64,000 bases of DNA from the NCBI RefSeq assembly GCF_003076475.1, contig NZ_CP020919.1, forward strand, positions 1,550,001 to 1,614,000, given 5' to 3'. The position numbers were made by a program, and so were the translations under genes. Under the pieces are notes generated by a model that searched no databases, was not told the origin of the DNA, and saw only the letters and a program-made list of their open reading frames with translations. This DNA comes from Flavobacterium kingsejongi (lineage in GTDB: Bacteria > Bacteroidota > Bacteroidia > Flavobacteriales > Flavobacteriaceae). This document shows positions 1 to 64,000 of the stretch, piece by piece. Numbering within the stretch: position 1 is the stretch's first letter; every line of letters starts with the position of its first letter.

Positions 1-1
1 A

Positions 2-1327
2 AAAGAATGGGCATGGTCAGTGGCCGAAAATAAAGTAGTAGCCAATGACCAGATCGATCAGGTGAGTGTATTTCCATTGGAATTGAACACCATGCCAGGT
101 TGGGCGGGAAGTTCTTGGTACTGGTTGCGTTATATGGATGCCCATAATGAAGACGAGTTTGTTTCTCCAGAGGCACAAAATTACTGGCAGAATGTCGATT
201 TGTACATCGGTGGAAATGAGCATGCCACCGGGCATTTGCTGTATTCCCGTTTCTGGAATAAATTCCTGAAAGACCGTGGGGTCGTTTCCCAGGACGAGCC
301 GTTTAAAAAACTGATCAATCAGGGAATGATACTGGGAACCAGTGCCTTTGTATACCGATTGGTCAATACCAACCAGCTGATTTCTAAAAACAGGTTTTTT
401 GCACTATTAGATAAGGTAAAAAATAAAGTAGCTTTAAACGATGAAGAGAAAGAATTAGTAGAAGCAAACTGGAGCACTGCCGATAATGGAAGTATTTTAT
501 ATCAGGCCCTTCATGCTGATGTAGCTTTTGTAAATGCTTCTGATGAATTGGATATGGAAGCTTTCAGGAATTGGAGAGCAGAATACAATACCGTGGAATT
601 CCTTACAGAAGAGAATGAAAAATATATTGTAGGCCGTGAAGTTGAAAAGATGTCCAAATCCAAATACAATGTGGTAACGCCCGATGATATCTGTGAGGTA
701 CACGGTGCGGATACATTGCGTTTGTATGAAATGTTCCTCGGGCCCCTGGAGCAGGCAAAACCGTGGAATACTGCGGGTATCACCGGTGTTTCCGGATTCC
801 TGAAAAAACTATGGCGCCTGTATTTTGACGATAATGGACTTATTGTAACCACTAATCCTGCAACACCGGAAGCGCTAAAAACATTGCACCGTACCATCAA
901 GAAAGTACAGGAAGATATTGAGAACTTTTCTTTCAATACTTCTGTGAGCTCCTTTATGATTGCCGTGAATGAATTAACAGCGATGAATTGCCACGAACGC
1001 ACCATACTGGAGCCACTTGCGATATTAATTTCCCCTTATGCACCGCATATTGCGGAAGAATTATGGGAGAAATTAGGCCATCAGCAAAGTATTTCAACGG
1101 TAGCATTCCCGATTTTCAAACCGGAATACCTGGTGGAGAGCAGTAAGGAATATCCGGTATCGTTTAATGGTAAAACCCGTTTTACAATCGAACTGGCATT
1201 GGATCTTACAAAAGATGAAATTGAAAAAATAGTAATGGCTGACGAAAGAACGATCAGGCAGCTGGAAGGCAGGACGCCAAATAAAGTAATTATTGTGCCT
1301 GGTAAAATTATTAACCTGGTAGGCTAA
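2..1327 (+). CDS. leuS: Leucine--tRNA ligase, C-terminal part (5' end outside window)
   Basis: Charges tRNA-Leu with leucine in the cytoplasm. The reading frame is open from base 2 with no start in the window, so only about the last 440 residues are present; an in-frame GTG at 20 is internal, not the start. Visible are the class I catalytic-core segment with GGNEHATGHLLYSRFW, the KMSKS ATP-binding loop (647-661), the alpha-helical anticodon-binding domain and a C-terminal extension. The HIGH motif lies upstream of the window. A strong terminator follows the stop. Identity is secure from these motifs. Confidence 0.96.
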   Translation, partial: KEWAWSVAENKVVANDQIDQVSVFPLELNTMPGWAGSSWYWLRYMDAHNEDEFVSPEAQNYWQNVDLYIGGNEHATGHLLYSRFWNKFLKDRGVVSQDEPFKKLINQGMILGTSAFVYRLVNTNQLISKNRFFALLDKVKNKVALNDEEKELVEANWSTADNGSILYQALHADVAFVNASDELDMEAFRNWRAEYNTVEFLTEENEKYIVGREVEKMSKSKYNVVTPDDICEVHGADTLRLYEMFLGPLEQAKPWNTAGITGVSGFLKKLWRLYFDDNGLIVTTNPATPEALKTLHRTIKKVQEDIENFSFNTSVSSFMIAVNELTAMNCHERTILEPLAILISPYAPHIAEELWEKLGHQQSISTVAFPIFKPEYLVESSKEYPVSFNGKTRFTIELALDLTKDEIEKIVMADERTIRQLEGRTPNKVIIVPGKIINLVG

Positions 1328-1363
1328 ATGCCAACACACTGACAAACTTTCAGATACTTTAGA

Positions 1364-1388
1364 ACCCCGCCCCTTTGGCGGGGTTTTT
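1364..1388 (+). terminator. Rho-independent terminator after leuS
   Basis: An 8-bp GC-rich perfect stem (1364-1371 with 1377-1384), a 5-base loop and a run of five T. It lies 37 bases past the leuS stop and separates it from the metallopeptidase gene. Confidence 0.9.
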
Positions 1389-1425
1389 GATTCTAAACCA
1401 ATAATAACCAAAAATATAAAAGCAA

Positions 1426-2124
1426 ATGATACTATATTATGTTTTAATCGGGGCCATTGCTTTAGTCAGTTTTGCAGTGAGTTCAAAGCTGAAAAGCAAA
1501 TTTGAATTCTATTCCAGAGTGCATTTACGAAATGGCATGAGTGGTGCAGAAATTGCACAGAAGATGCTTAATGATAACGGAATTTATGATGTACGCGTGA
1601 TTTCTACCCCTGGTAGGCTGACTGACCATTATAATCCGGCAGATAAAACGGTAAACCTTAGTGAAGCAGTTTATAATGAGCGTAACGCTGCGGCTGCGGC
1701 AGTAGCGGCTCACGAATGTGGGCACGCGGTGCAACATGCTACGGCATACAGCATGCTGCAATTGCGATCCAAGATGGTTCCGGTTGTGAATGTGGCTTCC
1801 GGAATGTCACAATGGCTGGTAATTGGAGGCCTGATCTTAGGCGCAGCATCGGGATTGGGCATTGGATTTTATGTAGCTGTAATTGGATTGATCATGATGG
1901 CGGTAGCCACCGCTTTCAGTTTGGTGACCCTTCCGGTAGAGTATGATGCCAGCCACCGCGCCCTTGCCTGGCTGAAATCCAAAAACATGCTCACACAACA
2001 GGAATACGCCGGAGCAGAAGACTCCCTGAAATGGGCAGCAAGAACCTATCTTGTAGCGGCAATCGGTGCATTAGCATCGCTGCTGTATTGGGGCTTCCGC
2101 GTATTTGGAGGTTCCAGAAACTAA
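1426..2124 (+). CDS. Membrane zinc metallopeptidase, YugP-like (Zn_peptidase_2)
   Basis: A 232-residue membrane protein with the metalloprotease motif HECGH at residues 96-100 (HExxH, with two zinc-binding histidines). Hydrophobic segments sit at the N-terminus, around 120-165 and near 205-225, placing the active site at the inner membrane. Length and architecture match the neutral zinc metallopeptidase YugP family; the physiological substrate of that family is not established. Single gene between two terminators, so probably its own transcription unit. Family call is firm, function is not. Confidence 0.88.
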   Translation: MILYYVLIGAIALVSFAVSSKLKSKFEFYSRVHLRNGMSGAEIAQKMLNDNGIYDVRVISTPGRLTDHYNPADKTVNLSEAVYNERNAAAAAVAAHECGHAVQHATAYSMLQLRSKMVPVVNVASGMSQWLVIGGLILGAASGLGIGFYVAVIGLIMMAVATAFSLVTLPVEYDASHRALAWLKSKNMLTQQEYAGAEDSLKWAARTYLVAAIGALASLLYWGFRVFGGSRN

Positions 2125-2141
2125 GCCCAAAGAAATAACAA

Positions 2142-2175
2142 AAAAAAATCCGCTTCGAAAGAGGCGGATTTTTTG
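2142..2175. terminator. Bidirectional terminator with GAAA tetraloop
   Basis: Stem 2147-2156 with 2161-2170 around a GAAA loop, flanked by A-rich sequence on the left and T-rich on the right. It sits exactly between the convergent metallopeptidase (+) and Lrp-type (-) genes, so it can serve both. Confidence 0.88.
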
Positions 2176-2646
2176 TTATAACTGGATCTGTCGATCGATT
2201 TGCTGGTCGAGGGAAATAAATGTTTCGGTTCTGGAAACCCCCGCAATAGCCTGGATCTTGGAGTTGAGCAATTGCATCAGGTGCTCATTGTCACGGCAGA
2301 TGATTTTAATCAATATGGACCAGTTTCCGGTAGTGTAATGGCATTCCAATACTTCCGGGATTTTCTTCAGTTCTTTTACGGCTTCGGAATTACTGGAGGC
2401 TTTGTCGAGGTAAATGCCAACAAATGACATTGTGCTATAGCCTAATATTTTGGTATTCACAATGAGTTTTGAAGCTGAAATCACACCCGATTGTTCCAGT
2501 TTGCGCAAGCGCTGGTGGATGGCTGCCCCCGAAATGCCGATTGTATTAGCAATTTGCAGAATAGGCTTGCGCGCATCTTCCATTAAGGCACGTAGGATTT
2601 CTTTATCGATACCATCGATTTCAATCTGGAACGAATTGATTTTCAT
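2176..2646 (-). CDS. Lrp/AsnC family transcriptional regulator
   Basis: A 156-residue one-component regulator. The N-terminal AsnC-type helix-turn-helix (about residues 12-60, with DKEILRALMEDARKP and an IANTIGISGAAIHQRLRKL recognition region) is followed by an RAM/ligand-binding domain (about 65-150). Family members bind DNA as dimers or octamers and respond to amino acids. It is read away from the divergent-side saccharopine dehydrogenase-like gene upstream, with amino-acid metabolism a plausible but unproven target. The stop codon abuts the terminator hairpin. Confidence 0.92.
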   Translation of the reverse strand: MKINSFQIEIDGIDKEILRALMEDARKPILQIANTIGISGAAIHQRLRKLEQSGVISASKLIVNTKILGYSTMSFVGIYLDKASSNSEAVKELKKIPEVLECHYTTGNWSILIKIICRDNEHLMQLLNSKIQAIAGVSRTETFISLDQQIDRQIQL

Positions 2647-2701
2647 AAGTAATGATTTAGAATCAAAAATACATTTTTTGTTTTAATTGTAAGCCAAAAA
2701 C

Positions 2702-2738
2702 AAAAAAAGACCATATTCCGCAGAAGAGGTCTTTTTTG
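2702..2738 (-). terminator. Terminator of the saccharopine dehydrogenase-like gene
   Basis: Perfect 10-bp stem (2703-2712 with 2728-2737) with a 15-base loop; A/T runs at both feet. It lies just past the stop of the minus-strand gene that ends at 2756. Confidence 0.75.
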
Positions 2739-2755
2739 ATAAGCTCGGGATGCAA

Positions 2756-4126
2756 TTAGCTTGCCACATTATTAGGGTTATAGCCCATATAAGTGACCTG
2801 TTTTTCATTAAAAACAACGCCAAAGGATTCCAATTCCTGTAGAATCGGAAGATATACTTCTTTATTGAGTGGTAACTGTACTCCTGGTGTTTTGATATTC
2901 CCGTTTAAAATTTGCAGCGTAGCAATAGCTACCGGAAGGCCTACCGTTTTTGCCATAGCGGTATAGGTCTGGTCATCACCAATGCATACCATTTTGGAGT
3001 CAATTTGTTTTTTTTGCCCATTCACTTCATAGCCAAACTTATGATACATGACGATCATGTCCTTATCATGCTCTTCTAAAGACCAGCTATCGGATAATAT
3101 TTTTTCAAGGATCTGAGCAGGTGTGGCGTTTTTAAGGCCAACAATTTTTTTAGGGTTGAAGAGGTCCAGTTCCAGCAATTTTTCCCATTTGATGTCATCC
3201 TGGTCGATTTTTAGGATATGGCGGAGTTTTAATTCAACCGAATCAGTTGGGTGATAGGGGAGAAATGCATTGGTAAAATCACGGTAGCTCATGGTTTCGG
3301 TATTTTCCATGGCATAGCTATCATCCGTCATCCCTAATTGGACAAACATATTCCAGGCTTTGGAATATCCTACTTTGCGTATGGTTCCACGGTATAATGT
3401 TAGCACATCATCTAAGCCATAAACGCTACGGTATTTTAGGGAATCCCGATTGGCGTAGGCTTCAAATTTCCCGTATCCTTCTACGTCAAGAAATTCAGTC
3501 CTGCGGAATAGTTTATTATACGGGATGTATTTATAAGTGCCTTCCTGGATGAATTTAGCGGCACCGCCCTGTCCGGCCAATACCACATTTCGAGGATTCC
3601 AAGTGAATTTGTAATTCCATAAGTTAGTATCCGATTCCGGGGCTACCAGGCCACCACAAAATGATTCGAATAAAATCATCTTGCCACCCTGCTCTCGGAT
3701 TTCATCAATTACTTTCATGGCGCTCATGTGGTCGATACCGGGATCCAGCCCGATTTCATTCATAAAGACCAAATTGTTTTTCTTAACTTCTTCATCCAGT
3801 GCCTGCATGGCATCGCTGATATAAGAGGCAGTCACTAAGTGTTTTTTGTGTAACAGGCAGTCTTTGGCAACTTCAAGGTGTAAAAATGCAGGAAGCATTG
3901 AGATTACAATATCCGCTTTTTGAATTTCACGGTTCCGTTGTTCGCTGTTATGGATATCCAGCTCAATGGCTGTTGCATTTTTGTGGTTTTGTGTTTTTTT
4001 ACGAGCCAGTTCTATGGATAAATCACCTATGGTAAGATGGATATTTTCCTGTTCCGATTTGTTTAAAAGATACTGAATCAGGGAGGATGCAGATCTTCCC
4101 GCCCCGATTATTAAGATATGTCTCAT
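2756..4126 (-). CDS. Saccharopine dehydrogenase family oxidoreductase
   Basis: A 456-residue NAD(P)-dependent enzyme. The Rossmann motif is at the N-terminus (LIIGAGRSASSLIQYLL, residues 4-20) and the rest matches the saccharopine dehydrogenase (glutamate-forming, LYS9-like) fold, e.g. NEIGLDPGIDHMSAMK in the middle. I chose the ATG at 4126 because the Rossmann strand starts right after it; an upstream ATG at 4198 would add 24 residues that do not fit the family. The enzyme likely acts on the alpha-aminoadipate/saccharopine side of lysine metabolism, but the direction and substrate are inference. Confidence 0.85.
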   Translation of the reverse strand: MRHILIIGAGRSASSLIQYLLNKSEQENIHLTIGDLSIELARKKTQNHKNATAIELDIHNSEQRNREIQKADIVISMLPAFLHLEVAKDCLLHKKHLVTASYISDAMQALDEEVKKNNLVFMNEIGLDPGIDHMSAMKVIDEIREQGGKMILFESFCGGLVAPESDTNLWNYKFTWNPRNVVLAGQGGAAKFIQEGTYKYIPYNKLFRRTEFLDVEGYGKFEAYANRDSLKYRSVYGLDDVLTLYRGTIRKVGYSKAWNMFVQLGMTDDSYAMENTETMSYRDFTNAFLPYHPTDSVELKLRHILKIDQDDIKWEKLLELDLFNPKKIVGLKNATPAQILEKILSDSWSLEEHDKDMIVMYHKFGYEVNGQKKQIDSKMVCIGDDQTYTAMAKTVGLPVAIATLQILNGNIKTPGVQLPLNKEVYLPILQELESFGVVFNEKQVTYMGYNPNNVAS

Positions 4127-4400
4127 TAAGGTTGAATTTTTAATTCTAACACGAAAGTATGGATTTGTTATATTTATAAAAAATAAATCGCAAGACAATT
4201 GTCTTAAAATTTTAAGAGTACCTTTGTGAAAACGAATTCTAATTCGCGATTTAGCCTTACCAGTAATGGGATTCCGTACTATTTTTGATACATTTTTTTT
4301 TCGTGCATTTATTTCAAAAAAAATAATCAGGATTTCGAAAGTCAGGTAGTGTTAGTTTTTGGATCAGGATTGAATTTTACCATCACTAAATCACATTATC
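4127..4400. other. Divergent intergenic region
   Basis: About 270 AT-rich bases between divergent genes (saccharopine dehydrogenase-like and DUF423). It must hold both promoters, but I found no box matching TAnnTTTG well enough to place one, no hairpin terminator and no coding potential. Confidence 0.4.
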
Positions 4401-4787
4401 ATGGAAAAAAAAGTAATTGCTACAGCAGCCGTACTCGGATTGACAGCAATAATTTTGGGTGCTTTTGGAGCGCATGCCCTGAAAAAAGTATTAACTGTAG
4501 AAGAATTGGTCACATTTGAAACCGGTGTCCGTTATCAGGTCTATCATGCGCTCTTTTTACTTTTTGTCGGGACAACCGCTTTAGTGACCGATAAGGCTAA
4601 AAAAACAATGTTTTGGCTCACTACTGCAGGTGTAATTTTATTTTCAGGATCCATCTATCTTTTGGCGACAGATCGACTTATGGGTATAGAATTGAAAGTC
4701 TTAGGGCCAATTACGCCTATTGGAGGATTCTTATTAATTATGGCATGGGGAGTTTTGTTCTTGAACATAATACGGAAAAATGCGTAA
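4401..4787 (+). CDS. DUF423 family membrane protein
   Basis: A 128-residue protein with four hydrophobic helices, matching the DUF423/YgdD family in length and in the N-terminal pattern (LGAFGAHALKK followed by FETGVRYQVYHAL). Inner-membrane location is predicted. No function is established for the family. It ends 77 bases before pckA, which has its own promoter box, so the two are probably separate units. Confidence 0.88.
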   Translation: MEKKVIATAAVLGLTAIILGAFGAHALKKVLTVEELVTFETGVRYQVYHALFLLFVGTTALVTDKAKKTMFWLTTAGVILFSGSIYLLATDRLMGIELKVLGPITPIGGFLLIMAWGVLFLNIIRKNA

Positions 4788-4799
4788 ATTTTTCATAAA

Positions 4800-4832
4800 T
4801 TGATTATAACGTGAAATTTATTTTTACTTTTG
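4800..4832 (+). promoter_or_regulatory. Candidate pckA promoter (TTG / TACTTTTG)
   Basis: TACTTTTG at 4825-4832 is a perfect match to the Bacteroidota -7 box TAnnTTTG, with TTG at 4800-4802 at a spacing of 22 as a -33 element. It lies 32 bases upstream of the pckA ATG, inside the only AT-rich gap. Confidence 0.65.
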
Positions 4833-4864
4833 CAAAATAATAAACACAACACAATTCTAATTCT

Positions 4865-6490
4865 ATGGACAATTACGCTCAATTTACGAAATCGATTTCG
4901 TTGGAAAAGTACGGTATTACAGATGTGAAGGAAATTATTTATAATCCATCGTACGATTTATTATACAATGAGGAGTTGGATCCGGGTCTTGAGGGCTTTG
5001 AAAAAGGCTTCCTGACAGAACTTGGTGCTGTAAACGTGATGACAGGTGATTTCACCGGACGTTCACCTAAAGATAAATATATCGTTAAAGATGAAGTGAC
5101 AAAAGATACCATCTGGTGGACTTCTGATAAAGCGGTAAATGATAATAAGCCCATTACACAAAATACCTGGGATGCTTTAAAAGAAACAACAGTACAACAG
5201 CTTTCGGGCAAGAAGTTATATGTTGTGGATAGTTTTTGTGGTGCCAATGAAGATACTCGTCTTAAAGTGCGTTTTATCATGGAAGTGGCCTGGCAGGCAC
5301 ATTTTGTTAAAAACATGTTCATTCGCCCGACAGAAGAAGAGTTGGAAAACTATGGCGAGCCGGATTTTGTAGTGATGAATGGTTCTAAAACAGAATTCAA
5401 AGACTATGCTGCTCACGGATTGAATAGTGAAGTATATATTGCTTTCAACCTTACCGAGAAAATCCAGCTTATTGGTGGTACCTGGTACGGTGGTGAAATG
5501 AAAAAGGGATTATTCTCTATGATGAATTATTACCTTCCCCTACAGGGAATCGCTTCGATGCACTGTTCTGCGAATAAAGGAAAAGACGGTGATGTAGCTA
5601 TTTTCTTTGGTCTTTCGGGAACAGGAAAAACGACGTTGTCTACAGATCCAAAACGCGAATTGATTGGGGATGATGAGCACGGATGGGATAATGATGGCGT
5701 ATTCAACTTCGAAGGAGGTTGTTATGCGAAAACCATTGACCTGAGCCCAGAAAATGAGCCGGATATTTTTAATGCCATCAGAAGAGATGCATTATTGGAA
5801 AATGTAACTGTTGATGCAAATGGAAAAATTGATTTTAAAGATGGCTCTGTAACACAAAACACACGTGTTTCTTATCCGATAGATCACATTCAGAATATTG
5901 TAAAACCCGTTTCAAAAGCCGGGCATGCCAATAAGGTGATTTTCCTTACGGCTGACGCCTTTGGAGTAATGCCTCCAGTTTCCAAATTGACGCCGGAGCA
6001 GACAAAATATTTCTTCCTTTCCGGATTTACAGCAAAACTGGCGGGAACGGAGCGTGGTGTAACACAGCCGGAACCTACTTTCTCTGCTTGTTTTGGAAAA
6101 GCATTTTTATCCCTGCATCCTACCCAATACGGTCAGGAGTTAGTGAAAAAGATGGAAGAGCACAACGCAACAGCTTATATGGTTAATACGGGCTGGAATG
6201 GTACCGGGAAAAGAATTTCTATTAAAGATACCCGTGCGATCATTGACAGGATCCTTGACGGTTCTATAGAAAATGCTGAAACTACACTAATCCCTGTATT
6301 CAACCTGAATGTGCCTACGGCATTGGAAGGTGTGCATACCTCTATATTAGATCCAAGAAAGACCTATACTGACGAGAAGGAGTGGTTGGAGAAAGCGACT
6401 AATCTGGGACAGTTATTTGTAAAGAACTTCGTTCAGTATACCGATAATGAAGAAGGTAAAAGATTAGTTGAGGCCGGTCCTCAGTTATAA
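4865..6490 (+). CDS. pckA: Phosphoenolpyruvate carboxykinase (ATP)
   Basis: Converts oxaloacetate and ATP to phosphoenolpyruvate, CO2 and ADP, the first committed step of gluconeogenesis, in the cytoplasm. The 541-residue length is typical. The kinase-1a P-loop GLSGTGKTT is at residues 249-257, followed by the kinase-2 region [18 protein letters not shown] that binds metal and nucleotide, and the PEPCK substrate segment [10 protein letters not shown] near the N-terminus. It has a single-gene arrangement with its own promoter box and strong terminators. Confidence 0.97.
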
Positions 6491-6513
6491 AAATACAGTG
6501 GTTAATTATAATG

Positions 6514-6551
6514 AAAAAGAGCTGCATCCTCCGGGTGCGGCTCTTTTTTTA
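6514..6551 (+). terminator. Rho-independent terminator after pckA
   Basis: A 12-bp stem (6518-6529 with 6533-6544, two G-T wobbles), a three-base loop and a seven-T tail. Confidence 0.9.
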
Positions 6552-6580
6552 ACATGCGGTATAGCTACATAAAAATCAGA

Positions 6581-6620
6581 CATAAAAAAAGCCTTACAGT
6601 CCTGTAAGGCTTTTTTTATG
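6581..6620. terminator. Perfect 40-bp inverted repeat, bidirectional terminator
   Basis: Two 19-base arms around a 2-base centre are perfectly complementary, including A7 and T7 runs at the feet, so the element reads as an intrinsic terminator on both strands. It sits between convergent pckA and hemD, and probably mainly serves hemD, because pckA already has its own hairpin. Confidence 0.85.
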
Positions 6621-6636
6621 CTATAAACGATGTGCT

Positions 6637-7395
6637 TTATTTTCCTTTGTTGGCTTCGGCAACATATTTTTCCAGTGCCATTGTCATAGAGGGTGCTTCC
6701 GGAGAAGGCGCCATGATATCAACGCGGAGACCATGTTCTAAGGCTTCTTTCTGGGTTGTGCTTCCAAAAACTGCAATACGGGTATTGTTTTGTTCGAAAT
6801 CCGGGAAGTTCTTAAATAAGGATTTGATTCCGGTAGGGCTAAAGAAAGCCAGGATATCATAATACACATCTTTAAGATCTGTAAGGTCGCTCATTACCGT
6901 TTTGTAAAAGGTAGCTTGTGCCCATTCTACTTTCAGGTTGTTCAGGGTAAGCGGTGCATCGGCATTGAGCTGGTCAGAAGCAGGTAAAAGGAATTTTTCG
7001 TCTTTGTACTTCTTGATTAAAGGAGACAGGTCAGCAAACTCTTTTTGACCAACATAAATCTTTCTTTTGCGGTACACCACATATTTCTGCAGGTAAAAAG
7101 CAACAGCTTCCGACTGGCAAAAATACTTTAGCGTTTCAGGGACTTTATAGCGCATTTCCTCAGCCACTCTGAAGAAATGATCAACAGAGTTTTTACTCGT
7201 CAGAATGATTGCTGTAAAGTTATTCAAATCGATTTTTTGTTGTCTTATATCCTTGGCACTAACGCCTTCCACGTGTATAAAAGGACGGAAATCAACTTTA
7301 ACCTTGTGCTTATTCTGAAGCTCGAAGTAGGGTGAATTATCTACTTTTGGTTCTGGCTGCGATACTAAAATTGTTTTCACTTTCATATTTGACAT
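6637..7395 (-). CDS. hemD: Uroporphyrinogen-III synthase
   Basis: Closes and rearranges hydroxymethylbilane to uroporphyrinogen III in haem and sirohaem synthesis. The 252-residue protein has the two-lobe HEM4 pattern: an N-terminal segment with AIILTSKNSVDHFF and a C-terminal segment with DILAFFSPTGIKSLF and RIAVFGSTTQKEA. Sequence conservation in this family is low, so the call rests on these landmarks plus the DUF4271 neighbour, a pairing common in Flavobacteria. It is read 12 bases after the DUF4271 gene, so the two are co-transcribed. An alternative start three codons in (MKVKTI) is possible. Confidence 0.85.
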   Translation of the reverse strand: MSNMKVKTILVSQPEPKVDNSPYFELQNKHKVKVDFRPFIHVEGVSAKDIRQQKIDLNNFTAIILTSKNSVDHFFRVAEEMRYKVPETLKYFCQSEAVAFYLQKYVVYRKRKIYVGQKEFADLSPLIKKYKDEKFLLPASDQLNADAPLTLNNLKVEWAQATFYKTVMSDLTDLKDVYYDILAFFSPTGIKSLFKNFPDFEQNNTRIAVFGSTTQKEALEHGLRVDIMAPSPEAPSMTMALEKYVAEANKGK

Positions 7396-7407
7396 ATTCT
7401 AAAAAAT

Positions 7408-8073
7408 CTAACTTTTTGTAAACCAATAATACATGAAATAGTAAGGTGCTATTTCAAGTGCGCAAAGATACAAAATAAAGTAAAACAACTTACTTATTAT
7501 TAAATTTTGATAATTCCTTAAAGAAACCGCATATGTATAAGCATTTATTAATAATACGATAGCGATTAGTATATATACTAATAATACTACGGGCTTATCG
7601 TTATAGAATAGCACTAAATCTATAGGGAGCAGCGCCAATCCTATATAGGTTCTATAACTTACTTTTTGCAGATGCAATTGTTCATTGAACTCCTCAATAT
7701 TAAAAGAGGTCGCAATAATTTTTTCAATCAGGTACTTTGACAGGATGAAAAAACCGAGCAAAGTAACGATCTGGATAAAGGCAATTCCGTTGGTTTTGGT
7801 AGTATATCCAAAATAACTCAGGATTAACTGGATGAAAAAAGCCAGGGAAAAAAGCTGTACAAAAAACAGCAATATATTAAACCAGTCGAGTGTATTGCCG
7901 CCTTCACGATAGATCTTGAGGTACTTATTGGAAATAACCAGTTTGATGAAATCGTTAAAACGGCTTTCAAAAGCGGTTTTAGTGATCGCAATCATGATCA
8001 GGCAGCCCACAAAAATAAGGGTCGCCCAATCTTTACTGTCCATAATTCTCGGAATAAGATCGAATTCTTTCAT
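7408..8073 (-). CDS. DUF4271 domain membrane protein
   Basis: A 221-residue protein with about six hydrophobic helices and a short cytoplasmic N-terminus (MKEFDLIPRIMDSKDW). It matches DUF4271, a family confined largely to Bacteroidota. Function is unknown; it is the first gene of a two-gene operon with hemD. A link to haem synthesis or envelope function is inference from position only. Confidence 0.83.
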   Translation of the reverse strand: MKEFDLIPRIMDSKDWATLIFVGCLIMIAITKTAFESRFNDFIKLVISNKYLKIYREGGNTLDWFNILLFFVQLFSLAFFIQLILSYFGYTTKTNGIAFIQIVTLLGFFILSKYLIEKIIATSFNIEEFNEQLHLQKVSYRTYIGLALLPIDLVLFYNDKPVVLLVYILIAIVLLINAYTYAVSLRNYQNLIISKLFYFILYLCALEIAPYYFMYYWFTKS

Positions 8074-8144
8074 AACGGTACAAAATTACTAATTTTATTG
8101 TCGTATTTATACAATTATTATGAAAGAAGAGTAAAATAAAAGGT

Positions 8145-8152
8145 TACTTTTG
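8145..8152 (+). promoter_or_regulatory. Candidate -7 promoter box
   Basis: TACTTTTG matches TAnnTTTG perfectly, 18 bases before the ATG at 8171. No clear TTG -33 element precedes it. Its overlap with an in-frame TTG at 8150 argues that this TTG is not the start codon. Confidence 0.55.
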
Positions 8153-8170
8153 TGCCGAAATTTATCACGT

Positions 8171-8896
8171 ATGAGCGACGGTATAGTTATAATTCCAACC
8201 TATAACGAAATTGAAAATATCGAAAGTATCATCAGGGCAGTATTTTCATTGTCAAAACCATTACACGTTTTAATTGTCGATGATAATTCCCCGGACGGGA
8301 CAGCCGAAAAGGTAATTCACCTTCAGGAAGAATTTCAGGGACGCCTGTTTCTGGAAAAGAGAATGAAAAAAGCAGGCCTGGGAACTGCCTATGTACACGG
8401 TTTTCGATATGCGCTGCAAAGAACCTACAGTTATATTTTTGAAATGGATGCTGATTTTTCCCATAATCCGAATGATTTGGAAAAATTATATGCGGCCTGC
8501 CATTTGGGTGGTGCCGATGTAGCGATAGGATCGCGCTACCTGACCGGGGTTAATGTGGTCAACTGGCCGCTCAACCGGGTGCTCATGTCCTATTATGCTT
8601 CGGCCTATGTAAGGCTGATCACCGGGATGGAAATCCGGGATGCTACCGCAGGATTCCTGTGCTACAAAAGGGAAGTGCTGGAGAAAATCGACCTCGATAA
8701 GATTAAATTCATCGGGTATGCTTTTCAGATTGAAATGAAATACAGGGCCTATGCCCATCATTTTAATATCCAGGAAGTGCCTATTATTTTTACGGACCGT
8801 ACCAAGGGCCAGTCAAAAATGAGCAATGCAATTATCAAAGAAGCCGTATTTGGCGTGATAGCATTACGAATAAAAAAGTTATTTAATAAGTTATAA
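8171..8896 (+). CDS. Polyprenol monophosphomannose synthase-like GT2 glycosyltransferase
   Basis: A 241-residue GT-A enzyme resembling the catalytic domain of dolichol-phosphate mannosyltransferase: it would move mannose from GDP-mannose to a polyprenyl phosphate at the inner membrane. Seen are the N-terminal VIIPTYNEIENI, LIVDDNSPDGTA, the metal-binding EMDADFSHNP (DxD) and FTDRTKGQSKMS near the C-terminus. No C-terminal GtrA membrane domain is present. I start at the ATG at 8171, since the TTG at 8150 lies in the promoter box. It is the first gene of a run with dihydroorotase and a DUF4296 lipoprotein. Confidence 0.9.
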   Translation: MSDGIVIIPTYNEIENIESIIRAVFSLSKPLHVLIVDDNSPDGTAEKVIHLQEEFQGRLFLEKRMKKAGLGTAYVHGFRYALQRTYSYIFEMDADFSHNPNDLEKLYAACHLGGADVAIGSRYLTGVNVVNWPLNRVLMSYYASAYVRLITGMEIRDATAGFLCYKREVLEKIDLDKIKFIGYAFQIEMKYRAYAHHFNIQEVPIIFTDRTKGQSKMSNAIIKEAVFGVIALRIKKLFNKL

Positions 8897-8907
8897 GAAA
8901 GAGGACA

Positions 8908-10248
8908 ATGAACAGGGTTTTAATAAAAAATGCCAAAATAGTAAACGAAGGTCAGATTTTTGAAGGCGATGTCCTGATTGAAAATGATATCATCGTCGAA
9001 ATCGCGGACAGTATCAGCGCAAAATCGGCTGATTGTAAAATTATCGATGCGGAAGGGAATTATTTGATTCCTGGGATGATCGATGACCAGGTTCATTTTC
9101 GGGAACCAGGCCTGACGCATAAAGGGGATATTGCCTCTGAATCCAGAGCTGCAGTTGCCGGAGGAATCACTTCTTTTATCGAACAGCCGAATACCGTTCC
9201 CAATGCGGTGACGCAGGAATTGCTCGAGCAGAAATACCAGATCGCAGCAGAAAAATCATATGCCAATTATTCCTTTATGATGGGGGCTACCAATGATAAC
9301 CTGGAAGAAGTCCTGAAGACCGATCCTAAAAATGTAGCGGGAATTAAAATATTCTTAGGTTCTTCTACCGGCAATATGCTGGTGGATAATGAAAAAGTAC
9401 TGGAAACTATATTTTCAGGCACTAAAATGCTGATTGCCGTACATTGTGAAGATGAAGCGACAATACAGGCGAACCTGGAGCATTATAAAGCAGAATTCGG
9501 CGAGGATATCCCAATGAAATACCATCCACTCATCCGCAGTGAAGAAGCGTGTTATATCTCGTCTTCTAAAGCCGTCGAACTGGCCAAGAAAACCGGGGCC
9601 CGTTTGCATGTATTCCATGTGTCTACTGCGAAAGAAACAAATTTGTTTACCAATAAGATTCCCTTAGAAAACAAACAAATTACTGCAGAAGTATGTATCC
9701 ACCATTTGTGGTTCACCGACGCAGATTATGAGAAAAAAGGATCCCTGATCAAATGGAACCCTGCAGTGAAAACCGCAGAAGATAAAAAAGCATTGTGGGA
9801 AGCATTACTTGATGATCGTATTGATGTCGTGGCAACAGATCATGCACCACATACACTTGAAGAAAAGAAGAATGTATATACTAAGGCGCCGTCTGGTGGC
9901 CCGTTAGTACAGCATGCTTTGGTGGCTATGTTTGAAGCCCATCACCAGGGTAAGATTTCCGTGGAGAAAATTGTGGAAAAAACAGCCCACAATCCTGCGA
10001 AAATCTTTAAAATTGAGAAACGCGGTTTTATAAAAGTTGGTTATTATGCCGATTTGGCTATTGTCAACACCGGTCTTCCGTGGAATGTAAAAAAAGAAAA
10101 TATCCTCTACAAATGTGGCTGGTCTCCATTTGAAGGATTTAATTTCAAATCCAGGATTACCCATACTTTTGTAAACGGGCAGTTAGTGTATCAGAACTTT
10201 AAAGTTAAAGAAATTCAGGCCGGAAAAAGATTGTCGTTTGACCGTTAA
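8908..10248 (+). CDS. pyrC: Dihydroorotase (class I type)
   Basis: Interconverts carbamoyl aspartate and dihydroorotate in pyrimidine synthesis. The 446-residue amidohydrolase has the entry segment GMIDDQVHFREPGLTH (residues 56-71), the carboxylated-lysine strand AGIKIFLGSSTG, the HVFHVSTAKE histidine segment and the catalytic VATDHAPHT. The usual metal-binding HxH is QxH here (Q61, H63), as I recall from other Bacteroidota homologues. A second dihydroorotase elsewhere cannot be excluded, and allantoinase or hydantoinase activity is a lesser alternative. It follows the glycosyltransferase by 11 bases. Confidence 0.85.
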   Translation: MNRVLIKNAKIVNEGQIFEGDVLIENDIIVEIADSISAKSADCKIIDAEGNYLIPGMIDDQVHFREPGLTHKGDIASESRAAVAGGITSFIEQPNTVPNAVTQELLEQKYQIAAEKSYANYSFMMGATNDNLEEVLKTDPKNVAGIKIFLGSSTGNMLVDNEKVLETIFSGTKMLIAVHCEDEATIQANLEHYKAEFGEDIPMKYHPLIRSEEACYISSSKAVELAKKTGARLHVFHVSTAKETNLFTNKIPLENKQITAEVCIHHLWFTDADYEKKGSLIKWNPAVKTAEDKKALWEALLDDRIDVVATDHAPHTLEEKKNVYTKAPSGGPLVQHALVAMFEAHHQGKISVEKIVEKTAHNPAKIFKIEKRGFIKVGYYADLAIVNTGLPWNVKKENILYKCGWSPFEGFNFKSRITHTFVNGQLVYQNFKVKEIQAGKRLSFDR

Positions 10249-10258
10249 TTTATTTCAG

Positions 10259-10735
10259 ATGAAAAAGATTTTAGGATGTATTATCGCAGTACTGTTTTTG
10301 GTCTCCTGTTCCGATACACCGGTTCATAAACCAAAGAAGCTGATCAAGGAGAATGTCATGGTGGACATCCTGTATGATATGGCATTGCTACAGGCTATGA
10401 AAAGCTACAATCCTAATATGCTGGATGTGATGAACATCAACTCCACAAATTACATCTACAAGAAATATAATATCGATAGCCTGCAATTTGCGCAAAATAA
10501 TGAATATTATGCCTCCCGTATCGAAGATTACCAAAAGATATATGAGAAAGTAGATGAACGGCTGCAAAAAACAATTAAGGCGTCCAAGCCGAAAGTATTG
10601 CCTGAGCTTAAAAAGGATGTCGTGAAAAAAGCGATAGATTCTACCAAAAAGGCTACAGATTCTATCAAATTAAAAAGCAATGATAGCCTCAGAAAAATAA
10701 GCATCAAAAAGGGCGCGCTTAAAAAAGTAAAATAG
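10259..10735 (+). CDS. DUF4296 lipoprotein
   Basis: A 158-residue lipoprotein: the signal peptide ends in a lipobox with Cys near residue 17 (FLVSCSD), and the mature part has the DUF4296 helix pattern (NVMVDILYDMALLQAM, then YYASRIEDYQKIYEKV). The C-terminal third is lysine- and serine-rich low complexity. The ATG at 10259 is used, since it begins the signal peptide; an upstream GTG-like start would overlap the dihydroorotase stop. Function is unknown. It is last in the operon, with a terminator behind it. Confidence 0.82.
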   Translation: MKKILGCIIAVLFLVSCSDTPVHKPKKLIKENVMVDILYDMALLQAMKSYNPNMLDVMNINSTNYIYKKYNIDSLQFAQNNEYYASRIEDYQKIYEKVDERLQKTIKASKPKVLPELKKDVVKKAIDSTKKATDSIKLKSNDSLRKISIKKGALKKVK

Positions 10736-10762
10736 TCCCGGTACTATCGGGTGTGAGATAAC

Positions 10763-10797
10763 TGGCGGTTTATGTATAATAAACCGCCATTTTTTTG
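10763..10797 (+). terminator. Terminator overlapping the 3' end of the epimerase gene
   Basis: A 10-bp perfect stem (10763-10772 with 10780-10789) followed by seven T. Its right half encodes the last codons of the convergent epimerase gene, whose stop is at 10770-10772. Confidence 0.85.
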
Positions 10798-11765
10798 ATG
10801 TAGGTTTTAATATCTTCAAATTGATAATCCAGTGCTTTGATAATTTTTTCGTTGGAGAAAATATCTGCTGTATGCGAGGATTTCGCCGCTGAACGCGATA
10901 GTTTACGCTCCCTGAAAAACAACTTGGATAAGAGCCAGTCGGCACGCCAGGCAATGGATGTCATCCAGGGTTTTGCGGCTATGGTTGGTTTTTTGGCGTG
11001 TAAAGCGTCTGCAATCGTAAGAATCAGGTCTTTGTAGACGATATTTTCACTGATAAGCGTATACCGCTCTCCCTGAATCGGGCTATTCATTAGCTGGATC
11101 ATGATTTTTACGACATCTTCTACCGCGACAAACCCTGTTGATCCGAACGTGTAATATGGAAGGCCAGCGGCAATAAGGCTAAAAATCTGTCCGCTTCCCT
11201 GATCCGGAAAACCGGGGCCTAAGATAATTCCGGGATTGACAATCACGACAGGCAGGCCTTCCTGGTCGCCACGCCAGACTTCCATCTCAGCACCATATTT
11301 TGAGATCGCATAATCTCCGTGGTTTTTATTCGGATTCCATTCCGTTTCTTCGGTAATCGGTGTTTTGGGAACAGCCACATCTCCGAGTGCCGCAATAGAA
11401 CTCACATGGCAGAGTTTTTTGACCTTATAATCAATACAGAAATTGACGATATTGGCGGTGCCTTCAATGTTGATCTTCCGAAGCTGTTCTTCCTCTGAAG
11501 TGGTAACTGAAACCAGTGCGGCACAATGGTAAACATAATCAATACCAGTAAAAGCAGCTTCCAGTGCTGGAATTTCCGTGATATCAGCATGGAACCACTG
11601 GGCTTTATCGTATAACGCTTCTTTGTTGTAAAGGCGGAACAGTGCTTTTACCTTTTCCAGCTTTTTCGGATTCCGGTAGAGCGCACGAACAGGCATTCCA
11701 TCCTCTAAAAGTTGAAGTACTAAATGTGAACCCACTAATCCTGTTGCTCCGGTGACTAATATCAT
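10770..11765 (-). CDS. NAD-dependent epimerase/dehydratase family protein
   Basis: A 331-residue extended short-chain dehydrogenase. The N-terminal MILVTGATGLVGSHL is the NAD(P)-binding TGxxGxxG motif, the catalytic YxxxK appears as YAISKYGAE, and the upstream serine as HVSSIAALG. The start at 11765 places the Rossmann strand at the very N-terminus; a longer frame to 11942 exists but adds low-quality sequence. Family members act on nucleotide sugars, flavonoids or steroids, so the substrate is open. It converges on the DUF4296 gene. Confidence 0.87.
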   Translation of the reverse strand: MILVTGATGLVGSHLVLQLLEDGMPVRALYRNPKKLEKVKALFRLYNKEALYDKAQWFHADITEIPALEAAFTGIDYVYHCAALVSVTTSEEEQLRKINIEGTANIVNFCIDYKVKKLCHVSSIAALGDVAVPKTPITEETEWNPNKNHGDYAISKYGAEMEVWRGDQEGLPVVIVNPGIILGPGFPDQGSGQIFSLIAAGLPYYTFGSTGFVAVEDVVKIMIQLMNSPIQGERYTLISENIVYKDLILTIADALHAKKPTIAAKPWMTSIAWRADWLLSKLFFRERKLSRSAAKSSHTADIFSNEKIIKALDYQFEDIKTYIKKMAVYYT

Positions 11766-11991
11766 AGAGACAAATATAATGAGATTTGATGATTTTAGCA
11801 GGATTTCATTTTGAGAATTGCCCGCAGTGAAAAAAAAGAAAGGGGGAAGGAATAGCCCCGACAGCAACGGTATCCTTTTTTTGCGGTGTATTCGTATGCT
11901 GTTGCCGCAAAAAAGATACAAGCGTATGGCGGGAATTACCATTCCGGATAAATCACTGTAGTTTCGCTCCTCAATATTTATCCTGAATTGT

Positions 11992-11999
11992 TATCTTTG
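11992..11999 (+). promoter_or_regulatory. Candidate tyrS -7 promoter box
   Basis: TATCTTTG matches TAnnTTTG, 22 bases before the tyrS ATG. No clear -33 TTG is present at the expected spacing. Confidence 0.55.
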
Positions 12000-12021
12000 C
12001 GCAAATTATTGAAGTAAAAAA

Positions 12022-13317
12022 ATGAAGAATTTAGTCGAAGAATTGCGTTGGAGAGGTTTGTATCACGATAGTATGCCGGGAACGGAAGAGCAGTTGCTGA
12101 AAGAAGCGACCAGCGCTTATATTGGATTTGACCCGACCGCAGATTCGCTTCATATCGGGAGCATGGTACAAATCATTCTTTTGGTACACCTGAAAAATTT
12201 CGGGCACAGGCCTGTTGCTTTAGTAGGTGGTGCTACCGGGATGATTGGGGATCCGTCCGGGAAATCGGATGAGCGCAACCTGCTGAATGAAGAAACCCTG
12301 GCGAAAAATGTCGCTGGGATTAAAAGTGTATTGTCCCGCTTCCTGGATTTCAATGCAACAGGAGCTAACGCACCTATCATGGTCAACAATTATGACTGGA
12401 TGAAAGAATTCTCCTTTATTGATTTTGCCCGTGAAGTTGGAAAACGAATCACCGTAAATTATATGATGGCGAAGGATTCTGTAAAAAAACGATTCTCCGG
12501 TGACGGTGTAGGGATGTCTTTTACTGAATTTACCTACCAGCTGATCCAGGGGTATGATTTCTACCATTTGTACAAAACTGAAAACTGCCTGTTACAGATG
12601 GGGGGATCCGATCAGTGGGGAAATATTACCACCGGAACGGAATTAGTACGCAGAATGGGTGGCGAAGGTGCTAAGGCTTACGCTATGACCACGCCATTGA
12701 TCACCAAAGCCGACGGTTCTAAATTTGGAAAATCCGAAGGTGGAAACATCTGGCTGGATGCCGATAAAACGTCGGTATATAAATTCTACCAGTTCTGGTT
12801 GAATACGACTGATATTGATGCAGAGAAATATATTAAAATATTTACCTTTTTAGAGAAGGATGTGATTGATGCACTCATTGCAGAACATCATGAAGCGCCA
12901 CATTTACGTATACTGCAAAAGAAATTAGCAGAAGAAATTACGGTATTTGTACACGGTGCCGAAGCATTTGAAACTGCGGTAAAAGCATCAGCTATCCTTT
13001 TTGGAAATGCGACAGCTGCCGATTTAAAGCAACTGGATGAAACAACCTTCCTGGATGTTTTTGAAGGAGTGCCACAAGCTGAAATTGCGCGTGCTGATGT
13101 AGATGGCGGACTTGATATCGTTACATTGCTCAATGAGAAATCCGGATTTTTAAAATCCAACGGGGAAGCGCGTCGTGCTTTGGCGGAGAATTCCATTTCG
13201 GTAAACCGCGAGAAGATTACGGAAGAATTCAAGCTTTCAGCCAATGACCTGATCAACGACCGTTTTATCTTGTTGCAGAAAGGAAAGAAAAACTATTTTG
13301 TAATCCGGGTGGTGTAA
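12022..13317 (+). CDS. tyrS: Tyrosine--tRNA ligase
   Basis: Attaches tyrosine to tRNA-Tyr. The 431-residue class I synthetase has HIGS at residues 44-47, the tyrosine-binding DQWGNITTG, the KFGKS ATP-binding loop at 234-238 and a C-terminal S4-type RNA-binding domain ([20 protein letters not shown]). Length is normal. Its stop lies two bases from the stop of the convergent LuxE-like gene, with no terminator between them. Confidence 0.97.
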
Positions 13318-13319
13318 TA

Positions 13320-14303
13320 TTACAAAACCATCAGGTTACAGCCTCGTATATCTGAATTATCAAAACGTCCCAATACTTCGAAAGAATTGTTGGGATATTT
13401 TTTGCCCAGATCCTGGGTGGCTATAAAAGAGCAGGAATTGATATTAGCCAGGTCAATGACATTAATACCGCCTGTTTTTCCGGTTTCCACATAAGAAAGT
13501 GCATCTTCAGTATCCCGGATGAGTACCTGCATCCAGTTGGGGCATTCGAAGATACCCTGGCCTAAAGAATAGGCCTGTGACAACAACTCCGTCATGCCAT
13601 ATTCGGAATGGATGGCCGATACACCAAAACCTTTACAAAGCTGTTCGTGCAGTTCTTCCCGTATCATTTCTTTTCTCTTGCCTTTCATACCACCTGTTTC
13701 CATGATAATCGTATTCTGGAGCTGGAAATCCTGTTTTTCAATCAGGTCCAAAAGGGCATATGTCACCCCAATCAGGAGGACATTTTGTCCGGAAGCATCT
13801 AAGGCGACCAGTTTTTCGATCAGCTCATCGTGGTTGAAGAGGTAAAAGCCGCTATTTTCATTATTGGAAAGCCGGATCAGGTCTTCAACCATGTGGATCA
13901 GGGAAGAACCCTGGCGCTCCAGGTAGGAGGGTAGTAGGGCAAGTACCGCATAATCTTCGATGTTGCCATAGAAGGAGGCAAAAGCTTTGCGATAGCTGTC
14001 TTCATAAAGCGAGATATCGGTAATAAGATGCCTGCTGGTTACCATGCCTGTGGTGCCGCTGCTTGTGAATGTTTCCTGTACCGGGTCGGTTGTAGTCGAA
14101 AGGATTTCATGGGTTTTGAAAAACTGTATCGGCAGGAAAGGGATTTGCTGGAGGGATTTTACGGCTGCTTTGTCTACATTTAAAAAACGGCAGAATTCAC
14201 CATAGACATTGTTGTGCTCGTATTGATGACGGAACACTTTCAATGCAGTCTTTTCAAATTCTTTATGGTTTTTTATCGTGAAAATATCGGCAGCTATACT
14301 CAA
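13320..14303 (-). CDS. LuxE/PaaK-like acyltransferase (acyl-protein synthetase domain)
   Basis: A 327-residue protein of the LuxE acyl-protein synthetase family, relatives of the adenylate-forming enzymes that activate fatty acids. Visible are FLPIQFFKTHEI, the glycine/serine/threonine-rich ATP-binding-like TFTSSGTTG and GMTELLSQAYS. In bioluminescent bacteria LuxE works with LuxC and LuxD, but no such partners are nearby, so a lux role is unlikely. Such solo genes are frequent in Bacteroidota and their acyl acceptor is not known. It probably shares no operon with its neighbours. Confidence 0.75.
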   Translation of the reverse strand: MSIAADIFTIKNHKEFEKTALKVFRHQYEHNNVYGEFCRFLNVDKAAVKSLQQIPFLPIQFFKTHEILSTTTDPVQETFTSSGTTGMVTSRHLITDISLYEDSYRKAFASFYGNIEDYAVLALLPSYLERQGSSLIHMVEDLIRLSNNENSGFYLFNHDELIEKLVALDASGQNVLLIGVTYALLDLIEKQDFQLQNTIIMETGGMKGKRKEMIREELHEQLCKGFGVSAIHSEYGMTELLSQAYSLGQGIFECPNWMQVLIRDTEDALSYVETGKTGGINVIDLANINSCSFIATQDLGKKYPNNSFEVLGRFDNSDIRGCNLMVL

Positions 14304-14332
14304 GGAAATGTTTTTTACAAAAGTAATTAAAA

Positions 14333-14368
14333 TAAAAAAGCACCCGGCTGTACGGATGCTTTTTTGCT
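14333..14368 (-). terminator. Terminator of the small T9SS gene
   Basis: Imperfect hairpin (one mismatch in the GC-rich part) flanked by A6 and T6 runs, located 70 bases past the minus-strand stop at 14435. Confidence 0.6.
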
Positions 14369-14434
14369 GTTATTTTTAGGCATTACGCTGATCTTTTGCG
14401 TAAGGCATTGTTTCATTGTATCTTTTTGAAAGGG

Positions 14435-14764
14435 TTACTTCACAATCAGTTTTCGGGTAGAAGCCATATCGCCTTCTTTGATCTTGATGATGTAAACGCC
14501 GGGCACTAAACTCGAAATATTCAACTCTTTAGCGCTAATGCTGCTTTGGAACACCTTTTTCCCCAATACATCAAAAATCTCTACATCTTTGTTGGAAGCT
14601 GATTTGGAAGTAATATAAATCTTTCCATTGCTCACAGGATTAGGGTAGAAGTTAAGTCCTTCTATAGTGTTATCCTGATTCTTTGGTGTTTTTCCTTCCT
14701 GGGCGGCTGCCGGGAGTGAAATAAAGAGTAGGAAAAATAAAATATAAAAGTAATTTTTTGTCAT
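14435..14764 (-). CDS. Short T9SS type A sorting domain protein
   Basis: A 109-residue secreted protein: a Sec signal peptide (about 1-21, ending AAA-Q), a spacer of about 15 residues, and then a type A type IX secretion C-terminal domain from about residue 35 (NFYPNPVSNGKIYI, DVEIFDVLGKKVF, LVPGVYIIKI, ending RKLIVK). In ordinary clients this domain follows a large passenger; here there is hardly any, so the mature protein is essentially the sorting signal. It could be a genuine miniature client, a remnant of a longer gene, or a decoy. The T9SS call itself is firm. Confidence 0.85.
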   Translation of the reverse strand: MTKNYFYILFFLLFISLPAAAQEGKTPKNQDNTIEGLNFYPNPVSNGKIYITSKSASNKDVEIFDVLGKKVFQSSISAKELNISSLVPGVYIIKIKEGDMASTRKLIVK

Positions 14765-14871
14765 TTCTTGAAATTGGTTATGTAAATATAATAAATGTTT
14801 TTCAAATACTATACCACAATATGTAATTTCGCTAAAAGGCCCTGAAAAAATGTCTTATAGTGTTATTTTAA

Positions 14872-14905
14872 CGCCAAAAGCATCCCTTTTGAGGATGCTT
14901 TGGTG
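14872..14905 (-). terminator. Hairpin after the beta-helix lipoprotein gene
   Basis: A 9-bp stem (14877-14885 with 14893-14901) 26 bases past the stop at 14927. The T tract on the minus strand is weak, so termination strength is uncertain. Confidence 0.5.
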
Positions 14906-14926
14906 TAATAGTATGTTGGAATTGGA

Positions 14927-16072
14927 TTATAGTCCCATCCAGCTCATCCATGTTGGTTTTGCTGCTCCGCTTCCTGCTCCTGTAGCATTAGCATTAGCAG
15001 TATAATTTTCAGGTTTATTAGAATTTTCAGTAACGTTATTGATGCTTACGTTAGTTACCGGGCTGGCAAGGAAGAATGCCTGAGTTTCAGCTCCGTTGAA
15101 GTTGATTCCGTAGCTTCCTGTAGAACCTTTAAAGTTTGCGATGTAAACGTTGTTGATTGTTCCTTTAGTTCCTCTTCTTAGCATGATTCCAGCTTCACTT
15201 GTTACGGCAGCACTGTTTCTTCCGATCAATGTGATGTTTGATAAAGTTGGGTTAGAGATTGGCGCTAATGTTGGTGTAGCAGTGTTGTTGTCTGCTTCCA
15301 TACCACGGCTATCAGAAGAGAATGTAGTAGCTACTGACTGATCAGAGTACATGTTTGTAAAAGTACCATTCCATCCTTCAGTCCAGTCAAAAGAATCATC
15401 CTGGCATCCGATTGCAGCAATGTTAGAACCTCCAACAGAACCACCGAACCACTCAAATCCATCATCAGCACCTTGTCTTACCAACAAGTTGTTTACAGTT
15501 GTTCCAGATCCTACAGCGTAGAATGTGAATCCGTTGAATTCTGCTTCTTCGTTGATTAAGTTACCTGTGTATTCTGCAATGATGTACGATAATGTTCCTG
15601 AATTATCTGCAGCATTTGTTCCACCGTAGTTTAATCCTGTAACTTCTGCCAATACGTTTGTACCTAAGTTAGTGATAGCATTACCACAGATTACGATTCC
15701 ACCCCAGTCACCTGCAGCTGGATTTGCTTTACTGGAAGTAAAGATAATTGGTTTTGCAGCTGTTCCTACGGCATTGATTTTTCCACCTTGTTTGATTGCA
15801 AGGAACGCTACTTCAGTGGCATCATCTTCTGAGTATGCTTTGATTTTTGTTCCAGCAGGGATTGTAAGTGTTGCACCACTGGCAACATATACGCCACCTT
15901 TTAATGTATAAACCGTTCCTGCGTTCAATGTCATGTCGGCACTGATGGTTCCGGTTAGGGTTCCAGTTGCAGGTACATTACCACCATTGTCGGTACTGTT
16001 ACCACTATCATCACTGGAACAGCTTGTTAAAACTGACGCTAATACAGCCAGGCTTAAGAATAAATTTTTCAT
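14927..16072 (-). CDS. Surface-type lipoprotein with predicted beta-helix
   Basis: A 381-residue lipoprotein. The signal peptide ends in LTSCSSDDSGN: the acidic residues after Cys resemble the lipoprotein export signal described for Flavobacteria, so surface exposure is likely. The mature part is rich in Gly, Asn, Thr and Val with repeated turns (GTLSYIIAEYTGNLI, GTTVNNLLVRQGADDGFEW), fitting a right-handed parallel beta-helix; Trp/Asp-rich loops (DDSFDWTEGWNGTF) could bind a ligand. It follows the TonB receptor gene on the same strand, suggesting a receptor-lipoprotein pair. No ligand can be named. Confidence 0.78.
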   Translation of the reverse strand: MKNLFLSLAVLASVLTSCSSDDSGNSTDNGGNVPATGTLTGTISADMTLNAGTVYTLKGGVYVASGATLTIPAGTKIKAYSEDDATEVAFLAIKQGGKINAVGTAAKPIIFTSSKANPAAGDWGGIVICGNAITNLGTNVLAEVTGLNYGGTNAADNSGTLSYIIAEYTGNLINEEAEFNGFTFYAVGSGTTVNNLLVRQGADDGFEWFGGSVGGSNIAAIGCQDDSFDWTEGWNGTFTNMYSDQSVATTFSSDSRGMEADNNTATPTLAPISNPTLSNITLIGRNSAAVTSEAGIMLRRGTKGTINNVYIANFKGSTGSYGINFNGAETQAFFLASPVTNVSINNVTENSNKPENYTANANATGAGSGAAKPTWMSWMGL

Positions 16073-16215
16073 GTTGTAATTTTTTTGTTGTTTTAATTTA
16101 GTACTGCAAATATGGTAGTTGTGTGGGAGTTAGAGGTTAAGTCATAATTATTGAATTATTATCATAACTCCTTTTTAGTGTTATCGAATTGTTACGGGGT
16201 TACATTCCCTTAAAG

Positions 16216-16250
16216 CATAAAAAAAGCGGCTTTATGCAAGCCGCTTTGAT
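16216..16250 (-). terminator. Terminator after the TonB receptor gene
   Basis: A perfect 10-bp stem (16223-16232 with 16238-16247), loop of five, followed on the minus strand by a T7 run. It lies between the receptor and the downstream lipoprotein gene, so read-through would set their ratio. Confidence 0.85.
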
Positions 16251-16267
16251 ACTGAGGGATTTTGTAT

Positions 16268-19021
16268 TTAAAAGATATCATATTTAAGGCCCAGGCTGAA
16301 ATCCAATCCTGCTCTGTAGGAGTAGGTTTTGATATCGGATTCTTTATTCTCCTGTACTCTTTCAATTTTACTGTCTAAAAGGTTTTTTACATTGAAGCTG
16401 ATGTTCAGTTTGTCTCCAATTTTAGCACTGGAAATGAAATTCAGTACGGTATATCCTTTTTCTACAATGTTTCCGGCACCATAATTTCCTAAGGAATAGA
16501 TACGGTCGTGGAAGTAATTGGCTACGATCGATACGGTAGGCTTGAACGTTGCATTCTCCATACGGTAGCTTAAATCAGCATTGATCAGTAATGGGGAAGC
16601 ACCTTGCAGGGCTTCTTTGCTTTCATTGAAATTCACACTGATCGTTTCATTCGTGTCTTTGTTTACTTTTTCAGAATCCAGTTTTTGTTGTGAATACATG
16701 TACGTAAGGTTGAATCCTCCGGATAAGGCACGTTTTCCTTTTGGTGAATCTACCGACCAAAGGTCTTTACGAACTTCAAATTCGGCTCCTACTACATACG
16801 CATAATCTCCGGCATTGATAAAGGTGAAATCATTCAAGGCAGAATTTTGTCTTACTTTACTGATCGGGTCAGAAATGTATTTACCAAAACCAGTTACCGA
16901 AAATAATTCTTCATTCTTAGGGAACATTTCCCATTTGATGTCAAAATTGTAATTATCAGAAGGTTTCAGGAAAGGGTTTCCTACCATACTTTCTGTAACA
17001 TCCTGGTAACGGAAAGGTGCCTTTTCGATAAATTGTGGTAACGTATAGGATTTACTGGCCGCCAATCTCAGGTTTTGTGTATCGGACAATTTGTATTTCA
17101 TCGTCGCTGCAGGCAGGATATAGAACTTGTCGATTTTAGCATCATCAAAATTTACGTTAGGTAATGAGATGTTCGTTTCCCATTCCATTTCCTGTAGTAC
17201 TTTTTCGGCTCTTACCCCAATAGTGTACGTAATCTTATCTGTTGGATTATGTTCGAAATTTACGAAACCGGAATGTACGGTAAGGTCAGCGTTGTATGTA
17301 AAAGGTTTTAAACTTTTGTTACGGGCTGTACCGATGTTGAAGGTATTCAGGATTCCGTTTTCAATAGACTGGTTGTCGGGATTCAGGAAGTTGTCGATCG
17401 TGTTTTTAGTTACTGCAATGTCGTTTCCATTGATCCTGAAGTTGAATTGTGTCGCTTCGAAATCTCTTGATTTTGACCTGCCATTGTACCCCACACTGAT
17501 TTTTCCTTTATAGCTCTCATCTGCTCCTTTTAGTACCTTATAATTGAATACTGCTTTTCCCGCTTTTTCAGTTTCTTTCAGGAATTGGTAGTAACGGCTG
17601 TTGGAAGTCTGGGAAGCAGAATTGTAGATGAAATTTCCGTCATTGCCCTGGATCAGGTTGTTGGTGATACGATCCGGCATGTCAGCATTTACAATACTGT
17701 AGGAAGCACCCCATTCTGCACTAAGGCGATCGGATAACTTGTGATCTCCTAATAATTGGTTCACGAACAGTTTGTTTTGCTCGGTCAAAGTCTGTCTGGT
17801 AAAACTGTTACGCGCATTCTCATCTAAGAAGTCGTATTCGCTTACGGTACTTTTGGAAGAGTTTACAAAAACACTGTTCACCTTGATTTTGTGGTTGGAG
17901 TTGATTTTATAGGTCACATTGGCCATAGCGGTAGTCTTTGTGCCAAATTCAAATTTATCCACATTATAGTAATCCTGGATGATGTTGTCATTGGTAATCC
18001 CGACTACTTTTTGAGATCCGTTTTTGTAACGGTAGCCGTTGGCGTAGGATGCAGTAGCAAAAGCACTGATTTTTCCATTTTCACCTACATTAAAACTTGT
18101 ACCTCCCGAAGCACCAAAATTGATGTTCACCGGTTTTCCTTCAGTACCAGGAACCCATTTGTTCTGGAATTGGTATTCGTTAACCGATGTAGGCGTTTTG
18201 GTGGTATAAAAACCGGATTTCTTTACATTGTCTGCAATTCTGAAATCGGTGTTGAAGGCTTTATTGTTCAGTCCGCTGCCCACTTCGATATCCATTTTTG
18301 TAGCACCGGTGTGCTCTTTGGAAGCGATGTTGATATTCGCACCACCCATATCACCATATAAATCAGGAGTGTAGGTTTTGTTGATGCCTACCGATTGGAT
18401 AACATCTGTAGAGAATAAATCCAGTGCGATATTTTTATTTACCGGCTCATTGGAAGGAAGGGGAAGGCCATTCAGTAACGTACTGTTATAACGATCGCCT
18501 AATCCACGTACAAAGATACCGCTGGAACCTTCCTGTTTGGAAATTCCCGTAACCTTGGTTACTGCAGAAGCAGCATCGCTAACCCCTTTTCGGGAAAGTT
18601 CCTGTGCCCCGATACTTTGAGTCATGACCACTGCTTTTTGTTGCTCCGCCAATAAAGCCGATTCTTTTTCGCGGTTTACCGTAGCTTCGATAAGTACGTC
18701 TTCCAGAAGGACGCTGTCTGCGCCTAAAGCCTGGTTGATCATTCGTTTCTCATTTGGTTTTAAGGCTACGGAAACCTCTACATTCTTATAGCCTACAAAG
18801 CCAAAAACCAGTACATAATTCCCCGGTTTGATTTCAAGGTTATATTTTCCGTTCTCATCCGTATTTGTGCCAATTGTTGTACCTTTAACTGTGATACTCG
18901 CAAAAGGAAGGGTTTCGTTATTCATTTCCTTATCGGTTACTACACCGGAGACGGTTGCCTTGTTTTGTGCAAATCCCAGAGTAGCAATGAATAATGCGAT
19001 TAATAAAAATTTAAGTTTCAT
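16268..19021 (-). CDS. TonB-dependent outer-membrane receptor with carboxypeptidase-like N-domain
   Basis: A 917-residue outer-membrane transporter. After a signal peptide (1-18, GFAQ) comes a carboxypeptidase-regulatory-like domain (about 20-105; ITVKGTTIGTNTDENGKY), then a TonB plug (about 135-245; GVSDAASAVTKVTGIS, FVRGLGDRYNSTLLNGLPLP) and a large beta-barrel ending in Phe. It takes up an unknown ligand using TonB energy. There is no SusD partner; instead a beta-helix lipoprotein follows. It is divergent from a PhoB/PhoR-like pair 185 bases away, which may regulate it. Iron complexes, phosphate sources or other ligands are all possible. Confidence 0.9.
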   Translation of the reverse strand: MKLKFLLIALFIATLGFAQNKATVSGVVTDKEMNNETLPFASITVKGTTIGTNTDENGKYNLEIKPGNYVLVFGFVGYKNVEVSVALKPNEKRMINQALGADSVLLEDVLIEATVNREKESALLAEQQKAVVMTQSIGAQELSRKGVSDAASAVTKVTGISKQEGSSGIFVRGLGDRYNSTLLNGLPLPSNEPVNKNIALDLFSTDVIQSVGINKTYTPDLYGDMGGANINIASKEHTGATKMDIEVGSGLNNKAFNTDFRIADNVKKSGFYTTKTPTSVNEYQFQNKWVPGTEGKPVNINFGASGGTSFNVGENGKISAFATASYANGYRYKNGSQKVVGITNDNIIQDYYNVDKFEFGTKTTAMANVTYKINSNHKIKVNSVFVNSSKSTVSEYDFLDENARNSFTRQTLTEQNKLFVNQLLGDHKLSDRLSAEWGASYSIVNADMPDRITNNLIQGNDGNFIYNSASQTSNSRYYQFLKETEKAGKAVFNYKVLKGADESYKGKISVGYNGRSKSRDFEATQFNFRINGNDIAVTKNTIDNFLNPDNQSIENGILNTFNIGTARNKSLKPFTYNADLTVHSGFVNFEHNPTDKITYTIGVRAEKVLQEMEWETNISLPNVNFDDAKIDKFYILPAATMKYKLSDTQNLRLAASKSYTLPQFIEKAPFRYQDVTESMVGNPFLKPSDNYNFDIKWEMFPKNEELFSVTGFGKYISDPISKVRQNSALNDFTFINAGDYAYVVGAEFEVRKDLWSVDSPKGKRALSGGFNLTYMYSQQKLDSEKVNKDTNETISVNFNESKEALQGASPLLINADLSYRMENATFKPTVSIVANYFHDRIYSLGNYGAGNIVEKGYTVLNFISSAKIGDKLNISFNVKNLLDSKIERVQENKESDIKTYSYRAGLDFSLGLKYDIF

Positions 19022-19205
19022 TGTGTGTGTTGTTTATTTTGCTGCAAATAAACTCCACGATTGTAAACTTCATGTTAGTTGCCTGTTACTTTTAGGTTCG
19101 GCGAATATTACCAAAAGGTTACCACATTAAATTACGGTTAACAGCGATAAAACATTTTTTTTTATATTTACATTTACACCCGAAAACAACGAACCCTACG
19201 TTATT

Positions 19206-19892
19206 ATGAAGAAAAAAGAAATCAAAATTCTACTGGTAGATGATGAAGCGGATATCCTCGAAATTGTCGGATATAACTTGTCACAGGAAGGCTATCAGAT
19301 TGTTACGGCAAGTAACGGTAAAGAAGCAGTCCTAAAGGCCAAAAAAGAATTGCCGAATCTTATTATTATGGATGTAATGATGCCGGAAATGGACGGTATG
19401 GAGGCTTGTGAAAACATTAGAAAGATCCCGGAACTCAGTAACGTAATCATAACATTCCTTACGGCACGAAGCGAAGATTATTCCCAGGTAGCCGGATTTG
19501 ATGCTGGTGCCGATGATTATATCACCAAACCCATTAAACCGAAATTACTCGTTAGCAAAGTGAAAGCCCTGCTTCGAAGACTGAAAGAAGATGACAAAAC
19601 TTCCGATACGTTAAATGTTGGAGGCATCGAAATCAACCGGGAAGAATACAAGATCATTAAAGAAGGCCGGGAGATTATATTACCACGAAAAGAATTTGAA
19701 TTGTTTTACCTGCTGGCTTCCAAACCTGGAAAAGTATTTAAGAGAGAAGAAATTCTGGATAAAGTATGGGGTAATGAAGTAATTGTAGGCGGTAGGACTA
19801 TTGATGTCCACATCCGTAAACTCCGCGAAAAAATAGGCGAGGAATTGTTTAAAACGATCAAAGGGGTTGGATACAAACTCGAAGTCGTTTAG
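19206..19892 (+). CDS. OmpR/PhoB family response regulator
   Basis: A 228-residue regulator: receiver domain (1-120, phosphoacceptor D56 in LIIMDVMMPE, T/K landmarks LTARSED and ITKPI) and a winged-helix trans_reg_C domain (about 130-228; RKEFELFYLLASKPGKVFKREEIL). It is activated by phosphorylation from the histidine kinase that starts 78 bases downstream. PhoB-like in overall pattern, but the signal is not shown by sequence. Confidence 0.93.
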   Translation: MKKKEIKILLVDDEADILEIVGYNLSQEGYQIVTASNGKEAVLKAKKELPNLIIMDVMMPEMDGMEACENIRKIPELSNVIITFLTARSEDYSQVAGFDAGADDYITKPIKPKLLVSKVKALLRRLKEDDKTSDTLNVGGIEINREEYKIIKEGREIILPRKEFELFYLLASKPGKVFKREEILDKVWGNEVIVGGRTIDVHIRKLREKIGEELFKTIKGVGYKLEVV

Positions 19893-19970
19893 AAAACGGG
19901 AAAGTATATTGCCACGACTATATTTTTAGTAACTTTAACCACGCGGCACTAAACTTTTAAGCATCATATA

Positions 19971-21026
19971 ATGTCTATTACTTTTAAGAAAACCTACAGA
20001 TTCGCAGTGAAATCAGCACTTTATGTTACGCTGTTTTCCACCGCATTTGTAGGCTTACTGATTTCAATCTTCTTCAAAGCCGGAAATCAGGAGCTCATAC
20101 GGTTCTGTATGATCTTCGCCTTCTGTGTGGCCATTTTCTCTTTTTTTGTATTGCAATATCGCGTGGAGCGGTTCATTTACCGCAGGGTAAAGAAAATATA
20201 CGATGATGTATCGCTGCTGGAATCCAGTTCATTCCGGAAACAGCCGATCACTACCGATATGGCTACACTAACGCGGCAGGTAAAGAAATTTGCCACCGAT
20301 AAAAAACTCGAAATTGAAACGCTTAAAATCCGCGAAGAATACCGTCGCGAATTTCTTGGGAATGTATCCCACGAACTCAAAACCCCTCTTTTTACAGTTC
20401 AGGGCTACCTGCTCACATTATTAGACGGGGCCATGAACGATAAAACCATTCGTAAAAAATACCTGCAACGCGCTGAGAAAGGGGTGGAACGCCTGATCTA
20501 TATTGTGCAGGATTTGGATATGATTACCAAACTGGAAGTTGGGGACCTCAACCTGATGACTACAAAATTTGATATTGTTGAGGTCGTGCAGAATGTATTT
20601 GACCTTTTGGAAATGAAAGCTTCCGAAAAGAATATCATGCTCATGTTCGATATGAAATACATCAAGGCCATTGAAGTATTTGGTGATCGGGAAAAAATAC
20701 AGCAGGTGGTCATGAACCTGATGGTGAACTCCATCAAATACGGAAAAGAAGACGGTACTACAGAAGTGAGTATCGAGGACCTTGTCAATAATAAAGTCAT
20801 TGTCCGCGTGATGGACAATGGTGAGGGGATTGAAAAGCAACACATCCCCCGTCTTTTTGAACGTTTCTACCGTGTTGATAAAAGTGGTGCCCGTAGTGAA
20901 GGGGGCTCAGGCCTTGGCTTGGCGATCGTCAAACACATTATCGAGGCCCATGATGAGAAAATCTACGTAGAGAGTAAGGTGAATGTAGGCTCAGAATTTT
21001 CGTTCACGCTCGAAAAGGCCAAATAA
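19971..21026 (+). CDS. PhoR-like sensor histidine kinase
   Basis: A 351-residue membrane kinase. Two N-terminal transmembrane helices (about 15-35 and 42-62) have only a few residues between them, so there is no large periplasmic sensor; this is typical of kinases that sense membrane or partner-protein signals. The H box is NVSHELKTPL with His134, followed by N, G1 (MDNGEG) and G2 (GGSGLGLAIVKH) boxes. Partner of the adjacent PhoB-like regulator. Its last 36 bases overlap the convergent glycosyltransferase gene. Confidence 0.9.
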   Translation: MSITFKKTYRFAVKSALYVTLFSTAFVGLLISIFFKAGNQELIRFCMIFAFCVAIFSFFVLQYRVERFIYRRVKKIYDDVSLLESSSFRKQPITTDMATLTRQVKKFATDKKLEIETLKIREEYRREFLGNVSHELKTPLFTVQGYLLTLLDGAMNDKTIRKKYLQRAEKGVERLIYIVQDLDMITKLEVGDLNLMTTKFDIVEVVQNVFDLLEMKASEKNIMLMFDMKYIKAIEVFGDREKIQQVVMNLMVNSIKYGKEDGTTEVSIEDLVNNKVIVRVMDNGEGIEKQHIPRLFERFYRVDKSGARSEGGSGLGLAIVKHIIEAHDEKIYVESKVNVGSEFSFTLEKAK

Positions 21027-22064
21027 AGCACTCCAGGTAATCTCAGTACCAAAACATTTTAATCCTTTATAGTCCGTTACAGTGGCCAGTTGGCTCAGGG
21101 TGAAATCATCCTGGCTGGCATAGGGAACCAATCCTTCTTTTTTGAGTTTCCGTGCCAGATATTCCTGTTCGTATTGCCCCGGTGTCGGGATAAAGAAGGC
21201 TTTTTTGCCCAATTGTGCCAGGTCCATAATGGTAGTATATCCAGAGCGGCACAATACCGTCGCACTTTCATTAAACGTCTGCTCGAGTTGGGTGGAATTC
21301 ATAAAATTATAATAGGTCACATTACCGGATTCTTCCCGGGTTTGTTCCGCTTCTACTTTTCCTTTGATAAATACCGTTTTTTGCGGGTAGTCCGCCAGCT
21401 GCACTTTCAGTTTTTCTTCCAGCAGCCCCCGTTGTGGTTCCGGGCCGGATAAAATGACCATCAGTTCATACTGTACCGGGAGGTTCTTCTTGTGCAGTCG
21501 GCTGAGTGGGCCAATATATTTAATGCGGAGGTCCGGGCTTTCCAGGTGTCCGAGTTTGCCGGTCAGGTTCGGGCGGTCCGCAACATCGGGGACCCAGCAT
21601 TCGTCAAATTTCCGGATGATATTCTGGTGGAGCATGCTCGTGAGCCAGGTTGTATTCCCTGTGAGTACATTCAGTTGGTGGGTAATAATGACAGAAGGGA
21701 TTTTCTTGCTGTTTACCCCCAGGCGGTTGTCGGAAATAATACCGATGAACTGGTATTCCTCCGCCCATTTTTTTACCTGTCGACGCTCATTGCGAATGGC
21801 TTTCAGCATCCTGGGGCTGTTCCAGAAAAGTTTCCATTTGAAAAAAGCTCCTTTTTTGGCATATTCGATATGATAAGAAGGGAGCTCCAATGCCTGCAGG
21901 TGCGGAAATTCCTTTTTCAGCATTTCGAGGGCCACACCATCAGAAGCCAGGACAGGCGTATAACCGGAATTTTCAAGCGCTTTAATGATTGGGATGCAAC
22001 GTGTCGCATGTCCAAGTCCCCAATTTAAGGGAGCAACCAGAATATTTTTGCTGAATGTGTTCAA
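20991..22064 (-). CDS. MurG-like glycosyltransferase
   Basis: A 357-residue GT-B fold protein. The N-terminal LVAPLNWGLGHATRCIPIIKAL is the nucleotide-sugar glycosyltransferase start seen in MurG-like and glyco_tran_28_C proteins; the C-terminal donor-binding region has LCRSGYTTIMDLAQLGKKAFF and PTPGQYEQEYLA. It probably glycosylates an envelope lipid or polysaccharide at the cytoplasmic membrane face; substrates are not predictable. The 3' end overlaps the histidine kinase gene by 36 bases, tail to tail. Confidence 0.83.
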   Translation of the reverse strand: MNTFSKNILVAPLNWGLGHATRCIPIIKALENSGYTPVLASDGVALEMLKKEFPHLQALELPSYHIEYAKKGAFFKWKLFWNSPRMLKAIRNERRQVKKWAEEYQFIGIISDNRLGVNSKKIPSVIITHQLNVLTGNTTWLTSMLHQNIIRKFDECWVPDVADRPNLTGKLGHLESPDLRIKYIGPLSRLHKKNLPVQYELMVILSGPEPQRGLLEEKLKVQLADYPQKTVFIKGKVEAEQTREESGNVTYYNFMNSTQLEQTFNESATVLCRSGYTTIMDLAQLGKKAFFIPTPGQYEQEYLARKLKKEGLVPYASQDDFTLSQLATVTDYKGLKCFGTEITWSALFGLFERERKF

Positions 22065-22163
22065 TAGAAGGGCTTTTTTTGGTGAATATGTTTAAACCTG
22101 AAAGATAATTGTATTCCCGTTTAGTTATATTTCCTTAATTTTACGAAAATTTTAAGTTTAGTC

Positions 22164-22838
22164 GTGGGAAGTAAAAATAAGTTAAAAAGATTCAGGGAAA
22201 ACGAAACTTTCGGAAATGTTTTCCAACCGTCCAGAGAAGAAGTAATCGGTGATACCTTTCCTTTAAAAGGAAAATGGAACAGTGATTTTTTCAAAAATGA
22301 AAATCCATTAGTGCTGGAATTGGGCTGTGGAAAAGGAGAATACTCTGTCGGGCTGGCAGAACGTTATCCGAACATGAACTTTGTCGGGATCGATACCAAA
22401 GGGGCACGGTTCTGGCGTGGTGCTAAAACGGCAGTGGAAGATGGCCTGCATAACGTAGCTTTCCTAAGAGCACAGATTGAGCTGATCAACCATCTTTTTG
22501 CAGAAAACGAAGTGGACGAGATCTGGATTACTTTTCCAGACCCACAAATCAAGTACAAAAGAACCAAACACCGCCTTACGAACTCCGAATTCCTGCAGAT
22601 GTATAAAAAAATACTGAAGCCGGATGGGGTAGTCAACCTGAAAACCGATAGTGAATTCATGCATGGGTATACCTTGGGATTACTACATGGGGAAGGACAC
22701 GAAGTGCTGTATGCCAACCATAATGTGTATACCAATGAAGGAAGCCCGGAGATTGTAACGGCCATCCAGACTTTTTATGAGAAACAATATCTCCTGATTA
22801 ATAAAGCAATTACTTATATTAGATTTAAAATTAAATAA
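22164..22838 (+). CDS. trmB: tRNA (guanine-N7-)-methyltransferase
   Basis: Methylates G46 in the variable loop of tRNAs with S-adenosylmethionine. The 224-residue protein has the SAM-binding VLELGCGKGEYSVGLAE, FVGIDTKGARFWRG and the family signature WITFPDPQIKYKRTKHRLT. The start codon is GTG at 22164, the only one that gives the conserved GSKNKLKRF start. Length is normal for the family. Confidence 0.95.
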   Translation: MGSKNKLKRFRENETFGNVFQPSREEVIGDTFPLKGKWNSDFFKNENPLVLELGCGKGEYSVGLAERYPNMNFVGIDTKGARFWRGAKTAVEDGLHNVAFLRAQIELINHLFAENEVDEIWITFPDPQIKYKRTKHRLTNSEFLQMYKKILKPDGVVNLKTDSEFMHGYTLGLLHGEGHEVLYANHNVYTNEGSPEIVTAIQTFYEKQYLLINKAITYIRFKIK

Positions 22839-22846
22839 TTAAGGTA

Positions 22847-22860
22847 TAACAGTACTGTTA
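22847..22860. promoter_or_regulatory. Perfect 14-bp palindrome, possible operator
   Basis: TAACAGTACTGTTA is identical on both strands and lies 8 bases past trmB and 30 bases before the LysE-type gene. It has no T tract and is too short for a terminator, so an operator for the downstream exporter is possible. Chance occurrence cannot be ruled out. Confidence 0.35.
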
Positions 22861-22890
22861 GCAGACTGCGATCTTTATAGCAGAATAGGA

Positions 22891-23520
22891 ATGATTATAC
22901 TTTTGCCGCTACTTTTGGGTTTTATTATATCGTTTGTCGGGACCATGCTTCCCGGCCTGATTAATATGACAGCAGCGAAAATCAGTTTGCGGGAAGGGCG
23001 TACCAAGGCTAAGAATTTTGCTTTTGGTGCTACTGTGGTTGTTTTTTTACAAACCTACATTGCCGTTGGATTTTCAAAATTCATCAACGAACGCCCACAT
23101 GTGATTGCATTGTTGCAGGAAGTTGGGCTTGGTATTTTTGTGGCGCTGACACTTTACTTTCTCTTTTTTGCCAAAAAACCAAAGGTGAAGGATAAAGAGT
23201 TGAAAAACAAAAGCAAGACCGGGCGTTTCTTTTTTGGGATGTTACTTTCGGCACTGAATTTTTTCCCGATCCCCTATTATGTCTTTGTGAGCATCACGCT
23301 TTCCACCTACGGGATCTTCCTGTTTGAAAGGCTATTTTTACTCCTGTTTGTATTGGGGGTAGTATGCGGTTCCTATACCGTTTTTTACCTTTATATCTTT
23401 TTCTTTCACAGGATCCAGGGTAAGGCTGACTTCTTCATGAAAAATATAAATTATTTTATCGGTTCGGTAACCGGACTGATCTCCATACTGACCCTGATTA
23501 AAGTATTGCGAAACCTGTAA
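22891..23520 (+). CDS. LysE-type exporter family membrane protein
   Basis: A 209-residue protein with about six hydrophobic helices. The N-terminal GTMLPGLINMTAAKISLREG resembles the LysE/RhtB amino-acid exporter signature, in which a short loop after helix 1 contains a proline and a re-entrant polar patch. It probably exports an amino acid or related small solute across the inner membrane; the substrate is not predictable. It is followed by the alkyltransferase-like gene after 9 bases, suggesting co-transcription. Confidence 0.75.
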   Translation: MIILLPLLLGFIISFVGTMLPGLINMTAAKISLREGRTKAKNFAFGATVVVFLQTYIAVGFSKFINERPHVIALLQEVGLGIFVALTLYFLFFAKKPKVKDKELKNKSKTGRFFFGMLLSALNFFPIPYYVFVSITLSTYGIFLFERLFLLLFVLGVVCGSYTVFYLYIFFFHRIQGKADFFMKNINYFIGSVTGLISILTLIKVLRNL

Positions 23521-23529
23521 TAATAGCGA

Positions 23530-23859
23530 ATGGATACTAACGACAATTTCTTTGAGCGGGTGTACAGCATTGCAAAGCAGATTCCTTACGGCAGGGTAAC
23601 TTCCTATGGTGCTATTGCCAAAGTACTGGGTGCTGCGCGTTCTGCCCGAATGGTGGGGTGGGCGATGAACGCCTGTCATGGCAGGGATGATATTCCTGCG
23701 CACCGTGTCGTAAACCGTAAAGGGCTACTAACGGGAAAACACCATTTTGAAGGCACGAATCTCATGCAACAATTACTGGAAAGTGAAGGTGTCAAAGTGG
23801 TCGATCACCAGATCGTTAATTTTGATACCGTATTCTGGGACCCCAATACTATGGTGTAA
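23530..23859 (+). CDS. Alkyltransferase-like protein (MGMT family, no catalytic Cys)
   Basis: A 109-residue protein matching the DNA-binding domain of O6-methylguanine-DNA methyltransferase: GRVTSYGAIAKVLGAARSARMVGWAM gives the helix-turn-helix. The active-site PCHR is PAHR here (residues 56-59), so the methyl-accepting cysteine is missing. Such ATL proteins bind O6-alkylguanine and hand it to nucleotide excision repair. The replacement is Ala rather than the Trp of Schizosaccharomyces and E. coli ATLs. A transcription terminator follows. Confidence 0.88.
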   Translation: MDTNDNFFERVYSIAKQIPYGRVTSYGAIAKVLGAARSARMVGWAMNACHGRDDIPAHRVVNRKGLLTGKHHFEGTNLMQQLLESEGVKVVDHQIVNFDTVFWDPNTMV

Positions 23860-23886
23860 GCCTTCGCTTTATGCTCTTTAATTATA

Positions 23887-23922
23887 CAAACGATTTCCTG
23901 GTAAGGAGGTCGTTTTTTTTTT
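23887..23922 (+). terminator. Rho-independent terminator after the ATL gene
   Basis: A 10-bp stem (23889-23898 with 23905-23914, two G-T wobbles), six-base loop and a T10 run. Confidence 0.85.
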
Positions 23923-24019
23923 GTCTTATAATAGCGTGACCAGAAGCTTAGGCAATGCGACAAATGGCTCCGAATTTCCGGAAGCTGCATATACAAATTG
24001 CATTTCACCTTTTAGTCCA

Positions 24020-24271
24020 GTGACAAGAAGCAAAGAGTGCGTGACAAGAGGCGTAGAAGGCGTGACCAGAAGCAAAGAGTGCGTGGCAAGAGGCATAGAA
24101 GGCGTGACCAGAAGTAAAGAGTGCGTGACAAGAGGTGTAGAAGGTGTGACCAGAAGCAAAGAGTGCGTGGCAAGAGGCGTAGAAGGCGTGACCAGAAGCA
24201 AAGAGTGCGTGACAAGAGGCGTAGAAGGTGTGGCAAGAAGCAAAGAGTGCGTGACAAGAGGCGTAGAAGGC
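24020..24271. repeat. Tandem array: 12 x 21 bp, two alternating unit types (6 x 42 bp)
   Basis: Unit A is near GTGACCAGAAGCAAAGAGTGC and unit B near GTGACAAGAGGCGTAGAAGG plus C or T. They alternate strictly A-B for six rounds with no gaps; both begin GTGxCxAGA, so they look like diverged copies of one 21-mer. Variation is only a few substitutions. An isolated unit-A-like GTGACCAGAAGC sits at 23936, exactly 84 bases (2 x 42) before the array, in register. Because the unit length is a multiple of three and lacks stops, open frames run through it on both strands; I do not call these genes. It lies between the ATL terminator and the IS256 element. Confidence 0.93.
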
Positions 24272-24289
24272 GTGGTAATTTTCTGGTTG

Positions 24290-25675
24290 GAGAGACTGGT
24301 CGAAATTTTGTGTAAACAGTTCTTAGTGTTTAATATTACACCTTTCTCCAAATATGACCAAGAACTGATTCATGATTAATCCCCAGCTTGGTATTGCATT
24401 TATCCAGCTTTTTTCACAATTTTGTATTGCTAAATAGACTGATTTCTTGACGCTTTTTTCATCTGGGAACTGCACTTTTGTTTTGGTATATTTTCTAATT
24501 CCCCTGTTTAAGTTTTCTATTGTATTTGTGGTGTACATTATTTTCCTGATTTCAGCAGGATAGGCCAAAAAAGGCATGAGATTTTCCCAATTCTTTTCCC
24601 AGGAGCAAACGGCATATTTATATTTTGCTTCCCAGTTTTTTTTAAATTCAGCCAGAGCTAAAACGGCTTCTTCCTGATTTATTGCAGTATATACTTCTTT
24701 CATTGCACTGCAAAATGCTTTTCTATCCTTAACTACTACAAACTTAAGGCTATTCCTTATTTGATGAACAATGCAAAGCTGGGATTCTGTATTTGGAAAA
24801 ACACCTCTGATAGCTTTTGTAAATCCGGTAAGGTTATCTGTACAGGCAATGAGAATATCCTTTACTCCACGAGATTTTATGTCAGAGAGTACAGTCATCC
24901 AAAATGAAGCCGACTCTTCTTTATTTAGCCACATTCCTAATACTTCTTTCTTACCATCTGTTTTTAGTCCGATTACAATGTAAATTGCATGGTTTTCATA
25001 TTTCCCATCTGTTCTTACTTTCATATGCACAGCATCCATCCAAACAATCAGATACTGTGGTTCTAAAGCCCTTTTAGTCCATAAATCAACATCAGCCAGT
25101 ATTCTATCAGAGATGGTCGAAATCGTGGACTCACTTACTGATATCCCATAAACTTCTTTAACTTGTTCTACAATATCACTACGGGTCATTCCACGACTGT
25201 ACATTCCTAAAATAGCATCTTCAATCTTTTCACTCATCGATTGGCCTTTTCCGATGACCTGAGGCTCGAATTCACCATTTCTATCCCGGGGAATAGCCAG
25301 GACCATATTGCCCAAAGTCTCTGATTTTATATTCTTTGAGAAAGAACCATTACGGCTATTGCCTGTATTGTATCCGTCAATATTATGCTTCTCATATCCC
25401 AGATGAGCATCCAATTCTCCCTGGAGTAGCTGTTCAATGCCTTGTTTATACAGGTCTTGAAAAAAAGTATGGAAGTCTTCTTTGTTTTTAAATTGCTTTG
25501 CAAAATCTTTGGGTAATTTACCATCTTCGATCATAATCCGCTCTTTTTAAATTATTTAAATGTAGTTCTTTTAAATTCTATACTTAATGATCTGTTGTTT
25601 TTTGGCTAAGCCTTAAAATCTCAAATCAAATTAAAATCAATTTCTACGTTTACACAATCTAACGACTACTCCCTC
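24290..25675 (-). mobile_element. IS256-family insertion sequence with terminal inverted repeats
   Basis: About 1.39 kb. Inverted repeats of about 28 bases flank the transposase: 24290-24317 on the left and 25648-25675 on the right, matching at about 20 positions and ending inward in TTGTGTAAAC, the same block found in IS256 termini. The outermost base is uncertain by about two. No 8-9 bp target duplication was seen in the flanks (TGGTTGGA region against TCTACATC region), so it may be old or rearranged. Confidence 0.8.
24323..25534 (-). CDS. IS256 family transposase
   Basis: A 403-residue DDE transposase, full length for the family. Catalytic residues are visible as D167 (WMDAVHMK), D233 (ACTDNLTGF) and E340 (TNTIENLNR), with the family's CIVHQIRNSLK between them. 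The gene fills the element: its stop is 5 bases inside the left inverted repeat and its start about 110 bases from the right repeat. No frameshift is seen, so the element could be active. Confidence 0.95.
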   Translation of the reverse strand: MIEDGKLPKDFAKQFKNKEDFHTFFQDLYKQGIEQLLQGELDAHLGYEKHNIDGYNTGNSRNGSFSKNIKSETLGNMVLAIPRDRNGEFEPQVIGKGQSMSEKIEDAILGMYSRGMTRSDIVEQVKEVYGISVSESTISTISDRILADVDLWTKRALEPQYLIVWMDAVHMKVRTDGKYENHAIYIVIGLKTDGKKEVLGMWLNKEESASFWMTVLSDIKSRGVKDILIACTDNLTGFTKAIRGVFPNTESQLCIVHQIRNSLKFVVVKDRKAFCSAMKEVYTAINQEEAVLALAEFKKNWEAKYKYAVCSWEKNWENLMPFLAYPAEIRKIMYTTNTIENLNRGIRKYTKTKVQFPDEKSVKKSVYLAIQNCEKSWINAIPSWGLIMNQFLVIFGERCNIKH

Positions 25676-25975
25676 TACATCCACAAGATGAAATAGTTGT
25701 GATAATATATATGATTATCCGATGTTTTTCATATTTTTACTTTTATAAAGTTAAATTTGTAAAACCCCTCTTCGTACAAATTCCCCGATAAAAATCAAAT
25801 TGCGTATAAAGCATTCCGATGCCTAATGGAATGCCTTTGTTTTTTTCAGGCAGATTATTATTATTTGTCACATGACGACTAATACGCTCAATCTATGCTT
25901 TTATAGTCCTGGCAGTAGCAGGCTATACTAAGGCTGTCTTTTGTATAATGAATACCAACATAAAACCAATCGCGG
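25676..25975. other. Intergenic region before the Rhs gene with an orphan hairpin
   Basis: About 300 bases between the IS right end and the Rhs gene, AT-rich. It contains a hairpin (25811-25817 with 25828-25834) followed by a T-rich run 25836-25846, a terminator form with no gene upstream on that strand, so it may be left over from sequence displaced by the IS. No open frame or clear promoter box was recognised. Confidence 0.45.
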
Positions 25976-28900
25976 ATGAAGAAACACTACTTGCTTGTCG
26001 TATTATTTCCACTGCTTGCCTTAGGACAGAGTGCGGATCAGAATTATGTAAAAACGACCACATATAAAAAACCGGTGACACAGGTGTATACTGGTATTCC
26101 TGAACCCGATGAGGCCGATATCCAGATTACTTATTTTGATGGATTGGGCCGCCCGATGCAGCAACGTGCCCACCGGCAGTCCGGCAGTGGCAAGGATTTG
26201 GTCACACCGATTGCGTATGATGCCTTCGGGCGCCAGGTAAAACAATACCTGTCCTATCCCACAGAAAGCGCTTCACTTGCTTATGATGGGAATGCAATAA
26301 CGGCACTGGAAACCTATTACAACACACCTGTTGGAGCGGCGCAACCCTATTTCGAAACGACTACTAATCCTTATAGTGAAACGCTTTATGAAGCTTCTCC
26401 ATTGAATAGGATACTCCGGCAAGCCGCTCCCGGGAATGATTGGGTGATGGGCAGCAATCATGAAATAAAAACAGAGTATCACGCGAATTCCGCTGCAGAT
26501 GCCGTACGCTATTTTAAAGCCTCGGCAACCTGGGACGGCAGCCTGTATAACATCGCGTTAACAGCAGCAGGGACTTCAAATTATGACCCCGGGCAATTGT
26601 ATAAAACGATAACCCGGGATGAAAATGACACCCCAACGGAAGAATTTAAAGACAAGGAAGGCCGTGTAGTACTGAAAAGAGGATATAATAACGCGGTACC
26701 GCATGATACGTATTATGTATTTGATCAATATGGCAATCTTACCTATGTGATGCCACCGATGGCTGATGGAATCATTAGTCCAACTGTTTTAGACGAGGTG
26801 TGCTACCAGTACAAATACGATAGCCGTAACCGTTTGGCAGAGAAAAAACTACCAGCGAAACAATGGGAGTATATTGTTTATGATAAATTGAATCGTGTAG
26901 TAGCCACAGGTCCTGCCTATTCGCCATTTGGTGATGGGACAGTTGGCTGGATGGTCAATTATTACGATGCTTTTAACCGACCGGCTTATAGTGGGTGGTT
27001 TCCGGGAGATGTGACGGGCGTTAGCCGTAATAATCTTCAACAGGGTATATTGGGACAGGTCAATTCAGCAATTCGTGGACCTTATACGATTGATAATATA
27101 ACCGTAGATTATGAAAACCGGAATCTTCCGGCAGGTTTTAAACTGCTTCGGGTAGATTATTATGATGATTATAATTTTCCCAACGCCCCTACCGATTTTA
27201 CCGCCACAGCAACAGCGGCCGTATATTATAACAACAGTACCCTAAAACCCAAAGGGCTGCCTACTGGTAACTGGACCCGTACTATTCAGGCAGCAACTGA
27301 TAGTGCCGGGGCAACTGCCTATATGTTGTATGATCTCAAAGCCCGGGTAGTACAAAGCCATACTACCAATTACCAGGGCGGTTTTACCCGAGTGGAGCAG
27401 CAATATGATTTTGTCGGCAAAGTTTTAAAAAGTAGTACAACACATAACAATCAGGGCACCACAGCTGCAGTTATTACAACTGAAACTTTTGAATATACCA
27501 ACCAAAATCGATTACTACGCCATAAGCATCAGGTGAATGCCCAGGCAGAAGAGGTATTGGCCGAGAATACCTATAATGAAAGAGGAGAGCTGACCCGGAA
27601 AAGAGTAGGAGGCATTACAGGGAATCCTTTACAAAATGTAGATTATGAGTATAATTCCAGAGGATGGCTGACTACTATTAATCCTGCAGAAACAAGGACG
27701 TATGCTCCTTTTGACCTTTTCTTTTTTAAAATCAATTACAATACCGTCGGTAATGTATACGGTGGGGTGGTGCCCTTGTATAACGGCAATATCTCGGAGA
27801 CATTTTGGAGGACCAGATCGGATGGAATCTGGAGAAAATACGGTTATGTGTATGATGGGCTAAATCGTTTTATACAATCCTATTACCAGCGCCCTAATGA
27901 GGCGAATCCCGTTACTAATTCCTATACAGAAGGGGTGGACTACGATAAAAATGGAAACATCTTTATTTTGATTCGTTATGGAGGGCAGGATAGTGCGCCG
28001 CTGCGGACAATAGATGAATTGCATTATACGTATGATCCCAATAGCCCGAACAGATTGATGAAAATAAAGGATAGTACCAATAGCCCTCAGGGTTTTAAAG
28101 ACAGTCCAACCGATACGGACGATTATATGTATGACGCCAATGGCAATATGACTATGGATAATAATAAAGGCATTACGGCAGTTACCTACAATCATCTGAA
28201 CCTTCCCGTGAAAATAGTTTTCGGTAGTGAAAGTCAAAAAATTGAATACCTTTATGATGCGGTGGGTACCAAATTACAAAAGAAGGTCACAGAGGGCGCA
28301 ACCATAGCCACAACGGATTACTCAGATGGATTCCAATATAAGGATGCGGTATTGCAATTTTTCCCAACGGCTGAAGGGTATGTGAATTGTACCACAGGGA
28401 CGTATAATTATGTTTACAATTATACCGATCATTTGGGTAATGTCAGGGTTTCCTATGCTAAAGATCCTGTAGATGGCCTCACTAAAATTATAGACGAAAA
28501 TAATTATTATCCGTTTGGATTAAAACATACCAATTACAATTCGTATGTTCCTATCAACACTTATAATTATAAGTATAATGGTAAAGAATTACAGGAGGAG
28601 TTGGGACTGAATATGTACGATCATGGCGCGAGAAACTACGATCCTGCTATTGGAAGATGGATGAATATGGATCCGCTCGCTGAGGTATCAAGACGTTTTA
28701 GTCCTTATACTTATGCGCTTAATAATCCTTTGCGTTATATTGATCCAGATGGGATGATGGCGATGCCTCCAACAGAATTGGATGCTGAAAACTATGGCTA
28801 TAGTATTTCTGATATTGCAGATGGGGAAACGTGGGTAGATAGTGATGGAAGTTGGGCTTTTAATGCTGAAAGTAAGACTTGGGAAGGGACTAATGGTACC

Positions 28901-29368
28901 GATTTTAATGTTGCTACTGAAGTTCAACAATTGGATGAGGTAAGTGTTACAGGGAAAAGTGGACAGGGACAGGGAGATGGTTTTGGTTGGTTTACTGTAT
29001 GGGGAGATCAGAGAGATGGTGATACAACGGGTTTGAAAGGAACTACATCTGAATCCATTAAATCATCAGACATACCAACTCTTTCTAATGGAAATGCAAA
29101 CGGTAGACCAGGAAACTGGTTGAAATTTTGGGAACAATTATTTGGATTTGCACGAGATATGGATGCTACTGTTAATAGAACAAATGCTATTATTCCAATT
29201 GTTGACGACGCAATTAATGAAAGAAAAGAAAATAACGTTTTTATAGAATATGCAAGTGGAGCCACTTCAAGAACAGTTATACCAGTTACTGAATCACAAG
29301 CTATATCTGATTCTATAGAACAGACAAAACAAGGAGGAAAAGTTATTATAAATAGGCCAAAAAAATAA
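25976..29368 (+). CDS. Rhs-repeat protein with variable C-terminal domain
   Basis: A 1130-residue secreted protein: signal peptide (1-17, ALGQ), DUF6443-like N-region (ITYFDGLGRPMQQRAH), YD/Rhs repeats across about 100-810, then the Rhs core hallmark (DHLGNVRVSYAKD near residue 818, GARNYDPAIGRWMNMDPLAE, and RYIDPDGM ending at 927). The last 200 residues are a distinct, unrecognised tail with a clear fall in GC content, as in polymorphic toxins where the C-terminus is swapped. No catalytic motif was identified in it. It is followed after 5 bases by a lipoprotein gene, the usual place for an immunity gene. Toxin function is inference. Confidence 0.85.
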   Translation: MKKHYLLVVLFPLLALGQSADQNYVKTTTYKKPVTQVYTGIPEPDEADIQITYFDGLGRPMQQRAHRQSGSGKDLVTPIAYDAFGRQVKQYLSYPTESASLAYDGNAITALETYYNTPVGAAQPYFETTTNPYSETLYEASPLNRILRQAAPGNDWVMGSNHEIKTEYHANSAADAVRYFKASATWDGSLYNIALTAAGTSNYDPGQLYKTITRDENDTPTEEFKDKEGRVVLKRGYNNAVPHDTYYVFDQYGNLTYVMPPMADGIISPTVLDEVCYQYKYDSRNRLAEKKLPAKQWEYIVYDKLNRVVATGPAYSPFGDGTVGWMVNYYDAFNRPAYSGWFPGDVTGVSRNNLQQGILGQVNSAIRGPYTIDNITVDYENRNLPAGFKLLRVDYYDDYNFPNAPTDFTATATAAVYYNNSTLKPKGLPTGNWTRTIQAATDSAGATAYMLYDLKARVVQSHTTNYQGGFTRVEQQYDFVGKVLKSSTTHNNQGTTAAVITTETFEYTNQNRLLRHKHQVNAQAEEVLAENTYNERGELTRKRVGGITGNPLQNVDYEYNSRGWLTTINPAETRTYAPFDLFFFKINYNTVGNVYGGVVPLYNGNISETFWRTRSDGIWRKYGYVYDGLNRFIQSYYQRPNEANPVTNSYTEGVDYDKNGNIFILIRYGGQDSAPLRTIDELHYTYDPNSPNRLMKIKDSTNSPQGFKDSPTDTDDYMYDANGNMTMDNNKGITAVTYNHLNLPVKIVFGSESQKIEYLYDAVGTKLQKKVTEGATIATTDYSDGFQYKDAVLQFFPTAEGYVNCTTGTYNYVYNYTDHLGNVRVSYAKDPVDGLTKIIDENNYYPFGLKHTNYNSYVPINTYNYKYNGKELQEELGLNMYDHGARNYDPAIGRWMNMDPLAEVSRRFSPYTYALNNPLRYIDPDGMMAMPPTELDAENYGYSISDIADGETWVDSDGSWAFNAESKTWEGTNGTDFNVATEVQQLDEVSVTGKSGQGQGDGFGWFTVWGDQRDGDTTGLKGTTSESIKSSDIPTLSNGNANGRPGNWLKFWEQLFGFARDMDATVNRTNAIIPIVDDAINERKENNVFIEYASGATSRTVIPVTESQAISDSIEQTKQGGKVIINRPKK

Positions 29369-29373
29369 GATTA

Positions 29374-30258
29374 ATGAAAAATACAATAACTATCATTTTA
29401 CTCTTTATACTTTATTCATGTAATAATACTGATTACAGTGAAAAAGAATACTATCCTTCAAACAATTTAATGAGTCTTAAAGAATATAATAAAAAAGGCG
29501 AATTAGAAAAACATACTATTTATTATGATACTTTAGGAGATTTACCGTATATAATATATTTTAAGAAACTGGACTATGATAGTATAAGCTATTATTATAA
29601 GAATGGGCAAGTATATAAAACAGGAAATCAAGATTATAAAAACAGAAAATTTGGGATATGGGATAGGTATACGCGAGAGGGATATTTAAGTGAAAAAAGA
29701 GAATATTTTATTATAAAAGATGATTACTTGCTAAATAGACAATGGTATTTTAGTAAGAATGGGGATACCTTATGGTATGCAGGGAGATTTAATCGATATG
29801 AACAGAAAGAATTTGCAAACGATACTCTCAATTCTCGAAATTCAAGTATGATTGAGATTAGTTTTTATTCCAAAGATACTTTAAAAATTAATGAACCATT
29901 TGCGGCTTCAATTATTTGTAATAGCCCATTAATGAGAGAAAAAAATTCTCAAATTATAGTGATATTAGGCGAAGAAAAAAACAATTTTGCCAAAAATTTT
30001 TCGAATGAAAAGCGAGTAAAAACAGATACTTTTTATAATTTGAACAGAGATAAACAAAATAGAATTAATTTTCCAAATGCAAATTTTAATTATGTTGTTG
30101 TATTTGGAAGATGGTTTGATACACCTGGAAAAAAAATAATACGAGGTTATATGTTGGAATATTTCACAGATGAACCCATAAACAAAAACGATGTAAGAAG
30201 AGGGGAAAGAAGAGTATATTTTGAAAAAGAAATTTATGTAAAAGGGATAAAAACCTAA
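29374..30258 (+). CDS. YwqK/MORN-like lipoprotein, putative immunity protein
   Basis: A 294-residue lipoprotein (lipobox near residue 16, LYSCNNTD). Residues about 30-150 hold MORN-variant repeats of the YwqK antitoxin type (YYYKNGQVYKTG, WYFSKNGDTLWYAG); the C-terminal part ends in ERRVYFEKEIYVKG. It begins 5 bases after the Rhs stop, suggesting translational coupling. It is AT-rich compared with the genes before the Rhs tail. YwqK-type proteins are antitoxins or immunity proteins in some systems, so a protective role against the Rhs tail is a reasonable but unproven inference. Confidence 0.7.
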   Translation: MKNTITIILLFILYSCNNTDYSEKEYYPSNNLMSLKEYNKKGELEKHTIYYDTLGDLPYIIYFKKLDYDSISYYYKNGQVYKTGNQDYKNRKFGIWDRYTREGYLSEKREYFIIKDDYLLNRQWYFSKNGDTLWYAGRFNRYEQKEFANDTLNSRNSSMIEISFYSKDTLKINEPFAASIICNSPLMREKNSQIIVILGEEKNNFAKNFSNEKRVKTDTFYNLNRDKQNRINFPNANFNYVVVFGRWFDTPGKKIIRGYMLEYFTDEPINKNDVRRGERRVYFEKEIYVKGIKT

Positions 30259-30287
30259 TAATATTTTGTGGGCTAAATGGATTTTAG

Positions 30288-30352
30288 ATACATGCTTATA
30301 AAGCTGGTTCACTGAAAGTAAATGGACAATATTAGACAGGGATTTATGAGAA
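30288..30352 (+). pseudogene. Remnant of a third copy's 3' end
   Basis: This stretch aligns to 31049-31115, inside the next gene's 3' end, with about three quarters of bases identical over some 50 bases and one indel: both contain ATGCTTATAA and then ACAATATTxGACAGGGA. It has no open frame of its own, so it is a fragment left by a duplication or recombination event. Confidence 0.55.
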
Positions 30353-30363
30353 AGACAAATAGT

Positions 30364-31195
30364 ATGAAAACTGGTTTACTAATTAAAATGGTTGTATTGC
30401 TATTTCTTTTTTTTACGTCATGTGAAGACAGTTTATTAAAAGAAGTGAAAACGTATCATCAAAATGGTACTTTAAAAAGTATAGAATATCTGAATAAAAA
30501 AGGAAAAAAGGAAACGGAGAGTAAATACTATAATGAGCATGGTATTTTAAGTTATACAACTACATTTAAAAATGGAAAACCAATAAAAACTTTACATTTT
30601 TATGATGATGGGAAATTACGATACAGTTCTGAAGTAAGGCAAAACGATACAATAAAAGCAATAAGTTATTTTAAAAACGGTAAATTCAAAACTGTGGGAA
30701 ATCTCATTGATACTATAAAAGTCGGTTGGTGGAAGGAATATCGCTACGATGGAACTTTAGTAGCAGCATATGAATACCTTAATAATAATGGGAAACAATA
30801 TCTAAATCAGCTAAAAGTTTATACTAAAAATGGTACCCTAAAGGAAAATGAAAGTTCTTTTTTTTACTCTAAATCTTCCAGACACATTACAAATAGGTAA
30901 AAATGCAGGAAGCATAAAATATTATTCTATCCCAAATGAAAATCCTGAAAGACATTTATATGTGATTATCGACAATGAATATGAAGGTGGAATAATAAAA
31001 AAGGATACTTTTTTTATTGAAAGTAATGAAAAGAATCGATTCGGGATTTATGCTTATAAGCCCGGTTTGTTGAATGTAAAAGGGACAATATTGGACAGGG
31101 AATTATATGAGAAAAAAGTAGGTAAAAATTTTTATGAGTTAGAATTTAAAGACGGATATAAATACTTTGAAAAAGAAGTGTATGTAAAGGATTAG
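30364..31195 (+). pseudogene. YwqK/MORN-like lipoprotein gene broken by a frameshift at T8
   Basis: A paralogue of the preceding lipoprotein gene. From the ATG at 30364 it encodes a signal peptide (FLFFTSCED lipobox) and MORN-like repeats (YHQNGTLKSIEYLNKKG, FKNGKFKTVGN), then runs into an early stop at 30900. The rest continues one frame away to 31195, ending in YKYFEKEVYVKD, like the neighbour's tail. The frames meet at eight consecutive T (30858-30865); loss of one T or gain of two would restore a full-length protein of about 275 residues. It could be a pseudogene or a phase-variable gene. Confidence 0.72.
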
Positions 31196-31234
31196 ATTGG
31201 ATATAATGAAAAATTATCAAATTATGAATGTTAA

Positions 31235-31291
31235 TTTAATGAAAGGAATGGATTAGATCCAATAGAAGTTATTCCAACCTATAAAAAATAA
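31235..31291 (+). pseudogene. Possible orphan Rhs C-terminal tail fragment
   Basis: A short open stretch reads FNERNGLDPIEVIPTYKK then stop. The KK-stop end resembles the end of the Rhs protein (RPKK-stop) and its position between immunity-like genes is where orphan Rhs tails sit. At 18 residues it is too short to be sure. Confidence 0.25.
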
Positions 31292-31302
31292 TTTCCAATA
31301 AT

Positions 31303-32175
31303 ATGATGACTAAAAAAAATATACTATTCCTATCAATGATTTGCTTGTTATTTTCTTGTATTAATCAGGAGAAAATAATTGATTATTATTCCAATGGACA
31401 GATAAAAAATGAATACTACATTGACAAGACACTCAAAGTTGGGAAATACAAAGAATTTTATGAAAATGGTAATCCTAAAACAATCTATGTCTATGAAAAA
31501 GGCATGAAGCAAGACTCATCGATTCATTATTATAATACTCCTAAAAAAGTAGTGAAAACAATAAAATATTGGAAAAATAATACCCCATTTTATCAGAAGG
31601 ACTTTTTTGAGAATGGACGATTAAAGAGAGAAGGAAAACTTTTGAAAGATAATTTTAGGATAGGGAAATGGAATTTATATAGTCCTGAAAATTATAAGTC
31701 AGAAATTATTGAATATTTTGATATCAATAACCAATCTTATAACAATCAAACTTGGAAGTTAAATAGAGAAGGGGATACAATTGCAGGAGGAAATTTTTAT
31801 CGCTTACTACATTTTCGAGATACGGTTATTTATAATCAGCCCAGTAGGACTCATTTTTTACTAAAACAAAGAGTATTGGAAGGGAGCTACTGGTATGTTT
31901 GCCTAAGAAAGGTGAGTCTCTCAAACCTGACTTTTCTAATGAATATGAAATATCGTGGGATACGATTAATAATATATTTCGCGAATTTAAAAATGCACCG
32001 AAGTATGAAAAAGCAAAATACGATGTGATATTTGGTTTAATCTGACAGTAGAGGAATAAACACTTTGAGGGGATATTTGCTGGAACGACAGGATGTGAGA
32101 CATTCTGATACATTAGATTTTATTACCAGGAAAATTTATTTTGATATCCCTTACTATGTAAAAGAAAAGAGGTAA
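31303..32175 (+). pseudogene. YwqK/MORN-like lipoprotein gene with at least two frameshifts
   Basis: The first 200 residues (from 31303) form another family member: a lipobox (LLFSCINQE) and MORN-like repeats (YYSNGQIKNEYYID, FYENGNPKTIYVYEKG, FFENGRLKREGK). After SYWYV near 31897 the natural sequence continues in another frame (CLPKKGESLKPDFSNEY), then after a stop near 32041 in a third (NTLRGYLLERQDVRH, ending KIYFDIPYYVKEKR at 32175). The concatenated product matches the tail pattern of the first family member. It is decayed rather than functional, unless the amino-terminal portion suffices. Confidence 0.75.
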
Positions 32176-32234
32176 TCAATAAATGATCTAAAAACAATAA
32201 ATAAATTTTTAACTTAAAGTAATAATCAATATTC

Positions 32235-32657
32235 TTGAAAAAACAATTAATTGTAGTAACGATGAGTCTATTTCTACTATTTATCCTTTTTTGGGTATTT
32301 GGAAATTTCATTCTAAAAGGTGACTCCGTAATTAAATACTCAAAATTAAACAAACAAAAAATAATACAAAAAGGAGAATGGATAAGTAGTGAAGATACAT
32401 TGTCTGGTATTAGCATAAGAGGAAATAAAATAGCTTTCTTCAAAAATATGGAGTTTACATCTGATGATATTTATGAGTATCTAATAATAGATTCTATATA
32501 CAAGCATAAAAAAGATCAAAAGAAAGTAGGAGAATTTTTAATGATGAAAGATTTCTCAGATACAATTTACTATCAAATTATTAGAAAAAATGATAGCAAT
32601 TTTGTTTTAAAAAACAATAGAAATAAACAAGAAACTTTTAATCTTAAAATGAAATAG
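32235..32657 (+). CDS. Small membrane-anchored hypothetical protein
   Basis: A 140-residue protein with one N-terminal hydrophobic helix (about 7-27) and a polar, lysine-rich remainder. The start used is TTG at 32235 (MKKQLIVV), the only position giving a typical N-terminus; an internal ATG at 32262 is the alternative. I do not recognise a family. Its AT-rich composition and position suggest it belongs to the Rhs-associated array, perhaps as an immunity gene for a displaced tail. The frame is intact. Confidence 0.5.
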   Translation: MKKQLIVVTMSLFLLFILFWVFGNFILKGDSVIKYSKLNKQKIIQKGEWISSEDTLSGISIRGNKIAFFKNMEFTSDDIYEYLIIDSIYKHKKDQKKVGEFLMMKDFSDTIYYQIIRKNDSNFVLKNNRNKQETFNLKMK

Positions 32658-32743
32658 AGACACTGAGATTAGCCGATTGTAACCAAATTCCATGTGGTGC
32701 AGTATTAGTTGATACAATTGAGACTTACAGTCCAAAAAAATAA
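32648..32743 (+). pseudogene. Possible second orphan Rhs tail fragment
   Basis: An open stretch of about 30 residues ends IETYSPKK-stop and overlaps the 3' end of the preceding gene in another frame. As with 31235-31291, the KK-stop ending and position are suggestive only. Confidence 0.22.
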
Positions 32744-32804
32744 ATAGTACACTACACCTATGAGATTCTAACTTTTGGAAGTGGTTGTTTTTCTATGTCA
32801 TAAG

Positions 32805-34127
32805 TTACTCAATAAAGCAGATCACAAAGTGTGTCCCGCTACTTTCAGACTGGTAATTGAGGTAGCCACCGTGAGCTTCAATAATATTTTTGGATAGGGT
32901 GAGTCCGATTCCGGCTCCATCTTTCCGGGTTGTAAAAAAGGGAAGGAATATTTTGTCCTGAATTTCTTTTTCGATCCCGCTTCCGGTATCAGAAATGGTC
33001 AGGAATATCCGGTTGTTTTTGGCGACGGAAGTAATGGAAATAGTTCTTTCCGGAGCCTCTTTCAGCGCATAGATGCTGTTAGTGAAGAGGTTGATCAGGA
33101 CTTGCTCTATTTGTAATTTATCCATTGGTAACCATCGTTTCTCCACAGTATTCGTGATGGTGATCTGCTCTTTTTTAAGGAGTGGCTGCATCAGTTGTAA
33201 CGTGGTGGCGATCAGTTGCTGGATATCGGTATTTTCTTTATGGGGCGAAGGCAGCATAGCGAGCTGGCGGTAACTGTCTACAAAGTGCTGTAGGTGGTCA
33301 CTGCGGTGTAGTATGGTGGTCACGCTTTCGCGAATATCTTCCAGGTCTTCCTGTGAAAGGTTTTCCTGCTGCATCAGTTCATTCAAGTTTTGGGTGAGGG
33401 AACGGATAGGGGTTATGGAATTCATAAGCTCGTGCGAAATCACTTTCATCAGGTTAATCCAGGCTTCTTTCTCTTTTTTCTCTACCACTTTCTGGATGGA
33501 ATCAAGCAAAATAATATAGTATTCTTCCCCAAAGGTGGTCGTACGGGAGGTTTGCAGGACAAATGTCTGGACATCCTGCTGGTCAATCCGGATTTGTAAA
33601 GATGTTTTGATATCCCGGAAATCCCGTTCTTCAACAACGCTGCACAGGGTGGGAAGTTGTTTTTTAAGGTAGGTCCACCGTGATACTTTAGGTACCATAA
33701 AATGATTAGAGAAATAGTCATTCATTAGAAAAATGATCCAGTCATCCCCCGATTTTTTCAGGATTAATACCCCGGTTTCAATAGTATTCAGGAGGGTATT
33801 GTATACTAAGCTTTCCGAAGCCTGCTCGTTGCGCTTGGTTTTGAGGGTGGTGTACAGCCGGAATAACATTTGATATTGCTGATTGTCCTTGTGTTTGGTG
33901 TAGTCGGCAGAATAGTCATTGTTGAGTATGGCGCTGATGGTCTTATCATATACCGATACCGTATCGTTGATTGCGGTGAAAACAAAATACAGTTGCAATA
34001 CCACAAGAACAATACAAAATACACCGGAATACACATAATCTTTATGGAATAGCACCAGGGTTAGTGTAATACTCAGGACCAGTACGATCAAATGGATAAT
34101 AAGCGAAAAATAGTGTTTTGGGATCAT
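32805..34127 (-). CDS. Sensor histidine kinase (NtrB/AtoS-like), partner of the sigma-54 regulator
   Basis: A 440-residue kinase: two N-terminal transmembrane helices (about 8-27, 34-52), a PAS-like linker (about 105-210) and kinase domains with H box ISHELMNSITPIRSL (His232), then N and G boxes ending GAGIGLTLSKNIIEAHGG. It lies 57 bases after the sigma-54 regulator gene on the same strand, so is co-transcribed, and presumably phosphorylates it. The signal is likely envelope stress or a substrate of the divergent efflux operon, by location only. Confidence 0.88.
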   Translation of the reverse strand: MIPKHYFSLIIHLIVLVLSITLTLVLFHKDYVYSGVFCIVLVVLQLYFVFTAINDTVSVYDKTISAILNNDYSADYTKHKDNQQYQMLFRLYTTLKTKRNEQASESLVYNTLLNTIETGVLILKKSGDDWIIFLMNDYFSNHFMVPKVSRWTYLKKQLPTLCSVVEERDFRDIKTSLQIRIDQQDVQTFVLQTSRTTTFGEEYYIILLDSIQKVVEKKEKEAWINLMKVISHELMNSITPIRSLTQNLNELMQQENLSQEDLEDIRESVTTILHRSDHLQHFVDSYRQLAMLPSPHKENTDIQQLIATTLQLMQPLLKKEQITITNTVEKRWLPMDKLQIEQVLINLFTNSIYALKEAPERTISITSVAKNNRIFLTISDTGSGIEKEIQDKIFLPFFTTRKDGAGIGLTLSKNIIEAHGGYLNYQSESSGTHFVICFIE

Positions 34128-34184
34128 AGGATTGGGAGCTAAAGAATCAAAAGGAATAACGATTGAAATGTACTGTAAGGCTCA

Positions 34185-35546
34185 TTAATGCCCATCATCT
34201 TCAGGAGAACGAATACCGAATTTTTCGATCCGGCGGTAGAGCGATGCCCGTGACAATCCAAGCTCATCTGCCGATTTACTGATATTGTGCTGGTGTTTGG
34301 CCAATACTTTTTCAATGGTGTTTTTTTCCAGCCCTGATAATTGGGAGTCCTGTAGTGCTGGTGCTGCAGTCGTTATTGTAAGGTCAAGGTCGCTCGCAGA
34401 AATCGTATCGTTGTCGCATAAAATCACAGCGCGTTCAATACGGTTTTCCATTTCCCGGATATTCCCCTGCCAGGGATGTTTTTCCAATTGTTCCAGTGCG
34501 TGCTTGTCATAGGAAATGGTATTCCGGTCGTATTTCGCCATCATCTTAGCGAGTAAAAATCCAGCCAGTGGGATGAGGTCTTCCGGTCTTTGGCGTAAGG
34601 GTGGCAAGAGGATCTCCATAGTATTGATCCGGTAGTATAAATCTTCCCGAAACTGCTTGTCGGCTACTTCCTGTTTCAGGTTGATATTGGTAGCGGTAAT
34701 GATACGGACATTCAGTTGGCGTGCTTTCGCTTCTCCAAGCCGGGTGACCGATTTATTCTGTAATACCTGCAGCAATTTGGATTGCAGGTGCAGCGGTACA
34801 TTGCCGATTTCATCCAGGAAGATCGTCCCGTTTTGTGCCAGCTCAAACCGGCCGGGAGTATCGATTTTGGCATCGGTAAAAGCACCTTTGGCATAACCGA
34901 ACAATTCACTTTCAAAAATATTATCATTCAACGACCCTAAATCCACATGGATAAAAGGCTGGGACTGTCGTGCAGAATGTTGGTGGATGTGGTGTGCCAG
35001 GACGTATTTCCCCGTTCCGTTTTCGCCCAACACCAATACATTAGCATCTGTTCGCGCGACCTTTTCAGCCAGGTTATAGGCTTTTTGGATGGTGGGAGAA
35101 CTGCCTGTGAAATAGGATTCGGCAACAGGGACTTTTTTAGCTTTGGCTTTTTTCTTACGGCTTTCCTCTACTGCGGTTTTGACAATCTCGACTAACTTTT
35201 CGTTGTCCCAGGGCTTTAGGATGTAATCGAAAGCGCCGGATTTCAGGCCTTCTACAGCCGTTTCTACTTTGCCAAAAGCCGTCATGAGGATCACGACAGT
35301 CTGTGGTGAAAAGGTTTTTATTTCTTTTAAAAGGTAAATGCCTTCACGGCCATCTTCAAATCCGATCCTGTAATTCATATCTAATAATACCACATCAACA
35401 GGCTGTTCGGAGAGCAACCGGATGGCATTTTTGGGATTATTTAAAGTAGAGATGGTTTCAAAATGTTTTTTGAGCACCATTTTAGAAGCAAATAATATGT
35501 CTTCCTGGTCATCGATTACTAAAATATGAGCCTGTGTTTTTTTCAT
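34185..35546 (-). CDS. Sigma-54-dependent response regulator (NtrC family)
   Basis: A 453-residue enhancer-binding protein. Receiver 1-120 (phosphoacceptor D56 in VVLLDMNYR), AAA+ domain about 145-380 with Walker A GENGTGK (174-180) and FLDEIGNVP, and a Fis-type helix-turn-helix at the C-terminus (SADELGLSRASLYRRIEKFG). The sigma-54 contact motif GAFTGA reads GAFTDA at 221-226. It probably drives the divergent efflux operon from a sigma-54 promoter, using the palindrome in the spacer. Confidence 0.93.
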   Translation of the reverse strand: MKKTQAHILVIDDQEDILFASKMVLKKHFETISTLNNPKNAIRLLSEQPVDVVLLDMNYRIGFEDGREGIYLLKEIKTFSPQTVVILMTAFGKVETAVEGLKSGAFDYILKPWDNEKLVEIVKTAVEESRKKKAKAKKVPVAESYFTGSSPTIQKAYNLAEKVARTDANVLVLGENGTGKYVLAHHIHQHSARQSQPFIHVDLGSLNDNIFESELFGYAKGAFTDAKIDTPGRFELAQNGTIFLDEIGNVPLHLQSKLLQVLQNKSVTRLGEAKARQLNVRIITATNINLKQEVADKQFREDLYYRINTMEILLPPLRQRPEDLIPLAGFLLAKMMAKYDRNTISYDKHALEQLEKHPWQGNIREMENRIERAVILCDNDTISASDLDLTITTAAPALQDSQLSGLEKNTIEKVLAKHQHNISKSADELGLSRASLYRRIEKFGIRSPEDDGH

Positions 35547-35564
35547 CGTTGTTCGGTTTCGTAC

Positions 35565-35591
35565 AAAAGGTGTTCATTATCGGACACTTTT
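35565..35591. promoter_or_regulatory. Candidate enhancer palindrome (UAS)
   Basis: AAAAGGTGT and ACACTTTT face each other across ten bases (TGTTC...GGACA). It is 59 bases upstream of the sigma-54-like -24 element and 19 bases from the start of the divergent regulator, the usual place for NtrC-family binding and autoregulation. Confidence 0.5.
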
Positions 35592-35649
35592 AGCAGAGTA
35601 TGTTTTTTAAAAGGTACTGAAAATAAGGGTGTTGTGATTTTTAAAATAC

Positions 35650-35664
35650 TGGCACAATATTCCT
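35650..35664 (+). promoter_or_regulatory. Candidate sigma-54 promoter of the efflux operon
   Basis: TGGCAC at 35650-35655 is a perfect -24 element; after AATAT comes TCCT where TTGC is expected, so the -12 match is partial. The spacing fits, as does the predicted start site about 15 bases before the first ATG at 35690. A divergent sigma-54 regulator supports it. Confidence 0.5.
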
Positions 35665-35689
35665 TTACTACATTGTAAATCAAATTGAT

Positions 35690-36931
35690 ATGGATACCGT
35701 TGTCGCTCGTAAAAATAGAAAAAATAAATATTGGATCTTGGCATTACCGCTCTTTTTATTTGCGGGTTATGCCGTATATTCCGCCGTCACTAAAAAAAGA
35801 AGCCTGGTGGTTCATCGTGGTGAAGTCGTGATAAAAACGGTGGAAGATGATTATTTTGAAGATTTTTTGGTATTCCAGGCGAAAGTAGAACCGTTGAATT
35901 CGATGTTGCTGAATGTTATTGAAGGGGGATCTGTACAGGAGATATTTGTAGAAAATGGCGATCATGTTACCCAGGGGCAACCGTTGGTGAAATTATACAA
36001 TCCCAATACGGAATTAGGGTATATGACTCAGGAAACTTCTATTATCGAACAGATCAATAACCTGAATAAAGGGAAACTGGATCTCCGTAACCAGGAACTG
36101 AACCTTGCGAAAGACCTTGTGGCAATAGAACACGATTACCAGGATGCGAAAACATTATATGACCTGAACCAGAAACTTTTCAAACAGGAAATTCTCGCGA
36201 AGAATGAATGGGATAAAACGGCAGAAAATTTCAGGTTCCAGAAAGAGCGTAAAAATATTATTGAGCAAAGCATCCGCAAAGAAAAACAGGCCAATCAGCT
36301 GCAGATTTCCCAAATGAGCCAGTCGCAGGGAATTATGTATAAAAGCCTTGAAATACTGCGGAAGAATAAAAAGAATTTCCTGGTAACGGCACCGGTATCG
36401 GGAAGGCTGTCCTCGTTTGAACCTGTATTGGGAAAGAATTATATTGCTGGCGAGACCATTGGAAAAATCGATGTGATGAAAGGGTATAAACTGATTGCTG
36501 ATGTGGATGAGTTTTACCTGGAAAAAATAGCCGAAGGGCAAAAGGGAAGCATTGACTATAAAAACAAAACGCTGACCGTAACGGTGGCAAAGGTGATTCC
36601 GGAAGTAAAAAATGGAAAGTTCCTGGTGGAACTCAATTTTAACGGAGCTGATGAAACCGACTTACGTCAGGGACTGAGTTTTGGTGTACGGCTGACACTG
36701 TCCGGAAAAGTAAAAACACTGGTACTGTCGAAAGGAAGTTTTTACCAGGAGACCGCAGGGAGATGGATTTTCGTAGTCGATGGAGACAAAGCCGTACGAC
36801 GGGCAATCAAGACGGGGCGGGAGAATCCATTGTATTATGAAATTCTGGGCGGGCTTAAAGCAGGAGAGAAAGTAGTGACCTCTTCGTATGCCGATTATAA
36901 GGAAGTACAAGAATTAAATATTGAAAAATAA
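35690..36931 (+). CDS. HlyD/MacA-like periplasmic adaptor
   Basis: A 413-residue membrane-fusion protein: cytoplasmic N-terminus, one membrane anchor (about 14-31), a lipoyl half-domain (GGSVQEIFVENGDHVTQGQPLVKLYNP), a coiled-coil hairpin (about 115-225, IVEQI-type heptads), then beta-barrel and membrane-proximal domains. It would bridge the inner-membrane ABC transporter and the TolC-type channel encoded in the same operon. First gene of the operon behind the sigma-54-like promoter. Confidence 0.9.
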   Translation: MDTVVARKNRKNKYWILALPLFLFAGYAVYSAVTKKRSLVVHRGEVVIKTVEDDYFEDFLVFQAKVEPLNSMLLNVIEGGSVQEIFVENGDHVTQGQPLVKLYNPNTELGYMTQETSIIEQINNLNKGKLDLRNQELNLAKDLVAIEHDYQDAKTLYDLNQKLFKQEILAKNEWDKTAENFRFQKERKNIIEQSIRKEKQANQLQISQMSQSQGIMYKSLEILRKNKKNFLVTAPVSGRLSSFEPVLGKNYIAGETIGKIDVMKGYKLIADVDEFYLEKIAEGQKGSIDYKNKTLTVTVAKVIPEVKNGKFLVELNFNGADETDLRQGLSFGVRLTLSGKVKTLVLSKGSFYQETAGRWIFVVDGDKAVRRAIKTGRENPLYYEILGGLKAGEKVVTSSYADYKEVQELNIEK

Positions 36932-36990
36932 AATACCTTATTCATAAGGACCAATTATAAAGAAATCTATCAACTCAAAAAATAACAGTT

Positions 36991-37692
36991 ATGATCAACA
37001 TTCAAAAACTATCAAAAATTTTCAGAACCGATGAATTGGAAACCAAAGCGCTGAATGAAATTGTGCTGCAGGTAACCGAAGGGGAATTTGTAACGATCAT
37101 GGGGGCTTCCGGCTGTGGAAAATCAACACTGCTTAATATTATCGGATTACTTGACAGTGCTACATCGGGTAGCTACCAATTGCTGGGACATGAAATCATT
37201 GGATTAAAAGAGCAGGAGAAATCTAAAATCCGCAAGCAGAATGTAGGATTTATTTTTCAGAATTTTAATCTGATCGATGAACTATCGGTATATGATAATA
37301 TCGAACTGCCCCTAATTTATAACAATGTGCCTGCTTCAGAACGCCGCCCAAAAGTGGAAGCTATTGCAGAACGCCTTGCCATTTCGCACCGATTGAAGCA
37401 TTTTCCGCAACAACTTTCCGGAGGGCAGCAACAAAGGGTAGCGGTAGCAAGAGCCCTGATCAACGATCCTAAAATTATTCTTGCCGATGAGCCTACCGGG
37501 AATCTGGATAGTAAAAATGGAAACGAAGTGATGGAACTGCTCACCGACCTGCATGCCAATGGAGCAACCATCCTTATGGTGACTCACTCGGATTATGACG
37601 CTTCCTTTTCGCAACGCACTATTTTTATGAAAGACGGCATGATCCTGTCAGAAAAAAATAACAGCCGCAATGTGGATGTCATTGTAGGATAA
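36991..37692 (+). CDS. MacB/LolD-type ABC transporter ATPase
   Basis: A 233-residue nucleotide-binding subunit with Walker A GASGCGKST (38-46), Q loop, signature LSGGQQQR (142-149), Walker B IILADEP (162-168) and the H loop (TILMVTHSDY). Stand-alone ATPases of this class power FtsX-type permeases such as MacB and LolCE. It is the only ATPase in an operon that has three permease genes, so it probably serves all of them. It follows the adaptor by 59 bases. Confidence 0.93.
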   Translation: MINIQKLSKIFRTDELETKALNEIVLQVTEGEFVTIMGASGCGKSTLLNIIGLLDSATSGSYQLLGHEIIGLKEQEKSKIRKQNVGFIFQNFNLIDELSVYDNIELPLIYNNVPASERRPKVEAIAERLAISHRLKHFPQQLSGGQQQRVAVARALINDPKIILADEPTGNLDSKNGNEVMELLTDLHANGATILMVTHSDYDASFSQRTIFMKDGMILSEKNNSRNVDVIVG

Positions 37693-37759
37693 CCAGCGGC
37701 ACAACATATAAACAATCAATCATCAATCAAATACGAACAACCTTATAAAAAATACAATT

Positions 37760-38527
37760 ATGACACGAATTATTCTTTTTACCGCTTTTTTCTTAGCCAC
37801 ATTAGCTGCAGCAGCACAGGTAACAGAAAACAGGAACCTGAGTGGGTTCTCTAAAATTGAAGTAGCAACAGGTGTGGAGCTAATTTATACACAATCGGCC
37901 AATACAAGCCTTAAAGTAGCGGCGGAAACAGCAGAACAACTTCAGGCGATAACCACGGAAGTTTCGGGAAATACCTTAAAAATAAAGATTACAATACCTG
38001 AAAATCAAAAAGGCAAAAAACGAAACAAGCAATGGAATAATTTTAAAAATGCCAAAGTATACCTTTCACATCCTGCTATCACCGATTTTAAAGCGTCTTC
38101 GAGTGCCACAATTCGTTTTGAAAACGAAGTGGCTGTAAAACAATTGCAATTGGAAGTTTCGTCTTCGGGCAGTATTTATGGCAGTGTAAAATGTACCGGG
38201 GCAACCATTGCAATTTCTTCCAGTGGTACATTGAAAAGCAACCTGAATGCAGACAAGGCCACCGTGAAAATGAGCAGCTCAGCTACAGCATCTTTAAGTG
38301 GGAAAGTAAACAACCTGACGCTGGAAGCCAGTAGCTCATCCAGTTTTGAGGCCAAGAAATTGGAAGCAGTAAATGCCAGTATCATGACCAGTAGTTCTGC
38401 CGATGCCACTATTACGGTATCCGGGCACCTGAATGCCGAAGCGACTTCCAGTTCCAGCATTAACTATTATGGAAATGCAACTGCCGATGTGACTAAAAGT
38501 TCTTCAGGATCAGTTTCTAAAAAGTAA
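37760..38527 (+). CDS. GIN-domain (DUF2807) protein 1
   Basis: A 255-residue secreted or periplasmic protein: signal peptide (1-20, AAAAQ), then the head-GIN/DUF2807 domain (VATGVELIYTQSANTSLKV... at about 30-60, repeated Ser-rich strands such as KASSSATIRFENEV and KMSSSATASLSGKV). This gives a serine-rich right-handed beta-helix. GIN domains are predicted adhesin or ligand-binding modules without known enzymatic activity. Interleaving with permeases hints at a role in delivering or sensing the transported substrate. Confidence 0.83.
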   Translation: MTRIILFTAFFLATLAAAAQVTENRNLSGFSKIEVATGVELIYTQSANTSLKVAAETAEQLQAITTEVSGNTLKIKITIPENQKGKKRNKQWNNFKNAKVYLSHPAITDFKASSSATIRFENEVAVKQLQLEVSSSGSIYGSVKCTGATIAISSSGTLKSNLNADKATVKMSSSATASLSGKVNNLTLEASSSSSFEAKKLEAVNASIMTSSSADATITVSGHLNAEATSSSSINYYGNATADVTKSSSGSVSKK

Positions 38528-38568
38528 TCTGACTTTAAAAATAACTGCAAACCTTAACCTATAGTACC

Positions 38569-40992
38569 ATGTTAAAGAACTGGATTAAAATATTTTTATA
38601 CAACAGCAGGCAGAACAAGCTGTTTGTATTCCTCAACATTTTTGGGTTGAGCATTGGTATTGCAGGATTGGTATTTGCCATGCTGTACTGGAATGATGAG
38701 CAGTCGTATAATGCCTGGAATCCTGAAAAGGAAAAGGTATTCCAGGTGGTTAACGACCAACCACGATCGGGGTTTTTATCGTATAATGTAGCACCTTTGG
38801 GGCCCAACCTGAAAGCGCTATCGCCACAGGTGGAAAGTTACTGTACGTTTCAGTCGGGATATCGTCAGGGGCTTATGGAGTACCGCGGTAAAAAAGAACT
38901 CGTCTATAAAATAACAGTTGCCGAAAATAATTTCTTTTCTTTTTTTCCATTCCAGTTTATAAAAGGAAAGGGTGCTACGGCCTTAAAAGAAAAAAATAGC
39001 ATCGCCATCTCGGACGAAACAGCGGAACTCTTTTTTGGCAAAATCGATCCAATAGGCCAACAACTGAAACTTTGGGATAAAACCTATGTAGTACAGGGCG
39101 TATACAAGATAACCGGGAAATCTTCTGTGGCGCCTAAAATTGTTATCCGCGACCAGATGGATGACTATATGAAAGAAAATGCAGATAACTGGAGAAGCCA
39201 TTCGAATTTTTTGGTCATCAAATTGAAAAATCCTGCAGACAAATCCATTGTCGAAGGACAGATAAAGGCGCTTTATTTTGAAAAACAGGCTAAAGCCGGT
39301 GCCAGGGATAAAGGAGTAGCTCCGGAAGCTTATATCAAAAATTATGGGATGGATGTTCCGTATTTAGAGGTATTGAAAAGCGCCCGACTGCATTCCCAGG
39401 TAAAAGATGGATATCCTGAAGGAAGCGGGAATTACCAGTTCCTGATGATTATGCTGTCGCTGTCGGTACTCATCCTGATCCTTTCGATTGTGAACTATAT
39501 CAACCTGGCTACGGCCAACGCGATCAAACGCGCAAAAGAAGTCGGGGTACGAAAAATTATTGGAGCCAGTAAAGCACAAATTGTATGGCAGTTTCTTTTT
39601 GAAACCGTTGTGACTACTGTGGTAGCCATTCTTATTGCTCTGGTAATAGTAGAATTGTCATTGCCTTATTACAACGAATTTTTAGGAAAGGAACTGGTTA
39701 TTCACAACAATCAGTTTTACCTTCAGTTGATTCTGGTGTTTCTGGTCACCATCGTTTTTGCAGGTATTTTTCCCGCAATTTACATTTCGAATTTTGAAGT
39801 GCTAAAAGTATTAAAAGGCAATTTTGGACGTAGCAAAAAAGGAATATGGCTTCGCAACGGAATGTTGATCCTGCAGTTTGCCATCGCTTCCTTCTTTATT
39901 ACCGGATCCTATATCGTCTACCAGCAAATTGATTTCCTGACCCGCAAGGAATTGGGTTTCCAGGGGTCGCAGATTATTGAAGCACGGTTGTATAATCCAA
40001 AGCCAACATCGGACTACGAGATGATACGAAACGAATTATTGCGCATTAAAGGGGTGGAGGAAGTGTCTTCCGGGAACTTTACCTTCGGATATGGCTCTTA
40101 TTTTACCAGCGTTTTTGCCTACAAAGGGAATGATGTGGAAGTGGAAAATATGGCTATGGAATTTGAACTCCTGGATATGATGAATATCAAGGTACTGGAA
40201 GGGCGGAAATTAATGAAGCAATATGCTTCGGATACTGTATCGTCAGTATTGATTAATGAAGCTGCGGCAGAAATGATGACCGAACCCCATCCGGTAGGAA
40301 AAGAATTTGATTTTCGCGATGATGGTGTCAATTCGGGAATGCGTCACCTGAAGATTGTGGGGGTGGTTAAGAATTTTAACCTACAAGGCCCGGATCGTAA
40401 AATTCCACCGATGTTATTTTACCACCATAAAACCATTTCTGAAAACAACTTCCTGACGAAGTTTTTTATAAAAATAGCACCGGAACATGGCGCACAGACA
40501 CTGGCTGATATTGAAACATTCTGGAAAAAGAACGTCGATCAGGAATACCCATTTGCCTATGATTTTGTAGACCAGAATTTTGCGAGAACCTATAAATCAT
40601 ACGTTGACCAAAGGAACCTGTTTTCACTGCTGAATATTGTTGTGATTATTATTGCCCTTTTTGGATTGTTTGCTCTGGCATCCTATTCCATACAGAGCCG
40701 TATGAAAGAAATTGCCATCCGTAAAACGCTGGGTGCAGAAACGGAACGTCTCCTGGCTACGCTTTCAAAACAATATATATTCTTTTGTGTGCTCGGATTT
40801 TTGATCGCTGTAGTACCGGTATATTTTTTACTGGATCAGTGGCTGGGCAATTTCGCTTACAGGATTACGATTTCGGCGTTGCCTTTTATCATCGGCTTTT
40901 TTGCCCTGATGATTTTAACCCTGGCGGTCGTACTTTCAAGAGCCTATCAGGCGACGCGTGTCAATGTACTGGATTACCTAAAATATGAATAA
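38569..40992 (+). CDS. FtsX/MacB-like ABC permease 1
   Basis: An 807-residue permease with the duplicated MacB arrangement: N-terminal helix (about 20-42), periplasmic MacB_PCD domain, three FtsX helices (about 285-420, NYINLATANAIKRAKEVGVRKIIGA coupling helix), another helix with a second periplasmic domain, and three final FtsX helices with KEIAIRKTLGAE. It resembles the two downstream permeases throughout but is the most diverged. It would work mechanically as an extruder of lipids or peptides together with the shared ATPase. Confidence 0.9.
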   Translation: MLKNWIKIFLYNSRQNKLFVFLNIFGLSIGIAGLVFAMLYWNDEQSYNAWNPEKEKVFQVVNDQPRSGFLSYNVAPLGPNLKALSPQVESYCTFQSGYRQGLMEYRGKKELVYKITVAENNFFSFFPFQFIKGKGATALKEKNSIAISDETAELFFGKIDPIGQQLKLWDKTYVVQGVYKITGKSSVAPKIVIRDQMDDYMKENADNWRSHSNFLVIKLKNPADKSIVEGQIKALYFEKQAKAGARDKGVAPEAYIKNYGMDVPYLEVLKSARLHSQVKDGYPEGSGNYQFLMIMLSLSVLILILSIVNYINLATANAIKRAKEVGVRKIIGASKAQIVWQFLFETVVTTVVAILIALVIVELSLPYYNEFLGKELVIHNNQFYLQLILVFLVTIVFAGIFPAIYISNFEVLKVLKGNFGRSKKGIWLRNGMLILQFAIASFFITGSYIVYQQIDFLTRKELGFQGSQIIEARLYNPKPTSDYEMIRNELLRIKGVEEVSSGNFTFGYGSYFTSVFAYKGNDVEVENMAMEFELLDMMNIKVLEGRKLMKQYASDTVSSVLINEAAAEMMTEPHPVGKEFDFRDDGVNSGMRHLKIVGVVKNFNLQGPDRKIPPMLFYHHKTISENNFLTKFFIKIAPEHGAQTLADIETFWKKNVDQEYPFAYDFVDQNFARTYKSYVDQRNLFSLLNIVVIIIALFGLFALASYSIQSRMKEIAIRKTLGAETERLLATLSKQYIFFCVLGFLIAVVPVYFLLDQWLGNFAYRITISALPFIIGFFALMILTLAVVLSRAYQATRVNVLDYLKYE

Positions 40993-41045
40993 AACTGGCT
41001 GAATCCATTATGGATAACACCACATTAAAACGATAAACCCCTATT

Positions 41046-41786
41046 ATGATACGAACTATTTTATATACTGCCTTTTTGCTGATCGTGGCAAATGGCGCTC
41101 ACGCACAGGTTTCTGAAAGCCGGAAGCTGGCCTCTTTTTCTGCCGTAACTGTAGCAGATGGCATTGCACTTATTTATACACAGTCCGAAACCGTAAGTGT
41201 AAAGGCTGAAGCGAATAACGCAGCAGCATTACAGCTGCTGAGTACCGAAGTTGTGGATGGCGTTTTGATCATAAAAGGCCTGAAAGAAAACGGGAATAAG
41301 CTTAGAAATACAACAGTATACCTGTCAGGCCCTGCCATTGGAAAATTTGAAGTTACGACTCAGGCAGCTGTAATATTTGAAAATGGGCTGGACTTTCCTA
41401 AAGTCGAGATAACACTAAAAGAAAAAGGAAGTGTTGAGGGGAATATCCATTGTGAAGAGGCCATCATCAGGATGTCTTCCTGGAGCGAACTGGTTACCAA
41501 TGTAACCGGAGGGCGCCTGAATCTTAAAATGGAAACCAATGCTACTGCGACAGTATCGGGAACAGTAACACTGGCAGAAATACAGGCCAGTACGACAGCG
41601 CGTTGTACGGCTAAAAACTTAGTGGCACTGAATGCGGTAGTATACGTAAACACAGCTGCATTTGCCAGTATTATGGCGTCAGGAACATTGGATGCGAAAG
41701 CATCTTCCCATGCTTCGGTGGCTTATTATGGCAATCCGACCACTACGATACAAAAAGGCCTTTCCGGTACCGTTTCCAAAAGGTAA
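41046..41786 (+). CDS. GIN-domain (DUF2807) protein 2
   Basis: A 246-residue paralogue of GIN protein 1, with signal peptide (1-21, AHAQ) and DUF2807 domain (VADGIALIYTQSETVSVKAE, then SSHASVAYYGNPTT near the C-terminus, parallel to the first copy's SSSSINYYGNATAD). It carries fewer serines than copy 1. It precedes permease 2, so the GIN-permease pair has been duplicated as a unit. Confidence 0.83.
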   Translation: MIRTILYTAFLLIVANGAHAQVSESRKLASFSAVTVADGIALIYTQSETVSVKAEANNAAALQLLSTEVVDGVLIIKGLKENGNKLRNTTVYLSGPAIGKFEVTTQAAVIFENGLDFPKVEITLKEKGSVEGNIHCEEAIIRMSSWSELVTNVTGGRLNLKMETNATATVSGTVTLAEIQASTTARCTAKNLVALNAVVYVNTAAFASIMASGTLDAKASSHASVAYYGNPTTTIQKGLSGTVSKR

Positions 41787-41837
41787 CAGGCATCATTTGA
41801 ATCGTATCTGAACTAAATGCATTAATCAAATACTATC

Positions 41838-44252
41838 ATGTTAAAGAACTGGACCAAAATATTTTTATACAATATCAGGAATAACAAACTCTTTACCTTC
41901 CTGAATGTGCTTGGATTGGGTATTGGGATCTCGGGATTAATTTTCGCGATCCTGTACTGGAATGACGAGCATGCCTATAATGAATGGAATCCTGAAAAAG
42001 AAAAGGTATACCAGGTATTAACTGTAATAGGAAGCGGGCTTGATCCGTGGGCGACCACGGTATCGCCTTTGGGGCCTTTGCTGAAAAGTGAAGCTCCCCA
42101 GGTCGAGAGTTACTGTTATATTGAAACCAATTATAGTACAGACAATATTGGCTATAAGGGGAGGAAAGAACTCATTACGAAAGTTTTTGATGCCCAGGGT
42201 AACTTCTTTTCCTTTTTTCCTTTTGATTTTATAAAGGGGAGCGCTGGGGGAGCATTGCCGGACGATAGCAGTATTGCGCTTTCAGAAGAAACAGCGATCC
42301 GTTTGTTTGGTGATGAAAATCCGTTGGGGAAGCAGGTGGTCTATAGCAAGAAAAACCTCGTCGTACGTGGGGTGTATCGAATTCCCGGAAAATCTTCCAT
42401 TGCCCCAATGGCCGTAACCAGCTTTATGAACTATAAATTAAAGTCCAGCGAAGGCTCCTGGGGGGATTATAATTTTGGGTTATTGCTCAAAATAAAATCT
42501 CCGGAAGCAGTACCAGGTGTCATAAAAAAAATAGACCAGTTATTCCTGGACTATAAGACAAAACCGGGTGCCAAAGAAGAAGGAATAGCCCTTGAGGACT
42601 ATATTAAAAAGGATGGGGGGGAAGGCACCGTATTATTGGAATCCCTGAAAACGGCACGGTTACATTCGGCTGACAATGCCTACCCGGAAGGGAAGGGAAA
42701 TTACCAGTCTTTGGTTATCATGTTGGGATTGTCCCTATTGATCCTGATTCTTTCCATTGTCAATTATATCAATCTTGCGACCGCCAATGCTATTAAAAGA
42801 GCCAAGGAAGTAGGCGTTCGTAAAATATTGGGAGCAGATAAAGGGAATATTATACGCCAGTTTGTCTATGAAACCGTAATAATGACCATCGCTGCTATTT
42901 TGCTGGCGCTTGTGATTGTAGAATTGTCCCTTCCGTATTACAATGATTTTCTGGGAAAAGAATTAGTGATCCATAGCGGGCAGTTTTACGGGCAGTTGTT
43001 ACTGATTTTTGGAGTAGTAGTGATTTTTGCCGGCCTTTTTCCAGCGGGTTATGTGGCGAATTTTGAAACGCTTAATGTACTGAAAGGAAATTTCGGGCGT
43101 AGCAAAACAGGCACCTGGCTCCGGAACGGAATGCTGATCCTGCAGTTTGCCATTGCTTCTTTTTTTATTATTGGTTCCTATATTGTCTACCAGCAGGTGG
43201 ATTATATGTCCCATAAAGACCTGGGATTTCAGGGAAAGCAGGTCGTTGAGATCAGTTACCGGCAAAAAGGGGAAAAAAGCCCCTACGAACGCTACCGGAC
43301 AATAAAGCAGGAGTTATCAAAAATCAAAGGTGTAGAACAGGTTTCAACAGGAACGTTCTCTTTTGGGAAAGGCGGCATGTCGTCCACAGGATTCGAATAC
43401 AATAACAGGAATATCCAATCGAAAAATATGGCCTATGATTTTGGAATGCTGGAAATGATGCACATCCAAATTGCGGACGGCCGTGATCTCTCGGAATCCC
43501 TGTCTTCGGATACGATTAACACCATTCTTATTAATGAGACTGCAGCCCGGATGATGAATGAGAAAAATCCGGTGGGTAAGGAAATTAACTGGAATGATAA
43601 AAAATTAAAGATTGTAGGGCTGGTAAAAGACTTCCATATTAATGGGCCCCAGAATAAAATACCACCCATGACTTTTTTACATTTTAAGACGATCCGTTGG
43701 ATGGAGGGTAATATGAGCCAGGTGTTTGTGAAAATAGGACCCGAAAATACAGAAGAAACACTATTGTCGATAGAGCAGTTCTGGAATACAAAAGTAGACA
43801 GTGACTATCCGTTTCAGTATGTTTTTGTAGACAAAGGTTTTGCCAGGGCTTATGAAAGTTATGTAAAGCAAAAGAACCTTTTTTCCCTGTTGAATATTGT
43901 TGTCATCCTGATTTCACTTTTTGGTTTATTTGCACTGGCAACGTTCTCTATCGAGAGGCGGATGAAGGAAATCGCCATACGGAAAACATTGGGAGCCGAA
44001 ACCAGGGTGTTACTTCGGGAGCTGTCTAAGCAATACCTGATCTTCTGTGTGATCGGATTTCTGATTGCATTGTTCCCCGTATATTATTTACTGGAAATGT
44101 GGCTGGATAATTTTGCCTTTCGCATTGGGATTACAGTCCTTCCTTTTGCCATTAGCTTTGTTGTCCTTTTACTGCTTACATTGATTGTAGTATTGTCGAG
44201 GGCGTTACAGGCTACCCGCATTGATGTCCTGAAATACCTGAAATACGAATGA
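41838..44252 (+). CDS. FtsX/MacB-like ABC permease 2
   Basis: An 804-residue permease with the same layout as permease 1. Long stretches are nearly identical to permease 3 (the N-terminal LKNWTKIFLYNIRNNKLFTF and the KEIAIRKTLGAET region), so the two arose by recent duplication; the periplasmic domains differ most, which is where substrate or adaptor contacts would be. It starts 51 bases after GIN protein 2. Confidence 0.9.
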   Translation: MLKNWTKIFLYNIRNNKLFTFLNVLGLGIGISGLIFAILYWNDEHAYNEWNPEKEKVYQVLTVIGSGLDPWATTVSPLGPLLKSEAPQVESYCYIETNYSTDNIGYKGRKELITKVFDAQGNFFSFFPFDFIKGSAGGALPDDSSIALSEETAIRLFGDENPLGKQVVYSKKNLVVRGVYRIPGKSSIAPMAVTSFMNYKLKSSEGSWGDYNFGLLLKIKSPEAVPGVIKKIDQLFLDYKTKPGAKEEGIALEDYIKKDGGEGTVLLESLKTARLHSADNAYPEGKGNYQSLVIMLGLSLLILILSIVNYINLATANAIKRAKEVGVRKILGADKGNIIRQFVYETVIMTIAAILLALVIVELSLPYYNDFLGKELVIHSGQFYGQLLLIFGVVVIFAGLFPAGYVANFETLNVLKGNFGRSKTGTWLRNGMLILQFAIASFFIIGSYIVYQQVDYMSHKDLGFQGKQVVEISYRQKGEKSPYERYRTIKQELSKIKGVEQVSTGTFSFGKGGMSSTGFEYNNRNIQSKNMAYDFGMLEMMHIQIADGRDLSESLSSDTINTILINETAARMMNEKNPVGKEINWNDKKLKIVGLVKDFHINGPQNKIPPMTFLHFKTIRWMEGNMSQVFVKIGPENTEETLLSIEQFWNTKVDSDYPFQYVFVDKGFARAYESYVKQKNLFSLLNIVVILISLFGLFALATFSIERRMKEIAIRKTLGAETRVLLRELSKQYLIFCVIGFLIALFPVYYLLEMWLDNFAFRIGITVLPFAISFVVLLLLTLIVVLSRALQATRIDVLKYLKYE

Positions 44253-44331
44253 GGGGATACACCTAATTATACAATGAATTACATTTTTGCGTGATGGCGC
44301 AATCGCGTTATATTAACTAATTGATACGAGC

Positions 44332-46743
44332 ATGTTAAAGAACTGGACCAAAATATTTTTATACAACATTAGGAACAATAAGCTTTTTACCTTCCTGAAT
44401 ATTCTCGGGTTGAGTATTGGGATCTCAGGATTGATTTTTGCCATTTTGTATTGGAATGATGAGCACGCCTATAATGAATGGAATCCTGAAAAGGAACACA
44501 TTTACCAGGTGCTGAATGACCTGGGCAATGGCATGGATGTATGGGCTACGAATGTGGCTCCCCTGGGAGCGGCCCTGAAGGAAGTGGCTCCCGAAGTGGA
44601 AAGCTATTGTTATGTGGAAACCATTTACGGCAGTGAGAATATACGCTACAAAGGAAAAAAAGTGCTCCTGACCAAAATCATGGATGCGCAGCAGAATTTT
44701 TTTACGTTCTTTCCTTTTGACTTTGTACAGGGCAACGGTGCTGAAGCATTGCCCGATGGAAATAGTATAGCCCTTTCAGAAGATGCTGCAAAACAGCTGT
44801 TTGGGGATGAAAATCCAATAGGAAAACAAATCCTGTACGGAACAAAAAACCTGGTGGTACGGGGAGTTTATAGAATTCCGGGAAAATCATCGATAGCCCC
44901 AACGGCCGTCACGGGATTTATGGAAGGAAAACTGAAAGGCAGTAAAGATCACTGGGGCAATTATTATTTTGGGCTCCTGCTGAAACTAAAATCGCCCAAT
45001 GCCGTGGCCGCGATAGAGCAAAAAATCAAGACGGTATTTTTTGAGCATAAAGTAAAACCACAGGCCAAAGAAGAAGGGATAAGCCCTGAAGAATATATGA
45101 ATAAATATGGGGTGGGAGTAGTGATCCTGGAGCCTTTGGAAAGCGCCCGATTGCATTCGGTTACCCAGGGGTATCCGGAAGGCAGGGGCAATTACCAGTT
45201 TTTATTGATTATGCTCGGGCTTTCCATCCTGATCCTGGTGCTTTCGATTGTTAATTATATCAACCTGGCGACCGCTAATGCCATTAAAAGAGCCAAGGAA
45301 GTAGGGGTCCGTAAAATTTTAGGGGCAAATAAAGGCAATATCATACGGCAGTTTGTCTATGAGACAGTGTTAATGGCAGTGGTAGCGATTTTGCTCTCCC
45401 TTGTTATTGTTGAATTATCCCTGCCCTATTATAATAATTTCCTGGGAAAAGAATTAGTGATCCATAGTGGGCAATTTTATGCGCAGTTGGTATTGATCTT
45501 TGGTATTGTAGTCGTTTTTGCCGGTATATTCCCGGCAACCTATGTTGCTAATTTCGAAACGCTAAATGTGCTGAAAGGTAATTTCGGGCGTAGTAAAACC
45601 GGAACCTGGCTCCGTAATGGAATGTTGATCCTCCAATTTGCAATTGCTTCTTTTTTCATTATCGGTTCTTATATTGTCTACCAGCAGGTCGCGTTTATGA
45701 GCCAAAAAGAACTGGGTTTTAAAGGGGCACAGATTATAGAGGTCAACTATCGTGTGGAGGGTAAAAAACAACCGTATGAGCATTACCGTACAATACGGCA
45801 GGAATTGCTTAGGATGAAGGGGGTGGAAGAAGTCTCTACAGGAACCTTCTCTTTTGGGAATGGGGTTCCGTCTTCATCGGGATTCGAATACAAAGGTGTG
45901 AATATCCAGGGAAAGAATATGTCCTTTGATTTTGGGATGCTGGAAATGATGCACATCCGTATTGCTGAAGGGCGTACTTTATCAGAATCCCTGTCTTCGG
46001 ACACTATTAATGCTGTGTTGGTCAATCAAACGACAGTGAAATTAATGGGCGAGAAAAATGCAATTGGAAAGCAGTTGTTGTGGAATGGTGAAAAATTTAA
46101 TGTCGTGGGTGTCGTGGCTGATTTTCATATTGAAGGGCCTCAGAATAAAATACCACCAATGATTTTCTTCCATTTTAAAACCGTAAGGTGGATGGAGGGT
46201 AATATGAACCAGATTTACGTGAAAGTAGCGCCTGAGAATATGGGCGAAACAATAGGTGCATTAGAGCAGTTTTGGAATAAAAATGTCGATGCTGATTATC
46301 CTTTTCATTATGAATTTGTCGATAAAAACTTTGCAAGGACTTATGAAAGTTTTGTAAAACAACGGAACCTGTTTTCCCTGCTTAATATTGTGGTGATTAC
46401 GATTTCCCTCTTCGGATTGTTTGCCCTGGCGACTTTTTCGATTGAAAGGCGAATGAAGGAAATTGCCATCCGGAAAACACTGGGTGCAGAAACTAAAGTA
46501 CTGCTCCGGGAGCTCTCAAAACAATACCTGATATTCTGTATTATCGGATTCCTGATTGCCTTGTTCCCGGTCTATTTCCTGCTGAGCATGTGGCTGGATA
46601 ATTTTGCCTTCCGCATCTCCATCTCGATCCTGCCTTTTATTATTGGTTTTGTTATCCTAGTCGTGCTTACACTTTCAGTAGTGCTTTCCAAAGCCTATCA
46701 GGCTACCCGTGTCAACGTTTTAAAATATTTAAAATATGAGTAA
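44332..46743 (+). CDS. FtsX/MacB-like ABC permease 3
   Basis: An 803-residue permease, closest to permease 2. Unlike the others it has no GIN gene before it, only an 80-base spacer. Its stop overlaps the start of the TolC-type gene by 8 bases (ATGAGTAA), giving translational coupling. Confidence 0.9.
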   Translation: MLKNWTKIFLYNIRNNKLFTFLNILGLSIGISGLIFAILYWNDEHAYNEWNPEKEHIYQVLNDLGNGMDVWATNVAPLGAALKEVAPEVESYCYVETIYGSENIRYKGKKVLLTKIMDAQQNFFTFFPFDFVQGNGAEALPDGNSIALSEDAAKQLFGDENPIGKQILYGTKNLVVRGVYRIPGKSSIAPTAVTGFMEGKLKGSKDHWGNYYFGLLLKLKSPNAVAAIEQKIKTVFFEHKVKPQAKEEGISPEEYMNKYGVGVVILEPLESARLHSVTQGYPEGRGNYQFLLIMLGLSILILVLSIVNYINLATANAIKRAKEVGVRKILGANKGNIIRQFVYETVLMAVVAILLSLVIVELSLPYYNNFLGKELVIHSGQFYAQLVLIFGIVVVFAGIFPATYVANFETLNVLKGNFGRSKTGTWLRNGMLILQFAIASFFIIGSYIVYQQVAFMSQKELGFKGAQIIEVNYRVEGKKQPYEHYRTIRQELLRMKGVEEVSTGTFSFGNGVPSSSGFEYKGVNIQGKNMSFDFGMLEMMHIRIAEGRTLSESLSSDTINAVLVNQTTVKLMGEKNAIGKQLLWNGEKFNVVGVVADFHIEGPQNKIPPMIFFHFKTVRWMEGNMNQIYVKVAPENMGETIGALEQFWNKNVDADYPFHYEFVDKNFARTYESFVKQRNLFSLLNIVVITISLFGLFALATFSIERRMKEIAIRKTLGAETKVLLRELSKQYLIFCIIGFLIALFPVYFLLSMWLDNFAFRISISILPFIIGFVILVVLTLSVVLSKAYQATRVNVLKYLKYE

Positions 46744-48028
46744 TAAAGTAGCATTGCTGTTTGCATTGACAAGTTTTTTTGCAACTGCCCAGCAAACCTG
46801 GTCCCTGCAGCAATGCCTGGATGCCGGTTTGAAAAATAGTATCCCGGTAAAAATAAAGCAACTTGAAATTACACGATCCCAGAAGCTGTATACCAATCCG
46901 CTTCTGGAATTAGTACCGACAGTAAGCCTTAACGGAAACCATAATTATAATTTCGGTTCTACGATCGATCCTTCTACGAATGCCAGGGTCAGTTCAGATA
47001 TCCAATCGGACAATCTGTACCTGAATGCCAATGTCAACCTGCTGGATTTTACGATGCTGGCTACTGCACGCAAAAATAAGATTGATATTGCCATCGCCCG
47101 CGCCGATGCTGCTGTAATTTCCTATGAATACAAACTCCAGTTGCTTTCTTTTTATTTTGATGCCCTTTTTTCACAGGAGCTGGTTAAAATACAGATAGAG
47201 CAACTGGAAAATACGACCTACAACCTGGAGCGCATTACAAAAGAAGTACAGATTGGGAGTAAGCCCCAAAGTGATTTGTATGATATCCGGCTCGCTTTTT
47301 CACAGGATGAAAAGCGGCTGATGGAAGCACGGCAGCTTTTTGACGTACAAAAACTGCAATTGTTCCAGCTGATGAATGTGGCGACAGACAAGCTTTCGGA
47401 AGTACAGCTGGATTATATCCTGGCCGCACCGGAAGAAGATTCCAACGTAATAGGGAGCAACCCGAAAATCGAATTGGCCGCTTTACAGTATGAAAGTGCG
47501 CAAAAAGCAATTGCAATACAGCGTTCAGTAAACCTTCCTACGGTTTCGGCATTTTATAATATGTCAACCTTTTATTCCGCTCCGCTACAAGGATCGGGTG
47601 CCGGGGTGACCAATTTCGGGACGCAGCTCGAAGACAATAAAAACCATCAGGCGGGACTACAGGTCAGCATTCCGGTATTTACCGGATTCCGCCGAAATCG
47701 CCAGATCACCGCTTCCAAAATTGAAGCGGAGAAGAGCAAATGGGCATCAGAGCAGGAAAAGAATCTCGTGAAACAGGAAATTGAACAGGAAGAAAAACGA
47801 CAGTCCCAGTACGAACAGTTGAGTGTTAACATCAGCAATACAGTACAATATGCCAGGGAATCGTTCCAGACGACCCAGTCAAAGTTCCTTAGCGGTAAAA
47901 TTGAGGCAGTACTTTACACGACGGTAAAAAACCAACTGCTGGCTTCGGAATACGACCGGCTGAAAAATGATTTGCAACTACAGCGCAGCAGGATCAAGCT
48001 TACTATCCTTCGTACCAACGGGATTTAG
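46736..48028 (+). CDS. TolC family outer-membrane factor
   Basis: A 430-residue outer-membrane efflux protein: signal peptide (about 1-18, FFATAQQ), then two OEP repeats with long coiled-coil helices (about 160-215 and 330-400). It forms the trimeric channel with alpha-barrel in the periplasm through which the MacB-like pump expels substrate. Last gene of the operon, coupled to permease 3. No terminator hairpin was seen behind it. Confidence 0.9.
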   Translation: MSNKVALLFALTSFFATAQQTWSLQQCLDAGLKNSIPVKIKQLEITRSQKLYTNPLLELVPTVSLNGNHNYNFGSTIDPSTNARVSSDIQSDNLYLNANVNLLDFTMLATARKNKIDIAIARADAAVISYEYKLQLLSFYFDALFSQELVKIQIEQLENTTYNLERITKEVQIGSKPQSDLYDIRLAFSQDEKRLMEARQLFDVQKLQLFQLMNVATDKLSEVQLDYILAAPEEDSNVIGSNPKIELAALQYESAQKAIAIQRSVNLPTVSAFYNMSTFYSAPLQGSGAGVTNFGTQLEDNKNHQAGLQVSIPVFTGFRRNRQITASKIEAEKSKWASEQEKNLVKQEIEQEEKRQSQYEQLSVNISNTVQYARESFQTTQSKFLSGKIEAVLYTTVKNQLLASEYDRLKNDLQLQRSRIKLTILRTNGI

Positions 48029-48134
48029 AGGCTTTTATGTCTCCAATCCAAAGGTGTGTTCAGGCCATTAAAAAACGTCTATAGTATTATAAACAATTTC
48101 AATCTATTAACTTTACTTTTAAAACTTTTCATAC

Positions 48135-48142
48135 TATCTTTG
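48135..48142 (+). promoter_or_regulatory. Candidate mrp -7 promoter box
   Basis: TATCTTTG matches TAnnTTTG, 51 bases before the ATG of the Mrp-like gene. A TTG -33 element is not evident. Confidence 0.45.
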
Positions 48143-48193
48143 TTATTTAAAATAAGTCTTAATTAAGGGCTTGTAAAAGAACGATATACACGG

Positions 48194-49327
48194 ATGAAAA
48201 TAGATAGAAAAGAAGTTCTGAAGGCATTGGAAACTATTTCCGTTGCCGGAGAAGGGAAAAATATGGTTGAAAGTGGCGCAGTACAAAATGTGCTTACTTT
48301 TGGGGATGAGGTCGTTGTAGAACTCACCTTAACGACACCAGCACTGCACATTAAAAAACGTGCAGAGGTGGATGTCATGAAAGCCATTCAGGATTTGGTA
48401 TATGAAAAAGCCAAAGTAAAGGTCAATATCAAGGTTGAAACTCCAGAAAAACCGGAGATCAAAGGGAAGTCAATTCCCGGAATAAAAAATATTATTGCTG
48501 TTGCTTCCGGTAAAGGGGGCGTAGGAAAATCTACCGTTACGGCTAATCTGGCTGTAACATTAGCAAAAATGGGTTTTTCGGTAGGGGTACTGGATGCCGA
48601 TATTTACGGGCCTTCGATGCCCATCATGTTTGATGTGGAAAGAGAACGTCCATTATCGACTACTATTGATGGAAAATCAAAAATGCTACCTGTTGAAAAT
48701 TATGGTGTTAAGTTATTGTCGATCGGGTTTTTTACCGCTCCGGATCAGGCGGTTATCTGGCGTGGGCCAATGGCTTCCAAAGCACTGAACCAAATGATTT
48801 TCGATGCGGATTGGGGCGAATTGGACTTTATGCTTATTGACTTGCCACCCGGTACAGGCGATATCCACCTTTCCATTGTACAATCATTGCCAATCACCGG
48901 TGCAGTAGTGGTAAGTACACCACAAAATATTGCTTTGGCTGATGCTAAAAAAGGAGTAGCAATGTTCATGTCCGATAGTATCAATGTCCCTGTATTGGGA
49001 ATTATCGAGAACATGGCTTATTTTACCCCGGAAGAATTGCCGGAAAACAAATACTATATCTTCGGAAAAGAAGGGGCACGAAATCTTGCAGAAGATCTTG
49101 ATGTGGCTTTCTTAGGCGAAATCCCATTAATACAATCCATTCGTGAAGCAGGAGACTACGGTCGCCCGGCAGCATTGCAAACCGCTACAGCATTAGAAAA
49201 TTCTTTTGAAGAACTGGCGCGTAATGTAGTACGTGAAGTAGTAGACAGAAATGAAAACCTTCCGGCCTCTGAAGCGGTGAAAATTACCACTATGGCAGGT
49301 TGTGCTGCTGTGACTAAAAAAAAATAA
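48194..49327 (+). CDS. apbC: Mrp/ApbC-like iron-sulfur carrier ATPase
   Basis: A 377-residue P-loop protein: an N-terminal MIP18-type domain (about 1-85) and an Mrp ATPase with deviant Walker A GKGGVGKS (106-113), FMLIDLPPGTGDIHLSIVQ and GIIENMAYF. It would carry Fe-S clusters to target proteins. The CxxC that follows the ENMxYF segment in many homologues is absent here (FTPEELPENKYYIFGKEGA), as is common in Bacteroidota by my recollection. It is followed by the NifU-like gene, supporting the Fe-S role. Confidence 0.9.
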   Translation: MKIDRKEVLKALETISVAGEGKNMVESGAVQNVLTFGDEVVVELTLTTPALHIKKRAEVDVMKAIQDLVYEKAKVKVNIKVETPEKPEIKGKSIPGIKNIIAVASGKGGVGKSTVTANLAVTLAKMGFSVGVLDADIYGPSMPIMFDVERERPLSTTIDGKSKMLPVENYGVKLLSIGFFTAPDQAVIWRGPMASKALNQMIFDADWGELDFMLIDLPPGTGDIHLSIVQSLPITGAVVVSTPQNIALADAKKGVAMFMSDSINVPVLGIIENMAYFTPEELPENKYYIFGKEGARNLAEDLDVAFLGEIPLIQSIREAGDYGRPAALQTATALENSFEELARNVVREVVDRNENLPASEAVKITTMAGCAAVTKKK

Positions 49328-49401
49328 TTTGAAACCCATAGGATATACATCCGGAGCTGATCCGGATGTGTGCCAAAAACGATTTCAATAAAAAAGAAAA
49401 A

Positions 49402-49641
49402 ATGACAACAGAAGAAATCAAATTAAACGTAGAAAAAGCTCTTGATGAAATCCGTCCGTTCCTGAATTCGGATGGCGGCGATATCACGCTAATTGCTATT
49501 GAAGATGATAAGTTGGTAAAAGTTCGCCTGGAAGGTGCCTGTGTGGGATGTAGTGTCAACCAGTCTACCATGAAAGCGGGTGTAGAAACCACGATTAAAA
49601 AATACGCACCACAAATAGAGACCGTAGTTAATATCGCGTAA
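49402..49641 (+). CDS. NifU-like C-terminal domain protein (Fe-S scaffold)
   Basis: A 79-residue protein consisting of just the NifU C-terminal domain, with GGDITLIAIED, then GACVGCSVNQ carrying the CxxC that binds an Fe-S cluster. It works as a cluster scaffold or carrier. I start at the ATG at 49402 (MTTEEIKLNV) because it begins the conserved domain; an upstream ATG at 49366 would add 12 unconserved residues. It follows the Mrp gene closely. Confidence 0.9.
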   Translation: MTTEEIKLNVEKALDEIRPFLNSDGGDITLIAIEDDKLVKVRLEGACVGCSVNQSTMKAGVETTIKKYAPQIETVVNIA

Positions 49642-49883
49642 TATATTTTTATAGTGGTGTTGGCGTAAAAATGCAAAATTGTATTGCAGTACCTTTTTAC
49701 CAGTATCCGGATGTATTTCCGGGATGCGGTAAAAAAAGAGGCACAGCTATTACGCACCACAGCATTGTTGTCAGTTTTTAAATTTATTATAAATTCCTCC
49801 GACTGATATTTATCATATAGTCATGGAGCGTTTTCAACGAAATTTGTCGCATTGAAACGAACCATACCAGAATACTTACTCTA
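49642..49883. other. Intergenic region
   Basis: About 240 bases between the NifU-like and reductase genes. A weak imperfect hairpin near 49695-49735 (TACC...CCGG against CCGG...GGTA, five unpaired positions) is flanked by T5 and A7 runs but is not convincing. No promoter box or open frame was recognised. Confidence 0.3.
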
Positions 49884-50936
49884 ATGATTGAAACAGATAT
49901 ACTAATAATTGGTGCAGGTCCCACAGGGCTATTCACCGTTTTTGAAGCAGGATTACTAAAGTTAAAATGCCATATCATTGACGCGCTTCCGCAAATAGGT
50001 GGGCAGCTATCCGAATTATATCCTAAGAAACCGATTTTTGATATCCCGGGATACCCTTCTGTACTGGCAGGGGATTTGGTTGAAAACCTGATGGAACAAA
50101 TTAAACAATTCCAACCTGGATTTACGCTGAATGAAAAAGCAGAAACTATTGAAAAACAGGAAGACGGGACTTTTATCGTAACTACGGATAAAGGAACAAA
50201 ACATGCTGCGAAAGCCATAGCTATTGCAGGTGGGCTTGGTAGTTTTGAACCTCGTAAGCCACTAATCGAGGATATTGAATTCTACGAAGATAAAGGGGTT
50301 GAATATTTTGTAAAAGACCCGGAACTTTTCCGTAATAAAAAAATTGTAATTGCCGGTGGTGGCGATTCAGCCCTGGATTGGAGTATCTTTTTATCCAGTG
50401 TAGCTTCTGAAGTAACCTTAATACACAGGCGAAATGAATTCCGTGGCGCTTTGGATTCCGTAGAAAAAGTACAGGAATTAAAACACGCCGGAAAAATTAA
50501 CCTGATTACCCCAGCAGAAGTGATAGGGTTAAATGGAGCAGAGCATATTGAATCGATCGATATCGAGCAGGATGGTGCACACCGTACCATTGAAACTGAT
50601 TATTTTATTCCTTTATTTGGACTGACGCCTAAATTGGGTGCTATTGCCAATTGGGGACTGGAAATCGAAAAGAATGCGATCAAGGTAAATAATGCACTGG
50701 ATTACCAAACGAATATTGAAGGGATTTATGCTATTGGGGATATTAATACCTACCCGGGAAAATTAAAACTGATTCTTTGTGGTTTCCATGAAGCGACCTT
50801 AATGTGCCAGAGTGTATTTAATAAACTTAACCCTGGAAAAAAATATGTGCTGAAATACACTACAGTAAGTGGTGTGGATGGCTTTGATGGTACCCGCAAA
50901 GAAGCTGAAAAAGCGGTGGTAAAATCAATAAACTAA
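49884..50936 (+). CDS. Ferredoxin--NADP(+) reductase, thioredoxin-reductase-like type
   Basis: A 350-residue FAD-dependent enzyme. The FAD site is at the N-terminus (LIIGAGPTGLFTVFEAG), the NADPH site in the middle (KKIVIAGGGDSALDWSIF), and the FAD tail region GIYAIGDINTYPGKLK near the C-terminus. It lacks the CxxC of true thioredoxin reductases, so it matches the type of ferredoxin reductase seen in Bacillus and Chlorobium. The ferredoxin gene 7 bases downstream supports the pairing. Confidence 0.9.
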   Translation: MIETDILIIGAGPTGLFTVFEAGLLKLKCHIIDALPQIGGQLSELYPKKPIFDIPGYPSVLAGDLVENLMEQIKQFQPGFTLNEKAETIEKQEDGTFIVTTDKGTKHAAKAIAIAGGLGSFEPRKPLIEDIEFYEDKGVEYFVKDPELFRNKKIVIAGGGDSALDWSIFLSSVASEVTLIHRRNEFRGALDSVEKVQELKHAGKINLITPAEVIGLNGAEHIESIDIEQDGAHRTIETDYFIPLFGLTPKLGAIANWGLEIEKNAIKVNNALDYQTNIEGIYAIGDINTYPGKLKLILCGFHEATLMCQSVFNKLNPGKKYVLKYTTVSGVDGFDGTRKEAEKAVVKSIN

Positions 50937-50943
50937 AAGGGCC

Positions 50944-51276
50944 ATGGCACAGGATGTTACTATAAAAATTACCGATAGGGATGGGGTTACCCATGAAGTG
51001 CAGGCACCCACCGATATGAATATGAATATCATGGAGCTGGTACGGGCTTATGAACTGGCACCGGAAGGTACAATAGGAGTTTGTGGCGGTATGGCCATGT
51101 GTGCTTCCTGCCAGTGTTATGTACTGAATGATGTAGCCCTGCCAGAAATGGGTGATGATGAAGAAGCGATGCTTTCGGAAGCCTTTTTTGTAAAGGATAA
51201 CAGTAGGCTTGGTTGCCAGATTGCCATTACAGAAGATTTGGAAGGCCTTGAATTAGCCCTGGCACCAGAATACTAA
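50944..51276 (+). CDS. 2Fe-2S ferredoxin (adrenodoxin type)
   Basis: A 110-residue ferredoxin. The cluster ligands are C47, C53, C56 (CGGMAMCASC) and C91 (RLGCQ); C58 is an extra cysteine. It carries electrons for the reductase encoded directly upstream, acting in the cytoplasm. The electron acceptor is not in the window. Confidence 0.93.
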   Translation: MAQDVTIKITDRDGVTHEVQAPTDMNMNIMELVRAYELAPEGTIGVCGGMAMCASCQCYVLNDVALPEMGDDEEAMLSEAFFVKDNSRLGCQIAITEDLEGLELALAPEY

Positions 51277-51307
51277 ATAACAATCCCAATGGGATCGTCT
51301 AATACAC

Positions 51308-51340
51308 TAAAAGCGGGAGTTCATTTCTCCCGCTTTTTTC
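51308..51340. terminator. Bidirectional terminator
   Basis: An 11-bp perfect stem (51309-51319 with 51327-51337), seven-base loop, and T6 at the right, A4 at the left. It separates the ferredoxin gene from the convergent hypothetical gene. Confidence 0.88.
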
Positions 51341-51845
51341 ATTCTATTGTTTCGTAATAGCAAATGGATAAATCAGGACGTACCGGAAACATAAGTGTTT
51401 CATGGCCATTGCTCTTTCCCGTATCTTTAGCGACCAGGTAACAGTTATTGATAATATCCAGCAATAACAATTCCGGAGAATAAAAAGTAATGCCCACTTT
51501 ATGTTTCGTACGATCGCGTATGTCAGTATTGATAATATCAAAGCGATACTCCGTAAACGGAAAATAACTGCTGCCGAGTACATCGGTAATCCTGTGAAAA
51601 TGGCCTTTGAGCTGTAAAGTATAATTGTGCGCTGCAATTCCGGTAAGAAAATGCAGTTTTTCAGCTTTTTCATTTTCATTCAACAGTTCCCGAAACGTAT
51701 TTTTAGGATTTTCAACGGAATTATAAAGTTGGCTCTGCATAGCATATTCAAGGAATGTATCTTCAAAAACATAACGATCCCAGAGGAAGTCGGAGTCTGA
51801 AGTGATGACAAGGCGGTAAGCCAGCCGTATTTTTGCTTTTTGCAT
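51339..51845 (-). CDS. Hypothetical protein
   Basis: A 168-residue protein, no signal peptide or membrane helix. It has no motif I recognise; the central part has mixed hydrophobic strands (GITFYSPELLLLDIINNCYLVA). It is read just after the pirin-like gene (15 bases), so is likely co-transcribed. Function unknown. Confidence 0.6.
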   Translation of the reverse strand: MQKAKIRLAYRLVITSDSDFLWDRYVFEDTFLEYAMQSQLYNSVENPKNTFRELLNENEKAEKLHFLTGIAAHNYTLQLKGHFHRITDVLGSSYFPFTEYRFDIINTDIRDRTKHKVGITFYSPELLLLDIINNCYLVAKDTGKSNGHETLMFPVRPDLSICYYETIE

Positions 51846-51860
51846 AGGATATATTTTTGT

Positions 51861-52541
51861 TTAAATTTCCAGCAATAATAACACGGCATTTTCACTTAGG
51901 GCTTCAAAATCAATTGTGGAAATGTCCCATAGCGCAAGCCCGTCCCGATTTTCCAACAACCGATCCTGTACCTCAAAGGCACCATTCAGCACGAATGCAA
52001 ATATACCGTCTGCCGTTTCCTGCAATTGGTATTCCCCTTTTTGGCGACCATCAAAAACGCCTATGCTAAGCTGTACTCCGGGCTGTTCCAACAGTGTGGA
52101 AACCATGTTCCTTTGCGGGATATGACACGGGTGTACTGCAGTCCCATCCTGTGGAAAAGAAATTCCGGAAACCTGAATGTGCAGGTAGCTGGATGACTGC
52201 TTTTGTTCGCTGTTGCTAATGGTTACTGCCTGCTTTTTAGGATGTAGGCAGGTTAGTAGCTGCTCCGGTTCTATATTGTAAGGCTTTCCATCGTGTACTT
52301 CGACGGACAGGCTGCCGGATAGGGGAAACAGGAGCATCAGTTCATTGGCTTCCAAGGTAAGAAGTAGATTCTTTAGTGGTGCAAGAGCTACCTCTTTAAA
52401 AACACCGAGCGTTCCAAAAGGGTTGTCGGATGCAACTCTATCATCTCCAGGATTGAGGTAAGACAAACAACGAAAATTATTATTTTCCTGTTTGTTGACC
52501 AAATGGCTGTTGAAAATTCTCGAGGGGTTTTGTAGTATCAT
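51861..52541 (-). CDS. Pirin-like bicupin protein
   Basis: A 226-residue protein with two cupin-like halves: the first with LSYLNPGDDRV and an LFPLSGSLSVEVHDGK strand pair, the second with FAFVLNGAFEVQDRLLE. The pattern is that of pirin-family/quercetinase-type proteins, and the metal-ligand histidines of true quercetinases are not evident, so catalytic activity is doubtful. It lies between an intradiol dioxygenase-like and a hypothetical gene. Confidence 0.7.
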   Translation of the reverse strand: MILQNPSRIFNSHLVNKQENNNFRCLSYLNPGDDRVASDNPFGTLGVFKEVALAPLKNLLLTLEANELMLLFPLSGSLSVEVHDGKPYNIEPEQLLTCLHPKKQAVTISNSEQKQSSSYLHIQVSGISFPQDGTAVHPCHIPQRNMVSTLLEQPGVQLSIGVFDGRQKGEYQLQETADGIFAFVLNGAFEVQDRLLENRDGLALWDISTIDFEALSENAVLLLLEI

Positions 52542-52577
52542 GGCTTTTTATTTTAGGATCAACGGTACGAAAAATGG

Positions 52578-53315
52578 TTATCCATTCACTTTAATAGTGT
52601 GCATCAAGCTGAATCCTTCGGCTATGTTACCACTTACTGTAGCCATTTCCGTACCTGTGCCATCAGAGAATACATTATCATTGGCATTATAAGTATAGCC
52701 TGTTAATCCATTCCCATAGCCTGCCGATGAACTGACCAAAGCCACAGCACTATCATTACCTTCCGGGAATGCAATTTGTGTGACTAAAAGGGATGTCCCC
52801 GAAGCATTATAGATGTGGACATGAATATGGGTAGCCCGCCCATTGTACCAGGCTGGAAATATAGAGGTGAAAGCGACGGTCCCGTTTACATCTGTAGTTT
52901 GCCTGCCCCTTAAAAAGTGTACTGCAGTATAATTGGTGGATTGCATACCTGTTCCGCCATATTCTGAATACTCCCCGTCTTTATTGCAATGCCAGATATC
53001 AACAATTGCACCTGCGAAGGCGGCACAATCGGCAGTAATATTTTGCACAATTAGTGTAATCGCAAGGGGTATGCCGGTTTGCCCGTCGGTGATGTCGGAT
53101 TTTACAAGGGCAGACGGAATGTATGTAGGAAATGGACCCGCAGTTTCTGTAGCGGTTACTGTACAGGTACCGGAATTGCTCCCACCAGAAGATGAATTTC
53201 CGGTAGCCGGAGTTGTTGTTTCGTCATCATGGCTGCAACTGCTTAATAAAGCCGGAGCAGTACTAAGTAATCCTGCAAATCCAATTCCTGCGGTTAAAAA
53301 ATCTTTCCTTTTCAT
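52578..53315 (-). CDS. Intradiol ring-cleavage dioxygenase-like lipoprotein
   Basis: A 245-residue protein with a signal peptide and lipobox (LLSSCSHDDETTT; acidic residues after Cys suggest surface export). The mature part matches intradiol dioxygenases: GAIVDIWHCNKDGEYSEYG, ...NGRATHIHVHIYN. The two tyrosines and two histidines at these places are the likely iron(III) ligands. Catechol-type substrates are typical; a periplasmic or surface location is unusual for this family. Start at 53315. Confidence 0.83.
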   Translation of the reverse strand: MKRKDFLTAGIGFAGLLSTAPALLSSCSHDDETTTPATGNSSSGGSNSGTCTVTATETAGPFPTYIPSALVKSDITDGQTGIPLAITLIVQNITADCAAFAGAIVDIWHCNKDGEYSEYGGTGMQSTNYTAVHFLRGRQTTDVNGTVAFTSIFPAWYNGRATHIHVHIYNASGTSLLVTQIAFPEGNDSAVALVSSSAGYGNGLTGYTYNANDNVFSDGTGTEMATVSGNIAEGFSLMHTIKVNG

Positions 53316-53419
53316 AACGTGTAGTTTTTAAGTTATGAATTAAAAGTATTGTATCGATTCAAAATGCTAAAATAATAGCGATAAACGTGCTTTTTTTAGC
53401 GGTAAAACAATGAATACCG

Positions 53420-54100
53420 TTAAAGTAACTTTGAGATTACATCCTTGTAGGTATCCCCTATCGGGATTACAAAGGTGCCAATGTGTATCGTTTTATGCTT
53501 TATGGTCTGTATTTTTTGTATCGGTACAATGTAAGAGCGGTGTACCCTGATGAAATCGGAAGCAGGCAGTTTCTCCAATAGTGTTTTCATTGACAATCGG
53601 GCAACGAGCTTTGTACTGTTTGCTAAGTGGATTTGTACATAATCATCCAGGCTTTCAATCAGTACAATCGTATCAAATTCGATACGGTGTAATTTATAAT
53701 CCGCCCGTATCAGGAGATGGGTATGCTGATGGGTGTACTGGCGCGACAGGAGTTCATTTTTGCCTTTTGCTACGGCTGCCTGAAACCGTTCCAGGGAAAA
53801 GGGTTTGAGCAGGTAATCTACCGCATTGACATTAAAGCCCTCTACCGCATAATCACTATAGGCTGTGGTGAAGATTACCATAATCTCCTGATTGAGGCTT
53901 TTGTAAAAATCAATTCCATTTTTGGCCGGCATGTGGATATCCAGGAAAATTAAATCTACCGGAAATTTCCGAAGGAATTTTTGGGCTTCAGTAATCTGGG
54001 TAAATGTTTTTTCCAGCACAATATCTTCTGTCTCCTCACAAAAGCGGCTAATAATTTTTAAAGCCAACGGTTCATCATCTAAGGCTATTGCTCTAATCAC
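53420..54100 (-). CDS. LytTR-family response regulator
   Basis: A 226-residue regulator: receiver (1-115, D54 in LIFLDIHMPAKNG, K in VDYLLKPFSLE) and a LytTR DNA-binding domain (about 130-225; IRADYKLHRIEFDTIVLIESLDDYVQI, FIRVHRSYIVPI). It is the partner of the histidine kinase whose gene overlaps it by 4 bases (ATGA-type). Confidence 0.92.
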   Translation of the reverse strand: MIRAIALDDEPLALKIISRFCEETEDIVLEKTFTQITEAQKFLRKFPVDLIFLDIHMPAKNGIDFYKSLNQEIMVIFTTAYSDYAVEGFNVNAVDYLLKPFSLERFQAAVAKGKNELLSRQYTHQHTHLLIRADYKLHRIEFDTIVLIESLDDYVQIHLANSTKLVARLSMKTLLEKLPASDFIRVHRSYIVPIQKIQTIKHKTIHIGTFVIPIGDTYKDVISKLL

Positions 54101-55116
54101 TGCAGGTCTATTTGTAGTTCAACAAGATAATTTTTTTTGGTTTGTGCGATGTCCAGCTTATGCTTGCCGGGATAAATAAGATCCAGTCTTTTCTGGGTGT
54201 TTTCTATTCCGGTTTCGCTTTTCTCCTCCTCGGTAAGGGCAACGTCAACGATGGTATTGCGGACTCTTAAGAACAACTGCTGTTCTGTGCTATGAATAAA
54301 GATACTGATTTCTGATTTTTCTTCAGGGCTAAGGCCATATTTAAATGCATTTTCGATAAAAGGGAGCAACAGTAAAGGAGCAATTTGCTTGTCGTGAGTT
54401 TCTCCTTTTATATCCAGCGAGAATGTGAGGTTGTCTCCGGCCCTGAGTAACTGCATGGCGATATAATCTTTGAGATAGGCTATTTCTTTAGCGAACGGAA
54501 CATAGTCCCTGGAACTCTCGGTGACTAAATAGCGCATGATAGCGGATAATTTTAAAACCGCTCCCGGTGCTTCATCCGATTTTTCAAGCGTGAGCGCATA
54601 GAGGCTATTAAGTGTATTGAAAAGAAAATGAGGATTGATTTGTGCTTTGAGATAGGATACTTCCGCATGTAATTTTTGCATCTGGATGTTATTCAGCTGC
54701 TGATTGATCCGGGATAAAAAGGAAAGCATGAATATAAAAAGAAATTGCGGGATATAATTGTCGGAAAACAGCATACCTGGAGGTGGTCCCGCTTGTGGTG
54801 GCCTATCACCCATCGGTGCCATCGGTCCTCCGGGAATTAGTATTCCTGGGAGGAAGGAAATGATTGAAAACATTCCAAGTATAATGATAGCGTAGGCTAT
54901 TTTTTTGTCGGAGAGGTAATAGGCGGGAATAAAATACAGATAATTGGCATAGAAGAAACCCAGTAAGAAAACATAAGAGAGGAAGTTTCTTTGAAAGGGA
55001 GCTACCCGGAAAAGCTGCAGGCTATAATTAAAATCGGGTGATGACAGTATGGGGATGCACAGGAAAAATATGCTGGCAATGCTGTAAATGAGGAATAAAC
55101 GATGCTGTTTTGACAT
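54097..55116 (-). CDS. LytS-like sensor histidine kinase
   Basis: A 339-residue kinase of the His_kinase (PF06580) type: four hydrophobic N-terminal helices, a proline/glycine-rich loop (GGPMAPMGDRPPQAGPPPG) and the kinase box QINPHFLFNTLNSLYAL (His163), with LLPFIENAFKYGL in the ATPase domain. It phosphorylates the LytTR regulator encoded directly after it. The loop between helices 3 and 4 is the only extracytoplasmic candidate for sensing. Confidence 0.9.
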   Translation of the reverse strand: MSKQHRLFLIYSIASIFFLCIPILSSPDFNYSLQLFRVAPFQRNFLSYVFLLGFFYANYLYFIPAYYLSDKKIAYAIIILGMFSIISFLPGILIPGGPMAPMGDRPPQAGPPPGMLFSDNYIPQFLFIFMLSFLSRINQQLNNIQMQKLHAEVSYLKAQINPHFLFNTLNSLYALTLEKSDEAPGAVLKLSAIMRYLVTESSRDYVPFAKEIAYLKDYIAMQLLRAGDNLTFSLDIKGETHDKQIAPLLLLPFIENAFKYGLSPEEKSEISIFIHSTEQQLFLRVRNTIVDVALTEEEKSETGIENTQKRLDLIYPGKHKLDIAQTKKNYLVELQIDLQ

Positions 55117-55205
55117 GATTCTAAATATCTTTAGTTCAAAGCTACTAAGAAAAAGGAGAGGTCCTCTATTTTTGAGGCGAATAGGAAGATTATGAGGGTA
55201 AACAG

Positions 55206-55244
55206 AAACGCCTTATGATTCGGTTGAAAAATAAGGCGTTTTTT
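55206..55244 (-). terminator. Hairpin after the DUF3050 gene
   Basis: A 9-bp perfect stem (55207-55215 with 55232-55240) with a 16-base loop. T tract is stronger on the plus strand (55239-55244), so it might instead act on the other strand. Confidence 0.5.
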
Positions 55245-55250
55245 ATACTG

Positions 55251-56036
55251 TTATATAGAAGCTAAATTCTGGTGGGAAATAGTTTCTTCAATGGCATTCC
55301 AAAGCCCGATACGAACTTCCAATGCCTGGATTGAAACTTCTTCTACTTCTTTCCATCGTGTTGGGTTATTGTCACAAAGTTCGGTGATCATCTGCAGTGC
55401 CATAGGACCATGCTCGTCGGCATCCAATTCAATATGGCGTTCGAAATAATAGATGAGTTTACTAAGATCTTTCTCTGGGAAATTTTCCTGGAAATTTTTT
55501 AAGATTTCGGTAAACATAGAAGGAATAAGGTCTTCTCTCCCAAATGTAAAAGCAGCTGCAATTTCATGAGGTTTACCTTCTTCGATAACACGGAAGGTAA
55601 AGTCAAGAAAAGCCTTGATGTTGATATGCAGGTCGCTTTGCCGAATGGAGACAAATATATTTTGTGTGCTTACAACATTCTCCAGGAAATGCTCAACTGG
55701 AGCAGTATCAGCACCACAGGCTTTCATGGCGTCAATGTACATTTCATAATGGCTTTGTCTTTTTCCATCCAGGGAGATATCAGTTTCCTCTGCCAATACA
55801 ATTTCATTGATGAGGTAACGGATTTCGGGATTTCCAATAGGAAGCCAGGGTGTTGTGGTACAGGTAAGTTTGGATTGTAATGCTTTCAATAAAGACATAA
55901 AATCCCAAACGGCATACACATGGCTTTCGAGGAAGCGGTGTAAATCATCGGGATGTTGTACTTTTTTGTATAAGGGGTGCTGTAGTAGGATATTTTTTTG
56001 AGGCTGAATACTGTTGTTAATAGTTTCAATAGTCAT
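55251..56036 (-). CDS. DUF3050 domain protein
   Basis: A 261-residue, all-helical protein matching DUF3050, a family of the haem-oxygenase-like fold: HVYAVWDFMSLLKALQ, EIVLAEETDIS, and HIELDADEHGPMALQM, in which the histidines and glutamates recur along one face. It may bind a metal or haem-like ligand. Function is unknown. Confidence 0.78.
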   Translation of the reverse strand: MTIETINNSIQPQKNILLQHPLYKKVQHPDDLHRFLESHVYAVWDFMSLLKALQSKLTCTTTPWLPIGNPEIRYLINEIVLAEETDISLDGKRQSHYEMYIDAMKACGADTAPVEHFLENVVSTQNIFVSIRQSDLHINIKAFLDFTFRVIEEGKPHEIAAAFTFGREDLIPSMFTEILKNFQENFPEKDLSKLIYYFERHIELDADEHGPMALQMITELCDNNPTRWKEVEEVSIQALEVRIGLWNAIEETISHQNLASI

Positions 56037-56058
56037 AATAAGGAATTTTTACAAATGT

Positions 56059-56090
56059 AAAAAAGCTTCCTGTTTCCGGGAAGCTTTTTC
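56059..56090 (-). terminator. Terminator of the acyl-CoA dehydrogenase gene
   Basis: An 11-bp perfect stem (56060-56070 with 56079-56089), eight-base loop, A/T runs at both feet. Confidence 0.8.
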
Positions 56091-56140
56091 TATATATTTT
56101 AGGTATTGTTCTATCGAAAACACCAATGGAAAGAAATCTC

Positions 56141-57319
56141 TTATTTAAATGCAGGAAGTCCTGTAATATCCATACCGGTAATCAGCAGGTGGATATCATG
56201 TGTTCCTTCATAAGTAATCACAGATTCTAAATTCATCATGTGACGCATGATTGAATATTCTCCGGTAATCCCCATTCCACCAAGGATTTGTCTTGCTTCC
56301 CTTGCGATAGTAATCGCCATATCCACATTGTTTCTTTTGGCCATAGAGATTTGTGCAGAAGTTGCTTTGCCTTCATTTCTAAGGACACCCAGTCTCCAGG
56401 TCAATAACTGTGCTTTAGTGATTTCTGTAATCATTTCTGCCAGTTTCTTCTGTTGTAACTGCGTTGCTGCAATCGGTTTGTCGAATTGTATTCTTTCTTT
56501 AGCATAACGCAAAGCCGTATCATAACAATCCATCGCTGCACCAATTGCTCCCCAGGCAATACCATAACGGGCAGAATCCAGACAGCCTAGTGGCGCGCCT
56601 AATCCTGATTTGTTTGGTAACAGGTTTTCTTTAGGAACTTTTACATTATCAAAAATCAACTCTCCGGTAGCTGAAGCACGAAGGGACCATTTATTATGAG
56701 TTTCCGGGGTAGTAAAACCTTCCATACCTCTTTCTACGATTAATCCGTGTATTCTTCCACTTTCATCTTTGGCCCATACTACGGCAATATCTGCAAATGG
56801 AGCATTTGAAATCCACATCTTAGCGCCATTCAATAAATAATGATCGCCTTTATCTTTAAAATTCGTCACCATACCACTTGGATTGGATCCGTGGTCCGGT
56901 TCTGTAAGGCCAAAACAGCCGATAAATTCACCCGAGGCCAGTTTTGGGAGGTATTTCATACGTTGTTCTTCATTTCCATATTTCCATATCGGATACATGA
57001 CCAATGAAGATTGTACTGAAGCCGTAGAACGCACTCCAGAATCTCCTCTTTCTATTTCCTGCATGATCAGTCCATAAGAGATTTGGTCTAATCCGGCACC
57101 GCCATATTCTTCAGGTATGTAAGGTCCAAAGGCACCAATTTCTGCCAAACCGTTAATGATTTGTTTTGGAAATTCTGCTTTTTGAGCGTAATCTTCGATA
57201 ATTGGTGATACTTCACGTTTTACCCATTCACGGGCTGCGTCGCGTACCATTTTATGTTCATCAGACAATAATTCGTCCAATAGGTAATAATCTGGGGCTT
57301 GGAATAGATCTGGTCTCAT
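56141..57319 (-). CDS. gcdH: Glutaryl-CoA dehydrogenase-type acyl-CoA dehydrogenase
   Basis: A 392-residue FAD enzyme of the acyl-CoA dehydrogenase family. Landmarks RSTASVQSSLVMYPI, FGLTEPDHGSNPSGM and the C-terminal catalytic YEGTHDIHLLI with Glu371 match glutaryl-CoA dehydrogenases, which oxidise and decarboxylate glutaryl-CoA to crotonyl-CoA in lysine and tryptophan breakdown. Substrate assignment depends on residues I cannot verify beyond these motifs. It has its own terminator. Confidence 0.85.
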   Translation of the reverse strand: MRPDLFQAPDYYLLDELLSDEHKMVRDAAREWVKREVSPIIEDYAQKAEFPKQIINGLAEIGAFGPYIPEEYGGAGLDQISYGLIMQEIERGDSGVRSTASVQSSLVMYPIWKYGNEEQRMKYLPKLASGEFIGCFGLTEPDHGSNPSGMVTNFKDKGDHYLLNGAKMWISNAPFADIAVVWAKDESGRIHGLIVERGMEGFTTPETHNKWSLRASATGELIFDNVKVPKENLLPNKSGLGAPLGCLDSARYGIAWGAIGAAMDCYDTALRYAKERIQFDKPIAATQLQQKKLAEMITEITKAQLLTWRLGVLRNEGKATSAQISMAKRNNVDMAITIAREARQILGGMGITGEYSIMRHMMNLESVITYEGTHDIHLLITGMDITGLPAFK

Positions 57320-57458
57320 ATTTTAGTTTTAAATCTTCGCAAAAATAGGTAATGAATTCTAACAAATCAATAATTAAATGTGGTATTTAATCCTGAAAAG
57401 CAAAATATGTTAGATAAAACATGACTATCCTGCGATGACGGGCGGTAGTCTGGGAATG

Positions 57459-57836
57459 TTATTTTTTCAGGAGTGCAATTATTTCCTCTTTTTCTTTGAG
57501 CCGCCCTTCATAAAGTTGCTTTTGCTTTTTTAGTTTTCCCTGAAGTTCTGTAATCCGGAATTCATATTGTTCAAATAGTTTTTGAAGTACGCCGGCATAA
57601 TGAATTGCATTTTCAGGATCGTTAATCACGCTTGCATTTCCCGTTTCATTAAATAATTCGGAAACAGGCGTGTTGAGTAGTTTCGACAATATGAGAATTT
57701 CTTCTGGGGTAAATTTCGTTTCGCCTCGTTCTCTGCGGCTGTATTGTGATTGATTCAGCTCTAAATTAAAGGCAATTGCTTCCTGGGAAATCTTCTTGGT
57801 TTCCCGTATCGATTTAATTCGCTGGTGTAATTTCAT
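57459..57836 (-). CDS. XRE family regulator with coiled-coil tail
   Basis: A 125-residue regulator: helix-turn-helix in residues 5-60 (IRETKKISQEAIAFNLELNQSQYSRRERGE) and a C-terminal helical tail (about 85-125) rich in Glu, Lys and Leu (LQGKLKKQKQLYEGRLKEKEE), likely a dimerising coiled coil. It is divergent from the VKOR fusion gene, with a 9-9-9 inverted repeat in the spacer, so it may control the peptide cluster. Confidence 0.85.
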   Translation of the reverse strand: MKLHQRIKSIRETKKISQEAIAFNLELNQSQYSRRERGETKFTPEEILILSKLLNTPVSELFNETGNASVINDPENAIHYAGVLQKLFEQYEFRITELQGKLKKQKQLYEGRLKEKEEIIALLKK

Positions 57837-57893
57837 TATGTTAAAGTTAAGTAGGTTTGGGGGATTATGTGTAATTCACATGTTATATGCTAA

Positions 57894-57920
57894 AATAGTA
57901 TTTAATAAGCGAATACTATT
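57894..57920. promoter_or_regulatory. Inverted repeat AATAGTATT-N9-AATACTATT, candidate operator
   Basis: Two perfect 9-base arms separated by 9 bases, in the 115-base gap between the divergent XRE regulator and the VKOR fusion. Position and symmetry suit binding by the regulator. AT-rich background makes a chance match less improbable than the length alone suggests. Confidence 0.5.
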
Positions 57921-57951
57921 GGATATATTTGAAAAAAACATATTTTAAACT

Positions 57952-59529
57952 GTGATTGGAATTATTAAAAAATTTTTAGCATTAAATCAATACTCACAAT
58001 TCGTCCCTGAATTTGAGAGTCTCGTTTTGTCCCATCCCAATTATCCCAGCATTTTTGCGATTACGGATACTCTGGATATGCTTTCTATAGAAAATGCTGC
58101 CGTCAAAGTATCCAAAGAGCAACTGAACGATCTTCCGGAGACTTTTTTGGCAGTGTATGATAATCAAATCACTTTGGTTTTAAAAAAAGAGACCTTACGT
58201 GTTGAAACCGAAAAGGGAGAGAATATTGTGTTAACTCCGGAGGTATTCCAACAAAAATGGGATGGCATCATCATAGCCATTGAACCCGGAGTAGTGATAG
58301 TGCAAAAAAAGGCAAAAATGCAATTCGGCTTCTTAAGATATGTGCTGCCTTTTGTTTTGTTAGTATTAGTTTCTTTTTGGTATACCAGCTATGATTTGAC
58401 CGCTGTATTGTTTTTGATCACAGTAACTCTGGGAGTAATAGCAAGTGTTTTTATCCTGCAGGAGAAATTAGGAATGCAAAATGAGATCGTGTCAAAATTT
58501 TGTACTTCCAATGCCGCAACTTCCTGTGATTCTGTTATAAATTCAAATAAGAGCATTATTACAAAATGGATTGATTTTTCAGACTTACCGATTCTTTTTT
58601 TTAGCAGTAGTTTATTGGCAATTTTAATCCAGCCTTTGTATTCCGTTTTAGCCATTGGTAGTGTGGGTTTGCTTTCGCTTCCTGTAGTGGCCTATTCCAT
58701 AGTGCTTCAAAAGACACAGTTAAAAAAATGGTGCCTGATGTGCCTGTTTGTTTCCGGTATATTGGTGATTCAAAGTATTCTTTTTGTAGGGCTAAGTAGG
58801 GTATTTACAACGGAAGCTTTTCTATCAGGGGGTGTACTCTATTTAAGTGCATTAGTGCTTGTCACTACAGTATGGTTTGCGATAAAACCTGTAATAATTG
58901 AAAAAATTGAGGCACAAAAGGGATTAAATGAATTGAAAAAATTCAAGCGTAACTATGGGCTGTTTAATTTTTTATCAAAAGCTATTTCCTCACCGGACGG
59001 ATTGAGCAAGTTAAAAGGAATTTCTTTGGGGAACGACCTCGCTGCTGTAAGGTTAACTCTCATTGTGAGCCCCGGCTGTGGACATTGTCATAAAGCAGTA
59101 GAAGAAGGACTGGAACTGATTGCTAAATATCCTGAAAAAATAGGATTGGCAATACTATTTAATGTGAATCCTGAAAATGAAGAGAATCCGTATACTGCCA
59201 TCGTGCGGGAACTATTAGCGATTAATGATGTTGAGTATAGTAGGGTGAAAGAAGCACTCAAGGATTGGCATATTAAAAAAATGACTATGGAGCAGTGGAA
59301 AAAGAAGTGGGGGAATCATACGGCCACAATGCAGGTTACCCAACAAATTTACCTGCAATACCAATGGTGTGTAAAAAATGACTTCAATTACACTCCGGTG
59401 AAAATTATCAATAACCGCCTGTTTCCAAATGAATATGATATTTCGGAATTGAAATATTTCCTGAATGATTTTTCAGAAGCAGCCGATTTTTCGGAAGTAG
59501 AGGTAATGACGGAAGTGGAAACGGTTTAA
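57952..59529 (+). CDS. C39-like/VKOR/thioredoxin fusion protein, disulfide-forming enzyme
   Basis: A 525-residue membrane protein, start GTG at 57952. Residues 1-110 resemble a C39 peptidase fold (SHPNYPSIFAITDTLDML) but lack the catalytic Cys, so are probably inactive. Then come membrane helices and a VKOR domain with loop cysteines C184 and C192 and active-site C261-x2-C264 (KKWCLMC), which reduces quinone while oxidising a partner. The C-terminal thioredoxin-like domain has CGHC at 376-379. It would form disulfides in exported peptides. It heads the cluster of six Cys-rich precursors, so is likely their oxidase. Confidence 0.88.
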   Translation: MIGIIKKFLALNQYSQFVPEFESLVLSHPNYPSIFAITDTLDMLSIENAAVKVSKEQLNDLPETFLAVYDNQITLVLKKETLRVETEKGENIVLTPEVFQQKWDGIIIAIEPGVVIVQKKAKMQFGFLRYVLPFVLLVLVSFWYTSYDLTAVLFLITVTLGVIASVFILQEKLGMQNEIVSKFCTSNAATSCDSVINSNKSIITKWIDFSDLPILFFSSSLLAILIQPLYSVLAIGSVGLLSLPVVAYSIVLQKTQLKKWCLMCLFVSGILVIQSILFVGLSRVFTTEAFLSGGVLYLSALVLVTTVWFAIKPVIIEKIEAQKGLNELKKFKRNYGLFNFLSKAISSPDGLSKLKGISLGNDLAAVRLTLIVSPGCGHCHKAVEEGLELIAKYPEKIGLAILFNVNPENEENPYTAIVRELLAINDVEYSRVKEALKDWHIKKMTMEQWKKKWGNHTATMQVTQQIYLQYQWCVKNDFNYTPVKIINNRLFPNEYDISELKYFLNDFSEAADFSEVEVMTEVETV

Positions 59530-59574
59530 AAGGAGAGGGTGTAATCACCTGGAAAATACTGTGAAATGATTGAA

Positions 59575-59600
59575 GCCCAACAATCAATAAAGGATTGGGC
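59575..59600 (+). other. Intercistronic hairpin before the first precursor
   Basis: CAATC (59581-59585) pairs with GATTG (59593-59597) and GCC (59575-59577) with GGC (59598-59600), with CAA bulged, followed by GATTTTAAAA. It could be a weak attenuator or RNA-processing stem between the VKOR gene and the peptides. Confidence 0.35.
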
Positions 59601-59625
59601 GATTTTAAAACCTAAACTGTATACT

Positions 59626-59817
59626 ATGTTACAAAATATTTTAAATCTCAAAGGAGCAACATTACTCAGCGCTACGGAGCAAAAAACAATCGCAGGTGGA
59701 CGCTTGATCTGTTTTGATTTTCTTGCCGGAGTGTGCCGGCAAATTTCCAAAGGCTGTGGTGAAGTAGCATGCCAGCCTCCAGCGCCGTGTTGTATTATTG
59801 ATATTGATCCTGTTTAA
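59626..59817 (+). CDS. Double-glycine precursor peptide 1
   Basis: A 63-residue precursor. The leader (1-25, ending IAGG) shows the C39 pattern: Leu at -12, Glu at -8, Ile at -4, GG at -2/-1. The predicted core of 38 residues has six cysteines, in the pattern C-x7-C-x6-C-x4-C then CC near the end (PAPCCIID). The start is the ATG at 59626, which gives the same MLxNIL beginning as the other precursors; an upstream ATG adds 20 residues overlapping a hairpin. Probably secreted by the C39 exporter at 61115. Confidence 0.8.
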   Translation: MLQNILNLKGATLLSATEQKTIAGGRLICFDFLAGVCRQISKGCGEVACQPPAPCCIIDIDPV

Positions 59818-59859
59818 TAATAATTCAAATAAATTATAACCCTTAAATCATTAATTACC

Positions 59860-60045
59860 ATGTTAAAAAACATTTTGAAACTAAAAGGCGCAGCCATGCT
59901 AAGTGCAACGGAGCAGAAAATGGTCGTTGGCGGCCGATTGATTTGTATTAGACCTGACACTGGACAATGCAAATACATTTCGAAGTTTTGTGGCGAAACA
60001 ATTTGCCAGCCAGGAGGCGGAGGTATTATCGATCCTGTTGAATAA
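59860..60045 (+). CDS. Double-glycine precursor peptide 2
   Basis: A 61-residue precursor: leader of 25 residues ending VVGG (Leu -12, Glu -8, Val -4). The core of 36 residues has four cysteines, C-x7-C-x6-C-x4-C, and a Gly-rich end (PGGGGIIDPVE). It is the closest relative of peptide 1, with similar core start RLIC. Confidence 0.82.
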   Translation: MLKNILKLKGAAMLSATEQKMVVGGRLICIRPDTGQCKYISKFCGETICQPGGGGIIDPVE

Positions 60046-60087
60046 CAGGGGCTTTCTAAATAATTTTAATCCTGAATCTTTATACCG

Positions 60088-60285
60088 ATGTTAAAAAATA
60101 TTTTAAAATTAAACGGTACTCAACAATTGTCTAAAACGGAGCAAAAGTCGATCAATGGTGGAAAGAAACAATGCAAGGAAGTACCTCCATATGATCCCGA
60201 GAATCCTGACGCAGGCGCTGTATGCGTAGATCATGGCCCTCAATGTGCTGAAGTGGATTGTAGATTTCCCATTATAGAATTATAA
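60088..60285 (+). CDS. Double-glycine precursor peptide 3
   Basis: A 65-residue precursor: 25-residue leader ending INGG (Leu -12, Glu -8, Ile -4) and a 40-residue core beginning KKQC with four cysteines, C-x16-C-x6-C-x4-C, a PYDPENP segment and a CRFPIIEL-type end. First of three near-identical copies spaced about 232-238 bases apart. Confidence 0.85.
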   Translation: MLKNILKLNGTQQLSKTEQKSINGGKKQCKEVPPYDPENPDAGAVCVDHGPQCAEVDCRFPIIEL

Positions 60286-60319
60286 ATCATTTCGTAATTT
60301 TTTAAAACCCCAAATAGTT

Positions 60320-60520
60320 ATGTTAAAGAACATTTTAAAATTAGAAGGTGCTCAACAATTATCTAAAACGGGGCAAAAGTCAATCAATGGTGGGAAAAAG
60401 CAATGTAGACAAGCACTTCCTTACGATCCTGAAAATCCTGGATCAGGAGGGTATGCCTGTGTAGAATATGGACCTCAATGTGCTGAAGCAATTTGCAGAT
60501 TTCCTGGTATAGAATTATAA
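60320..60520 (+). CDS. Double-glycine precursor peptide 4 (Gly at leader -8)
   Basis: A 66-residue precursor, a copy of peptide 3. The 41-residue core has C-x17-C-x6-C-x4-C. The conserved leader Glu at -8 is Gly here (LSKTGQKSINGG, codon GGG against GAG), which may alter recognition by the C39 peptidase. Otherwise the leader is unchanged. Confidence 0.83.
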   Translation: MLKNILKLEGAQQLSKTGQKSINGGKKQCRQALPYDPENPGSGGYACVEYGPQCAEAICRFPGIEL

Positions 60521-60553
60521 ATCATTTCGAAATTTTTTAAAACCCCAATATCT

Positions 60554-60754
60554 ATGTTAAAGAATATTTTAAAATTAAGTGGTGCTCAACAGTTATCTAA
60601 AACGGAGCAAAAGTCAATCAATGGTGGAAAGAAACAATGCAAACAATCAATTCCTTATGATCCTCAGAATCCTCCTGGTACAGGTAATGAGTGCAAAGAA
60701 TTCGGGCCTCAATGTGCCGAAGCAGATTGTAGATTTCCTCCCTTAGAATTCTAA
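60554..60754 (+). CDS. Double-glycine precursor peptide 5
   Basis: A 66-residue precursor, third copy of the peptide 3 type, with intact leader (LSKTEQKSINGG) and a 41-residue core, C-x17-C-x6-C-x4-C, with PYDPQNPPGTGN in the first loop. The variable first loop contrasts with the conserved GPQCAE and CRFP ends. Confidence 0.85.
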   Translation: MLKNILKLSGAQQLSKTEQKSINGGKKQCKQSIPYDPQNPPGTGNECKEFGPQCAEADCRFPPLEF

Positions 60755-60791
60755 ATCATTTCGTAATTTTTAAACCTTTAAAAACAGTATC

Positions 60792-61010
60792 ATGTTAAAA
60801 AAAATTTTAGATTTAGAACAAGTGCATTCTTTAACTAAAGAAGAGCAAAAAACAATTAACGGAAGTGCGCCAGTAGGCTGTATGAATCCTAATCTTATTG
60901 GGATAGATCCAGATGGAGGGTCTCCCAGTATCTGTAATGATGGCTATTATTACCAAACTCAGATTAAAAAATGCTGCCCAAGAGGTGGTGGTGGTCCGAT
61001 TCAGGTATAA
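60792..61010 (+). CDS. Precursor peptide 6 (GS leader, divergent core)
   Basis: A 72-residue precursor with a 25-residue leader ending INGS, the -1 residue being Ser; C39 peptidases accept GS less often than GG or GA. The 47-residue core has four cysteines with a different spacing, including CC near the end (KKCCPRGGGG), and no C-x6-C-x4-C. It lies last in the array, before the exporter. Confidence 0.72.
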   Translation: MLKKILDLEQVHSLTKEEQKTINGSAPVGCMNPNLIGIDPDGGSPSICNDGYYYQTQIKKCCPRGGGGPIQV

Positions 61011-61044
61011 AAATAGTTTGAATCTGAACTGGTAGATATTTGAT

Positions 61045-61088
61045 AAAAAAAATAGAGAAAATGTTTTATTTTCTCTATTTTTGATTTT
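61045..61088 (+). terminator. AT-rich hairpin between precursors and exporter
   Basis: A 13-bp perfect stem (61050-61062 with 61068-61080), loop of five, followed by a T-containing run. It may stop most transcripts after the precursors, giving excess peptides over exporter. Confidence 0.65.
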
Positions 61089-61114
61089 ATAACCTACATA
61101 AATAAAACGTTTTT

Positions 61115-63301
61115 TTGAAAAAATTTCCGAATTATATACAGACCGACAATAAAGATTGTGGGCCTACCTGTTTGAAGATAATAGCAAGGCATTATGGGAA
61201 ATCTATCAATATACAGGATTTAAGAGATTTTAGTGAAACTACCCGTGAAGGAAGTAATTTGTTATTCCTTAGCGATGCTGCCGAAAAAATAGGATTCCGC
61301 ACCTTGGGTGTAAAACTGAATCTGGAACGACTGGAAGAAGCCCCGCTTCCTTGTGTGTTGCATTGGAATAAAGATCATTATGTCGTATTGTACAATATAA
61401 AAAAAGGCAAATACTATGTTTCAGATCCTGGATTTGGCCTTATTACCTATACTAAGGAAGAATTTATAAAATTCTGGATTGGAAATAATGCGGATGAAAC
61501 TACGCAGGAAGGAATTGCTTTACTGATGGAAGCCTCTCCAAAGTTTTACCAAACAGAATTTAATAAGGATAAAAAAATCGGCTTCGGTTTCCTTTTTCAA
61601 TATATCTATCCCTATAAATCATTTATCATTCAATTGAGTATCGGATTGTTAGCGAGCAGTTTGCTGCAGCTGATATTTCCTTTCCTTACTCAGAGTATTG
61701 TGGATGTTGGGATACAAAATCAGAATCTGCATTTTATTTATCTGGTACTTTTTGCGCAACTTTTCCTGTTCTTTGGAAAAACGGGACTGGAACTTATACG
61801 GAGCTGGATATTGCTGCATTTGTCTACACGGATCAATATTTCATTGATATCTGATTTTTTTATCAAATTGATGAACCTTCCAATTTCATTTTTTGATGTC
61901 CGTATGACTGGTGACATTATGCAGCGTATCAACGACCATCACAGGATCGAACGCATATTGACTACATCATCACTTAATGTTTTGTTTTCGGTAATCAATA
62001 TGTTTATAATGGGAGGTGTTTTGGCCTATTATAATGTCCAGATATTCTTTGTGTTTTTTATAGGCAGTGCGCTGTACTTCGGATGGATTATTCTCTTTTT
62101 GAAAAGACGGGAAGAACTGGATTACAAACGTTTCTCTGAAGTAAGCCAGGAACAGAGTAAGGTCATTGAGTTGATTAATGGGATGCAGGAAATTAAACTC
62201 CACAATGCAGAAAAACAAAAACGATGGGGTTGGGAATATGTGCAGGCACGATTATTCCGCATTTCTATAAAAGGGCTGATATTGGAGCAGACACAAACAG
62301 TCGGTTCTAATTTTATCAATGAGCTTAAAAATATCATTATTGTCTTTTTGTCTGCTAAGTTGGTAATCGATGGTGAAATTACATTGGGTATGATGATGGC
62401 TATCACATCTATTGTGGGAAGTTTGAATGGCCCGGTAGTGCAGCTTATAAACTTTATACGGGAAGCCCAGGATGCTAAAATATCTTTGTCAAGACTTTCC
62501 GAAATCCACGATAAAGAAGATGAAACGCAAAATGAATCTGAAACTACAAGTGATATTCCACTAAACAGTGATATTGTTATTAAAGACCTTTCTTTCCGCT
62601 ATATTGCGTCTGATATTCCGGTATTGGAGGATTTGAATCTGGTGATCCCGGCAAATAAAGTAACTGCAATTGTAGGTGTTAGTGGTAGTGGAAAAACAAC
62701 ACTTATGAAACTACTGCTGAAGTTCTATGAACCAAATAAAGGAGAAATTAAATTGGGGAATGTCAATTTTCAGAATATATCCCAAAAAACATGGCGGAGT
62801 CATATTGGTTCCGTGATGCAGGAAGGCTATATTTTTAATGATTCCATTGCTCAAAATATTGCCATTGGTGTGGATAGCATTAATAAGGAGCGCTTGCAAT
62901 ATGCTTCTGAAGTAGGAAATATAAAATCATTTATTGAAACATTGCCACTCCGGTATAATACCAAAATTGGTATGGAAGGAGTAGGAATGAGTACTGGGCA
63001 AAAACAACGGCTTTTGATTGCCCGGGCTGTATATAAAAATCCTGAAATGTTATTTTTTGATGAAGCAACCAGTGCCCTGGATGCCAATAATGAAAAAGAA
63101 ATCATGGAAAAACTGGATATCTTCTTTAAGGATAAAACCGTTGTTGTGATTGCACACCGCCTTAGTACTGTGATGAATGCAGATCAGATTGTGGTTCTGG
63201 ATAAAGGGAAGATTATAGAAAAAGGAAACCACGAAGAACTTGTGGCCCTGAAAGGGAGTTATTATCAATTGGTAAAAAACCAGTTGAGCTTAGGAAGCTA
63301 A
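61115..63301 (+). CDS. C39 peptidase-containing ABC exporter (PCAT)
   Basis: A 728-residue transporter that cuts double-glycine leaders and exports the core. The N-terminal C39 domain has catalytic C15 (KDCGPTCL), H88 and D104 (residues 1-125). A six-helix ABC membrane domain follows (about 160-440), and the ATPase carries Walker A GVSGSGKTT (521-529), signature STGQKQR (626 onwards), Walker B MLFFDEATSALD and H loop VIAHRLST. Start is TTG at 61115, matching the MKKFPNYIQTD family start. It is the natural partner of the six precursors. Confidence 0.93.
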   Translation: MKKFPNYIQTDNKDCGPTCLKIIARHYGKSINIQDLRDFSETTREGSNLLFLSDAAEKIGFRTLGVKLNLERLEEAPLPCVLHWNKDHYVVLYNIKKGKYYVSDPGFGLITYTKEEFIKFWIGNNADETTQEGIALLMEASPKFYQTEFNKDKKIGFGFLFQYIYPYKSFIIQLSIGLLASSLLQLIFPFLTQSIVDVGIQNQNLHFIYLVLFAQLFLFFGKTGLELIRSWILLHLSTRINISLISDFFIKLMNLPISFFDVRMTGDIMQRINDHHRIERILTTSSLNVLFSVINMFIMGGVLAYYNVQIFFVFFIGSALYFGWIILFLKRREELDYKRFSEVSQEQSKVIELINGMQEIKLHNAEKQKRWGWEYVQARLFRISIKGLILEQTQTVGSNFINELKNIIIVFLSAKLVIDGEITLGMMMAITSIVGSLNGPVVQLINFIREAQDAKISLSRLSEIHDKEDETQNESETTSDIPLNSDIVIKDLSFRYIASDIPVLEDLNLVIPANKVTAIVGVSGSGKTTLMKLLLKFYEPNKGEIKLGNVNFQNISQKTWRSHIGSVMQEGYIFNDSIAQNIAIGVDSINKERLQYASEVGNIKSFIETLPLRYNTKIGMEGVGMSTGQKQRLLIARAVYKNPEMLFFDEATSALDANNEKEIMEKLDIFFKDKTVVVIAHRLSTVMNADQIVVLDKGKIIEKGNHEELVALKGSYYQLVKNQLSLGS

Positions 63302-63336
63302 AATAAGGAAATCCAATTAATAGTACCGAAAAAAAA

Positions 63337-64000
63337 ATGCCTCAAAATAAAGAAATAGAACTTCGTAGTGATGAAGTTCAGGAAATTTTAACCCAGGTCC
63401 CGCATTGGATGATCCGTTGGGGGAATATGCTTATTTTAGTGATCTTACTGTCATTATTTGTGCTTTCCTGGTTTGTACGGTATCCGGATATTGTAACTAC
63501 TGAAATTACCATTACCACTCAAGTGCCTCCGCAAAAACTGATGGCCCGCACGACGGGAAGGATTCAGAAGATTTTCGTAAAAGACCGGGAAACGGTTGCC
63601 GTGAATATGCCATTGGCGATCATCGAGAATACCGCGAATTATAGCGATGTTTTTCTACTCAAAAATATCATAGATACCCTGAAGATGAATCCCCGAGCTT
63701 TTCGTTTTCCTTTTGATAAACTTCCGTTACTGGAACTCGGGGAAATTCAAACTCCTTTCACCTTATTTGAAAAGGATTATATTGCCTATACGCTGAATAA
63801 AGAGCTGCAACCTTATGAAGTAGAAGGAAAAGCACAAAGCTATGAGGTGGTTCAGCTTCGGGAGCGTTTGTCCTTATTATTGCAACAGGCGTCGATTTCA
63901 AAAGCAGAAATGGAGCTGAAGAAAAAAGAACTGGAACGGTACCATAAGCTTTTTGATAAAGGCATAATCTCACAGCAGGAATGGGAAAGTAAAAGTTTAA
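63337..64000 (+). CDS. HlyD family secretion adaptor, N-terminal part (3' end outside window)
   Basis: An open frame from the ATG at 63337 runs off the window after 221 codons. It has one N-terminal membrane helix (about residues 31-47), then a lipoyl-like half (ARTTGRIQKIFVKDRETVAVN) and the start of a coiled coil (about 165-221; SKAEMELKKKELERYHKLFDKG). It would join the C39 ABC exporter to an outer-membrane channel, 35 bases after it. The remainder and any TolC-type gene lie beyond the window. Confidence 0.85.
   Translation, partial: MPQNKEIELRSDEVQEILTQVPHWMIRWGNMLILVILLSLFVLSWFVRYPDIVTTEITITTQVPPQKLMARTTGRIQKIFVKDRETVAVNMPLAIIENTANYSDVFLLKNIIDTLKMNPRAFRFPFDKLPLLELGEIQTPFTLFEKDYIAYTLNKELQPYEVEGKAQSYEVVQLRERLSLLLQQASISKAEMELKKKELERYHKLFDKGIISQQEWESKSL

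Follow-up and report, generated by a model that had tools for sequence, protein, structure and literature searches.

What does an oxidase fused to a protease-like domain do among genes for small cysteine-rich peptides and a peptide exporter? The locus that raises this question lies at the end of the window, the whole 64,000-nucleotide stretch analysed here, which is base 1,550,001–1,614,000 of the single-contig 4.22 Mb genome of Flavobacterium kingsejongi. One apparent operon occupies the plus strand from 57952 to 64626, with intergenic gaps of 33–104 bp. Its first gene encodes a 525-residue fusion oxidase with a GTG start (57952..59529), made up of degenerate C39-like, VKOR, and DsbA-like parts. 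Six precursor genes follow, each an ORF with a shared leader: precursor 1, with a six-cysteine core (59626..59817), and precursors 2 (59860..60045), 3 (60088..60285), 4 (60320..60520), 5 (60554..60754), and 6 (60792..61010), with four-cysteine cores. A C39-peptidase ABC exporter of the PCAT type (61115..63301, TTG start) and a 429-residue HlyD-type adaptor (63337..64626) complete the set. The adaptor runs past the window end (64000), and its ORF was completed from the genome. An XRE-type helix-turn-helix regulator (57459..57836; HTH_3, E 3e-11) lies on the minus strand, divergent from the operon.

A first-pass annotation of this DNA had named the fusion, six precursors, exporter, HlyD protein, and XRE regulator, and all of them are present. 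It had also assigned six 25-residue double-glycine leaders. The shared 25-residue leader stands, but the sixth ends in GS, not GG. For precursor 1, the start is most likely the ATG at 59626, which yields the 25-residue leader, rather than 59566. We take the left flank to be an acyl-CoA dehydrogenase-like gene and the right flank a TrmN6-type methyltransferase-like gene, judging from sequence. Because both resemble housekeeping genes, the gene set seems complete. No lanthionine dehydratase or cyclase is among the operon ORFs and no immunity gene was seen. A promoter and terminator scan gave counts close to those of shuffled sequence.

The Pfam VKOR model recognizes its part of the fusion above the cut-off (E 7e-10) and hits no other protein of this genome, which also gave no match to DsbB. 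By sequence, the C39-like part (E 0.06) and the thioredoxin part (E 0.006) fall under the cut-off. When parts of an AlphaFold model are compared with known structures, however, they resemble a C39 protease, VKOR, and DsbA/ScsC. The VKOR part has the loop cysteine pair (C-x7-C) and the CXXC within the helical bundle that mark this family, and the DsbA-like domain carries a CGHC motif. Three pairs, Cys184/Cys192, Cys261/Cys264, and Cys376/Cys379, are invariant in 15 of 15 and 50 of 50 aligned rows. Many homologs are named by NCBI as “vitamin K epoxide reductase family protein”, and NCBIfam has no match to the window fusion at E ≤ 1.

The window fusion has no cysteine before residue 184, and the C39 catalytic cysteine is thus absent. 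Only 4 of 84 fusion rows have a cysteine anywhere in the first 150 residues (1 of 85 was dropped, lacking the anchor motif). The link to C39 is drawn from the fold match and from three distant fusions (G512, G551, and G603) that match PF03412 above the cut-off; a direct hhalign comparison with the exporter’s C39 domain was uninformative (probability 1.7%). On the evidence of the model, the N-terminal domain is a leader-protease fold minus its catalytic cysteine. The domain is as conserved across fusions as the redox domains. This suggests that the degenerate domain may capture leaders for oxidation. The window exporter, by comparison, has an intact C39 domain (E 4e-33) with Cys, His, and Asp catalytic motifs, together with an ABC permease/ATPase. 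The His and Asp motifs occur in 75 of 75 exporter rows (kept by their Cys motif, with 1 of 76 dropped), and this is the one full-length C39 ABC exporter in the genome.

The six window precursors have 6, 4, 4, 4, 4, and 4 core cysteines and none in their leaders. Precursor 5 has 37 database matches at E ≤ 0.01, mostly through the leader. We turn to loci across Flavobacterium, the source of the named relatives of the fusion. Species genomes were scanned by pattern; of the 440 matches, 373 were confirmed, and the best 80 loci were retained. A leader model found 317 ORFs across these 80, and the 315 with glycine at −2 were used. Those on the operon strand number 216, representing 202 unique cores from 72 of the 80 loci; the other 8 loci gave no precursor of this type. 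The largest set, at locus L099, has 19 precursor genes that encode 18 different cores. In all 209 of the 25-residue leaders there is I/L/V at −4, L/I/M at −12, and, as preselected, G at −2; position −1 is glycine in 165. Position −7 is mostly Gln, versus Leu in LahT. Mean pairwise identity is 62% for leaders and 28% for cores (2797 random pairs), and at 50% identity the cores of the best 80 loci form 60 clusters. The cores show 64 distinct cysteine spacings.

The cysteine number is even and non-zero in 200 of the 202 unique cores: 26 have two, 104 four, and 70 six, and one core each has one and three. Neither the starting pattern nor the leader model used cysteine, and the sets were not filtered for it. 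Counted by cluster, 58 of the 60 are even. A further check of 75 database proteins (one core already known, two unparsed) gave 72 new cores, 71 of them even. Such near-absolute parity fits disulfide pairing. A useful internal contrast comes from the 99 leader-bearing ORFs on the opposite strand, found in 51 of the 80 loci; all 98 that were placed lie upstream of the fusion, at a distance of 0.26–1.57 kb. Their 84 unique cores have no cysteine in 82 cases and one in two. Across the loci, the leader is conserved and the cores are hypervariable, with even cysteine numbers. A model of a knottin-like precursor, A5, was unusable (pLDDT 59).

Around the fusion, the machinery recurs. The best 80 named loci have the exporter in 74, HlyD in 71, and the acyl-CoA dehydrogenase neighbor in 74, which argues that the operon is not a chance arrangement; contig ends cut some loci. 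The methyltransferase is present in 64, and 71 have a TPR/AraC-type protein (scanned with one representative) where the window has XRE instead. The peptides do not recur in this way. When loci whose fusions share at least 90% identity are paired (160 pairs, from 69 of the 80 loci), 43% of the precursors find no partner at 50% identity or more. The machinery is thus mostly a fixed chromosomal locus, and its cargo turns over. Relatives were found in 8 of 72,556 plasmid records, and the fusion had no match in 50,697 phage records. Within aligned core groups, dN/dS is 0.146 for the core and 0.123 for the leader across 226 pairs of equal length, the same cysteine framework, and core identity of at least 60%, a choice that disfavors fast change. 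These values point to purifying selection on aligned cores of one group; arms-race positive selection was considered and was not seen in these pairs.

We asked how closely fusion and leader travel together. The fusion is in 129 of 398 genus genomes (E ≤ 1e-20) and the leader in 118 of 398 (E ≤ 0.01). If the two draws of 398 contain identical genomes, which their handles suggest, 114 have both, 15 the fusion only, 4 the leader only, and 265 neither. A close exporter is encoded in one of the four genomes with the leader only; the other three gave no match at E ≤ 1e-100. A search across Bacteroidota (E ≤ 1e-15) found the fusion in 43 genomes out of 392 and in 13 of 178 genera. Among 40 further fusion loci, a related exporter is in the fetched stretch in 31 (on the fusion’s strand in 30) and absent from it in 9, and a related HlyD is present in 29. 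Double-glycine peptides with an even cysteine number of at least four occur at 30 of 39 further fusion loci (29 from other genera and 10 divergent ones of the genus, leaving out the interrupted L159) versus 2 of 38 exporter loci without a fusion. This contrast may be flattered by the smaller number of double-glycine ORFs found by pattern in the controls (29). The 38 controls are part of a longer set, some of their genomes carry a fusion elsewhere, and loci related by descent are not independent. Five odd cysteine counts were seen at the further fusion loci. The system is widespread, and its association, traced in sequence, spans Bacteroidota families.

Where oxidation takes place depends on how the fusion sits in the membrane. 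In ordinary bacterial VKORs the N-terminus lies in the cytoplasm and the redox face outside it; inverted VKORs are known in the archaeon Aeropyrum. In the AlphaFold model, the fusion has an additional helix (residues 126–144) ahead of the VKOR bundle. Across 85 Flavobacterium fusions, mean K+R is 3.1 before this helix, 0.2 in the first turn, 4.3 in the Cys184/192 loop, 0.16 in the TM2-3 turn, 2.3 in the loop before Cys261, 0.13 in the TM4-5 loop, and 9.1 after the last helix. In two of the four “inside” segments, the stretch before the helix and the Cys184/192 loop, acidic residues are as numerous as basic ones and the net charge is about zero, which weakens the case. Segment charges of 44 distant fusions agree, and charge on the redox side exceeds that on the N-side in every one of the 126 fusions that parsed (85 + 36 + 5), with 8 of the 44 outside the count after failing the motif finder. 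By the positive-inside rule, these basic residues of the membrane loops predict that the C39-like domain, the VKOR redox face, and the DsbA-like domain all face the cytoplasm, a placement we hold to be somewhat favored. Oxidation would therefore precede export. Against this placement stands the normally reducing state of the cytoplasm.

The same system could instead have the usual topology, with a cytoplasmic C39-like domain and oxidation in the periplasm by a VKOR face and DsbA-like domain placed there. This is the arrangement of the Synechococcus VKOR–thioredoxin protein (3KP9/4NV2). It would follow if the first membrane helix were absent, and in some Flavobacterium fusions that helix is borderline, with only moderate hydrophobicity (49 of 85 at ≥1.3). 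Yet the many basic residues after the last helix, set against TM2-3 and TM4-5 turns almost free of K and R, run the wrong way for it, and the fusion bias is the reverse of that of the Synechococcus protein and other parsed VKORs. The other VKORs come from 30 loci of the phylum (5 fusions, 12 other VKORs parsed, 11 unparsed, and 2 under the score limit). Eleven of the 12 have the ordinary charge direction and one is tied, with a parse that accepts closer cysteine spacing; a narrower first parse gave 5 of 6 ordinary. Seven of these 12 proteins are short and end with the bundle, which leaves the other five as the fair comparison; all five are ordinary, and two of them are near relatives. HlyD-type export, moreover, normally bypasses the periplasm, which is also at odds with oxidation there. 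We regard the usual topology as rather unlikely.

The first-pass annotation had proposed that the peptides are oxidised and then exported as bacteriocins or signals. For oxidation and C39-dependent export, the proposal is well supported by the anatomy of the locus, cysteine parity, co-occurrence, and the control loci lacking a fusion, and we conclude that dedicated oxidation and export of disulfide-rich secreted peptides is the probable function. In the proposed pathway, the leader of a precursor would bind the dead C39 domain of the fusion. This domain would present the core to the DsbA-like CGHC domain, which would oxidise it. Electrons would pass from the DsbA-like domain via VKOR to quinone. 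The live C39 domain of the exporter would then cleave after the double-glycine motif, and the exporter, HlyD, and a presumed TolC-type protein encoded elsewhere would deliver the peptide outside with no free periplasmic stage. More tentatively, and at somewhat less than even odds as a whole, the fusion may be a leader-guided maturase: its dead C39 domain would recruit precursors to an inverted, cytoplasmic VKOR–DsbA unit, disulfides would precede type I-like export, and a single conserved enzyme would thereby serve an open-ended, conotoxin-like core repertoire across Bacteroidota.

As to what the peptides do, a putative role as narrow bacteriocins is the one we lean toward, and a fixed locus whose set of cores turns over is in keeping with it. 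They could also be signals, pheromones whose cores differ as each lineage talks privately. The operon has regulator genes next to it (XRE in the window, the TPR/AraC-type protein elsewhere), and cysteine-free double-glycine peptides lie just upstream on the opposite strand in many loci. An array as large and varied as that of L099 is hard to reconcile with signaling, however, as are precursors that turn over while the machinery stays, and no matching receptor-gene array was seen in the locus maps; we consider signals improbable. That the fusion is the general disulfide oxidase of the cell and merely sits beside peptide genes is very unlikely, even though this genome has no other VKOR match and no DsbB. 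A general enzyme should not be confined to about a third of congeners, track leader peptides, keep an exporter on its own strand, or carry a leader-protease fold. Least likely of all is metal binding by peptides that keep their cysteines as thiols. CC motifs and similar cysteine clusters would suit it, but the oxidase would then be needless, and the parity of cysteine numbers fits pairing.

Double-glycine, C39-exported disulfide peptides are of an already known kind. What is new is the use of a fused oxidase, probably guided by the leader, for this purpose, together with the size of the cargo and its even-cysteine rule, and possibly the cytoplasmic orientation of the oxidase. A cytoplasm-facing VKOR guided by a leader tag would, if true, be an unusual site of disulfide formation for peptides that skip the periplasm. 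The 60 core clusters of the best 80 loci point to a large and little-studied pool of peptides that are probably rich in cystine, and one shared leader and enzyme make the system a possible tool for producing disulfide peptides. Bacteroides is said, in the excerpted text of PMC6671954, to have no general disulfide machinery. The pathway, if true, would explain how Bacteroidota make disulfide-rich peptides despite that absence.

The first-pass annotation knew of no described family with these cores, and this holds in part. No window precursor is above any Pfam or NCBIfam cut-off, but NCBIfam models match some relatives, and the bacteroidetocins are analogous. At E ≤ 0.01, NF047798 leader_Chryseo (“bacteriocin-like protein”) matches 16 of 53 relative precursors and NF047792 (“CCPGW family putative bacteriocin”) 5 of 53; Pfam Bacteriocin_IIc matches 3 of 53 weakly. 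Both NCBIfam models are narrow and fit a minority of such precursors. Three window precursors score 14.5, 14.4, and 12.0 bits against NF047798, under its cut-off of 23.5. In the open-licence literature, no paper on the fusion in this role was found among the matches listed. By term search, a VKOR phylogeny (PMC4555120) does not mention “Bacteroidetes”, “peptidase”, or “fusion”, and the excerpted portions of a RiPP survey of Bacteroidales (PMC10352776) do not mention VKOR or disulfide. A commentary on IIBacFinder, as excerpted, describes very many class II candidates, Bacteroidota included, and some of the precursors may already be in that catalog.

The fusion also resembles characterized proteins. 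The intact-motif exporter is like PCAT1 and LahT, and the fusion’s N-domain has the same fold, but this domain lacks any cysteine in the window protein and is joined to an oxidase rather than an ABC transporter. HlyB, too, has a degenerate C39-like domain, which binds substrate without cleavage; that domain sits in an ABC transporter, whereas the window’s sits on the oxidase. The Synechococcus fusion (3KP9/4NV2) shares the VKOR cysteine pairs and a thioredoxin-fold domain, to which the window protein adds an N-terminal helix and a C39-like domain; its own redox domain is DsbA/ScsC-like, and its charge bias is reversed.

The closest system is that of the bacteroidetocins (class IIf, Coyne et al. 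2019; PMC6671954), drawn here from excerpts of that account. These are double-glycine leader peptides with at least two cysteines and a C39 ABC exporter, and no immunity protein was found for them. Each of the two characterized regions has four genes, for one peptide, the exporter, a thiol oxidoreductase that is a protein of its own, and a five-TM protein whose function is unknown; deletion of the oxidoreductase or the five-TM protein attenuates toxin activity. Both systems thus share a Bacteroidota host, a double-glycine leader, a C39 exporter, and a thiol oxidoreductase. They differ in leader length, 25 residues here versus 15–16 in bacteroidetocins. The excerpted account has no fused C39-like/VKOR/DsbA protein, and the thiol oxidoreductase gene is separate in most bacteroidetocin regions. 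Compared by description, one fused protein here stands in place of the five-TM and oxidoreductase genes there.

Many of the fusion loci carry a further set of double-glycine peptides on the strand opposite the fusion. Among the 80 Flavobacterium relatives (the best 80 of 373 confirmed matches), 99 such peptides lie 0.26-1.57 kb upstream of the fusion, in 51 of the 80 loci. Nearly all are Cys-free (0 Cys in 82 of 84 unique cores), many have a Gly/Asn-rich C-terminal end, and a TPR/AraC-type gene is found near them. These Cys-free peptides are possibly a signal or a second cargo.

The genome that contains the window has a second fusion gene (stretch L159, 7611-10388; genome about 3,046,400-3,049,200). 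This copy is split by a 403-aa ORF that, as we read its sequence, appears transposase-like, and a double-glycine peptide with 2 Cys adjoins the interrupted gene. The same genome has a second C39 match, a short 157-aa frame (genome 2091-2483; stretch L212). Of the further fusion loci, three (L135, L136, and L161) have fusion genes accompanied by Cys-rich double-glycine peptides with 6, 6, and 7 Cys, respectively, and no related C39 exporter was found within about 9 kb of these fusion genes.

Emticicia oligotrophica pEMTOL02 carries a pair of fusion genes spaced about 3 kb apart, accompanied by TlpA-family proteins and small proteins with 6 Cys; a lantibiotic dehydratase gene lies nearby. Besides a fusion and a C39 exporter, a variant cluster on Parabacteroides distasonis plasmid NZ_OY725766.1 encodes a peptide with 6 Cys whose leader ends in GS, a DUF4369/thioredoxin protein, two glycosyltransferases, and a LanC-like protein, a gene content hinting at glycosylated disulfide peptides as the product.

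In the alignment of precursors (A5), a knottin-like Cys order, C-C-CC-C-C, recurs in those of the Flavobacterium type. The same order is present in a precursor at locus L133, which belongs to another family and has a different leader.
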